A DNA stretch of 64,000 bases from Tubiluchus corallicola (taxonomy: Eukaryota; Priapulida; Priapulimorpha; Priapulimorphida; Tubiluchidae). This document shows positions 1 through 64,000 of this stretch, piece by piece. The notes below the pieces were generated by a model that was not told where the DNA came from, did no database searches, and was given only the letters and a program-made list of their open reading frames with translations. The stretch spans positions 930,501-994,500 of the forward strand of contig JAQGDQ010002367.1 of NCBI GenBank assembly GCA_030141605.1, read 5' to 3'. The first letter of the stretch is position 1. The number at the start of each line of letters is the position of its first letter. The position numbers and the translations under genes are program-made.

Positions 1-360
1 GATTGGAATTTAAATTGTCAAAATAAACTTGGATGTAAATAGAAGAAATTGTAATAAAAATATAAAAAATGTTTGTCTTATATATGAGATTCAAAAAAGA
101 TCATAACACGGTAATGTTAATTCGTAATGACATTTTGTGCCTTTATATTTTAGTATCCTACTAAAATCTGTCGTTGTACTAATTATTTCTTTTTTGGTTT
201 TATTTATAGTATTGAAAATGGCCATTATAGCTGAAACGATCATCTACGCTCAATAAACATGTTAATGATTAATAGATTTCTACTAGGTGTGTTCATCTAG
301 AAGCCAACTGTTAATTACATAACCATTAATCGTTAAATAATTATCATATCATTGTTTTAG

Positions 361-3300
361 GTTACAGAGGCTGGGACTGCACTGATTCTAGTCACGCTTT
401 AACAGACGGTCAGCTCATAGCTAATACGTTACTACTTACATTGAGTAATTTGTTTTTCATACCAGCTGTGATACTAGCCATCTACAGGAAGTACTACACT
501 GAAGCACTGGTTTACTTTGTCACCATGTTTTTCTCAACGGTAAGAACTAAGAATTTCATAATGCATGAAACATTCATAATACATTCATGTATTTCTCGAA
601 GTTTCTGTAATAATACTAATTAGATTGACATAGTATTTTAGTTCAATTTAAGAATTGTATTATAGTTTACTATAATTACTATATATTATATGTATAGAGT
701 TTCCTTTTTTGTTACTTGGAAATTCATACTTATTTTTAATTTGACAAAAGAAATGTTAGTTCAGTAGTTTTGTTTGTTTGTTTTTCATTCTATATTTATA
801 GCTCGCAGTCTATATGTAATCATTATAAAAATGATTATGTCGACATTATAGTACTTATAGTATGTCTTAAACGCCCTTGCATTTTTGTTAAACTTTGCGA
901 CAACGTAAATCACTTTTAAGAGCACATTGTCATAGTTAGACTAATTCCTCTATTGTACATACTGTTTTATTATGATGATTTATGTGTCAAGTAATGTTTA
1001 AAGCACAAGAAAACACTCTTCGTAGATAAAGTTTTAAAAAATTCGCTTTGAAATTTTATATTACTTACATGCTGCCTTACTGCATAAACAGCTTGCATTA
1101 GCAGTAACACGTATAAAACTTGTGTATTTAAACTCCCACAGTGACCTTTAAGCGTAGTCATTTGATGGTAAGTCATTTGGAATAAGTTCAGATAATATTG
1201 CGTAAAGTTTTAAAAAATAATCGGAGCATTCGTAGCACATTCTTCACTAACTAAGAAAAGGTTTTATAACTTAACTTTAATATAATTACTTTATATTTTT
1301 AATAAGATCAATAATGTGTTTTTTGCTGAGTGAGAATTATTAAGAATTTTCTTTTCTAATTATGTAAGTCTTTCAAATAGGTAAGCATCATGCAAAGTAA
1401 TATAACTTTGTGTGGGAAGTTTTTTGGGACATACTTTAAAATAACCTTTTTCCCCGTTAACTAATATTATATAAGTAAATAAATGCAGTTCACGTCAATG
1501 CTAGTATAGTTTTTCACTTTCTCTTCCCAACCGACAATGCATCAAAAATTTAGCTGTTTGTTAAAATTGATTTTTTTAACAATTGTTATGTTTTGGGTTA
1601 CGTAAAAGCAGGACATTGTGGTTTGTTCAAAAAACATTATTGACTGAAGTTTCTATAATAAACTTTAAATTCACATTATAATTCATGTTAATAAACTAAA
1701 ACGTCCTGTTTTTATGCGAGCTGTTAACCAGCAATAAATACCAGATTTTTTCAGCAGGTTATGTTTTTTATATAATTGTACAAAGTTACAGTAAATGCTT
1801 AAATGCACTATGACTAACTAATTTAATAATTAATATCTGACCTTCTTTAAACTTAGATGATTTATGTCTGTTTTTCAGTTCTACCATGCTTGTGACGAAG
1901 ATGTGTATTACTACTGCCTCATGCGATACACTGTCTTACAGTTCTGTGATTTCTATGCTTCAATCATGTCATTCTGGGTAACTCTAATTGCCATGGCCAA
2001 ACTCAACTGGACATTGCGGTCACTTTGTCACATGTTAGCGGCTATATGCATTGCCCTAGGTGTAGCGTATGACCGCACAGGTCTGTGGGTGTTTGTGGTA
2101 CCGGCTGGTGCTGGATTAGGAATTATGTTGACATCGTGGGTAAGTAAAACTGATTTTGCAGGATCAAATGTCATAGAATCATAAGACCGGTGACATAAAG
2201 TCACTTTTTATCTTTGTTTAAAAATATGTGAATTAATCTCACCATTTTTTGTAATAACAGTTATTGATTCTCTCAGTAGCTATTCATTTTATTTATAAAT
2301 GAAAAATAGTTTTCTTTCTCATGTTTTGAGAAATTCACAGTCATTACACCTGCTTTTATAAAATGGTTTATTGCTTCAATAGCTTCAGTTGTACTTGTTG
2401 TCTAGTTGTATTTTAATCACCATTTTAAGCAGGTGTTATTTCATTGTGACGTAGGTGTCCATTGGTCTGCACATAGGTTAGTTAGGTCTTGTCTAGCCAT
2501 CACTCGGCATTCAGGTTACTTAGGCTTTGTCCAGCCATCAGTCTGTAGTTAGATCAGTTAGGCCTTGTTCAACTGTCAGTCGGCAGCTAGATCAGTTAGA
2601 CCTTGTCCACTCAGCAGTCAGGGTTCTTAGGCTTTGTCCAGCCATCAGTCGGCAGTTAGATCAGTTAGGCCTTGTCCAGCTATCAGTCGGCAGTTAGATC
2701 AGTTAGGCCTTGTTCAACAATCAGTCGGTAGCTAGATCAGTTAGGCTTTGTCCAGCCATCAGTCGGCAATTAGTTCAGTTAGGCCATGTCCACCCACCAC
2801 TCGGCATTCAGGTTACTTAGGCTTTGTCCAATCATCAATCTGCAGTTAGATCAGTTAGGCCTTGTTCAACAATCATTCGGCAGGTAGATCAGTTAGGCCT
2901 TGCCCAGCCATCAGTCAGCAGTTAGATCAGTTAGGCCTTGTTCAACAATCAGTCGGCAGCTAGATCAGTTAGGCTTTGTCCAGCCATCAGTCGGCAGTTA
3001 GTTCAGTTAGGCCATGTCCACCCACCACTCGGCATTCAGGTTACTTAGGCTTTGTCCAATCATCAATCTGCAGTTAGATCAGTTAGGCCTTGTTCAACAA
3101 TCATTCGGCAGGTAGATCAGTTAGGCCTTGCCCAGCCATCAGTCAGCAGTTAGATCAGTTAGGCCTTGTTCAACAATCAGTCGGTAGCTAGATCAGTTAG
3201 GCCTTGTGCAGCCGTCAGTCGGCAGCTAGGTCAGTTAGGCTTCGTCCAGCTATCAGTCGGCAGCTAGATCACTTAGGCCTTGTTCAACAATCAGTCAGCA

Positions 3301-6300
3301 GCTAGGTCAGTTAGGCTTTGTCCAGCCATCACTCAGCAGTTAGATCAGTTAGGCTTTGTCCAGCCATCAGTCGGCAGTTAGATCAGTTAGGCCTTGTTCA
3401 ACAATCTGTCAGCAGCTAGGTCAGTTAGGCTTTGTCCAGCCATCACTCAGCAGTTAGATCAGTTAGGCTTTGTCCAGCTATCAGTCGGCAGTTAGATCAG
3501 TTAGGCCTTGTTCAACAATCTGTCAGCAGCTAGATCAGTTAGGCTTTGTCCAGTCGGCAGCTAGATCAGTTAAGCCTTGTCCAACCATCACTCAGCAGTT
3601 AGATCAGTTAGGCTTTGTCCAGCCATCAGTCGGCAGCTAGATCAGTTGGCCTTGTCCAGCCCAGTCAGCAGTTAGATCAGTTAGGCCTTGTTCAACAATC
3701 TGTCAGCAGCTAGATCAGTTAGGCTTTGTCCAGTCATCAGTCGGCAGCTAGATCAGTTAGGCCTTGTCCAGCCATCAGTCGGCAGCTAGATCAGTTAGGC
3801 CTTGTCCAGCCATCAGTCGGCAGTTAGATCAGTTAGGCCTTGTCCAGCCATCAGTCGGCAGTTAGATCAGTTAGGCCTTGTCCAGCCATCAGTCAGCAGT
3901 TAGATCAGTTAGGCCTTGTTCAACAATCAGTCGGTAGCTAGATCAGTTAGGCTTTGTCCAGCCATCAGTCGACAATTAGTTCAGTTAGGCCATGTCCACC
4001 CACCACTCGGCATTCAGGTTACTTAGGCTTTGTCCAATCATCAATCTGCAGTTAGATCAGTTAGGCCTTGTTCAACACTCATTCGGCAGGTAGATCAGTT
4101 AGGCCTTGCCCAGCCATCAGTCAGCAGTTAGATCAGTTAGGCCTTGTTCAACAATCAGTCGGCAGCTAGATCAGTTAGGCTTTGTCCAGCCATCAGTCGG
4201 CAGTTAGTTCAGTTAGGCCATGTCCACCCACCACTCGGCATTCAGGTTACTTAGGCTTTGTCCAATCATCAATCTGCAGTTAGATCAGTTAGGCCTTGTT
4301 CAACAATCATTCGGCAGGTAGATCAGTTAGGCCTTGCCCAGCCATCAGTCAGCAGTTAGATCAGTTAGGCCTTGTTCAACAATCAGTCGGTAGCTAGATC
4401 AGTTAGGCCTTGTGCAGCCGTCAGTCGGCAGCTAGGTCAGTTAGGCTTTGTCCAGCTATCAGTCGGCAGCTAGATCACTTAGGCCTTGTTCAACAATCAG
4501 TCAGCAGCTAGGTCAGTTAGGCTTTGTCCAGCCATCACTCAGCAGTTAGATCAGTTAGGCTTTGTCCAGCCATCAGTCGGCAGTTAGATCAGTTAGGCCT
4601 TGTTCAACAATCTGTCAGCAGCTAGGTCAGTTAGGCTTTGTCCAGCCATCACTCAGCAGTTAGATCAGTTAGGCTTTGTCCAGCTATCAGTCGGCAGTTA
4701 GATCAGTTAGGCCTTGTTCAACAATCTGTCAGCAGCTAGATCAGTTAGGCTTTGTCCAGTCGGCAGCTAGATCAGTTAAGCCTTGTCCAACCATCACTCA
4801 GCAGTTAGATCAGTTAGGCTTTGTCCAGCCATCAGTCGGCAGCTAGATCAGTTGGCCTTGTCCAGTCAGCAGTTAGATCAGTTAGGCCTTGTTCAACAAT
4901 CTGTCAGCAGCTAGATCAGTTAGGCTTTGTCCAGCCATCAGTCGGCAGCTAGATCAGTTAGGCCTTGTCCAGCCATCAGTCGGCAGCTAGATCAGTTAGG
5001 CCTTGTCCAGCCATCAGTCGGCAGTTAGGTCAGTTAGGCTTTGTCCAGCCATCAGTCGGCAGTTAGATCAGTTAGGCCTTGTCCAGCCATCAGTCAGCAG
5101 TTAGGTCAGTTAGGCTTTGTCCAGCCATCAGTCGGCAGTTAGATCAGTTAGGCCTTTTCCAGCTAGTCATTTATTATCATAGTGACTAGGGTGTCACTTA
5201 AGTGCAGTGAATCGCACTTGTCTACAAGTTAGACCATAATGTTCTCCTAATGGATAATTACGTTAGTCATTCTCGTCAATCATGCACCAGAAAAACCATC
5301 TGGAAAGTTCCCTAATTCTTATTATAGGCACTTATGCAGCTAATGAAATGAGAGAAATTCTTTACTTTATTAGACAAAGTTAGACATTATATAGGGCAAA
5401 ACCCATTTTTTAAAAAAATAACGATCTTGACATTAACTATACTAAATGAATTGACAATTGAAATCATCATCCCTGGCTTAGAAGGACTTCACTTGAAATA
5501 GAACTTCACTTGACTTCACTTGACTATCAGCTAAGACTGGCTTGTCACTTTTAATGCACAAAGTTTTGACAAAGCTTTTGTTGTCTTCTTACCATCACAA
5601 TAAGTACTTGCTTACTTTAAATATGAGTCTATTATCTCTTTCTTGAACTGCTTCTATCCATTGTTTGATTTTGCCTTGTGTTTTGATCCTAGATGGCAGA
5701 AGTATTTTTCAAAAGTAAGAACACACTGAAGGAAGTTAGGCAATGTATCGTGCTCAAAAACGTCTAATAGTCAGGTCTGATTTGGGTCAAGCCTCAATCA
5801 AAGTCAAGTGTTACATTAAACTTCTTTTTTATATGCTACTTTAGTGGAAGGTGCTCTAAGAATCTCTCATCATTTTTGCGATGCATATGACCATTCATCC
5901 CCACAAATGACAAATTATTAAAAATCTTTGTTACTTTGCAAGAAACAATATTTCTTTTTTAACTGCGGGCTTTGAATATGTAAAGTAGATTCTGCATCTG
6001 TATGTATGTGGCATATGTATATGTATTATACTGAACACTGAAGAGCCTGAGTAATTACAGTAAATATATATATATATATACTCCTCTTATTGGCTACACA
6101 ATTTACTAAGATTTTTCATCAGTATATTGTGATGTTTTTACAGGGATTCAAGTGCTATAGGCAAAAGGCGTGCTATCCTAACCGATGTCAGTATTTGTTA
6201 CTTCTACCCGGTGTGGCACTAGCTGGTACTGGACTAATCATCTTCGCTTTTGTGGAGACTGAGAATAACTATCAGTATGTTCATAGCGCTTGGCACATTC

Positions 6301-6434
6301 TCATGGCCACCTGCATTCTCTTCATGCTTCCTGAGAACGATAAAAAGACGGTTGCTAGCAATCAATCGTCTGCCGAGGAGTTGACCGCCGACATCTCCAA
6401 TACGGACATGGCTAGTTTACTAGAGGATAAATGA
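361..6434 (+). CDS. TMEM8/PGAP6-family multipass membrane protein, last three coding exons (5' part outside window)
   Basis: Three exons join in phase: 361-539, 1879-2139 and 6144-6434 (stop TGA 6432-6434). Each has AG/GT splice sites, and the phases match (first exon enters in phase, the next two join at phase 0). The first exon begins with the end of an EGF-like unit (GYRGWDC), then a membrane segment. The reading then gives [23 protein letters not shown], an [11 protein letters not shown] stretch and [11 protein letters not shown], which are hallmarks of the C-terminal seven-helix region of TMEM8A/TMEM8B. That family belongs to the CREST putative hydrolases. PGAP6 (TMEM8A) is a GPI-specific phospholipase A2 at the cell surface, and myomaker is a shorter relative. 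The conserved Ser, Asp and His positions (S before FYHACD, HACD, HSAWH) are present, so the enzyme looks intact. The tail after the last helix is short and acidic (about 35 residues). The large extracellular N-terminal part must lie upstream of base 1. Family assignment is firm; which paralogue is not. Confidence 0.9.
2476..5166. repeat. 38-bp minisatellite with higher-order repeats, in a TMEM8-like intron
   Basis: About 70 tandem copies of a 38-bp unit fill most of the intron between exons 1879-2139 and 6144-6434. A typical unit reads TTAGGCCTTGTCCAGCCATC followed by AGTCGGCAGTTAGATCAG. Variant units recur in fixed order. The distinctive unit with AGGCCATGTCCACCC starts at 2781, 3009, 3987 and 4215, so there is a 228-bp sub-period (6 x 38) and a 1206-bp super-period seen twice (about 2740-3945 and 3946-5150). 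A shortened TTGGCC unit at 3646 and 4852 confirms the 1206-bp spacing. Every frame is broken by TAG or TGA, so it is not coding. Confidence 0.95.
6064..6080. repeat. (TA)n microsatellite
   Basis: A short run of alternating TA lies about 65 bases before the last TMEM8-like coding exon. Confidence 0.8.
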
Positions 6435-7500
6435 CAATTAGTTGAATATAGGCCCCTTAGACATAGTCACAGTTCAGCGCTGACAATGGTTGCTGGTACA
6501 AGTCAATCAGACATGGCTGATACGAACCGAAACAGTGCTGACACTGATGTTGTAAGCTTGACCATTTCTCTTCCCATTGACAATAATGTAGTGGGAGAGT
6601 CTTAGTCAGTAGTCAAGGCTATTTCAATAACCAGCTTAATACAAGAGGTAAGATCTTGTTTGGGGCCTATATTCACAATTAGGAATGTAAATTTAGGAAA
6701 TAAATTCAATTATGTGAATAATCAGTCTGTAGTAAAGAATCAGTTGTAATAGCTGAGATATTTTTATCAGAGGTGTTATGCAATCATGTGTTTTTGCATA
6801 TGCAATTTTACTATTGTTGTGGTGGCAGACTGGCTTACACAGTCATGTGTTAATTAGCAATTTAAAAAAACATAAATTTTATCATTAATTCAAAAGTCAA
6901 GTAACAAGTTGAATGCTAGTGATTTTAATGGTGCCTTTAGATGTAGCGACTTCTTTCGCAATCTCTCTGAGAGTAAAGTTGCAACATGTGAAAGATTTGG
7001 CAACTTGTTGCAACATGTGAACGGCTTGGCAACTTCTCACAGAGGGAAGTTGTGCAACAAGCTGCGAGAGAAGTCTCTACCTCTGAACACGCTATAAACT
7101 TTACTGTTTTCACACACAGTTTTTTTTAGTGTTAACTGAGCTTATAAAAATAATTCCTCAGAGAATTGCAGCACTTGTAAAATTCTACGGAACGTTTAGT
7201 TGGTTTTGTTTTTTTGTTTTTTTTTGTTGGCAGTGTAAGCTTACTAACATTAGTATTCAGAACTTCACTTGCTCCTTTTAAGAATAAATCTTGTATATAC
7301 AATTTACTGTATATATTGTACATAAAAACATTCAAACATTTTAACTGCGATCATACTCATGATTACGTTTTATGCCAAAGAAGCGAAAAATATGCTAAAC
7401 CGTCTTGCCCACTGCCAAATTATTTAAATTGTTGTGTTCAGATAGTACACATGCTGTCAACTTTGCAATTTTGCCAAATTTTATTGTAAGTTTAATAAAC
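6435..7500 (+). other. 3' untranslated region of the TMEM8-like gene (estimated)
   Basis: No coding signal follows the stop. Two AATAAA hexamers lie downstream on the gene strand, at 6699-6704 and 7494-7499; either could end the transcript. The stretch also contains the small inverted-repeat element at 6931-7090, which would fall in the longer form. The extent is inferred from the hexamers only. Confidence 0.45.
6931..7090. mobile_element. Small inverted-repeat (MITE-like) element
   Basis: The left end (6931-6960) contains GTAGCGACTTCTTTCGCA. The right end (7061-7090), read on the other strand, contains GTAGAGACTTCTCTCGCA. This makes imperfect inverted repeats of about 30 bases around a 100-base core. 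The core holds two tandem 29-bp units (6978-7006 and 7007-7035) that each start GTTGCAACATGTGAA and end GGCAACTT. No coding capacity and no clear target duplication were found. Superfamily unknown. Confidence 0.55.
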
Positions 7501-10500
7501 CTGTAGCCAAATTAGAAATCACAAATCATAATTTTTCCAGTCCAGTGGTACATTTTAAAGAGAAATAATATGGATATGATGAAGCTTCCATATCTTTCTA
7601 ATGTATAAAAACACTGCCAGTCAAAATTGTGAACTAGTCATCCTTACAAAGGTCTAATGATAGTGCTGGAAAACTTACCTTAAGTTTTTTATTAATCAAT
7701 CAGAGTATCAAATTAGATGTGGGCATGCATGCATGATAAGTATGCATATTTGTTGAGTAGTTATTAATGAATAATGAATAGGTGATGCTTATGATTCAGA
7801 TAAGTTTATACAATTCAATTAGACACGCTTTTTTGTGCAAGAACTCATTAAGGTCTTAGTGTATTCTTGAACTTATTTTGCAGATTCTTTTACATCTAAT
7901 GCTATATGTATAACAAAGAGATTATACTTAAAATTTGAAATCATTGTAGACATACTTTATTTAACATTATACAGTCATTTATACCTAGCATTTGTGGTGC
8001 TATTTCAGAAAAATCATTTTGCTGTTTTTTTTCATAATTTTTTTCTACCACAGTTTATAACCCATATAGAAAACACTTCCTTGCAGCAACATGAAGTTAG
8101 ATTATATGTTGTGCGTGTGGATTTTCACACTCAGATTTTTAGACTTTTCTATGTCATGCAGCTAAGGATGTAGCTTTTATTAAAAGTTACTGACATTAAA
8201 TAATCTAATGATTTTCTGTTCTGATTGCACTGCCTGTTACGAAATCACTGTTTTGCTTTGTTATTTAAAAATAGCTTTTTTTAAGATGAATGAGTCAAAA
8301 CGTACGTTCCTTGGGATGTTTCTCATTTTATTTTGACTAGCCCTCTAGTCAGTGCAATTCCCACTTTAAAAATGTGTTTTTTGTTTTTATATCTGAGATG
8401 AATTCATGTCTTGAAAGCTTCCTGTGGACAACTTTGCACAGTTAATTTACAGTTATCAAAACATTGTCATCTTTTTTCATCACTATTGTCAATATTGTCA
8501 TCATCATCATCATCATCATCATCAATGAAACTGCTACCAAAGATTTGTGTATTAGGTCTCTTAACTGAGTTTTGGCTTCAAAGAAAACTTTGTACACGAG
8601 AGAGCTAATTGTAGTCAAGTATATTTGTTATATTTTAGGCAATCGTTTCGTTTAGATATTTTTTACTTTAACACTATTTAGTTAATAAATGAAGATTATT
8701 TATGTTACCCCTACATACCTTTCTTTATTTTGTACTATTATTGATTTTGTGTCAATTACAGCAAGTACACGTCACTTATTTGCATTAAACTATTTAAGTT
8801 TATAAGTTTAATATCAGTTTTTGCTTTTACAAGCTCCTCCTTCTTAGCCTTACTACTGTTATGCACAGGAAAAGATGCAGCCCTTGTTTGCTACATTGTT
8901 GCTCACATGTGATCATGCACATGCAAATTAGTGTTGTCTTTTTGGAGTGCTTTATAATATAATAACAGTCTTGTATTAATGAATACGTACATTCCAATGT
9001 ATTGTTTGTCTTCTACAGTCTACATTTTATTACTTGCTGAAATTAAGACCTATCAGTTATATTAGTGTGTCTGACACTTTTGTTGTGACATTTTTGTTTC
9101 CACAACTCATCGTATTGTATTTTTTGTTATTCTTCCCTGATTCGTTACTTCACAACCACCGTACACACAAAACAGAATCAGAAATTTTCTATATACTGCT
9201 AACAAAATTATAAAAATTTAATGGAATTTCAACTAGTCTGGCATGAAAAAATGAGATCATTTTACATAGGTTAGTTACATTGTGATTAATAACTTTGTGA
9301 ACTCAACAAATGAGATCTGTTTGTGTAATAGGCCTATATGTTTAGCTCAATTATAATAATAGGTTGCACGTTTATGAATTCTTTTAAACTAATTATTATA
9401 CATTATAATACTTTGATGCACAATCGTTTTTTCATTATGGTAATAACTTGTGTAAAAGTGTGAAAGACTGAATGTTTGTATATACATGTAAGTGCAATAC
9501 ATGAACTTAAAAAGTAAAGAACTTTTGTTTACTTAATAAGTTAGTCAGTTAAAATGGGCAGTGACTGTCCATGTCATGATTGTGTTTAAGCTTTGAATGC
9601 ATTATAGTCTTTCATGGTATACATACATGTATTAATTTATAGTAGTCAACTGTAACTATTTTCGAATGGTTAAATTACGTTGTTTCAATATAAAATGTTT
9701 TTGTGCAATATAAAAGGGCGTTCGAATCCCATGTGCAGAATACCTTTTTTCATCGTAAAGAATAGGTATCATTGAACGTTTAGTTCTACTACTCGTGTTA
9801 TAGAAAATTTATTACCTATGGCTGTATCGTAACATTTTTTGAATGTCTGCGTGTTAATAAAGTAGTCTATATAAATTTGATAAATCATAACTTTTGATTA
9901 GTGCTACTTTACTATCTAAATCAGAGATCGTGAGCAGTATTTTCAAATGAATTTAACGTGAAAGAAGCTGTAACTCAGTAATTAATCATATTAATTACAG
10001 ATTCTTTCATCATTAAAAGAATATAATAAAAAGGGTGTGGCGAGGAAGTCGTGAAAAGCTCACTTCTGATACCTTTCTAATGTCAAACATAGAACGTTAC
10101 GCTGTCCAACAGCGCTTTGTAATGTCCCCCATCATTATTGCACATGGGAGCACAGTCAGGTAACATAACTCCCTAGGCCTTGGTCTCTAAACATATTCAA
10201 AGATTTCAATTAGAGTGATACGTACTAAGCACATTTAATACCTAGTTCACACGGTTTTTTCAAAAGATTGACATTCAAAGCACTGATTATGTGTACACGA
10301 TCAGTTTTCACTGATAATTACGTATACTTTCAAATAACTATTTGTCGAAGGGGTGTTCTTTAACTTTTTATCATTTCCGAAATAGCGTCAAAAGACCAAA
10401 ACAGCTTGTATGAAAACGAGCTTTGTTTTAGCTTATGCTTGCAAAGCGAAATCAAAGAAAAAAGACTTCAGCAAAGAAACGAAACAAGAAATTAGCATCA

Positions 10501-12150
10501 AATTTTGGGAACTAAAAGCAAAAGCACAAACGAATTTTAATTATATTGGGATAACACAAAGTAATTACTGGACAAATTTCACCTCTAAATAAAGCGAAAG
10601 GAATAGATTGTCAAGGCACCATAGCGTGCAAGTTAGTCGCCGAAGTACAACAGGTCTATAAAATGTACACTCACGAAAATTTCGGCACTCACGCACTTAC
10701 AAAATGTAATTTATGCAGTAGCTTTTTGTTAATAATTCATTGTTTTTTTGTGACATTGCACTTTACACAACCGTTATCAAAGGGCTCTTTTAGCCGAGTC
10801 ACCAGCCCGCATTAATGTTACCTGTTCATTCCGAAAATTTATGACGGACACTGACGAAAATCAAGACCAGTTTGATTAAAATTTTACTGTCATTCTTGGT
10901 GTCCACGCGGCCACTTCAACCCTGACAAACTCGAGAATGACTGTTTTGAATGACCGTGAAGACGGCCTATTAATACTCTGGGTCTACCATACTTTATAAA
11001 GCAACCTATATCTGAAATAATTATGAGAGAGAGAGAGCTCTCCTGAGACTTTTTTAAATATAAAAACGTATAAATAACGACCTGTTATTACCCACCCGAC
11101 TGATATGTGGGTAGGGTGTTTAGCCGCGTTTGTGTGTTTGACTATCTGTCCACAAAATGAGCTCAATGAAACAGATGAAGCGTTAAAGCTGGAACAGAGA
11201 TAGATCTAAAGTGGTCAAATATTCGGCTCGCAAGTCAAACAATTTCAAAATAAAAAAAATTTCTATTTCATGCGAAGACGTGGGTCAATGAATCCATTTT
11301 AGTTTTTACATGAAGGGTTGAATGCCTTCGGTTTAGACAAATAACAAAGCAGAATAAACACTGTCTTTTTCTTCCCTTTATTAAAAGAGGAAAGGAAACA
11401 CAGTTTATATACTATTTTTATTTATTTTTAGTCACGTCTGAAACCTCATTGTAAGACACTAGACTCATTTAAGTGGTAATTAAAAAAAGTTGTATACTAA
11501 AGTCAGCAAGTCATAAATTTTTTAACAGCTTTTAATCTTAGGAAACAATTATGAGTCTGATAATATATTGCAACGCTATTTTTTAGATTGTTACTTGAAA
11601 TAGTATACTAGGAAACTGTACCGAAGGCTGTTTTACTTTTGCAATTTGTTTGCGACAACAATGATGTCACAATGACAATGGTGATACCGTGATGGTGACG
11701 ACGATGACAGCGATTAGCCCATTTATAATAATAAGTTTATTACAACTAAACACTGTCTTACATAAAAACTGTAAAATATAAAGAAATTAATATACTTTTA
11801 ATAACCTATTTAAAAAACGCACAATAATAAACAGTGAATGTGACGCAGTCAATGAGCTAAAGAAAAAAGTTTAAATAAATAAATAAACTCTGATTTGCAT
11901 TCTGGTAAGGGTAAATGATAATAATATTTTCACGTAATCACTGTAGGCAAATAATATATCTGTGAGTGCAGTGATGTGGCAATCGACCATGGATTATTAT
12001 ATTATTTGGATTTTGAACTGATAAGAACAACCTTTGCAATATTTTTCGCGGCAGGCAAATAAAGGCTGAAGATTAGCCAACATTAGAACATAATTTAATT
12101 ACATCTGCCACTGCTAACTACTATAATGGCATCATTTTGGTTTTCGTAGC
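7501..12150. other. Intergenic stretch without recognised genes
   Basis: AT-rich sequence between the TMEM8-like gene and the CpG-richer segment at about 12.15 kb. Only short chance frames are present. Apart from the triplet microsatellite at 8.5 kb nothing with a convincing gene, RNA or transposon signature was recognised. Confidence 0.6.
8498..8526. repeat. (TCA)n microsatellite
   Basis: Nine or so consecutive TCA/CAT triplets. The open frame running through it (serine-rich) has no other support. Confidence 0.8.
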
Positions 12151-12154
12151 TAAA

Positions 12155-12822
12155 AAATCACACGCGCTGAAATTTATAAAGTCTCCGCCATCGATGCTGT
12201 TACCCCCGCATGTTTTTGGGGGTTTTATTTATATAGGTCCGCCCCGGATTGCTGCCGCCGTCTTCGCAATATTTTCTATAGTTGAAGCCACTCGCTCTAC
12301 CGATACACGCACACGCATATCGATCGTCAGTTTGCCAGGTTTTGAGATTATCAGCTGGGCAGCAGCTTCCTTGATTCTTATCACAACTCTTGGAACTGGC
12401 TTCATTCTCGCGTGTGTCAAACGAAGTTCACTGGGGTTTCTTTGTTCTTAACTGTCAACTGAGCACTTTGTGAAGTATTGACGCATTTGGTTCTTTGCGA
12501 GTTAGAGTTTTGTCAGTGAGTTTACACTTCAACCGCGTGATGTTTCGCTGATGCTTGTTACAGCTTGAGATTTTTGAACCTTTCTACATCTGCGAAAGCT
12601 ATGACCAGGACGTGAATTTATTCTGTGAACGGTTAATACTTCAAAGAAATCGTAATTGTATATTAATTACTACTTTCTTATTCGAAAATTGTGTCGAAGG
12701 CCCGTCGAAGCCAAAGATAACTGGCTTTTTTTCGAAGCTCACTATGGCATCGTCAGCAGCAGTTAGTGTGTTGGCCAATCAACGTTTAGAACATCACCAC
12801 AGCTGCAGCTGTTTAGTACAGT
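12155..12822 (+). promoter_or_regulatory. CpG-richer promoter-like segment upstream of the probable FBXL first exon
   Basis: This block is visibly richer in CG dinucleotides than its AT-rich surroundings. It contains a CCAAT box inside GGCCAATC (12775-12779), 44 bases upstream of the ATG at 12823. Two CAGCTG E-box cores lie near 12800. A CCCCC/GGGGG hairpin with a GCATGTTTTT loop sits at about 12205-12227. The region also has opposed open frames, both unrecognised. Promoter function is inferred from composition, motifs and the first exon that follows. Confidence 0.45.
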
Positions 12823-12942
12823 ATGGCGGATAGCAGACTACAAATTCTGAAGGACAGGACTTATAGAAATGAAATACTTTCTTTATTAAAAGACGTAAAA
12901 CATCGCATGGTTGTGATGGGACAAGTTATGATGCAAGTTGGG
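12823..12942 (+). CDS. Probable first coding exon of the FBXL2/FBXL20-like gene
   Basis: An ATG in good context (A at -3, G at +4) opens a 40-codon exon whose product is charged and helix-prone. It begins MADSRLQILKDRTYRNEILS and ends QVMMQVG. The exon ends in GGG followed by GTAAGT, a consensus donor, at phase 0. The next convincing plus-strand exon with an open phase-0 entry is the FBXL exon at 34972. Joining them keeps one continuous frame, and all thirteen exons then total 1581 nt (526 codons plus stop). The start codon sits in ATGGCGG, a YY1-like core. The link spans a 22 kb intron and rests on phase and position only. The exon could instead belong to an unrelated nested transcript. Confidence 0.5.
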
Positions 12943-13582
12943 GTAAGTGCAGCAATACTATCTACGCCTTATTATCACCATCGAGTCAACGGTTCCTTGC
13001 ACTTGTAAGTGAGCAGGTTTCTATGATAACTGGCGTTTTTACTAAATTGCAAACATGACACATCATAACACAGTGTAACTTGATAAAACACACATATCAG
13101 TTGTCATGTGGTATGTGACAAAAGTTGACGAGAATGTCAGAATACAAAACACTTTTGGAATCTTACTGCCCTTTGGGGTACTAGTACTAGTAGTTTGTGG
13201 ATAAAACGCCAGAGAAATTCGCAGACACGTTCGAGTTACGTTCATGAACTGAATCGTGGACTCAAAAAATTGGAGATGGCTTGCCGTAGATTAACTAGGT
13301 ACTCATGTAGCTACATAATAATAATATTTATAGTGTACACGCACATGTGGTAATGTTGCAATCTGTCTGTTTCGTTTGAATTCATGAGTTGGGAATTATC
13401 AGGGGCAATTGATCATAAATTCAAGATCCCTTTTTCGACACGTCAAGCATAAACATTTTTCTGAACTATTTGCTTGAAATGTATAACATGATAGTGCAAA
13501 TGGGTTTTTAGAGGATGTGGTGCAGCAATATTATGGAGACAAATGTGAATAATTTGCAGCAAATTGCTGGGTCTTTGTTGGG

Positions 13583-13875
13583 TGCATGGTAAGTTTGGTG
13601 CTAGTAAGTTTGGTACAGGTAATTTTGATACAAGGAACTTTTGGTACCTGGAAAATTTGGTACTAGGAATTTTTGGTACATGATAATTTTGGTACTTGGA
13701 AAATTTGTTACAGAGAATGTACGGTACTGGTAAATATGGTACTAACGAAGTTTTGTCAGGTAATGGTACAAGGTAAATAATGGCACAGAACAAGTTTCAT
13801 ACTACGAAAATTTGGTACTAGAAAAATTCAGTACAGAAAAAGTTTGGTACAAGGAAAGTTTGGTACTATAAAAGT
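13583..13875 (+). repeat. Degenerate GGTAC/GGAAAATTT tandem array, forward copy
   Basis: About fifteen loose tandem units of roughly 18-22 bases of the type GGTACNAGGAAAATTT lie one after another. Unit length and sequence drift from copy to copy. The same array occurs in reverse orientation at about 14.73-15.12 kb. Confidence 0.75.
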
Positions 13876-13914
13876 ACGTTTTATTATAACCTACTCAAAC
13901 AAGTTGCAGAGGCT

Positions 13915-14263
13915 CATTGTTGCATTTTTTATTTGTTTTTGTTCGCTTCCTCTTTGTTTGTTTGTCTGTTGTTTCTTGTTTATCACTGTTGTTGTTGTTT
14001 GTCTGTTTCTTGCTCACTCTTTTGTTGCGATAACTACCACCACCACCATCATCAACATTATTGCTGTCATCATATCACCATTGTTACTTTTGCCATTTTG
14101 TTGCTGTTGTTATTGTTGCTTTGTTATTGCCGATGTCATTGTTGTTGTTGCCATTGTTTTTGTTACTGATGCTGTTGTTATTCTTCTTGTATGTTAGTTC
14201 TTGCTTGCTGCTTTTGTTGTCCTCATCATGGTTGTCATCATCATTATCATCACCACCACCACC

Positions 14264-14295
<32 letters not shown>

Positions 14296-14356
14296 GGTCA
14301 TCATCATCGTCTTTGTTGTTGTCATTGTTACATTTGTAATTTTGTTGCTGTTGTAA

Positions 14357-14387
<31 letters not shown>

Positions 14388-14610
14388 TGTTATTGTTGTT
14401 GCTGCTGTTAATATTGTTAGCAGTGAAGATCATAATTATCATCGTCATCATCACTGTTACTGTTGTTGCCGTTGTGCCAATAAATAACGATGGATGATCA
14501 CAGTAAGTAATAGCAATAATATTGATGATGACAACGTTGATGCTAGTGATGATGATAACAATGATGATTATGGCAAAGATGGGTTGCATGGTGAGTTGGA
14601 GGCCTTTCAT
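13915..14610. repeat. Triplet microsatellite cluster (TTG, CAT, CAC)
   Basis: Mixed runs of TTG/GTT, CAC and CAT triplets dominate, including a long CAC-then-CAT run at about 14250-14295. They produce long low-complexity open frames (poly-His, poly-Leu, poly-Met) on both strands, none with start, splice or domain support. Confidence 0.9.
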
Positions 14611-14724
14611 TTTTTGCTGAAAGAAATCTCAAATATACCTGCATGGATGGGATAATCATGGATAAAATTCTAGCTCTGCCATGCACCATTAATTACAGTA
14701 TAATGTTTTATGAACTTTTTAATA

Positions 14725-15118
14725 AACCAGACTTTCCTAGTACCATATTTCCTCCCTAATGAATAAACTTCTTTATTTTATAGTTGAAACAATTAGTTTG
14801 TAATGAGACGCAGAAATGCTCTGTTTTTCGTTAAGTACCATATTTTCCTAGTACCAAAACTTCCTTGTACCCATATTTCCTAATACTAAACAATCTTGGT
14901 ATCATATTTTCCTCGTATCAAACATTCCCACTACCACAATTTCCTAATACCAAAACTTCCTTACACCCTAAGATGATAGCACCAAATTTACATGTAACAA
15001 AATTAGCACGTATAAAAAATTCCTAGCACAGAATTTTCTGGGTACCAAAATTTCCTCGTACCCAAAATCACCTATACCAAATTTACATGTACTAAACTTT
15101 CTTGGACCAAACTTTCCT
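14725..15118 (-). repeat. Degenerate GGTAC/GGAAAATTT tandem array, inverted copy
   Basis: Units such as CTAGTACCAAAACTTCC and TTGTACCCATATTTCC are the reverse complement of the array at 13583-13875. They are followed by non-repetitive DNA. The two arrays face each other across about 850 bases of triplet-rich sequence. Confidence 0.75.
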
Positions 15119-18100
15119 AAATTTCTTTATTGTTCACTTAGTCACTGTCATACATGATCTCATACACGATCATCAATCGCTGCTACTTTCTAAAAAATTC
15201 GAGTAGCAGGTTTCCAAATAAATTATCCTGTTAACTTATAATTTAATGTTCTTTTACAGACGTTTGATTTAATTTACAGGAATAGGCCTTGCAACTTAAA
15301 ATAAGAGTAAACTAAGCATATCTTTTGGTTTGTGAATTTTTTGGGCAGTTACATTAAAAATCATTAAATCATAATTGACTGTTGTCGTCAAAGCTTTCCG
15401 TTTCTGACCGAATGCCAGAAACTTTTGTCTTTAAATTCGCACCTGTATGCTTTTGTGATTTTAATTTCAAGCTCGTGTGAAGTTCTGTTTTACGATGTAG
15501 AACAATCAGTAACAATCAGAATCACTAAACTACAATGGAATTAATTCTAGTATCCTAAATTCAATATTTAAGAATGACTTCAGCATTTCATAGAGTTAAT
15601 TTACTCAAACCAGGGTAGCTACTAATGAGTTTAACCGCCTAGTGTTAAAATTTCAAAAATTTGGTTATTGCAGTTTCAGTCTGCCGTTAATATTCTTCAA
15701 ATAAGATGATAAATAGGTAATTAATTACCAACGGAGCATTCCAAGTTCTACATTACTTACGAAATTAATCTTAGTTGGTTAGAAACTGCTCAAGCTATCT
15801 ATCGTACGTAAACAAACACTTGGTTGGTAAACTGTGGAATTGGCTTCTTTAGTACGAGGACTGGTTGGAGTTGCGGTTTAATGTCCTTAATTCAAATTTA
15901 GCCTCAATACAACAGACATTTCCTTTCTTTTCATCAATTTAGCCCTAAAAAAATCAGTGATTATAATTTGATTGTGTCGTTAGCCTGGTGTCCTGACGCG
16001 AAATTACTTTATTCACATAACTTGCATCATACATGTCTATCAAATAAAGCAGACTGACTGTGATATAAGTTCCTAAATAGTGACTGTGAGACTTCAGAGC
16101 AATTTCATGGACTTCTTGAAATGAACAAGTCTCAGGAGAGCCACTCACTTACATACATTTGTTTAAATCCATAATAAACAAACATATTTATATTATCTTA
16201 CGCTGTACCTTACACGGCCTGGTAAAGTTAGCAAGTGAAAGTGCTGCTAACAACTGGGCGCCAAGGATATCATCGGATTTTGCTTGTTGGGATGCTAACG
16301 ACATAATAGAGTGGCGCTACTTAGCTGCATGTAAATGGCTGCTGTGGAACCAATTGAAATTTTATTACAGGATTCATTGATTGCTGATGCTGTTAGATCG
16401 TGGAGGACAAACAGAAATTTCTTGACATTTTAACCTCTGTGATTTCTATTGGTTTAATTACTATATTAGTCAACAAAGTAAATTTGATCTCATATGCATT
16501 TATAATAATATAAGTTTAAAAATATTACCTTCTGCGTTGGAATATACTGACTAGTGTTGTTCATTGATTAACCAGGACTATGTCATTATGTAGCAAAAAG
16601 TAAAGATTCTTAAAGCTGTTTAATCAGTTGCATTAATGCAAACCATTACTAACTGAATTACTGTATTTAACAATAATGAATGAATTCAGATCCGAATCCG
16701 CGAGCATGACCGTGTTTATCACTTGACGATGCCTGGTTTAATGTATACTAAAAGCTGCATCATGTGTGACTGATTAGTGAGTATGGTGCTCGTGACTAAT
16801 TATCACTTGATTATGCCTGGTCCAGTTCTCTTTACTCATGTGTGACTGAGCAGTTTGCCGTAATTTTCCATTTTCTGAACTTCCTATTCCAGGTCACACC
16901 TGCAAGGCTTTCGTGAGTGTAGGTACTTTAGTTTTCGAATCATTCAATGTCATGAACTTATGAGTCGATGCCTAGAATTCCACACCTAACAAAAATGATG
17001 GAAACAAAATATGAAAAAAATCAGTAATTTTTTGAAAAAATTTGAAAATTTTACATTATATAGGAACTATGAAGCCAAGCTGGCAAAGTTGTTATGCGTT
17101 TGTTTAAAGTTAAACGTGGAATAGGTCTTCCTGCTCCAGTCTTGCAGTATGGCTATGCAATATAGATTAATATTGAGAAACAGGGTCCTCAATTGTTTAG
17201 GAAAAGAACTTAATTCTTAGCTTCCGTTTGCTTTCGTTCAATAATCTGATAGCTATATCACCCTATAAACGATATCATGTACTATTATGTCGTGCATGGC
17301 CCATAGAAATGAATATTATTTCCAGACATTTAATTTTTAAGGTAGGTTTGTATTGCAGACTTTGCAGGTTGATATATTAGCGTCTTTTACATCTTATAAG
17401 CGGCGAATACATTAAGGAAAAGAATTCTCTCGTTTTTGCACAACTTGTTATTGCTGTTTCGTTTTCGTATTCGAGTTCCTCTAAACATAGTATTACGTTT
17501 ATCAGAGGGGGGGACAGAGGCATTCCTTACCGCATAACAGAGCACTTGCCAATTATCTGAAAACAAATTTGAGCAACTAATATTGTCGATTGGTTGTTGT
17601 GCATGTGAGTAAACGTAATGTTTAATGTTGTGAGAGTCTGAGCATAGATAGCTCGATATGTTTTTCCCGTCTTATCAGCTATCAGTAATGCGCGGCAGCA
17701 TTGCTTGGGCCTTGCACTTTGTACTTAACCAATGAGCATTGAGTGTGTATGACTGCAAAAACATTACATAATTGCGTGAACTGCCTGTATTGTTTTGAGC
17801 ACGTGGTCGGTGCATTAAACTGTATTTGACTTGACTATGACGTCGCTAAAAACAAAGAGAAATTTGGTTTTTCGTTGTCACGAACAGAATTCATTATGCA
17901 TGGATTTTGGCGCAGCCCGTCAGGCATGCTTATGGCGTACTCTCTTTCTGAAGTACCGGACTATGTCAGTCTGTATAAGGACTATAAGCCGTCATGTAGT
18001 GATAAACCTACTTGAGAAAAGCCTGCATTGATAAATTTATGTCAACTTTCAATAAAAAAGACATTAAATGAAGCAATATAAATCGGTGTAGTCTATTAAG

Positions 18101-21100
18101 TTTATAGACTGCCGCTAGCCCTCGGGCAATTATTTGCCTACAGTTTGTGTTTAACTCCACTACGTCTTTACGTTTTCAGCGCTTGCTATTATCATTCACT
18201 AACTAAAAACTTTTGTGTTTAAAATTTTATGTCCGAACGTTTTATAACTTTGCACGAACGAAAGTTCGTTTCATAATTTATACCACGCTTACGAGCAGTC
18301 TGATTTATGAAATAATGAAACTGATACTCAGTATTGTGTAATTTGTATTCCATGATTTACTTCTATTATAAACGTATAAATACTCGAAATCACAAATAGC
18401 ATACATATTATTTAACTTAGTTTAGTAAATTTAGAGCTCTACATTTTCTTAGAGCTGTATTTATTACGTAAAAGCGAGTTATATTAATCGATTTTTTATA
18501 TTTAACATTTTTATTTAATACAAAACATACATTACAAATTACAATCGATTTTGATTTACAAGCACAGTATCAGATTTAGACTGTGTGAAAAGGTTTAAGC
18601 GTACTATGGACTGTTTTTGAACAGTTTGTTTCTAATTTAAATTAAAAATGTTTGATGAATGTTGATCTATTTATTAACCACTAATAGAGCAATTCTTGGA
18701 CATATACAATGGAGGATGTAAAATTTTCTTTCGCCATTTGAAGCAGAACTTCAAACCAAACTCTCCCCTAACAATCTATTAGTCTGCGTATCCATATAGC
18801 ACAAAAATTATAGGTTTACTTTCATGTTTTGTGACGGAGACTCATGGTCGAAAGTAACAAATCGGTTCATTAACATCACTACCAAGCGGCTGCTGGCGTC
18901 GCTGTTTAACTGGCTATTGTGTTGCTCTTTTTCCACTAGTAAAATGTGCTTTCTTTATTGTGGGGTATGCTCACAAAAGATCTGTGACCAGGTGGGTTTC
19001 CTGCTTGGGAGCATTTGCCATATTCCCGGTCGCGAACTGCTTGATTCAGCGCCAGCTGCGTTGCTGTATCAAATACATGACATTGACCCGTGGGCCCACC
19101 AGGCAAACTCAATCGCTCTGTGTATTTTTTCGCAATGGTACATGTATATTGCATGTGCGTCATTATGTACGTAGTATACCCATCACTGATATAAAAATAT
19201 AACATATACAATTATACATAGTTAGTCAATGGCTATTTCCTAGTTACAGTCACGAGTTTCCCTGCAAGCAGACACCAATGAAAAAAACAGATGATTACTG
19301 GGTGGGATGTGATACACTGCCAAGCAGTGTTCCAGCGAAATGTCTATTTTTAGGAAAAACTAGGTTCGGGGACCTGTTTTTAGAAAGCTCAAGTGAATAT
19401 ACTGCATTTTCTCTGTGTTTGCAGACATTACCTTTCTTTGTAATTTGCTAAAATTCTCTAAAAGTAAGAGCGTCCTAGTCTAAAAAATTGCTAGTGTCCA
19501 TAAAATAACTTTCATTGCCAAATTTAATGCTCGACTTAGGACAGGTTGTTGGGCAAAAGTAAGACAAAAATTAGAAGTTACATTAATACACTGTGAGTCT
19601 GTAACGTTCTTTGGCTCTGATCCGTTTGCTGGTTAAAGATCGTGTCTCTTGACGACATTTCATTGCAAAAAAGTTCACGCTTCCATACAGGGTGGCGGAA
19701 CCGACAAACTCATTCTAGCAGTTATTAGTCCTTTTATAAATAGATAAACGCTAAGACATCACATAGCCAATTTTGGATTTATACATTGATGTTAATTAAG
19801 TTAGTGAATGAACACCGTTAGGTTACGTTTAAACAGTGTAGGTAGTTTTTTACAATTCTAGTGATGTTGTACTTATAAAACAGGTGGCTATGGTTGGTTA
19901 TAACTAAGGTTATCGACAATTCGATAGATTAAAAGGTGTGTTATAGTATATGTTATTTATGCGGCTAGCTGTTGCGCTCTACCACAGCAAGCACATGAGT
20001 CATCAGTATGTTTATCTGTAGTCTTGTGTGAAAAAACCGCGCAGTCCTAATTATTTGTTTTAGATAGATAGCTGTCTTGTTTTAGATAGGGCAATAGCTG
20101 GAATTACCGCTGATGTTCAAAAATGCCAATGACATCTAGGCCTTTTTTTCTTATGTGTCGTGATTAGTGAAGTGCCTCTATAACGCTTTAGCTTTCCTAA
20201 CCATGCGTTTAGTGTTTATCGGGTGGATCATCCCGGTGTTCGCTCTCGTGCACAGCTGATCGATATTGTAATCCACTTTCACTGAATGGGGTGCAGTGTC
20301 CTCTAGCTCGCGGGACCTGGTATATCTAGAGCAGTGAACAGTGACGATAGCATGGACAAGTACCTCCTGGCAAAACCCTTTCGCTCATACATGTATGAAT
20401 ATTAGCGACAATTTTGCATTGATTTCCGCATTTGGTGATACGCTGTATAAGCTGTCTAGTTTATGAAATTATTGAAAGTCTTTGGTACGGTTTATCACGT
20501 AAGTGTAACCTATTTATAAACTGGTGTTGAAAAAGAGAGCATTGGTCATTAATTAAGGCAACTTAATAAATTGTAATTTATATCGAACTTTAGTTTATAA
20601 AGGCAACTTGGTTAGAATCAATACAAAAAGAGTTCGTCTGGAAACAAGTTTATAGAAAAAGGTACGACTATATTACTTATCTTGGTTTTGATTCGAAATA
20701 CATGTGAAAAGGCGCTAGAGTGTAAGTAAGTTTTATACCATTTTTGTATACGTAGAACTTAAGCAAGTTTTATACCAGTTTTGTATAAATGCAAACGAAT
20801 AATTAATCTGATTCTAAATCGCTATATAGGACGAAGTCATTACGAGACTTGTGAATGAGTGATCGAGTTCTGAGGTGATCATTAGCACTTGTGCTGAATA
20901 AAAGTTGTATCAATCGTTTTTATCCAGCTATCAAATGCAGCATCGGTATGCCATGGTGTTTGAGCGTTTTGTGAGCCGAGCGAGTGTATTCTTTATTCAA
21001 AAAAGCAAAAGTCGTTTCTCACCGCTTAGTAAATTGCAAAATATCTAAAGAATTGAACATTTTTATTAATTAATTAGAGAAAACATCTCTGATTAGAAGA

Positions 21101-22651
21101 TACTTTATCTTAAAAAAGACTGAAATTGTTTTCATTGGCGTTTTCCCATAGTGATGATAGTTGTAGAGGTAACTGGATACAAAATCAATGACTTGTAGGG
21201 CCAAACTTATTTCGATTGCCATAATGTTAGCGGTTGGTTTGAGCCTAGAAAGATTATCGTGATTAAATACTTCTTCTTATGTGGTTGATGTACAGCTTAT
21301 GTGTGTAATAATTTGTCCCGAGTTTGCGCCGCAGTCGGGTGTGAGAGATTCCGTTATTTGCATTCGCCTTGCGCTAATTTTTTTTCAGTCTTTGAATAGT
21401 TGATGCAATGAGGCATTCATGTACGTGGTGAATTGGTTGAAGTTTTTACAAACTCTGAATACGTAGACGAAGTTGCGAAACCTGCTTCTGCTTTATTTGA
21501 CAGCGAAGTTTAACATTATTTAGTCCTTGTACAGCTATAACTTCTGAAGCTCCTAAGTTGCGAATACAAATAATCCAAGGTTAGATTATACAAAACCCAG
21601 CTAAAATTACATGGCATTTATTTGTTTGCAATTTTCAGAGTTTATATTAACGTATAGCAAGTTGTTAACCTAAATTCAGAGTGTTTAAGCTGGCTTAGAT
21701 GTTGTGTGTAATGAAAATGACACCAAAGCAAACGGTTCACTTCCTGTTGGCATTTCCTTTTCCTAATGGCACTGTTTGTTCTGTATGCGGACGTTTTCAA
21801 CTCGCTTGCATTCGTCAAACAAAACCAGTCACCAAAACTCTGTTGATTTTTCTTATTTTGCTATCAGACGCATTGATTTTGCAGAGTTCACGAGACGGTT
21901 TCATTAGACATTCCGAAAAAATTCTTTGCTTTTAGAAACCTTATTGACGTCTTGTATAGCCAGCGGGGTAGAAGGATTTTGTGCGATTAACTCTCGCCTG
22001 ATGCCGTATCTCTGTGCTTGGCTTCATTTCGATAACGAACTTTTTCGAATCTAGCGTAGAGGATGTGAACGCCTATAGGTAAAGCTGACCTGTCAACTTT
22101 CATCAGGCTAGAAATAGCACCAAAGTGGATCTTCTGTCAAATTGGAACTACAAAATATTACTTTTGCATTCTCATTTAAATTGTAGGGTAGTGCTGCTTT
22201 AATCTGTGTATATGCATAGACGAGTATTGTGTACGACTGTATATTAAACCTAGGCTTTATGTAACACGGTTATGTTGCCACATTGGCTTTTGGTGCTCTT
22301 TTCCTTTGTATATGCGTAATGGTAGATTCATAAGTGTTCATATTCTCACCAAATAGAAAAGGTTTTTGGTTTGACCCATATTAATTATCAAGGTTAATTA
22401 AGATAAGCCTTATCTTGGTACAGTTTCCGGTACTGGCGTAGCCTTGCTTGCTTTGTCATCAGGGAGACGCGAGCTGTTGCAGTTATTTTGCTGTTATCAC
22501 TTGTTAACGCACTTATCTACATCTGTGTGCTATTCATAGCATTTATTTCCTTCGCAAGTTTTGTTATTTGAACCCATTTTTCTTTTTGTTATTTCCTATT
22601 AATGAAAGTTTTTGCTTGAGTCGGATTCAGCGAGCCGTGCAAACTGTTTTT

Positions 22652-22695
22652 ACTTTCAGCTTTTGCACCAACAACTTTCAGCTTTTGCACCAACA
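22652..22695. repeat. 22-bp tandem duplication
   Basis: The unit ACTTTCAGCTTTTGCACCAA plus CA occurs twice without interruption and without mismatch. Confidence 0.9.
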
Positions 22696-24138
22696 AAGTA
22701 CAAGTAATTTCTCCTTTCAAATTAACTGTGAATAAATTTGGCAAAAAGGTGTTACTATAAGTTTACCTTTTTGATGGAACTTAATTTCTGTGACATATCA
22801 GACTATTAAGAAATTGACATGAGACCCTTTTGTGCGTTCAGACTTTATGGCTAACCGTGTAAAGTTACAATTGTACATTTTATTTGCATACACTGTGTCA
22901 ACTGTGACTAAACGCAGCTTTTGGTCGTTCACATTTGTAATTGCTATGATAACTGGTTAGCTAACTTTAGTGTAACTGTTGTAACGTTGCTTAAAGGTTT
23001 TCAAACCACAATTATGATAAACGCTTGAATTAAAACAAGATTAACTGTGGGTTTATCTGATTGTCTTGTTTGCACTGTACTCAAGTTTGGTTGTTTAAAG
23101 TTTCCGGTTCTATTTACAAGTTTTTCCAAGCTTGATTGCTGCCCGAAAGTTTAGCAAACTCGTCACAGTTCAAAAACCTGCTTGTACACCTGTGTAAAAC
23201 CTGTCTATTGTTTCAATGTGAAATTTCAGACACTGTAGAGGCACACAGCGGCAACAAGTAACTATCTGTGTCAGCAGGTGTCACTGACACTGACTTATCC
23301 CCTACTCCAATTTACCCCAATCGCCCCAGGCGACTAAGTTCTTTTTGTTTGGCTTTGTTTTGTTATTTTCAGGTTCAAAGGCGGGAGTTTTCGGTTTGAG
23401 GGAAAGGTGTGACATCTCGAAATAAATTATATGTTCAAATTTTTTTTGAGATACGAGAAATAATTGTTTATTTCGGAATGGCATACTAATATCTTGTGCG
23501 GGTGAGATATCCTTTACTGTAGATATGTCAGTTTTGAGCTCATAGTCTTTAAACATCTTAATTTCTGTTTAGTCATTTTGAGAAGTCAATTCTTGTCCAG
23601 CAGTTTCTGCAACTGTGCTAGTGCGCCGTCTAAAGGTCATTTCACGTTCTTGTTTTGAGTTTACCGTACTGTCGTCGGTTTGCTTTCAGTTAAGTTTCTC
23701 CAAAATTTTAGTTGATAGTGATTCAGATCATTCGCGTAAATTGTTTGACACGTGGGTTTTGAGCTTAGCGAAAACGTGAAAGGCGGGCTTAGAGAGAGAT
23801 GTTGAAAAAAGCGACCTCAATTTCAACGCGGCTTAATTAATTGAACAATACACATCTGAGAAAGTTAATTAATTATTGACTTTGAGCATTACGAAAAGAT
23901 TCAATACGTCTTTTGTGAGTTGAGAGTTTCATTAGCTGCTTTACCAAGCCAGCACTTCACGTAAGAATCGTTTTCCTGGTTTCTTTTCACTTTTTCTTGC
24001 TAAACTTGAGATGACCTGGCATCAGTTAATTGTTATCACTTGCTTTTGTTGAAATGAAGCCCCTCTGTAGCGGCAGCGGAACTCATGCAGAATCTGCGCT
24101 TCTATTTGCCGTCGAAAGGTCAATTAGGATAGCTTGTT

Positions 24139-24152
24139 GTTGCTATGGCAAC
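24139..24152. promoter_or_regulatory. RFX-type X-box motif
   Basis: GTTGCTATGGCAAC is one base from the palindromic RFX consensus GTTGCCATGGCAAC. It lies in a locally CG-richer segment (about 24.06-24.2 kb). RFX factors bind such sites at ciliary and other genes in animals. A role here is inferred only from the motif. Confidence 0.4.
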
Positions 24153-25566
24153 GAAGTTCGCGTTACCGTGGAAATAGATGAGATGTGGCATGGTCTGCAG
24201 GTGTATGTATGTTGTGTAGCAGCAATGAGCTATGGCGTCTTATAATGATTTCTGAAAGATTTATGTGAGTGTTGTTGTCAGAATACAGGCTTGTCGAGTT
24301 CTTATAATTTCCGGGCAAAGTGCCAAAATTCATGTTTTCAGGAGGCAACTTATCTGGTAGCCATCACTTGAGAGAGAAGGGTTGTACCATGTTATTAGTT
24401 GTAAAGTTTAGCAGCTTTCTGAATTCTGACTTAATGAATGAAAAGTAAACTAACCTTATTTTAAACTCTTATTGTATATAATGCTTTTGTACAGTATGAA
24501 GATTAACAAGTTTAGAACTTGTGTAAATTCTCGGGCTTTACCAAAATGTTGCCATAGTTTTACTACATCAGTATTGGCGGGAGCATAGTGGCGTAAAGTT
24601 TCCTATTTTACAGGTGATGATAACTTCAAATATTTCTGTTAGTTTATCTGAAGCCATTTTATATGACATGTTGGGTGACATAATTGGACAAATTGGCTTC
24701 TCATTTTCTTAAGTGCCTTAGTTGCTAGAGGAGAATGGAAGCTTGATCAAAGTCAGCCATGGCTATAATTTGTAAACTCATTACAGAAGGCCTAGGCAAG
24801 AGCATCAATCAGGCAAGTGTAGAAGTGCATGCTTATAGACCCGGTCCCCTGGTGGTTTGATATGGAGTGTTGCTGATAATGTGGACAGCTACAATGAAGA
24901 GCAGAGTGTTCCAGGAGGTAGTGTTGCTTAGTTACACCCAGACGTATCCTTATTTTCTCAAGGTAAGCGTAGAGTTTATAATGTTCATTTGTGTGGACAC
25001 GTTTTTTGGTGGTGGTATTTCATATTTTCGGTTTCTTCAATTTGTTTGCAACATATTAATGCATAACACCCTTGCGAACAACAAATATTGAACAGCTCTT
25101 TACTTGACTACAAGAAAGTTGCAATTGATTGTGGATTGTTTTACTAGAAAGACAAATGCGCCAACAGAACACCTTTTGCTGGCAGCAAAAATGATTTTAC
25201 GTTTGTCAGCGTGATGTGAACGGCTAAACTTTTAATCCAGAAGATTTGATAATATGTGCCATTCTTTCTCTTCACATTATTTCGCATTATTTCTCTTGTC
25301 CAACTGACACAACGTGGGAAAACAAAAATGAAATGATTGAAATCACCACTTTGTCCGCTTGTCAATCCTCATTATGCTGACCTTTGCCCTTTGAATTTGC
25401 TCTTTCTTACATTATCCAACTGAGACGTTATGTACTTTTGCTGTACACTGTTTGTCAGCTCACATTTACCATTCTATTTTTTGCTTTTTGATTTTGCATT
25501 TTCTTACGTTAAATGTCCATCTAGAATTTGAGCTTACGCTTTAATCGATGTCTCCTTGCCAGAATC

Positions 25567-25611
25567 AGAGGTTCTCAGCTATGCAAACACTTTTCATAAC
25601 TGAGAACCTCT
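25567..25611. repeat. Short near-perfect hairpin
   Basis: Arms AGAGGTTCTCAG (25567-25578) and CTGAGAACCTCT (25600-25611) are perfectly complementary. Past one mismatch the pairing continues for four more bases (TATG with CATA), leaving an 11-base loop. That is 16 of 17 pairs. The stem does not extend outward, so it is shorter than a usual miRNA precursor. Confidence 0.7.
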
Positions 25612-26318
25612 TTGGACAAAATTATTTAAACCTGTCATTTAATAGGCCTAACTAATTAATTCGTTAATAATTAACGAATAATACTGAATTCAAAGACGTA
25701 GTTGCTTCTTCTATACTAGGAATAATTATAATTGAGGTTTAATCCGATGCTCAGGATGTGACTTTACTTTGTGAAGCGTGTTGCCTTTAATGTCGCGTAA
25801 ACAGTCACTCATACGAGTCATACGTGAGATCACTCATACGTATGTAAGTCTGAATTAAAAATCGTAATGGCGTTCAACGTTAAATGGCTGTGTGTATCGT
25901 AAAATTACGTTCAGGGTAACAATTGCAGTATTTTGAACCTTGAACTAATCTCGATCCGAGAACCTGTTATACGACAATTTCTTGATCAATCAATTTTCTC
26001 CCTTTATATTGCTGAATTTTGTCAATTATTGCGCCACATGTCACAACACCGCTATTTCGCCTTCGTGGAGTGCTTTTTCGAAGCATTCATATTGCTGTAA
26101 AAAGCTTTGTGCGTGCATGGTATAGCTATTATTTCATTAAATTATTTTGCTTGTCATGAATTTCTTCGATTGAAATGGTTAGTTGGGTAATTGCAGATAG
26201 AGAACCTTGCAGCGTGTCTACAACTTGACATGTGTTGTTATTGGCACCAGTCTTTATGCTAACAAAGCTCTTTGTTTGCCCAATATTCATAGCATTTAAT
26301 AAACGCTGCTTTCCGCAG

Positions 26319-26406
26319 GCAGAGAAGTGTACATAACATAACACGTACAGTGTTTTCTGCTGGCAGAGAAGTGTACATAACATAACACGTACAGTGTTTT
26401 CTGCTG
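26319..26406. repeat. 44-bp tandem duplication
   Basis: The unit beginning GCAGAGAAGTGTACATAACA and ending TGTTTTCTGCTG occurs twice at a spacing of 44 bases (AGAGAAGTGT at 26321 and 26365). Degraded partial units flank the pair. Confidence 0.9.
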
Positions 26407-26749
26407 GCTGCATAGATCTGCGTGTACCAGGTGGTTTAAGGAACATAATACTTGTACGTGCATTGGAAAAACTTTAGAATAAAGACAAAATGCAGCTATA
26501 TTTACGGCGTGTATCTTTGTTAGCTTAGCAGATCTATTAACCTGGCGCCTGGCGGTGAACAGGTGATATGTCAACCAATATCTGGAGAGTTAATCATCTT
26601 TCCGTTTCCATGACCTACTCCTATTACGCCATTGCGTGATTACTGATCACTCCGGTGAATTGCAGACTATTTTCATGTTAAATTGCCCAGCGCACGCGTG
26701 GCACGGAGGTCAGCAAGAGTTTTTAATCGTTTCTTGTGTACTTCAGATA

Positions 26750-27190
26750 TTGCGGAACCTACTGAGGAAATAAAGAATATTTGGTATTATTTTGCAAAAA
26801 ATATGATATCAAATGTAAATGTTTATTTGACCAAATTTCGAGACTATTTCCCAATTTCCAGATATGAATAATGATGAAAAATTTAGATTTATCTTAGGAA
26901 ATGATGATACGGAAGCGTTGGATTTAATTTGGTACTTTGTCAGAGATTGTTTTAGAATCAGGGCAAACGGAGCAAAATAGTATTAAAAATGACCACACGT
27001 CCGATTATTGTTATGTTATTTTAACATTTAATTGTTATTTGTGTCATTTGGGTATATTATACTTCAAATTATCGTGTTGTAATTTATGTGATCTGTTTTA
27101 TTATCGTTAAGATTTTGTAAGTAATGTATTGTATAATGATTGTAATGAATGCTAATTGTTAACCCAATAAATTAAATTAAATTAAATATA
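26750..27190 (+). mobile_element. 3' end of a decayed non-LTR retrotransposon
   Basis: Reading from 26868, MNNDEKFRFILGNDD continues to LIWYFVRDCFRIRANGAK-stop. This is the kind of C-terminus found at the end of LINE ORF2 proteins. The preceding frame (VYLTKFRDYFP, up to 26871) is shifted relative to it. After about 190 bases of AT-rich 3' UTR comes AATAAATTAAATTAAATTAA, a polyadenylation-like hexamer merging into a pentanucleotide tail. Clade not assigned. Confidence 0.55.
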
Positions 27191-27783
27191 TTAAGTATTT
27201 ATTCATGGGTAGCATAAATCTATCGTTTTACTTAATTCAGTAAACTCTATAGAGCAGTTACGCTCCACTATGTCCAAAGCTCTGTAAACACTGTATTAAA
27301 CTATGATTCAATACTTGCTTTTAAAATAATAATGCTGCGTAGCTATAAAACTGGGCGTTCTTGATGCAAATATCTGCTAATGACACGTTATTCCTCGTAA
27401 AGTTGTACCATATCACCATATTCAGTACTGCTAACATCAACAGTTGCATTTAATATTTAGCGTTGCTATAATTTAACAATTATTTTATACTTATGCAAGT
27501 TGGTATGTGAACACCCCGGCAAGTGCAGTCATACATTTATTAGTTATTACAAATTGGTTGCGTCTCCAAACTCATTTTCCCCAAAACATTCACTGCCCGA
27601 TCGAGCAAGCAGTAACTGACTGCTAATTTGATGATTTCACTAACATGTCATATGCTCATTTTTTGCTGCGGCTGCGAACAGGTAGATCAGTGATTAAATA
27701 TGTGATCTGACCTAAACGAGAGAGTGCTTCACATCGATAGGATCTGGTTGAATAGGATCTGGAAAATATTCAAATTAGTACTG

Positions 27784-28410
27784 AGTGTAACAGACCATAG
27801 TATACCCCAGTTTAGACTATAACCGGGTGTTTAAAGCGGCCTAGACTAGATTATACCCCGTGTATATTATACCCCCGCCTAGGCCAATTAATACCGCGGC
27901 GCAAATCGTACCCCCATGATATAAGCAGTGTAGAGTGATATACACAAGAATTATTTAATTTTTCAACATTTTATTGGGGTTTAACCTATGTCAAGTAAGT
28001 TAGTTAAGAAAGCTAACTGACTTAAATTTTGAAATAAGAGCGCAACTCTGAACACACACAGATCTTCAACCAGGAAAACTATAGTCAGTAAAAATATTAA
28101 ACGCCACAAAGATCAAAGATTACCACCACATCTCAGTAGTGTTCATACATTAAAATAAAAGCACATTTCCAAAACAACGTAATGTAATTGTAACATAATG
28201 GCAATTACTGTTCATCATTCATAAAAGTCATAACGTCCTGAAATTTCAACTTCTAAGACTAGCAAGTCCTTGCTACAATATAAATGTACATTTTTTTTCA
28301 CCCCAGGTATAGTTTGACCCAGGACAGTTTATACCCCGGGGTATATTTTGCCCGGGGCAAAACTATACCCGTGTTTAATCTGGGCAGGGGTTAATTTGCC
28401 CTGCTACACT
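27784..28410. mobile_element. Foldback-like element with TATACCCC motifs
   Basis: The left end reads AGTGTAACAGACCATAGTAT and then ACCCC. The right end, on the other strand, reads AGTGTAGCAGGGCAAATTAA and then CCCC. The ends are CG-rich and carry repeated TATACCCC blocks, including the perfect 16-base palindrome TATACCCCGGGGTATA (28330-28345). The middle (about 27.95-28.29 kb) is AT-rich and non-coding. Neither target duplication nor superfamily was resolved. Confidence 0.55.
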
Positions 28411-29786
28411 GGAATATCGGAAGTTCAGAACAACTGTGCTGTAGTTAATGCAAAATCGCTTCTTGCCTCTTCTGCTTTTTTACTTTTCTTTGTCTGATAC
28501 AGCAGAACAAAGGAATATGTGCTACTCTGAAAGAAATTTGTTGAATATTCACCAGTCCTCATTAAACGTTTATATTTGCGCTTGAGTAACGTTGCTGACT
28601 ATTCTTGTTAAGTTTGAGTGCATAATTTTGTGATTGCACGAACGCTGCCTATACCATTAATATTACCGGATCGATTCAATGTATCATGGTTAATTTGTAA
28701 GGGCAATGGCCGCGGGAAATCACAACACAGTCGATCTTTGCATCAAGAACGTTTGATTTTAGTCATCTATTTACATAAGAACGCGATTTCCATTTGAATA
28801 ATTCTCGTTCGTGATCTTTGTTCATATTTTTCTAAATCTTCCGGGTTTTAAGACGCTGTAAATCGCGTGGACTTGGCAGGCGCAAAGAGTGACTGTCAGA
28901 AACAGAGTTCCGTTTTAATAATTTATAAAATGCGTGAAAATGCGTAAATTTAATTCATGTTCTAGTAGTGACTGTATTTAGCTTTCTCAGTTCCTGAGTG
29001 ACTCATTGCTTATCATGTTTTCTTTGTTTGCCTGTTATTGTCATTTGTAAAAAAACTTGCTCAATTGCCAGACGGGATAGACCGTCATTAGCGGTCGCCC
29101 AATCTAGTGCACAAATAACAAAAACTCACCAACGTTCACATTTGATCACTTCCGCTTGCCAGTGCGTTACCCCCAGTCCACATCCGGTCATTCGCAGTTA
29201 ATTACTTTTACGCTCCCGTATTTGCGCTTGTAGAAATGAAAAATGATATTGATGGAATAATTATTGTTGATAGTTACATAAGGTGTTTAGTCTGATTCTG
29301 ATACAACTATAGACCTTATATAGCTTCTTACGTGACACCGGATGCCTGTTATTACGAGGGAGAAAGTGAAGGGGACGAATGAGAGATGTGAGAGATAATA
29401 AAAATAGGAGGAGACGAGCAGGTGACTTCCAAAGTCATGAAATATTATTACATATGAATAAATATGCCTGTTTTATTGCTATTTTATTCCTACGAGCCCA
29501 CTAGAAAGTGCTCCCAATACCTTATGTCTTGGGTCCTAATCGCCGACAGTTTTGTCAGACTACTGGCTTTGTTGCTGTTTCTCGTGGTTTTACCCTGAAC
29601 ATTATTGACTGCAAAACGGTTTTTTGTAAATAGCTTTTCTATCGGGTGTCTTATATGTGGAATTCCTTACCAGAAAGTTATTTAATTGGTAACTAAAGCT
29701 TCACCGACTTTTCTGGACCTGTATTCATTTTTCATTTTTCGACTTTTCTATTGTAACCCTTTCGTCTTTTGTTTTTCTTTTTTCAG

Positions 29787-29940
29787 AGGTGGCCTTGGCG
29801 AAATGCTGGGTATCGCCATGCTAAGGTCTCCAGAGACTGATCTGTCATTAATAAGCATTATTAGTTAATTTACCGTATTTTTGTGCATTTGTACACAGGC
29901 TGTATGATTGTTTATGTTCAGTGTGTAGTGTTAAATAAAC
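29787..29940 (+). other. Possible terminal exon (weak)
   Basis: A strong polypyrimidine tract and CAG precede 29787. A short open stretch follows, stopping after about 17 codons if read from phase 0, and AATAAA lies at about 29932. This could be an alternative 3' exon for the transcript starting at 12823, or chance. No homology was recognised. Confidence 0.15.
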
Positions 29941-31873
29941 TTAAAACTTGAGACTGAGTACTAACTGGTGTTGTTGGGGCGATTTTCATTTTAAAAAATA
30001 GAGTGACGCCGCTGACTAATAAGTGTAAAAATCCTCTGTTGGGACTTCCGGGCATTATTGCTAGTGTCTAAGAATATAATCGCGTGTCAGTGTAGTAGTT
30101 TTTGACACTGCTGCATTGATACTCTAACAAAGTGACTGTTATAATTACTTAAAACCTCTGACTTATACAATAGATCTGCGTCGTATTATTATCGCATCAC
30201 GTATCATTTCATCTTTATTGTCGCGGATTCATCGATTACAGTCATTCTCTTCATGTGATTCATCGTATAATTTCGGGGTTTTTAAATGCGTGATACATCT
30301 ACTCAGTAAACCACGTCACCCGAACATGCGGCAACCTTGAGACTTACACATTGAAGCAGTTCATCGCTGATAATGACGTAATTACTACTTGCATTTATAA
30401 CAATAAAGCTCAACAAACGTTTTATTATCTTAATATGAGGGCAATAATTGTGGTTGCTAATACATAATTGGGTGCCATCATAACCATTAATTTTAAGTCA
30501 TTTAATGTATCTTTTCTAGAGAGAAATTAACCCACTAAATTTGATTGTATACGCGTATCATCAGTTTTATCATGATGTAAAAACCGATGTTTTACACATG
30601 TGGGCAGTTTGGTAAACAAAAATATTGTAACGACAAAAACAGAGATTAGCGGGCAACACTGCACAGTATAGAACATAATGATAGAGGAATTATAATTTAT
30701 AATTAGCCTTTCTGCTTAAGCAATGGTAACCTCTGTGTCCTCTTTTTTGATTTTATATTTTTACGCCAGGTTCCAGTAACTAGCGAAATATCAATCGAAA
30801 TAGAATATCAAAAATGATACATGCTTGTGTACTTCAGTTTTGCTGCATTCAATTGATAGTAGTAGAGCTTATTTTGAGTAATTTAATGTGAAGATATTTT
30901 GGGGGTGTATTTAACGAATGGTTTCACATTCCAGCAGCTTGAATGCATTTAAGTCGTGTAGCACTCCAAGCTGTATTGCTGCTTAAGCGTGTAAGTACCT
31001 TAACCTGGGTTATTGACAACGCTCTGTGTGTAACCTTGTCTTTTTAACACATTTTGTGTTTAATGTAATTTAGTTTAGTAAAAACTTGTTTTAGCGGTTT
31101 GTGGTTTCTTTCACTCATGCAGATGTGTGTACGTTTGATAATTGATATAATTGTTTAACATGGTAAGTTGTTGTGCATATGAGTACATATCACTATTGAA
31201 TATATATGATTTGATTGCTTTGATTTGCTGCTTTCATAACTGCATTTTTACTAAAACTCTCCCACAATGGGTCCACGCATTCACGCACCCTTTTCTGACG
31301 TTTATTGGTTTTGTGTAATTTTGCAATAAAACACTAAGAATAACAGGTCAATGAGGTCAATTTCATTTTGATATTAAAAGTACAGTGATTCAACTATAAT
31401 GTTAACACAACCGGCATTTGTGCGTGTTTGAAGTTGTAACTGAAAGTTCATCCACATATCATCTGTCTGCTACCTACGCACAAAGCCCGTTCTGTGCTCT
31501 TATCAGAATGTAACCGCTACAAAATACGCATTTTGACTGCTCTAATATGTTTATTGATTTAATCATAGTTATCTAAAACATTTTGTATATACAATGTAAA
31601 CAGTTATTGGGCAATCTGTTCCGAACACAGACCATAATAGTATCAGGTTATCGACATTTACGTTTGAATCATGATGTCATACGTGTAGCACAGTTCGGTA
31701 TTCATGCGTTTCTTTATCACGCTTGTTTTCTTATGTTTTTTGTAAATTTACCCTCTTATCTTGGAGTCATTGGTAGCATATCAGTCAAAGTACTTTTTCT
31801 TATGTTTGTGTACGAGAATGCGAGCAATGTTTAACTGGAGAACTAGGAAGTGGTTGTTATTTTGTGATCATTG

Positions 31874-31907
31874 TAGATATAGACATAGACGTAGACATAT
31901 ATATAGA
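31874..31907. repeat. (TAGACA)n-like microsatellite
   Basis: Imperfect hexamer run (TAGATATAGACATAGACGTAGACA) continuing into TATATA. Confidence 0.7.
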
Positions 31908-34900
31908 CAAAGAGGTGTTTATTCATCTCTTCTAATGCACATTTACATAAAATACACAGCTGATTAATCATATAAAATTTACGCGAAAATATACATCAAG
32001 AAGCGATTAAGTGGGTGCAAGAGAAAGGTTAGCAAAAGACCATCAGGTCGTCGACTCAGCTACCCTTCTTAAATTAATAAAATAGAAACTTTATGTGCTG
32101 AAAAATTACTAGAAAGAAAATTACAAATTAGGTTTAAGAAAAAAAACAGTGATAAAGTTAAAGAAAAAAAGATACAATAAATAGAATAACATATATACAA
32201 TATTGCATATTTAATTTTATTTAGTGATGTTTCTGGTGTGTGTTAGTAAATGACTAGGCAGATATAAATTTTATAAACAATCAACTTTGAACATTTACAG
32301 GTGTATCTACGCCTTATTTAGATATGTAAATAAATATATACATATTTATCATAATCTACATACACAGTCTACATACATATAAAAATCCAAGTTAATATAT
32401 GTAGGCCTACAGCTTTTATCTCAGCAACACAGTACTCTCTTGTCTAGCTCTCCTGTACCAAACACCTGCTATGTGATGTAAATCACTTATTTAGTCACTG
32501 CTAACAAATTAAATAATTGTTTATTAATAAAAGCCCAGTTATTAAGATTCTTATTTTTCTCACGAGCAAACTATAATCAATGTCAATTTATACGGGTACT
32601 CTCACAGCATTATAAAAAGAAATAACTTTTATTAAAACTTTTAAGATATAAAATGTTAAAAAGCATGTCATAAATGTTTCGACTGTAGCCTGCAGGCATC
32701 GTCAGACTATACAAACAAACAAGAGTTATATAGATTGGGCCTACTGTACGGAAATTCACTAATTACGTATTTGCGAGGAAGCCAAAGATGTAATAAATTA
32801 AGTAAAAGTATGCAATAAAATGCAGTAATGCAGTAAAAAGTATAGCTAGGTGTTTGTAAACAAAGTTAAGAAATTACTTTGCACATTAAGAGGTTTATTA
32901 GGGACATAGATAAACTTTCTTTCATTAATATAAGTCCCATTTATTTGCAGTTTTGGCCACAATTCTGAAATTATTAAAATTAGCTTTATGGCCAGATGCA
33001 CAGCCACATATAAGGTCATGAATACTAGATAGAGAAGGGTTGCCAGTTCTAGACGAAATACCCAGATAAATGTGTTAAAAGCAAATCTGTTCACATGTGA
33101 GAAGCACTACAAAAAGCCTGCAATTTTTTCTTCTAAAAACCTTCTAATAACATTGTTATAATTAAACCTGATTTTATCTATAACAGACTCTGAAATATTT
33201 AAACCAAAACAAAGACAGCAAGTGGTGATACAATAATAGTTGCGAAATAATACGGTTTAAGTTTAATATTGCCTGCACTATATTAATCAACTGCTAACAC
33301 TCATATAAAGAAATTGAATGTAGTTATAGTAACGCCAGTCATTTGATGACGTTTTTGTGAGAAACGCATAACTTCAAAATCACTAAAAGTGCTATTTGAA
33401 TATTAAAAACTAACAGTGCTTTGAACAGATGCCTATCGTTTCTGTAGTTTGAAAGTATTAGCAAAGTGAAAAAATCGTTAAGCAGCTGGCATTTCCTGTT
33501 GCGCAGCGAAGTGGCTTGCCTGGCTTCCGAGAATTCTTTTGTGATTTTCAGCAGTGGCGTCCTCTACCGGGAATTTGCTATAACTACTAATAGAAACCCT
33601 GGCTGGTTATTGCAATGAAGCCTTTTATTAGCTTGCTTCCAGTTATTAACCAATACGCAGCATTGCCATCTAATAACCGTTATTTTATCACTCATTGAAG
33701 TTTACTGCCTGGCTTCTTCAACAAATGGCTCACTTTAATCAAAGCCACAATCCAGTTTGGTTAATTACGATACCTAATTAACAGTTACTGTGATTTATGC
33801 GTTTTCCTTGGAAAGTGTGTGGGACGAACATATAAATCTGATGGGAAGGAGTAGGCGTATGTGTGCTAATGTCACAATGATGGTAATGTTATTATCCGAT
33901 TAAAGCAGTGATCAGCTCGCGTCTTTACTGCAAATAATCGTCACATGTTAAACTAAACAAATAAGTTTACATGAACTGTGGGTAAGACTAGCACTAGACA
34001 AAACTTGGCATTGGCTGAATGTCAATCGCGCTATAGCTTATCAGGAGTTCCGTTTCTCATCAATAGATGTCGTAACAATACCTCTAATATACTATCACTT
34101 GCATTGTTAAATCGTTGGTGTTGTTTCTACTAAAGTTATTATGAGCAGAATTAACAGAAGCTGGTGCATCTTTAATAAGCAGAGATATTTATTAACTCTG
34201 GCATTTTACAATAATTGCCATCGTAGTGCTAATTTGTAGACTATAATTTACGAAATAAACAATTATATACGCTAATAACCAGCCTTTAATTTTGTATAGA
34301 ACTAATTTAAAATATGAAATTCCTGTGCACAATAATTTTATTTTAATCGGAATCATGCTTTGAAGAACGGTTGTGTTATTTTTCCATAGTTCAGGTCGAC
34401 GAATGCATAATTTGTACATTATTAGGAGCTAAGGCATTATCCAAACAGCAATAATAAACTGTACTTGTGTACGGGTTAAGAAGTGTTTCCACAGTACTTT
34501 GTACGTTGAACTTGTTGCCATGTAACAATAATGTGCGTGTTGTATAAACTATATTTAGATTTTCTCATGTGTGTCGCAATTATTAACACATTGTTTATCT
34601 TATAAACTTCGTTTATTTACATTTAATTGGCCGGTCGCCCAGAGTTTAACGTATTTACCGTTAATATCGGTTGATAGAGTTTATATATGCGTAGATAACC
34701 CTACTAACTATGTATCGACAATTTACAAACCTCTGATTATTTCGAACCTCACGTTTTTTTATGACGTTAATTGTTAGAAACTGTTGTTTTGATTTCACAC
34801 CGTGTCACATTTCATACGATATATGTGGCAAGATCTATGTATTTAAACAGACAGTTCTGTGACGTCGTCTTTTTATGCCATTAAACAACTTTTTGAATTA

Positions 34901-34971
34901 ATCGATATTTTACCATTGATAATAATATAAGCGGTTCTTTCTTCTATCTTTTTTATATCATTTTTTTGTAG

Positions 34972-37900
34972 ATTTCTACCGGGGATGAACTGGTTCCCTC
35001 CTTAGCCACGGCTTCCCCCCTGTGCAGCAGTAATGGGCACATTCCGATGTACGTGAAATCTGGCAAGAGCAGCGGCAAATTGTACATCAGTGGCATCTCC
35101 CATCCATACTACAAACAAAAGGTAAGTCATGTGGAACAGTATTAAAGGAAAACAGGATGATTTCTGAAGTATGGTAAGAAGTATGTATTTTAACACGTAT
35201 GATAATGCCAAAACGCTTCTGATAATTAAATAATAGAACATTAATTAATGGCGGGCAAGCCCAGCTAGTGATGACATCACAACTGAACATAATTTTAAAC
35301 AGTGCAAACATTCCATGAACTTGTCAAATGTGGTTGTTATGGCAAAAAATGTAGTACAGTGCTACTGTACTATGTTTGGAGTGATATCCGAAAACTTGCA
35401 AAATTTTAAGTTTAAAATTCATATTTCAAATTTACCGTGAGCTATCGAGCATGTGTAATACGTCGCAACCGAACATCTCCAACTGAGAGGTACAGCACCT
35501 ATTTTTTGTGTAACACCTCCGAGACGTAAATGCTACTGCTCGTCTAACTAGCGAATGGTGAAGTGCATGTAACAGCGAAGAACCAGCTGCGCGAACACAA
35601 AATTATGTTTTTGTGGTAATTATTTTTTTCGCGTAACTCATTCCTGAAAAAATAGTTTGCTTCCTTTCAATATTTTACTGTTTACATTATTTTGACTTTG
35701 GGTCCGATTTTCCTTTAATTAAGCAACTTGATCATGCAAATTGTCCTGCTAGAGGGCAGTAGGTAACTACTACTTTTAAAGCAGCTGTTTTTTTTTTAAT
35801 ACATACTGCTATAACTATTTTGGTATCACAGTGACTGTGATATCTTCACAATAATTTTTGGTAAATACTAATTTATGATGTAATATGAGTAAATTGTAGA
35901 GTCACACAGTAAATGGGAAAGTTGCATACACATGTAATCAAACTCAAACTGCTAGTACGTATCAACAATAAAATCAGCAATTAAACAAACTAAATAAGAA
36001 CTCAATTTATAATTATTGTTTTTTTATTCTCATAACACATTTCTATGCAACAGAATGTTTTGGATGCCAGTAGACTTGTAGTTTAAAATCAGTGGTTGCT
36101 TAAGTTTAGGATCCCGTATCGTTTATCTACTAGAGTAATTAACTTGATGGAATTTCATCCCTAGTGATTTGCCTTTGTGCATTATGCAAAAGACATGTCG
36201 TGACCGTTTACCCTAGATTTCCATGATGATTTCTCTCTCTCTCTCTTACTCCCAGCCTTCTCACATATTCACGGATGCATTCAGGGGGGCTAAAATTGGA
36301 AAGAAACTAGCTTAACCTCGTTACTTGTTTCAGGTTAATGTGAGGGCAGAAACACAAAGAGCCTTGGCACTAGATGAGGCCTTAATAAATCATTTGTTGC
36401 CAAAAGAGCTTCTACTACGGTAAGTACACTGGAATGTAACTAACCAGCTAGCGGATGTAGATATCCTAGTTTAGTATGACTGGGTATTATCAAATATTTG
36501 ATTGTGTACATTTTAAATTTCCGTTCATAATGTTGTATAAATACTGACTTGAGAAAGAATTAACAAAGATGGTTCAACTGTAGTCATATTAATTTTGAAA
36601 ATGTGTTACTCTAGAAGGACCACTTATAGGATTTTTGCAAGTCCATACACATTTACATCAGCGTCAGCTAATTAAATGTTTTATTATGCTTAAGCATTTA
36701 TGTAATAGTTGCTGGATAGTACAATGGTAATTCTTAGATGCTGAACAGGTTCGTAGTTTCAGTTTCTAGCTTCATTGAACATTTTCATGATGCATCTTAT
36801 TTTGAAAATCATTAAATTATTAATAGGTCATCCAAATTTGTTGATTTTTTTTTGTAATGGTTTATTAGTTAAAAAAAGACAAAGTTAGACAAACTTTTTA
36901 ATTTTGCTTTGTTGCAGGATATTTTCATATCTAGATGTTGTAGCTCTGTGCAGATGTGCCCAAGTGTCGAAGGTATAAAAACACTAACTATTTTTGCTTT
37001 TCCTTTTTGCGATTTGTATTTCTTCTTAATCTGTTGCAAATGTGCCAAGACACTTATTTATATGTAGCAAAATCACCTGAAAGAGTTTGTATTTAGCCTT
37101 GACTTATGGTGAGCATATTATGTGTTGTTTTTTAAGCGAATTTGAGCTCCTCGAGTGTTTTTAGTTCATTTTTAAATTTTCTTGATAATCATTTCAAGAC
37201 TTGTCTAAGCTCCACATTTGCAGTAACAGGAAGTACCAAATTTTGTTGGGTTGACCAGTGACTTTGACCCAGTGGTCATTTACAACTCCAGAAACTGTCA
37301 TCAGTTGCACTACCAGATTTAAAAAATGATATTCCCAAAAACATCGGGGAAAGTAACTTGCAGGCAGACCTGAAAAATAGATTTTCCTCGATCATATAGT
37401 AAACGTTCTGGATTCTCTGTAGTGTACAACTATTTTGCATGTTTTGCTAAGACAAAAGTAAGTTTTCTATTGTATATTTCAGTACTGGAACTTATTGGCA
37501 CTGGATGGCAGTAATTGGATGCATGTTGACCTGTTTGAGTTTCAACGAGACATAGAGGGCGATGTCGTTCGAAATCTCGCAAAGAGATGTGGAGGATTTC
37601 TCAAGTCTTTAAGCTTACATGGTTGTCAAAGCGTTGATGATGGTGCTATGATGTAAGTTACAATGGATTTGCTTGGCACAGTTTAAGTGTATTAAATAGC
37701 TTGTAATAATAAAACTTCGAATATTTTCCTACCGATTCTACCAACTGAAAGACGCCATGCTTTTATCAAGTTGTACGGGAAATGTGACCCTGCATTCTGA
37801 AACCAGACTTACGCAGACAGTTAGTTATAGATATCTTTGCATGTGCGGTGGCATAATCAGCCACAAAATTTACAAAATTTTACATTGTAAAATGAAGGAG

Positions 37901-40900
37901 CTAACGGAATTTATTAATAATGTACTCACTGTTGTTTTTATTTATTTAAGTGGATGAAAGTAGATATATACATGTAGATGATGCATAAGTTGATGTAGAT
38001 TAAATGTAGATGGGAAAAAAGTAGATGTTTCACACTGATTGGAATCTGATAAATTATAGATGAGTTAATTATTAATTAATGGATTTTGGTCATTAGATTA
38101 AACACGGGAAAAACTGGCATTCACTGCCGAAGAATTAAACTTATGTGTTATCTAACTGAATGCTGACCTGTGTGCACCCTTGTGCAAATGGTCACAGATT
38201 AGGACAGTGGTCATTCACGGCAAGGGTCACAGTCACGATGTGGACAAATACACGTTCAGGGAGCAACAATTCTTATAGCCAAGCTAGGAAATAACGTTCT
38301 ATTGATTTTGTGCTTGAAGCAAATGCCATTGTATCCAACTAGGAAACAATTTTCTTGTAAAGAGTTTTGCAAATGAAAAACCTACTGGAAAAAGCTGGAT
38401 CTAGAAATGTTCAGGATAAAATTAGGAGAACGAGCATTCCGAGCAAACTGTTGAAGTTTAAAACTCCTTCCATAGACAAAGAGTCATAATGTGTGTAGTA
38501 GAAAAATTCGTTAAGTAAATCAAACTAGACTAGAATGACAATGCAGTTTTACAATTTTTTGTCTGGTGGACTAAAAGGGAAGTATGTTTTGCATCAACTT
38601 AGATGAGACTGTAGCCATTTTATAAAGATGAACATCAGAAGTTAGGTGTTTTTGTGGTTGATACATGGAGGTGATAAGCCACCCTGTTTTTTGACAGGTT
38701 TAAGCAATTTCTGTAAGATATTTCTGTATAATGTTGAGACCTAGCTTCTTCACATTAAAGGTGATACTCAGTTTAAAGTGGAATTAAGCAAGATGCTGTG
38801 AGAAGAACCACAAAAAAGGATAAACAAATTAGTACTTTTCAGCAACTAATTGTGACTATGTTTGTTTCAGCACATTTGCTCAACAATGTAACAACATTGA
38901 GGAGCTTGATATTATCAACTGTAAACAAATCACCAATAGGCAAGTAAAGCTATTTTGTTCAATTAAATCAAATTGTCATTAGATGATTTTTATGCATCAG
39001 CATTAGCTGTTTTGTAGAAATAAGAGAGCTAGTAGACAAATCATTGAGTGTAAGATTTAGTGTGTAATATCAATATACAATAGTGTGTAATAGAATTTCG
39101 TATTTCATCAACACTATATGAAAGCAGGCTATGTGCACATGTGAAATTTTTGCTGTTCTAAACTGGATTCTCATTTGCTTTTGATGAAGCTGTACTAAAA
39201 AGATTTATTAAAACGAAAGTAATTGTAGAGAGTGCTGCATTTTTATGACTTGCTGCTCTCTAGACTGTTTTCTGAATCCAAAGTGTAAAACTTTTTGCTC
39301 TGTAAATCATTCATTATTAATTCTGAAATTGTTCTCTATAAAGCTGATTAATAATCTTGCAGAACGTGTGAGAATCTAGGGACTCACTGCTGCAAGTTAC
39401 GAGTGCTAAAGATGGACTCCTGTGTACAGATAAATGATATATCATTACAAGCTCTTAGGTAAAAACATACAATTAGTAGTTGGATAGTTGTAACCCACTA
39501 TTATGCTTAGCCAAGCTGTAAAAATAAACGAGTTTACTGATATCTGAAGATGCGTGTTGTATTAAAGGCATTAACAGCTTGTAAGGGAAATAACTTGCTT
39601 GGATGTTTTTAACATTTATGAATATATATGCAACATTTGATATCTGAGCCAGATTGTTATAACTGTTACAGTTTGTACTTAGTGACCGAAGTTAACCAAC
39701 ACCATATTTGTTCTCTGTTTGGAAAACGCTTCTGGGTAGCTTCATCTGTCTCACTGCTTCCGGCTATTTACCTGTGGGGAAGGATGTATACGAATCCAAA
39801 CATGACACTAAGGCCTTGCAAAGCATTCTAGGGATATGCTTTTTAAAGTGTACTTTTTGTCGAAATCAGCAAATTTCACTATCTATTTATATATATGTGA
39901 CAAAATAAATTGTTCCTGTGTCAGTCCAAACTACAGTTAACCTTCATTTGTTTATATTCATAATGGCCTTGAATGAAACAGGAGGTATTAGTTTTAACGT
40001 TTTTGGTATGACCCGACCATGGAATCGAAACCATAAGTTCCTGATAGAAAGTGAGAGCTTTACCACCTTGGCTACACTGCTGAGTCATGGTTGCCATATT
40101 AAGTTGTCTCTTCTGTTCTGTTTGCACTCCCATTCATCATTTGTGATCAAAAAGATGTTTGTATCATCTCTTTTTTCTCATTAGCTTAACCTAAATGACA
40201 TTTGTATTTTCCAGTCAAGGATGTCCATACTTAGAACTCATAAACATATCATGGACGAGCATCTCTGATACCGGTTTGGAGGTTCTCTGCCGAGGCTGTC
40301 CTAAGCTGAAAGCTCTCATACTTAAAGGATGCCATTCTGTAAGATTTTCATTATACAGTGGCCGCCGCTTATTGTGGACACCTCGGGCCAGCAGTGTATG
40401 TCCATATTAAGCGGCTGTCCATATTAAGCGAAGTGACCCATGAAGACCCTTCCCCTTCATTAAAAAAGGCAAAAAACTGTCTGTATCTACTCGTCTCCTG
40501 TTTTATTGAAAAAAAGAAATCAGACGAGTTTGTTTGGCAGGAAACTTTTCTCTCAACCTTGAACGGAAGGAAGTTATCACAGTTTCGAAGCTCTCAAGGC
40601 CACGGCAAACGGCGAACTGACTGATGCAATGACTCACACAGGCAGCAGAGCGGGAAGCTCTTTTCAATCATGCGCGCAGGCCGTGGTTGGCACGGCTTGT
40701 CACGTGCCAAGAATGTTCGCTGTCCATATTAAGTGGCGGTTGTCCATATTAACCGGCGGATTTTATTAGGGGAAAATTCCGTCCCTCGCGAGTTGTCCAC
40801 AATAACCGGCTGTCCACAATAACCGTGTCCATAATAAGCGGCGGCCACTGTACTATCAATAAGTGCATCAGATGTTTCGTGTAACAGAGACATGCAAGTC

Positions 40901-43900
40901 TCACCTTTGAGGATTATTAAGTTTTGAATTAAGGATGTACCGTATTCGGATTCCTATATCTGGTAATTTTAGTGGATCCGGATCCAATAGAAATTTTAGT
41001 CAGATTTTTCACTATTTGTATTTCTATTTTGCTATGTGTAAAACTACCGAATGTGAAAAAATTGGAACGGGTAAGAAGAAATATATATAATAGTTTAATT
41101 ACCTAAATAATTTATTAAAATCTTTGGAAGTTTACGAAAGTACTGCTTAGGTTTTATGCCACCTTCTTGTAACCTTAATGCTGCCATTCCTTGAAGCAAG
41201 TAGCACACAAAGGTAGTGCTATTGCTGGAAAAGTTTAGTCTGCTAACAATTTAGAGCCATCTACTTCCAGAAAAGCATTGGTTGGCATTTTTAGTTTAAA
41301 CCGAGTGTGTATCAAGTGTTGAAAATTACAGTACATCAACGTTTGCAGTGCTTCCACTTAAAATTACTTATTGACTCTGAAAATGGACAGGCGATGCAAG
41401 CATGTGAGCAGAATGTCAAATAAATGAAATATTGTTTTCAATCCGGATCCGATCCGGAACCCACAAATGTGGATCCGGTGTGTCCTTGTTTTGAATGACA
41501 TAAAAATGATTGATTTTTCAGTCTTAATTTTCTTTTAGATTAGTGACATGGGTCTACAGTCAGTTGGGTATTACGGACATGATCTAAGGCATTTAAACCT
41601 TAAAAACTGCTTCAAACCTTCTTTGAGTACGGTGAGTATCTTCTTAAAAGATAAGAAAATAAGTGTGTGAGCTTATGAAAAGCCACTAGATCTAAGGACT
41701 ATTGAGAAAATGTTGATTTTGCAGTGAAAACAAAAATGATGTAATGTGTAGTTTAAATTGAAATTTTTTGTAGTATTTAATACTATTTGATAATATGATA
41801 TTGCTTAGATTGCAGTACTAGTACTATTAATGCTTTTAAAGAACAGGATCAGTAAATTTCACATGGAGTTGAAAAACTCTTCATGAAAAATGGCTAAAGT
41901 TTACAATTTTCCACACACAAGAAATTGGTTCGTGAAGCAGATTAGGATTAGGATTAAGGTCGGTAATAGTAATAGTAAATTTATTTAGCTTCATGAACTT
42001 AATACACTAGTTAAGATGTTAGTGCATATCATACAGATTAATATGAGCAGAGGTGATGAAAGACCATGCAGTCGCCCAGCTAGTCACCCCTATTTAGGTG
42101 TTGGTAATATTAACATTGTGCTAGTGGCAAATAATCAAAATCATAATTACATTAATTCAATAAAAATACAAGCATGTCTATATACATACACTACTTACAC
42201 ACATACTTGTACATGCATACACTGAGAATGAGATTAGATAATAGAATGATAATAATAAGAATAATGAGAAAAATAATACAGTCTTGAAGAAAATTTATGG
42301 GAGGTAGATTAACGATATTAAAGGAACTAAAATGGAAAATGAAATGCCAAAATTATAAACTGAAGACCATAGTGATAGAGCTAATTTGGAATACTTAAAT
42401 AATGTTAAAGATTTTGAGTAAATTGAATAGTTATATAAAGAAAATGGTGTTTTAAAATTGTTAAGTTATTAAGTATATGACTGAAGTAATTCATTTCTAT
42501 ATTTTAACATTAGTGTTTTAATGGTTGTAGAAGTTTATACCTGGGCTTTAGGGAGTTCCATAAAATAGCTCCACGATGTTGTATTGTGCAGAAACCTTGA
42601 TTGAATCTGCCCTGATATAAGTTACTATTTGCTGAGGCCCTAGTATTGTAATTTTGAACATCAGATATTTCCGTAAAATAGTTGCTATATAGATAGGATA
42701 ATATTCCCAAGTGGCAGCTTGAATTTGGCCTTTTCTAATTTATAGATTTATATCCATTAGTTTCAGTAACCCTAGAGCAAATATATATGAGGGGGTACCC
42801 CATTGCCTGTAATTAGTAAAACTCATTAGCTTAATTATTTTGTTTTGTGCAATAATAAACGGTATAAAGCGCGGTCTCATTAGCTTTATTTAGTAGACAG
42901 TATTGAAGATAAGTGTTAATTAGAGCATAATAGGTTAGTTTTTCAGTTTCAGTATCCTTAGTTTCGATGTGTTACTGAGTTTGTATGCAATATTTTTTGC
43001 TTGCGTGACCAAGATATTTTACTGAGTTAACTTGTGCTATTTGATTATTATTTAAATTAATTTTGAAATCTATATTAACATTTCTTTTAGTAACGATCAT
43101 GTTTTTGGTTTTCTTATAATTTACAGAGTTTATTTGCATGCATTCAGGTATCTATTTTTACCAATTCTTCTGTTGTTTGAAGTCTGTGGGATTAAGGTTA
43201 CGGTTACGTTAAGTTAGAGTATTTAAATCGGTTGGCGAATTGTAACTGGAAGATATATATTATCTACAACTAATCTCACAACGTACAGCCATTTTAGTGG
43301 TGAACTGAAAAGCTAAAGCAGTTTTGTTAGTGCATAAATCACTGGCATATTAAAAATATATATTGTTTTCAGAATAAGCTTGTTTATAATCATTTTTCTG
43401 AACTATTGACACATACTGAAGTTGTGGGTCTCTGGTGTGTATTATTCAGCTTTTTAAATTTTCTTCTATTGTCGTGACCCTTTCAAACAAGTAAATTGTA
43501 CAGATGCTTTTGAGCATACTTCAGATTTTACTGATTTTCCCTTTTAACAGTTTATATCATTATTGCACAGTTAAATTACATCTTGATGTTTAAACATGTG
43601 AAAGTCTTATGTGTAAGCAAAATGTACGGTTTGCTTTGTATTTCTTCTATATAATCATTTTGGATGTTATACAGAGATTTGGGGATCGAGGTATTCGTTA
43701 TATCGCAGAAGGCTGTCCAAAGCTAGAATTCTTGTGTATATCTGGTTGCTTCAATCTATCTGACTTGTCGCTAATCTCAATTAGTCAAGGTTGTCCAAAA
43801 CTAAAGACCTTAGAAGTTGCCAACTGCTCACAGTTTTCTGATATGGGCTTCCAAGCTTTGGCAAAGGTAAAGAGTATTTCTTCAAATTGAAGTTGGTTGA

Positions 43901-46900
43901 AATTGGAATTAGCAACCTGAAAATTGTTTCTCATTTAAATGATTGTACCCTGCCAACTTTACACTGAAGCTGACCTGGGCGATATCAGAGAAATTATGAA
44001 AACTTTTGTCTAGTAATTGGCAGACATATAAACTGATATTTAGCATTAGACTTTCAACCAGGGCTGGATTACCCTATAGGCTAATATAGATTGCAGCCTA
44101 GGTACCCCTACAGCATTGGGGGCCCAAAACTTGAGGAGCCCCGCTAAATGACTTTCAAATATAATCTTTTTTTTTGAAAAATAAGTATAATATTTTAATA
44201 TTTTGCATTGCTGAATGATTCATTTAACATAAAATAAAGAGAGTGCCCAGGGAGTCCAAAAAACTGGTTATAAAAAACTGGCCCTTATTTGAGATAAAGG
44301 GTCACTGTTGGGACCCAAAAAGGTCATAATCTGGCCCTGCCTTCAATGTATATCAAAGTGTAGTGTAAAGAAACAAATCTCAGCTACATGTATATTGTTC
44401 ACAAGGTAACAGAACTTGAAGCTGAATCATCACAGTATTATAATCAAACAGTATTAAGAAAGTTAATTAAATCCATTCAGTCTACATTAACCACTGTAGT
44501 AATTTTGAAACCTCCCCTACGCAATTTATAAGTATACACCTCGATAACTATTTCAGATAAAATCAGTGAGTCACTGCCAATATGCAATTACATTGGTACA
44601 GTGGTAGTCACACATTGAATAACATGGGTATGTCGTCTTCAGTCACTCAAATGTAACTTGAGTGGAATTTCTCACTCACCAACCTGGCCAAAGTGCACAC
44701 ATCTTGTTGAGTTTATACTTCCTACATGTCATTACAAGAATAGCAGATCGAACTGATTATAGATACCATTTAGTCATATACACGTCTTTCAGTAGAAGAT
44801 TTAGGGGAACAGACGTAATTGTGTTTAGTGTTGTTTCAGACACAAGTGACTGATTTAACAAGTATATTAATTTCCGAGACGTGACAATTTATCAGTTACC
44901 AAGAAGTTTAGCATGATTAGAGTAAATCTGTGTCATTCAGAATCACGATAGGTGTTAACATCGCTAACAAATGTTCTTTCAGAACTGCCACGAGTTACGA
45001 CGTATGGATCTGGAAGAATGTACACTCATTACTGATGCTGCTTTGCTGCATTTAGCAGCCGGGTGTCCAAAGCTAGAACGTTTGGTAAGTGTGAAATACT
45101 GAGCTGGTTGCTTTTTCCTGGTCTTGTAATTGTGAATCCTGTGCATCCCTAACATAGTTAAGAACTTTAGGCAGTAATATTATGTATGGACAAGTAGAGT
45201 TGTGCATATACCAAAACTGCTTCTAATTCATAACCAGGGTTTCTAGTCGGGATTTTTTTCTGACAGAATTCATGGGGATTCGGTTCTGTCTTAGATATTA
45301 CAGTGTTAATTTTAGTTTTGTGAAGGTGTCCTAATTGCTTTACCTTTCATTAAATTTTTTTTGACTTTTAATTTTCACGAAAAACTGAAATGGTAACTTC
45401 TGGGCCAAATTTCTTTCTTAGTTACAGAACTTTGAAGTTCATTTGTAATTCTTTATTTTTGAGCTAACTCGAATCTTGTAGTGTATGTAAAAATTTTGGA
45501 AAGAAACTTGCAATATCTTTTGCACACACACCTGTGCTTTTTTTGGTATTCACAGATGCACAGGTTCTTTCGACTAGAATTTGACCACAGTTAAACCCAG
45601 ATGTTTAATTGGCATTCACCAAGAAAATATGTCAGTTATTTATCGTATTATTAGTATGGTAAATTATTTAAATTTATAGATATCAATAATCTATTAATTT
45701 AGTAGAAGCCTTGCTGGACATCGATACCTATTGATTCTATTTTTACTTTTTTCTGTGTGTACGTGATTTAAACTTTCTGCACTGTTTTCCACGAAAATTG
45801 TTTGCTTTACTTAACAAGTTCTTATCTTTTAGGGTTTCTCGCATTGTGAGCTAATCACTGATGAAGGAATCGGTTACCTAGCACAAGGAGACTGTGGAGC
45901 AGATCATTTATTTGTTCTCGAACTGGACGGTTGCCCTTTAATTAGCGATTCAGCTTTGGACAAATTACATCGCTGCAAGATGCTGCAACGTGTTGAGTTG
46001 TATGATAGTCAAATGGTCACAAAAACCGGCATTAGTAGGCTGAAGGTAAATAATTCAGATTAGGTGACCCAAGCTCTTATAATATAAGGGGCCATCCACA
46101 TGTAACTAGAGGCCAGAGCTGCGCTGTTTCAGCTGAGCTCCAGCCAGTTTATTTCTACAGCCGACCTAGCCAATAAGAAACCCAACTTTAGTTATTCCAG
46201 CCGCTAAGTGATGTGAGTCGAGCTAACCAATAATTTTGCCGACTGCGAAGATTTTCACTCTTGCCAATAAGCTACTGGCACAATTGATGTAAGTGGCTTA
46301 TGATCATGATGAAATATGGCAAATGCATCGCAGATTCGAAATATTGGCAAACACATTGCCAGATGTGCGTGTACTGGCAGAGATACAAAACTTTAGAAAT
46401 TTTTGAATGAGTAAACAGTCAATTCAAAATTAATGCACAATCAATATGCAAATAAGCAACGTTAGTCACGCGTATGGGATCATTTTGGTATTGGTTCGTC
46501 GGTAATCAAGATAAGCCTTGCCAAGGGTTGGATTTAAATTATATTTGCAATAAATCCATTGCTGTTTTATAATAATAAAAAAATGATCTCTGATGCATTA
46601 TTTGAATTTGTACATCAGCTTCTTGCTGTGTATAAACAACACGAATTATTTAAAAAATTAGTCTCGTTAATTTAACAGTTAACTAACAATTTGTCATTTG
46701 TTTCGTTAACAAAAATTTGCAGCTTCAGCTGACTTAGCTGATTTTTTGTCTAAGCCAACTCAGCTGAAGTCAGTCAACTTCAACTGACTCCTAGCCGATT
46801 TACTGTGTCAGCTGATGTAATAGCAACTGACTCAGTTTTAGCCTCTACATATAATGATATCGAGTTTTCGACCAATTTCGAGGGCCTGCCTTGCATTATA

Positions 46901-48198
46901 ATGGAGTTATCATATGCCCTACCACTTATAATGATATGGTATCACACCGATGTAGATTTTTGTATATTTTATTCTTTCCTCTCCCAAGGACAGGTAACAA
47001 CATCACTTGTGTTAATCAATGGCAAACCATCAGTGGATTCTACTGGTATCGAAGGTGAAGGCGGTGGCAGCCCAACTCGCTGAATTCATTCTCAATGACT
47101 GCAGATTCGTCCTCATCGCGGCCGATGTAGCATTGTCTGCTACTGGCACGCATGTTTCATAAAAGCCTGAAGTTGAAAAAAGCAAGATGACGATATCTTA
47201 ACTAAATCACCTACCAACCTTGTGCTCTAGTGGCATTATCACATCTCCTGCCATGTACCATATATTTGACATCGTTAACCCTAACTTGTTAAAAGTATTC
47301 ATAAGTTTTTTAATTTGTCATTTCATATTTTGCATTTTTATGTTTATTTACATTTTGTATTGCTTTAGTACACTCGATCTGAATGTAAAGGAGCCTATGG
47401 CTCATTCTAGCTATCGAGTTTAAATAAAGATCTTATCTTATCAGTCAAACCTTTTTATACTGCCTACTTAGGGACAGCAAAAAAACATTAAGCAAGTTCG
47501 GCATTATGAGTTGCATTAACACACGTGTCTATACAAATACATATATTTTTTACCAAAAATTTGAGCATTAAGCTGAGTAAGCGAGGCTAGCATGATAAGG
47601 GCATTATAACGAGGTTTGACTGTAGTTTGATGCTATCTTGCAAAGATTACCGCATCCCCCCCCCCTTTTGTAGAAAGTTCACATCAAATTTTACTAGCTG
47701 AGAGTTTTCGTTTGTTGAATAAGCAAATTCAGACTTCATTATTAATGAGATATTGGCAGTAATAAAGTTCCTAAATCTATGCACCCCTAAATCACACTCT
47801 TGTTTCATTAAAGTTTCAATAGTACCTTTGATGCATTTCATTGAAATCGATAGTGCAATCTTACGAAGAAAAGCTATTATGTTTACCACTTATTTTAGAA
47901 TAACTTCACAACCAGTTTTTTCTTTTTTTCGTAGGACTACACTATTGAATAGACAAACTCAGATTTCATTATAATTGAGATATCGGAAATGATAAAGTTC
48001 TTGAAAGTCCTTTTGCTTCACCTGAAAATTTGACTGGATGTAACAAAATCCAATCTTTTAGAGGAGTGAAATACATTTTTTTTTCAGGTGCACCTACCAA
48101 ATCTCAAGGTACATGCATATTTTGCACCGACAACGCCAACGAGTCCTACACCACACGCCACACCTCGCCGTTACAATTTGTGCTGCTGTATAATGTGA
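34972..48198 (+). CDS. FBXL2/FBXL20-like F-box and leucine-rich-repeat protein, SCF ubiquitin ligase substrate receptor
   Basis: Twelve exons join without a frame break: 34972-35121, 36334-36419, 36918-36972, 37483-37652, 38871-38939, 39363-39458, 40215-40338, 41539-41631, 43675-43866, 44983-45084, 45833-46045 and 48088-48198 (stop TGA). With the probable first exon at 12823 the protein has 526 residues. The F-box spans about residues 107-149 (LPKELLLRIFSYLDVVALCR, then CAQVSKYWNLLALDGSNW) and binds SKP1. Cysteine-type LRRs follow (for example QGCPYLELINISW, GCPKLKALILKGC, NCHELRRMDLEECTLITD, SHCELITDEGIGYLAQG). The end VHLPNLKVHAYFAP and the terminal CCIM match the FBXL2/FBXL20 architecture. 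The CaaX box predicts prenylation, probably farnesyl because X is Met, and so membrane attachment. Two oddities: the F-box is preceded by about 90 extra residues compared with the roughly 436-residue human FBXL20, and the intron after 38939 has a GC donor. Orthology to FBXL2 versus FBXL20 is not resolved. Confidence 0.92.
35146..35714. mobile_element. MITE-like element with TTAA target duplication
   Basis: TTAA (35142-35145 and 35715-35718) flanks a 569-bp non-coding element. The left end is AGGAAAACAGGATGA; the right end on the other strand is AGGAAAATCGGACCC. The TTAA duplication is typical of piggyBac and Kolobok superfamilies. It starts 24 bases after the donor of FBXL exon 34972-35121. 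A related end lies at 51374. Confidence 0.7.
36233..36247. repeat. (TC)n microsatellite
   Basis: Short run of TC dinucleotides in an FBXL intron, about 90 bases upstream of the exon at 36334. Confidence 0.7.
38940..39362 (+). other. GC-AG intron of the FBXL gene
   Basis: The exon ends AATAG and the intron starts GCAAGT, the favoured GC-donor context. The nearby GT at 38944 would shift the frame and give an immediate stop (AAC GTG TGA). The GC site makes AG+A = Arg and keeps the LRR reading (NCKQITNR then TCENLGTHC). The phase test makes this well supported. Confidence 0.85.
40356..40850. mobile_element. Non-autonomous pogo/mariner-like transposon
   Basis: Both ends read CAGTGGCCGCCGCTTATT and continue (G or A)TGGACAC, giving inverted repeats of 25 bases with one mismatch. 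The element is flanked by TA on both sides (40354-40355 and 40851-40852), as expected for Tc1/mariner/pogo insertion. Inside both ends the motif TGTCCATATTAAGCGGC and close variants (TGTCCACAATAACCGG) recurs about six times. These could be transposase binding sites. There is no transposase reading frame in the 495 bp. It lies 18 bases after the donor of FBXL exon 40215-40338. Confidence 0.85.
40929..41487. mobile_element. Non-autonomous hAT-like transposon
   Basis: An 8-bp direct repeat GTTTTGAA (40921-40928 and 41488-41495) flanks ends that read TTAAGGATGTACCG on the left and, on the other strand, AAGGACACACCGG on the right. GGATCC/TCCGGATC blocks lie near both ends. Eight-base target duplications and such ends suit hAT. 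The 559 bp have no transposase frame. The right end lies 51 bases from the exon at 41539. Confidence 0.75.
41963..43195 (-). mobile_element. Decayed LINE (reverse transcriptase C-terminal half), antisense in an FBXL intron
   Basis: Minus-strand reading from about 43139 gives MQINSVNYKKTKNMIVTKR and then NNNQIAQVNSVKYLG, the KTK...KYLG signature of non-LTR reverse transcriptases. Further along (42710-42510) comes YNTRASANSNLYQ and HRGAILWNSL, the usual end region of CR1/L2/jockey-type ORF2. Stops and frameshifts separate these blocks. The 3' end on this strand is AATAAATTTACTATTACTAT (41984-41965), a polyadenylation-like hexamer with a short repeat tail. No endonuclease or 5' part is present. 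Confidence 0.8.
44059..44339. mobile_element. hAT-like MITE, CAGGGC family, copy 1
   Basis: The ends read CAGGGCTGGATTACCC and, on the other strand, CAGGGCCAGATTATGACC. Flanks CTTTCAAC (44051-44058) and CCTTCAAT (44340-44347) agree at 6 of 8 bases, consistent with an aged 8-bp target duplication. 281 bp, no coding capacity. A sister copy lies at 60370. Confidence 0.7.
46085..46850. repeat. Possible degraded repeat rich in CAGCTGA motifs
   Basis: Both edges carry TCAGCTGA-type blocks. The outer sequences (ACATGTAACTAGAGGC on the left; ATATGTAGAGGC on the right, other strand) are loosely inverted. The similarity is weak and no target duplication is clear. It occupies the last FBXL intron. Confidence 0.3.
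47250..47442 (+). mobile_element. Probable LINE 3' tail fragment
   Basis: AT-rich sequence ends in TTTAAATAAAGATCTTATCT followed by TATC, that is a polyadenylation-like hexamer plus a short ATCTT repeat tail, the usual 3' end of CR1/RTE/jockey-type LINEs. No coding remnant was recognised upstream. Confidence 0.4.
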
Positions 48199-50375
48199 TA
48201 ATACGCCATCATCATGTTTGACAATGCAAACGTCACAGTGATAACTGACATGAATACCTGCTTTTTTCTCTGCTGGTTCTTAGAAATCTGAAATGGCCGT
48301 GTAAGCTGTATGAATTGCAGTTATGAAACTCCAGAAAAAGTCGTACTTAGGAATGTGACATTAACAAGATCTTTAACTCTAACTAGTGGGCTAATTAGGA
48401 GCTCGTTAGTGTGGTCCGTCTCGCAAGGCCTCACTGTTTTAATGATCTCATTAATTCAAACTTGATGACGTTTTGCGAAAAGCATTTCCTAAGCAGGTCA
48501 CTTAATAAATTAATGATGTTATTTTAACGAGACCTTTGTGTGTGGATGGAGCCAGAGGCATTTTTGAGTGGTTTCATTTGATATTCTATAAGATATTCAG
48601 ATATATTAATGTGTCAAAAATTGTAACTGTTAGGATATGTTTGTTTAACAATTGTTGGTTAGTTGATTGGCAGAATTTTTTTAAGTGAAATACCATATAT
48701 TTCTATATTCTTCGTGAATAATTAGATGATGGTAGTATTATATGTTGAGACAGCTTCCACTAATTTTTCTAAAACATTTAGTAATTGTTTTTCGTGATGT
48801 TAGTTAACTGTCTACACTTACAATGATTTACTATTAGGCACAAAGTAATCTCACTGGCAGTAAATACTGAACAGTGAGACAATTAAACCAGTAAATTGTG
48901 CATATATTTCGCTGATTAGGAGAAAAAATGTCCCAATTTGTTTCTTTAAAAATTGTAGTGTATTTCCTATTTGACTATGTTTTGTACATGCATTATAATT
49001 TCCTATAACGTATTAGCAGCTCATTGTCACAAAACATAGTTTGCAATAATGATCCTTAATGCGGAATTGATTTCGCAATTAAGGGCAAGATTTTCTGTGG
49101 CAACTGCTAAACTGTACTACTTCCGTGTTTAAATTATTTAAAACGTACTGGCTATTCACAAAGTGAATATTACAAAGTGATAACTAGCTATTCACTGGTT
49201 CATGTAAATTCCAGCAGAGCCCAAGCAGTATAATTATGCAGCCACAATTTCAACATGTAAAAATTGTATGTAGCTAAATTTTAGTATGAATATTTATTAC
49301 TATTTATAATAGTTGTTCTAATTGAACAATCATAGAATTTGTGATATTTTGTATTGTACATTCCACATTTAGCTTGATGTTGTTTGTGTGTTTGCTGTCT
49401 GTGATTTTGTAAGTATAGTTAAATTAACAGAATCACACTGAGTAGAACTATATAACAGAGAAAGACAGTCTTTTGATAAAAACATTATATATTGCTTGCT
49501 TTAATATGTTTCAAATTTGATTAAGTTAGCATCCTGCACATCCCATTTAATGCAGTGGCAATGCATTGTGTTATAAATTAATTTTAACATATGTCCAGGC
49601 TCTGTGTCTCATTTCTGAACTGATTGCATAACTTTTTATTGCATCAAAACAAAATTGCCACTAGCAAAGTTGTAAAAATACATTATAATTTATAAATGTA
49701 GATTTGTTTATTGTTCTTAGTACATTATTGACTTGTTTTTGTCAGTTTTCTCATTAACACCAGTGGTGTAATATCTTTTGTTCTGTAAGCTGTTTTATAA
49801 ATCATATTATAGCAATTAAATATTACTCTGTCGTAAAATGTACAGTAACATACAATTTTTGATCTAGTCTACGGATATGGATGTACAAGTTCAAGAGAAG
49901 GAACGTATGTATGCACAAGGTTATATGAATTGACCGATGCATTCTCACTGTATTACGAATTCGTATAATTAGTTGATAGTTCGTTTATAACTATTATTAT
50001 AATGTGCTCGGAATGTATTATGCCATTTTTTGCAACTTTCAAGTATTGTATGTATGAATTTTAAAAATGGTGCCACAGAATAAACTGAAGTGCAGTTTGC
50101 TAGTCAAGTTGATAAATTAATTTACCATTATTGTGTGATAACCTTAATTAAAGTTAAGGTTTGGTGAGTGTTGCTTTTAATGGTGTTTTGTACCTGTATA
50201 GAACTTTCGTGTACTCTCTATGTATTATTGATATAACCAGATTTTTTACCTACATTTTCTAGGTTTGTGCAGTAAGACATTCTTGTGTGGTGTCATTTTA
50301 TTCATTTGTATTTTAACCTGTGACAGATGTGCACTATAAGAAATTTACAATAAATTGATTTGAATTTGAAAACAG
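48199..50375 (+). other. 3' untranslated region of the FBXL gene (estimated)
   Basis: No coding signal follows the stop. AATAAA hexamers on the gene strand at 50079-50084 and 50349-50354 are candidate polyadenylation signals. The extent is inferred from them and from absence of other features. Confidence 0.4.
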
Positions 50376-52440
50376 TTTTGAATTTTTGGTGATTAAAATA
50401 CAATTGTTTCCATCAACTCAGTTCGAACTGGATAAATTTTGTAGAGGGGTAACCGTTACATATCTACCATAATCAATGAGCAACACTATTATTCCCTCAA
50501 AATTAGGAGTAGGTTTGTGAATTCAGATGCTTTGCCATCATTTTATGGGGAAGCAAAATTGCAAGATACAAATCATGCTTGTAATTTTTTTATAAAAGCA
50601 GATTGTGCGACAATGGCAAGAACTCATCAAAACAAACGACCCAGTTGAGGAGAAAAACTGAGAAAAAAGAAAAAGTGCAACAAGAAAAAAGAAGTCACCA
50701 AGGAAATTTTTGTGATTTTACGTCAAAAAACATGGGACTCAAGATTTAGGCATGAAAGAGATGGACTAAAAAAGTGAACAAAAGACAGTGAAAAAGAATG
50801 GACTACAATGCAAAGCACTAGCACATAATAAAAGAATTTTGAAAAATTTTGATCCAGCCTAAAACGTGTGCAGTGGTAAGAACAAAGGCGTTGTTTCCAT
50901 TTTGATGATTGTTAACAAACTTTAACAAAATTTTCCGCGGACAAGGCAAGGTCCACTCTTTGCGGGTGTGCACAGAAGGTGCAAAATATAATGGTAAGTC
51001 ATAACAATGAGAAAATTGGCCTGCCATCAGTTTGCTGCATTGGAATGACAGGAACATGTCTATGTGTATTAAATTATTATTACTACTGACTTTCTTTCCA
51101 AAGTATCTGAGATAACAGGGAAGACATGATGTGGGGACATAGAAAGAGTTCCACATAAAAGCGACTTGGCAAAATATGCTCGAAAGGTGTGGCATAACAG
51201 CGGGATTTCATGCAAGTCAATAGCAAACTGACAAGATCTAGCAGCTTATCTCCACGGAAGAAAACTACTTTCGAATTAGAATGGCACTTAGTAGAGTGCA
51301 GACCTGTGCCAATGGCGGAGGGGTGACCTATCCATGAAGTTAACGAAAATCAGTTAAATAGTTTTTGTTTAAAGGAAAACTGGACCCAATCCTAAACTGT
51401 ATGTCAAAACAATCTATTCTTTAAATATTAGGGAACATACTATTTTTTAAAGAACGCCTTGCGTGAAAGAATTATTTAATTGTCAGAAATGCTTTGGCAT
51501 TATACATTTTACCATACTTCAAAATGTGGTAGGATATGAAAAATTGTCTTGTTTTGCTTTAATACTAACATAAACAAACAGTAGATATTGTAGAGCACTT
51601 GAATAGAATAAATCTGATACAAACAGCAAAATATACAATGTAGTCATATTGAAACAATTTGCTTCACACATTTACTTAGCTATCACACTGCATATACTTA
51701 CATGCAGACCACCAAAATAAGAGGCTACCACAATCAGAAAATAAAATGTGTTCAGGTAAGTACTATTGCATATTGTGCACTATTACCTACTAAAAATCTG
51801 AATACATAATTGGCCAATGCAGGATGGCTTTTGAACCTGCTTCAATTTGATAAAACTTGCAGTTGCAAGCAAATTTCTTAGATCATTATAAAAAGCACAT
51901 AAAATTGTAGTGAAGGTATGCCGGCACGCAATTCTTTTCTTAACAAATGTGCAAGCAAAAAAACAAACGCCTAATACTAGAGCTACATAACAGAAGTACT
52001 TCCATTATTATAAGACTTACAGTTAAATAAACCGAAAAATCTATGCTAAAAAGTTTTCAACTTGTCAATTTGTTTAAGAAAACAATAACAAACGTAATCT
52101 ATATAACACGTAAAAAATCACATGCAGCAAGAAAAGATTGTAGACTACACAACAATTAAAAAAATTGTTTTGATTTCATCAATAAAAATGAATCAATTAG
52201 AGTTGTCATACATATAATTTTATAATTCATCCTGTTTTTAATGTTGGACTCTTTCAAGCAAAGTTTAAAAAGTAGTTTCAAGAGAAAAATCCTTAAAATA
52301 ATGGGAAACTCAACAAACTTTGAACTGAACAAGTTCATATCACAAAGCAAAGCTGCTTTACAAACACTAAGGAAATTATATTTCTAAACAAAATAAGACC
52401 AAGTTAACCCCTATTTGTAAACAAAAATAAGACCAAGTTA
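50376..52440. other. Intergenic region between convergent genes
   Basis: Lies between the FBXL 3' end and the 3' end of the minus-strand small gene. It contains an isolated transposon end at 51374 (TTAA then AGGAAAACTGGACCCAATCC) matching the family at 35146, and a 20-base direct repeat (ATAAGACCAAGTTAA type) near 52395 and 52427. A 125-codon minus-strand frame at 50818-51195 has no recognisable domain. Confidence 0.5.
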
Positions 52441-52453
52441 AGCCCGTAACAGC

Positions 52454-52990
52454 TTTATTTATAACTAGCTCTTTTCGACATAGCTGCAGAGATATTTCTT
52501 ATGTTAAAGTATTAAAATGAAATTTTTTACAGGTTCTTAACCACAAGATCTACTTTACCCATCTGATGGTATGCGGTTAGAGAGAATTTTGCGGCTTTCT
52601 AACAATGTATGACACAATAAATTTCGTTGACACTGAGGCTTTCTATAGCTGTCCAAACTAGAACCTTACACATGTTTAGAGCCTGCTGTCGCAGCTGCAA
52701 ATGACTTAATGACTTGTAGCTATGGCAGTAAATTAAAAAATAAGTTACAGATGTAGTAGTAACATTTGTTTTTTCTTTTGAAGCTATTTGGGCAAATTGC
52801 ATGAGAAAGCAGCAGTTCACTAAGCATCGAAATAACATAAAATTAATATCTAGTAAGGAATGTAAAAGCTGTGCTATTAATAATTGCAAATTACAAAATA
52901 TAATACGATTTATACACAAACCATGGAATCATAGCAAATAATTGCAATTATTAACTCAGTAATAACAGAAAAAGCAGTGTTCATAACTGG
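52454..52990 (-). other. 3' untranslated region of the minus-strand KEN-box gene (estimated)
   Basis: Downstream of the stop at 52991 the first clear AATAAA on the minus strand is at 52459-52454. No coding signal lies between. Extent inferred. Confidence 0.35.
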
Positions 52991-55900
52991 CTACTGATTT
53001 GGCCCTAACCCTTGGTTTTCTTTCTCAACATCTTGCTTCCCTTTTGAATTAGTAGAGCTCTCTGATGGCAGTGCTATTTGTTTTAAAAGTTTTCTTGGCT
53101 TAGGTTTCCTGCAAAGCAAAAAGTACAAGACTGAATAGGCCCACAGAATTTAGTTCACCATTAATATACAAAGCCCGACCAAAATTAACGTAGAACCCTA
53201 AGTACAATCCATAGTTTTTCTTCTTTCGACCAGATAATCAGATGTGGTATCAAACAATTAATAATTGTGGGGTTATTCTGACAATTTTAATCATATTTTC
53301 TTTTGAGCTTAAAATCATAAGCTTTATTGCAGTCATTTTCTGGTCATTGCTCTGTCAAAGAATGGTAAAATAAATGTTTGTGGGTGCATATCAGCAGCAG
53401 CATAGCATTTTTTAAATTTTTAATTCTATGTTCTTATGTTGGCCTAAAGGACATAACAGTACTTTATCACTATAAAAAGTATTGTTTTGAAGAAGTGCTA
53501 AACAACAATTACAAAGCCACAATAAATCATTGGAAGGTTTGTGAAAACAGCAGGAGTTACTGGAAACTAAATGTTACGAAGGAGACTTTCTTTTTAAATG
53601 TGAACGAGTAGTGCTCCACCTTACACAATTACACCTAATACTGCTGGTACCACCAGTATGCATCATTATTCATTACATATATGACTAACAAGATGCATTT
53701 GCCCAGAACAGTGCATGTTTTTTATGAACCAACACTGACTGTCTGTCTTTTTATTATAATGGACAATGTTTTTAAAAGGCAAAATAAAGAATATACTACT
53801 ACTACTACTACTAAAAGCAAAGAAACAAGCCCTGCCATTGGGTGCTATTTTTGAGCACTTGTCTTAAGTCGTAATTTGAAATTGAAACATTCAAGACTAA
53901 TTTACTCTAAACTGGGGAAAATTACTATTTACCTTTCAAACTTAATAACTCAGCTGGCTACATCGCTTTGACACTGAGCCCGCAATTTGCTTTTGAAAAC
54001 ACTAGCATTTGAGGCACTAATTACATCGTTCAGCAAGGTATTCCAGCAGGGAATAGCTCCTTTGGTGAAAAAATGACCTTTTATATTAGTATGATAGAAA
54101 CGCTGGAAAAGTTGTATCGAATATCCACGTAAATCATATTGACGATGAGTCGGGAAGAAGAGGTCTTACTCAAGATGGTCAACTCGTTCAAAAATTTTTA
54201 AACAATGAATGAGATTTATAGTTTTATGGTGATGTACTGTGGTGACCAGACAACTGATACATACTCAAGCTTTGGCCGAACCAGTTTTTTATACAGTGTT
54301 GGTTATACCAATATCCAGGAAAAAGGCTGTTGATATTTGTGCTAAACGTAATACTTTGATGTGCCCTGCAGTTTAACTTCTACAGAAATTGCTAGTTGAA
54401 TTGCTTGTGATATTTGTAAAAATAGTGGCATAAAGTTTGTGCACTTATGTTCTTACAAAGATTTGGTGAAGTATAAAAAATATAAAATTGATTTTGTTTG
54501 TGCTATTTGTGTTCCTGGTAGAAAGTCATCTAACAAGGAGCCGGATTCACAGGATACAAGTGACATCGTTCAATCTTGCGAAAATAAACTTGACCATTTG
54601 ATTTCTGTTCTCTTTGAAAATTTTAGCTGTATAGCAGACATTTCTTCTAATAGTTCTAGTGGCAGCAGTAGTTACTCTAGTGGCAATGGCAATCTTATTT
54701 CATCAAGTAATGCTAAGAACTTTTATAAAAATTGTTGTGTTTATAGTTTAGACAGAATTGTAGTTGTAAATAAAGTTGATGACCTTTGTGCCTTTAAAAA
54801 CAGTGCTGCTATAATAAAAGAATTGAAGAAGATTCCTTACATCTCCCAAAAAGTTGAATTGGCACATAGCTTAGCTGGTGGAGGTATTGCCCTTTATACT
54901 CATTAGGGTGAATCTGCTTCAGATATCATCAGTCACTGGCCTCGAGGTCAAGTGTATGGTAGTTCAGTTGTAGTCCGTCTGCCAAAGCGTGCTGATCCTA
55001 ACGCAAAATCTAATGTTTGTTACATTAAAAATGTACCTAGAGACAATTACTGGGATAATAATTGTGCAGCAGCTAAAAAAATCTTAATTTTCATCGGAAA
55101 AAGTTTCATGAGCGAAATCTTCCCCAGAACAAATTTAAATTGTTGGAAGCAGAAGTATGTTTTACTTACGCAATTGACATTGCTCTCCTGTTTTTGAGGA
55201 TTCTTGAGAAATTTGATATTCTTCAAAATTGTTTTTTGATGTAAAGCATATCTGCCAAAGAAATTTTGATGATAGTTTCAAAAGAAATGTTGAGGAAAAG
55301 CTAGCTTCAAAAGATGTTTGTCCAGCAAGGTCTGGAATTCATTGTTCTTTTGCACTAAAGGAGTATATAATGCAATTAGCCACTTGAAGGCAAGTAAATC
55401 ACCTGGTCCTGATGAATATCCTCCTGGGTTATTTATACACTGTGGGAGCAATTTGAAGCACATATTATTGAAGAGTTTTAAGTCATGGACCAATAGAATT
55501 CTACAGACAGCTTGGACTTGTGCAAATGTTAAGTTCATCAGGAAACAAGGCAAGGATGACTATTATGTACCCTCTTTTTATTGTCGTATTAACTTGACAT
55601 CATTCATTTGTAAAATTATGGTAAGATTAGTACTTTTTAAATTAAATACGGCAATTGATACATATAATATAATAATACTGATACACAACAAGATGGTTTT
55701 AGGAAGTTCTGTTCTATAATTCACCCTGTTTACGACTTTGTACAAACTATATGTGATGGCTTTAATAATGCTAATCAAACAGTAGCTTGTTTCTTGGATT
55801 TGGAGAAAGATTATGACCGTGTATGGCGAGATGGACTTCCTATCAAGATATATAATGTTCGCATTGCTGGCAGATTACAGTATGGATTAAAGGTTTCTTA

Positions 55901-58086
55901 TCAAACAGACATGCTAGACATCTGATTAATGGCTATCAAGGGCCAGTATTGCTTCTTCTAAGGGATTACCAAAAGTGAGTGTTATTTCAGCATCTTTATT
56001 CAACATTTTCATAGCTGAAATATGTTCAAGTCTGTACAGGAAAATCATTGCAAGCATGCAGATGATGGTACTTTATGGCACACTGATTCAGGTGTCATCA
56101 GTCTAGCTTCATTAGTTTGTTCTGATGTGGAACATATTATTAACTGGCGTTCTTTATGGCATATGTCACTTAATTTAAGTAAAACTGAAGTTACTGTGTT
56201 TAGTAGAGTTCCTAATATACTACCTAGTAATTCTCCTTTTTGTGTTTATAATGTGTTGTTAGAGCAAAATCAATTTCCAAAGCTACTTGGCATAACCCTA
56301 GATAAGAAATTAACCTTTCATCCCCCACACTGTCAAACTATGAATGAAAGCTAGCAAAGTTCCTTCAGTCGTTAGAGAAATAAGAGGTATTGTTAATATT
56401 TCAACTTTGTATAAATAAATGCCTTGTTTGTTCATTGATGAAATATGGTGTCATATAGTTAAACGCAAGGCTTTGTCTTTATGTCTTGATCTCCCTTCGA
56501 CTGCTGGTGTTGAAGTATTGGAGGTTGTTAGTAGTGTACCTCTGTTACAGAGCTTGCAAAAATTGAATCAAAACCACTATCTAATCCTCTGAAACAACAA
56601 CTAGAAGATTTTAAAGCAGTTGGTTTGGGTAATATCAGATTTGTTTCTCTTAAGGCAAAAGCTGCTTCTTTGGCATGGGAGGTGGAGAAGAACTGGAATG
56701 CTATTATTTCTCAAGTGGTTCCGGCAGTTGATTTCGATCTAAATGACAATTTTACAGATATTCCTGTGGCTAAACCTAACTATTGGAATGTACTAGGATC
56801 CTCAAACAATAGGTCAGAGAAGCACAAGAACTTCTTGGGAAAGCCTTTGTTATAAATTCTTTATGCAGTCTTTCAGATAATGCTGTTTTAGCATTTACAG
56901 ATGGTTCTTGTACAGACAATCCTGAACAATGTGGAACAGGAGCAGTAATTTATTCAAATATTCACAATTAATCTTTGTAGCTACAGATACTAAAAATGTT
57001 ACAGTTTTTTCAGATAGTAAATCTTCAGTAGCATTGTATCTTTAGGATGATCTTGTAACTGTTACGAAGATCTACATGACAGCATAAAAATTATGTTAAA
57101 TTTCATTATAGTATTGATATTCATGTTAACTTCTTTGTATAGATTCTTGGACATCGTAATATTATTAGAAATGATCTTACTGATTCCTTCACTAAAAGGG
57201 CTGCCCATGATGCTCAATTTGTGGTCATAAATTCCTGTATTTACAGTTTGCAAGATGTCAGGAATGCAAGCCGGTAACTTTACTACGTAAATGGTAGTTT
57301 CGACGGAATCACTAGCTTCAAATGGTAGATTCTTCTATAATTTGTGTTCACCAGTGGTTTTCAATAGAAGACTTGATTTTCAAAGTCACAGTTTTCCAAA
57401 CTTACGCAAGAGCTACCCTAAACTTAATTATTATTTTCATACAATTGGAAGTGTCGATTCTCCACCATGCGAGTGCGGTTCAATGAAATCTACAGAGCGC
57501 ATTTTTGTCTGTGTGTGTGTTTCATGCTAATCAAAGGGATGTGCTGCTATACAATATTTCCCGACATACTGGCTATCTAATTTCAAGCTAGTTGATATAT
57601 TGTCAAGTGAAGTCACTGATCAAGATGATGTTGATATTGAGGCCATAATAAAAGATCTTTGTTCTTTTATAGATAGCACTGAACATGTAAACAAGAAGAC
57701 ATTATTATATTGCGTCAGTGTTGGAGTCATAGCCCCGTATTCTCTTTATTTCAGCTTTTAGAAAGAAATTTTTCATTGTGATAAACAGCTCATATTGTGG
57801 TGATTAAAGCATTTATGTGAACATTTTGTCGATAAACATTGGTGTGGAGACTATAACTTTAAATGACATTATTTATTATTAAGTAATATTCTTACATTTG
57901 AGCTCCCATTAGTCTTGCTGTGCAAGGTGAGAAAATGTTATCAGTTGGACTTGTAAATTTTTCGCTCAGCTGCCTTCTTTTTACAGCGGCTGGCGTTGCC
58001 GATGCTGTTCCGCAATTTTGTGATGATGCCAAGTTATGGGCCTGGCTGACATCATTCAAAGAACCTGCGTCTTCTTTGGTTGACAT
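52991..58086 (-). CDS. Unrecognised 102-residue protein with RxL, SP and KEN-box motifs (two exons)
   Basis: Exon 1 is 58086-57896 and exon 2 is 53108-52991 (stop TAG). Exon 1 starts with an ATG with A at -3 and ends AT before GTAAGA. Exon 2 follows TTTGCAG and begins G, so the split codon is ATG and the frame stays open. The product is small, basic and probably disordered. KRRQL at 36-40 fits an RxL cyclin-docking site. SP dipeptides at 46-47 and 53-54 lie in TSPTDNIFSPCTARLMG. KPKPRKLLK at 65-73 is a possible nuclear signal. KEN at 93-95 fits an APC/C degron. These suggest a cell-cycle-regulated CDK substrate, but no family was recognised and short motifs are weak evidence. If the splice is wrong, exon 1 alone would give 64 residues. 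The 4.8 kb intron is filled with LINE debris. Confidence 0.6.
53600..53813 (+). mobile_element. LINE 3' tail with (ACT)n
   Basis: AT-rich 3'-UTR-like sequence ends AAAATAAAGAATATACTACT and continues as a run of ACT triplets (53792-53813). A hexamer followed by a simple repeat is the usual 3' end of several LINE clades. Coding remnants upstream (53378-53611) are not clear. Confidence 0.45.
53940..54310 (-). mobile_element. 3' fragment of a second LINE (ORF2 C-terminus), minus strand
   Basis: Read on the minus strand from about 54300: KKLVRPKLEYVSVVWSPQY, then after a frame slip FFPTHRQYDLRGYSIQLFQ and FFTKGAIPCWNTLLND, ending near 53955. This order (R.KLEY...W.P / YDLRG / WN.L) is the C-terminal signature of CR1/jockey-like reverse transcriptase ORFs. 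At least one stop and one frameshift break it. It abuts the plus-strand LINE that starts near 54.3 kb. Confidence 0.75.
54330..57770 (+). mobile_element. Decayed LINE with ORF1, reverse transcriptase and RNase H, endonuclease missing
   Basis: Plus strand. A Cys/His finger (CDICKN...VHLCSY...FVCAIC, about 54410-54510) opens an ORF1-like part. A second ORF1 block holds RLPKRADPNAKSNVCY (about 54975-55020). Reverse transcriptase follows: LKASKSPGPDEYPPG (about 55385), YCRINLTSFICKI (about 55580), LDLEKDYDRVWRDGL (about 55800) and an active-site HADD in place of the usual YADD (about 56055). Then LLGITLDKKLTFHP (about 56285). An RNase H domain shows AFTDGSCTDNPEQCGTGAV (about 56890) and LGHRNIIRNDLTDS (about 57150). 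A C-terminal cysteine cluster (PPCECGSMKST, about 57460) closes it. Many stops and frameshifts make it inactive. Only about 150 bases separate ORF1 from RT, so the endonuclease is deleted. RNase H points toward I/jockey-group relatives. Confidence 0.85.
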
Positions 58087-58250
58087 TTTCGAATAACACA
58101 AGCGAAGGTACACATTCAAATACGAGTTCGCTCAGTACGTCACTGTGACTTTGCACACTGCGAAAATTTAAAATTCCCTCCTGCTAATCCTATGATAGCT
58201 GGCTTCAACAATATGCATTATCTTTGTAACTGTAGTGCAAAATGAGAAGA
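58087..58250 (-). promoter_or_regulatory. Upstream region of the KEN-box gene with a CRE-like site
   Basis: About 50 bases upstream of the ATG is TGACGTA (minus strand, 58142-58136), an ATF/CREB-type core. Surrounding sequence is slightly CG-richer than the neighbourhood. Function is inferred from position. Confidence 0.25.
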
Positions 58251-59699
58251 GGCCAGTCACCAGTGTGATTTCTTGATTTTAATCGATCTGATAAACGTCC
58301 GTCAGACAAACCAAAGACAGCCTGCATAATTTATCAAGGCTTAACAAAACTCTTTAATAATCGAGGCCAAATTTAACAGGAACACAAGAGTTTTAGCAGT
58401 GATGAAACTATGCATCTGCAGACCATGCAGTTTGCCATATTAGTGAAGACCTTATTGTGAAGAAGTCACCAAGCGAACCGAAGTAGTGCATAATAACTAG
58501 AAACTTTCTCCTGCATGAAATCAGAAATAAAGAAATTAGCTTAATATTTAAAGTTATAACAGTTTTATAACTGAGACTTTAATGGATCTCCTCTGTAAGG
58601 AAATGACTATTGATGAAATATTGTAAGTTGACCTGAATGCTTAACATATGGCGAACTGATTCAATTATGATTAAATTTTATCTACTCCGTGCAAAAGCAT
58701 TTCTCCATTATCTTTCAAAGTACTTTTACCTTACTGTAAGAGAGAAAGTTGACAATAAATGATCAATGATAAGCTTAGGCCTAGGGCGAGGTTTAATTTA
58801 GTTATAATCGTTTTATTTAACATAAGATATAACGTGTGCAAAAGATATAAAAAAACTATTATTGGCTAATTATGAAAATTATTAAAGGTTTCATTTCGCT
58901 TCTCTCTCTCATTTCATAGGAGCTATGTCAGTTAGCTTTTGATCAAACTGTTTTCTTTTTTTCACATTTTTAAACACTTTGATTTATGGATTCTGTCAGC
59001 TGGACATCTCTATATAGGAGTACGACTTGTTAGCAACGATGCCGTAAAATAATATTCTCTTATCTGAAATTCTGTTAACTTATATCTCAGGTAAATGTTT
59101 ACTTTATATTTTTCTTTGAATTGGTTATTGAACCAGTGTACACTTATATAAATTACATGATGAAATTGTTTTTCAATCGAAAATATAATTAATACTAAAC
59201 TCCTATGCTACATTACCATATCTATTTATTTGCCCTTTTATTTTTGTATTGTTTTTGTTGTTGTATACATCAGTGGTTTGCATTTTTTGCATAATATTAA
59301 ATATTTCGCAACATATGATTTTGATTTGCATGTAAATGGTAATGATGATATTCTTGGATTTTTATAATTATAATATTAGCTTAACACTATTGCATTTATA
59401 TTTTGTTACGATTTTGTATGAATTTTTGTTTTACGCACTTTTAATACGTTCATAAGATGCATGTTTTCTTGTTATTGAGTATACCGAGTTATTACTAGAA
59501 CTCCTCAAATTCGAGTTACATGCAAATTATGCTATTTTTAGCATGCTAGTACAATTTATTTCTTTTTTTGCTCATTTAGAATGTGAAATTTCGTTTTTGG
59601 CGTTTTTCTTTTATGTTATATAGATATAAACAAGTGCACAATTCAATATTTCATTATTTTTGATTAGTTATCGTCTGCACTACATGCAAAATATTTATA
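58251..59699. other. AT-rich region without recognised features
   Basis: No gene, RNA or clear repeat was recognised. The 3' half may be the body of the LINE 3' UTR ending at 59842. Confidence 0.5.
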
Positions 59700-59842
59700 A
59701 CAGAACTGAGTTGGGGTGGCTGATACGATAACGCACGTTCTTCGCCACCCCTTCCCATTTGATTGGCTATTATAATTATGCCACTAAGCTTTAATCGATG
59801 TTGTATGTGGGAAAAACAATAAATGATTTGATTTGATTTGGA
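59700..59842 (+). mobile_element. LINE 3' tail with (TGATT)n
   Basis: A CG-richer 3' UTR block (about 59700-59780) is followed by AATAAATGATTTGATTTGAT, the hexamer-plus-repeat 3' end typical of CR1/L2-like elements. No open reading frame relic was recognised in the AT-rich kilobase before it. Confidence 0.5.
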
Positions 59843-60369
59843 TCAATGGTTTTAGTGTTGGGAATGGCTTCATTCAGCCGCCTTCAGAATTGGCCAGATA
59901 TATAACAATATGTCTCCTAACCCTCCTCACAATACATCAAAGGCACTGGGCACCCTATAGTTAAAAGCAAAATTACAACAGATATCAACACAGCCTAGCC
60001 GTGTCATGATAACCCACATACTAGCATGTGAACACACATTGGCAATTGCCAACCATCCCCTAATTATGATTAAATGATAAAATGTTACTAACTGCCAGCA
60101 TAACTGGTCATAGAAAATGAAATACTACCAGTGGTCAGTTGCATTCAAGCTACACAGTTGCCTATTTAGACAGTTTACACTCTTATGCCAGGAAACGTTG
60201 TGACACTCATCATTACAATTTGCCGAAAATCAGGACCATCATTGTATCCACAACCTGAAACTACAGCACTAGCAGTGAAGTTTTACGTCTTCCTTATATG
60301 CAAGGAAGTATTGAACAATTAGTCAAGATGCCTACATCAGCTCTGACTAATACTCTGTGGTTCTTGTGC

Positions 60370-60672
60370 CAGGGCCGAATTATCCTATATGCTGGTATAT
60401 CGGACTCCAAGCTTTGGTAGAATTTGGTAAAAAATCTGTTTATTCACTACAGCTGTGCTGAAATTGTGTGCTAATTTGGTTTTCAAGAAATAGTAAAATG
60501 TCGTGTTTCTCAGAGATTAGTTTTATTGACAAACTGATGTTTACTTCATTGCAATAAATTTACTTCAAACTATGAAAAATGTTGCAAGTTAAATGGTCTC
60601 CCCACCCAAAGAGGCTTCATAGTTTCATTAGCTTAAGCCCCAAGGGCCCCAATAGTTCATAATCCGGCCCTG
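60370..60672. mobile_element. hAT-like MITE, CAGGGC family, copy 2
   Basis: The ends read CAGGGCCGAATTATCC and, on the other strand, CAGGGCCGGATTATGAAC, matching the copy at 44059. 303 bp, non-coding. Immediate flanks (TCTTGTGC and GTTATCAT) do not match, so the target duplication has decayed or the ends are slightly off. Confidence 0.65.
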
Positions 60673-60899
60673 GTTATCATTCAATATAAAGTTGATTGTT
60701 GTGCGAGTTGCCTTTTGTCGTGCTGATACTCATTTCTAATATTATAGCAAAAGGGATATCAAATCTTGCTGAAACATACAGAACCAGAACCACTGCATGT
60801 GAGCTGCTTGCTTACATGTACACACATGGAGGACATCAAATTTTGATGCTCTTGATAGTTAAAGACATTAAAAGAGAAAAATGTTATAGTTCATAACAT

Positions 60900-61452
60900 T
60901 GCAAATGCATCAATGGTTAAACTACGACTTCATCTCATACAACAGTTGCATTTTTCTGATTCTTTTAATGTGAATGTTTCATTAGTTGTTCTGTCTCAAG
61001 ATCGCATAAAAACATTAAAGTCGCAAAATGTATGCTCATGTATCATTTTAATATACAGCTAACAATTTACAAGTGCCCACAAATATATCAGTCACACTAA
61101 TGACAGATAATGCTATTAAGAAATAACATTCATATAACAAATTTCATAGAACAGAATTAATCATTTAGATTTTAGAATGTTACAATAATGAGCCCAATAT
61201 AACTTTTACAGTGAGGCTGTATAATTGCACATGAATGTGATTATGCTATTAAGACAAGCACATTAATTCGCTGTTGTGAACCAAAATTTACAGTCCATAT
61301 CCAGCAAATTATTATTATGACTTTCGAAAAATCTGGTACCAATATGTACAAGATGTTTTTGTACCCTTTTACCACTAATTAATCATTATTTACAAAAAGA
61401 AATGAATACTTCTCAAAATCAAATTTAGACAAAATATAAATTATTTCATTTA
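60900..61452 (-). other. XBP1: 3' untranslated region of XBP1 (estimated)
   Basis: AT-rich non-coding sequence follows the stop on the minus strand. A variant polyadenylation hexamer ATTAAA (minus strand) lies at about 61049-61044. End not firmly placed. Confidence 0.3.
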
Positions 61453-63637
61453 CTACATAAGATCCGGGAACAAGTCTGAAAAAGACTCTTGCCAAGCTTC
61501 TTCATCAGTAGCTGGGGATGCTGCACTTACAGGTGAGCCAAGATCACTTTCACCTGTGCTATACCCAGATTCCGAAGACGTGTTGGGCGACTTGCCATGT
61601 ATTCCAGGCGTGTTTAAAGGTGAACACGAAGACAACATATTATCCCATATGCTGGGATTGTAGTGCGTATTAACCTTTAATGGAGTGTTAATATCGGTTG
61701 ATAGTTCACTACGAATTCCTTCAATACCGGTACAGGATACATTAGAAAATCCACCAGATTGCAGAAAAGAATCAAACTCACTAAGATCAAGATCCATTAA
61801 TTCTGAAAAATCATCAGTTGATGGCAAAGTATTGCCAAGTTCTGTGTATTCTGTAAGAGAATTTCCTCTATAAAGTACATCGACTTCTGAAGAAGTGTCT
61901 TTGTTAGCACTATAATTATCATTAGTGCAACTGATATCCTGATCGACAATGGAAACACTTTCCGCTTCTGTTTTTACTTCTTCTTCATGATCAATTGAAG
62001 TGAGCTCATCGGCATTTTCAGCCTTGTAGTAAATGTGGTCGAATCTTATGAATTCATTGATGGCGTCCACATTCTTTGGTGTGCTCCCCACCATTTTATG
62101 ATTGGATTTAAAACGCTTGTCTTCAACTTTGGCATTCTGAAATAAAAATGATTTATAAATATCTTGCTAAATTGAAACACTCAACGTAACAGTAAAAGTA
62201 GAATCTTAAAATCCAGATACAAAAACTTTGCCGTCACGCACACTTCTACATGTGTATTTGTGCACAAGAAATTTATTAAAAATAGCTAAGACAACAGCTG
62301 ACATTCAACAAGTCCTTCAGTTTTCTTAAAAATTTAAACAGCCTGACTCCTGACAAATTTAAACTGATCATACAGTATGTCAAAAATGAACGCAATACGG
62401 ATTTTACAAATATATCTTTTACAGTTTTAAGAGATAAAATCGCCAACAAACCTGCTCTGACTGTTCAACTTCATCATCCGTTTCAGACGAAAGTCCGTCA
62501 ACGATGAAGGATAAGAGATCTCGCTCAGTACAATCAGGAACAGAAACGTTACTGAAAATGCCATCCAATGAGAGACTGCACGAGCCTGCTCCTGCTGCAG
62601 AGGAAGCATTTTGAATACTGCGGATTCAACTGACTCGTCCTTTCTCTCACTGGGGACATCATCTACACCCAAACGCTTCTTCAGTATTGCGTTTTCACCA
62701 CGCAGCAACTTAACTTCGTCTGTAAGTGCTTTGTTGTCAGACTGTAATGATCGATTCTGTAAAAATAAATTAAAGAGAGTTTATAGATAAAAGAAAAAAC
62801 CTAAAAATTGCAAAAAATACAGTAAACTATATATAACTCCAACTGGTATAACAGAATTCTTGCGCATCTCGAACAGATACTCGTGGAACAAATTTTTTTC
62901 CTTTAACAAGCAACTCGAAATCTCTAACTGAAACCGAAATCCCGGTCCAATTCTTAAGAATCTGATTGAAATTGCCTCGCTTATCTCGAACAGCCTCCCA
63001 AGCAAGAAGTCCTACGCAAAAGTGTGCACCACATTATGCTAGTTTCAGCAAAAATGCTAAAATTTCTTGTATTACCTTAGCAGAGCATTGCAAACACCAC
63101 GGCTCAACGAACGTGGTTTAATGTAGATCACAATATTGTTATTGCAAAATTGTTAAAACCATGCTACTCAGACTACAATAAAGGTGGGTCAGTCATTTTA
63201 TTTTTGGTTTGTGTTAGGTATTTGATTAAAGGCTTAGTTTGTCACTTTCGCAGGCTGTAGTGTTACTAGTGTATTGTCCGACACTGATGAATGACTCAGT
63301 CTTGTTTTCTTACGAACATCGTCTTACTCGTACTTTCGCATAACTCAAACAAATTTTCCGGTCCCGAGGTGTTTAAGTTAAACGTAGCTTACTGTAGTGA
63401 TCAGTTTAGCTCTTTTAAATTCAACTTTTGTGATGTTTTGACCAATTTACTCCGAGTCAATTGTCAGATGTGATAATGTCATAACGAAAAAATCAGCTAA
63501 TTAGTACAAAATTTGAAACACAGATAAATGAATTATCCACCTGTTTTTCCAGTTGCACAATGGCAGTCTCCAGCATTTCCATCCTGGCCTTTTTACGGTC
63601 TCTAGCTGTCTGAGCAGCTTCCCTATTCTTCATTTTC
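61453..63637 (-). CDS. XBP1: XBP1, bZIP transcription factor of the unfolded protein response (3' three exons; 5' part outside window)
   Basis: Exons on the minus strand: 63637-63541, 62756-62452 and 62136-61453 (stop TAG). The first carries the basic region MKNREAAQTARDRKKARM and the start of the leucine zipper, nearly identical to the XBP1 family. The zipper continues in the second (NRSLQSDNKALTDEVKLL). All joins are phase-consistent. Exon 2 carries the unconventional IRE1 intron (62598-62620). Removing it leaves 282 nt and reads through (VESAAGAGSCSLSLDGIFS) into exon 3. Exon 3 encodes 227 residues, acidic and Ser/Thr-rich, ending ESFSDLFPDLM, which resembles the ELFPQL end of vertebrate XBP1s. 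XBP1s acts in the nucleus on ER chaperone and ERAD genes. Without removal, exon 2 encodes a hydrophobic segment and exon 3 starts an alternative frame with an arrest-like peptide. The start codon exon must be beyond base 64000. Confidence 0.95.
62046..62608 (-). CDS. XBP1: XBP1u-specific alternative frame: hydrophobic segment and arrest-like C-terminus
   Basis: If the 23-nt intron stays, exon 2 continues in another frame from inside the IRE1 intron (KMLPLQQEQARAVSHW). It includes a hydrophobic stretch (WMAFSVTFLFLIVLS, about 62565-62521), the position of HR2 in vertebrate XBP1u. After conventional splicing to 62136 this frame reads MPKLKTSVLNPIIKW and then WGAHQRMWTPSMNS with stop TAA at 62048-62046. 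The last peptide (W at 62090 to N ending 62052) matches the mammalian XBP1u arrest peptide WGRHQPSWKPLMN at WG-HQ--W-P-MN. In mammals HR2 and translational pausing bring the mRNA to the ER membrane for IRE1. Overlap with the XBP1s frame makes this dual-coding. Confidence 0.85.
62598..62620 (-). other. XBP1: IRE1-dependent 23-nt cytoplasmic intron of XBP1
   Basis: On the minus strand the sequence TTGAAT-CCGCAGT-ATTCAA (62629-62611) forms a 6-bp stem with a seven-base CNGCAGN loop. TTCCT-CTGCAGC-AGGAG (62605-62589) forms a 5-bp stem (one G-U) with the second loop. Cleavage after the third loop base, the IRE1 rule, removes 62620-62598, 23 nt. This shifts the frame exactly as the 26-nt vertebrate intron does (both are 2 modulo 3). 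Confidence 0.93.
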
Positions 63638-64000
63638 CTAAAATTAAAATTGCAAAATTAAGACATATGCATTGATACTTGGGCATGCACCAATAATGAT
63701 ATGATGCTGATTGGCTGGTTAGTCATTACCCGTATAACAGTGTATTACCACCAAGATATGTAAGCTTAGACAACAAAACTAGAAAAAACTTTTAAACTCA
63801 TCCAATACAGACTTGTCCCATTTGAAAATAGTTTAAGCTTGCTTTTGTAAGATAGCCCAGGTTAGCTGTTGGCTAAGTTTAGCTGTGACTAAATGACCAC
63901 TTGGTTGACTCACTATCTTTTCTCCGGTTACTCCAAAAAAATCAAAATCAAATCAAAGAAATTACAATATTTTGATTACGTGTTTTATTAAGTTAACATC
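63638..64000 (-). other. XBP1: XBP1 intron running off the window edge
   Basis: The acceptor TTTTAG lies just upstream of the exon beginning at 63637. No further XBP1 coding sequence was recognised to the end of the window, so the 5' exon(s) with the start codon lie beyond 64000. Confidence 0.7.

Follow-up and report, generated by a model that had tools for sequence, protein, structure and literature searches.

A predicted XBP1 orthologue of Tubiluchus corallicola with a vertebrate-like candidate arrest peptide at the end of its unspliced frame

Introduction

Does the unspliced frame of a priapulid XBP1 gene end in a homologue of the vertebrate XBP1u arrest peptide, or does its likeness to the human peptide follow from the XBP1s frame that is read from the same bases? 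The gene lies on the minus strand of a 64,000-nucleotide stretch of Tubiluchus corallicola DNA (the window), which includes its 3' part. Hydrophobic region 2 (HR2) and a C-terminal pausing region with conserved L246 and W256 were described for Drosophila by Coelho et al. 2014, and alanine mutants of human L246 and W256 lose pausing (PMC4138184). In fly, zebrafish, mouse and human, Chyzynska et al. 2021 observed a peak of ribosome occupancy at the aligned position, and they narrowed the shared residues to five, at -2, -4, -7, -10 and -11 from the P site (PMC8152447; the 'Glu' printed at -7 is taken here as Gln253). Eight optimal positions in human XBP1u were identified by Shanmuganathan et al. 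2019 (PMC6624018), and a case for XBP1 as a dual-coding gene was made in 2006 by Nekrutenko and He (Trends Genet, as cited in PMC2329644).

Results

We examined the gene structure by joining three predicted exons, which form one continuous frame through the bZIP (Table 1). When searched against Pfam, the joined translation matched bZIP_1 (E 5.7e-11) and also bZIP_2, and the XBP1-type bZIP motif, KNR.AAQTARDRKKARM, was found here as KMKNREAAQTARDRKKARM. The coordinates of the original prediction were upheld: on the minus strand, a TTTCAG acceptor precedes exon C, whose first base is 62136, a GT donor follows the last base of exon B, 62452, and the unspliced (u) frame reaches TAA at 62048-62046, giving a product that ends in LPLQQEQARAVSHWMAFSVTFLFLIVLSEISYPSSLTDFRLKRMMKLNSQSRMPKLKTSVLNPIIKWWGAHQRMWTPSMNS. 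Retention of the intron between these exons would end the u frame after FVGDFIS. XBP1 exon 1 was not located. A search for relatives with the u-form protein among viral contigs and genome contigs detected none, as expected for an animal gene. The locus was found three times in the assembly (contigs C1787, C2138 and C2264; loci L009 and L010), most likely as redundant haplotype scaffolds and not gene copies; with 0 differences over 2701 bases, polymorphism among the three was uninformative as a test of constraint.

Table 1. Predicted features of the XBP1 gene, in window positions
Feature	Positions	Strand	Content	Remarks
XBP1 exon A (predicted)	63541..63637	-	basic region and leucine zipper start	AG/GT bounded
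XBP1 exon B (predicted)	62452..62756	-	zipper, IRE1 intron, HR2	AG/GT bounded; in one frame with its neighbours A and C
IRE1-excised intron (predicted), 23 nt, CAGTATTCAAAATGCTTCCTCTG	62598..62620	-	cuts CCG/CAG...CTG/CAG	frame shift from u to s
u-frame HR2 (SHWMAFSVTFLFLIVLSEISYPSS)	62502..62573	-	hydrophobic region 2	best 19-residue Kyte-Doolittle 1.85 (human 1.62)
XBP1 spliceosomal intron (predicted)	62137..62451	-	separates HR2 from pausing tail	GT...AG
XBP1 exon C coding part, s frame	61453..62136	-	C-terminal domain of XBP1s	stop 61455-61453
XBP1u arrest-peptide core (candidate) WGAHQRMWTPSMN	62052..62090	-	equivalent to human 249-261	8/13 identical
u-frame stop TAA	62046..62048	-		one codon (Ser) after Asn codon

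Removal of the 23-nt intron from exon B opens the long XBP1s (s) frame, which in exon C forms part of a 237-aa stretch from stop to stop (61453-62166). Twin hairpins with 7-nt loops are the known form of IRE1 substrates. In the minimum free energy fold, the RNA around both cuts forms two hairpins, whose 7-nt loops read CCGCAGU and CUGCAGC, and the site thus has the features by which metazoan XBP1 is recognized: an IRE1 intron of 23-26 nt within such hairpins and a frame shift upon its removal. The hairpin pair was no more stable than shuffled sequences (not significant), and the evidence for the IRE1 site is therefore its loops and motif. By these sequence features, the gene is an orthologue of metazoan XBP1. 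An IRE1 RNase (KEN) domain was detected in the same genome (contig C2087, E=3e-39). Six further Ribonuc_2-5A matches of equal score (E 3.7e-6) were found in 325-aa frames (contigs C1752, C1831, C1974, C2072, C2074 and C2107) and may stem from a repeated element or from redundancy in the assembly.

We compared the end of the unspliced frame, PIIKWWGAHQRMWTPSMNS (tail RMPKLKTSVLNPIIKWWGAHQRMWTPSMNS) followed by the stop, to human XBP1u. The comparison sequence was given the native codon, AGC, at human position 255. Its other residues are those of the construct printed in PMC6624018, which carries S255A. Over the core, 8 of 13 residues were identical to human WGRHQPSWKPLMN (W249, G250, H252, Q253, W256, P258, M260 and N261), including all five that fly and vertebrates have in common (W249, G250, Q253, W256 and P258). 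Nine identities in 13 had been claimed originally; the ninth match, P244, is upstream of the core and contributes to a BLASTP alignment of 9/18 (E=2e-4, for this single comparison). The stop does fall one codon after the matching Asn, as predicted. Among 53,552 stop-free 13-mers from the six frames of the window, one had 8 identities and the next best had 5. At the positions optimal in human, 6 of 8 residues were kept (P244, W249, G250, H252, W256 and P258), the departures being Y241V and R251A; position 246 is Ile instead of the human Leu, a conservative change. No match was found in the PDB when the 75-aa tail was searched by phmmer; the search with the human tail peptide, which finds 6R5Q, served only to confirm the published structure.

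HR2 was examined for its distance from the tail, with its end defined from the best 19-residue hydrophobic stretch. By this measure, 52 residues separate HR2 from the A-site Asn, compared to 53 in human (52 as published), a spacing that would place HR2 outside the ribosomal tunnel at the pause. Given the s frame, the hydrophobicity of HR2 was not significant (P=0.14) and is partly forced by that frame, and the openness of the u frame was marginal (P=0.05); both were rejected as independent proofs because they are weak.

We next consider whether the u-frame likeness to human could be a by-product of amino-acid conservation in XBP1s, the tail having no pausing function of its own. The same bases read in the s frame encode MVGSTPKNVDAINEF, in agreement with the original prediction. 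We kept the s-frame peptide constant and drew new synonymous codons for it 100,000 times, a test that compares two species and uses the codon usage of one gene, the XBP1 studied here. At least 8 u-frame identities were obtained in 0.13% of draws, at least 5 in the first nine positions (WG.HQ..W) in 0.10% (P=0.001), and all five fly-vertebrate residues together in 0.02% (0.0002). Over these first positions the u frame matches human at 5 of 9 residues and the s frame at 1 of 8 (GSTPKNVD vs GTSSAKLE), a result that the by-product explanation does not account for. The explanation does hold for the last four positions, PLMN, where the 3 of 4 matches observed were reached in 38% of draws (P=0.38). 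P.MN and the stop region overlap a conserved s-frame motif, AINEFIRFDHIYYK, that resembles vertebrate XBP1s. The AINE part of this motif was checked against the published human construct; since the same bases encode it, P.MN is largely explained by the s frame. When the u frame was fixed instead, the s-frame AINE match had P=0.015, whereas no excess was seen over the first eight residues of the s frame (1 identity vs 2.3 expected). The forced share of HR2 hydrophobicity also fits a by-product, which we nonetheless consider very improbable as an account of the whole tail.

Taken together, these comparisons argue for constraint on both frames, each over its own stretch and the two side by side: the u frame constrains the 5' part, where the s frame leaves WG.HQ..W unexplained, and the s frame is the main constraint on the 3' part, where it largely explains P.MN. 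The identification of an XBP1u pausing tail that is dual-coded with XBP1s is well supported. The stronger claim that selection must act on both frames holds only stretch by stretch, with the u frame leading over WG.HQ..W and the s frame over P.MN.

We also weighed whether the tail is homologous, with pausing lost or weakened in this lineage and XBP1 mRNA reaching IRE1 by another route. Met at 255, Val at 241 and Ala at 251 would fit such a loss. In the human P254V background, no substitute for Ala255 left a detectable arrest under force, and C247K was among the strongest enhancers of pausing in the S255A background (PMC6624018). The residue at 247 here is Lys, identical to this enhancing variant. 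Met255 could thus make the pause weak unless Arg254 and Lys247 compensate, and pause strength is not predictable from a strong enhancer combined with a residue at a position that is intolerant in one background. In fly, deletion of HR2 and the tail only lowered splicing, from about 40% of clones to 23% (PMC4138184), and the Drosophila Excision101 mutant, which still splices in part, suggests that other routes are possible. By contrast, the core has been kept against a diverging s frame, which implies continuing selection on the peptide, and Lys247 likewise argues against loss; we therefore regard lost or weakened pausing as very unlikely.

Other features were observed in the window and genome. 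Fragments like the reverse transcriptase of non-LTR retrotransposons (e.g., LKASKSPGPDEYPPGLF) were found at 54400-56354 of the plus strand and at 1-240 of locus L009, and their single frames gave no match in Pfam. An exon at 6051-6434 of the plus strand matched Pfam DUF3522, a membrane protein family (E 7.9e-9). Most classes of Hox genes were represented in the genome (contigs C1217, C1190, C2201 and C1343); by our own reading, Scr-, ftz/Lox5- and Antp-like genes are on one contig, pb- and Hox3-like genes on another, and Ubx/abd-A-like and Abd-B-like genes apart. The Abd-B type homeodomain was best matched by Drosophila Abd-B and not vertebrate Hox9, and the Ubx/abd-A type carries a Ubx-like extension, KKENQALKEMKEQ. 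These two homeodomains tentatively indicate a protostome, probably an ecdysozoan. The mitochondrial COX1 family, sought so that the genetic code could place the animal, was not found.

Discussion

From features that are read in the DNA, namely the structure of the gene, its IRE1 site, the spacing of HR2, the match to the arrest peptide and the genomic IRE1 RNase domain, we estimate a probability of roughly nine in ten that this XBP1 orthologue has an unspliced frame ending in an arrest peptide homologous to those of vertebrate and fly XBP1u, with the pausing mechanism proposed for them. We infer that pausing, SRP recruitment and splicing by IRE1 would occur in this animal as follows. With Met in the P site and Asn in the A site, a turn of the W249-W256 type in the exit tunnel would slow the formation of the peptide bond. 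Some 52 residues upstream, HR2 would by then be outside the tunnel and would recruit SRP, and the ribosome-mRNA complex would reach the ER. There, IRE1 would remove the 23-nt intron, and translation would shift to XBP1s.

An age for the mechanism beyond that of vertebrates, as originally suggested, is supported. It does not stand as a new inference, since the Drosophila tail and its ribosome-profiling peak are published (PMC4138184, PMC8152447), and the known age is unchanged beyond the fly data. The contribution here is modest, a protostome with vertebrate-like Met-Asn at the predicted P and A sites and Met at 255. Its sequence helps in telling residues that the u frame maintains on its own account (W249, G250, H252, Q253 and W256) from possible riders of the s frame (P258, M260 and N261), and the tail is a natural variant (K247, A251, R254 and M255) for tests of pause strength. 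The protostome-deuterostome ancestor may have had a vertebrate-type Met-Asn tail, from which the fly is derived and which this lineage re-tuned by K247, R254 and M255 with the turn kept, a scenario for which we see the case as evenly balanced.

Compared to the human and vertebrate arrest peptide (PDB 6R5Q; PMC6624018), the predicted system shares the bZIP, IRE1 hairpins, HR2, the core WG.HQ..W.P.MN, an HR2-to-A-site spacing of 52-53, Met at the P site and Asn at the A site (predicted here), and a stop at or just after Asn, with an extra Ser before it here. It differs in an IRE1 intron of 23 nt instead of 26 nt and in V241, I246, K247, W248, A251, R254, M255, T257 and S259. The Drosophila Xbp1u tail, for which the pause has been demonstrated, has the five shared residues in common with it (PMC4138184; PMC8152447), yet differs in its P- and A-site residues and has Ala at 255, whereas vertebrate-like Met-Asn and Met at 255 are found here. 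In mammalian XBP1u and XBP1s, both frames of one stretch are likewise constrained, according to Nekrutenko and He 2006 as cited; here, over a deep divergence, the constraint appears separable into parts led by the u frame and by the s frame.
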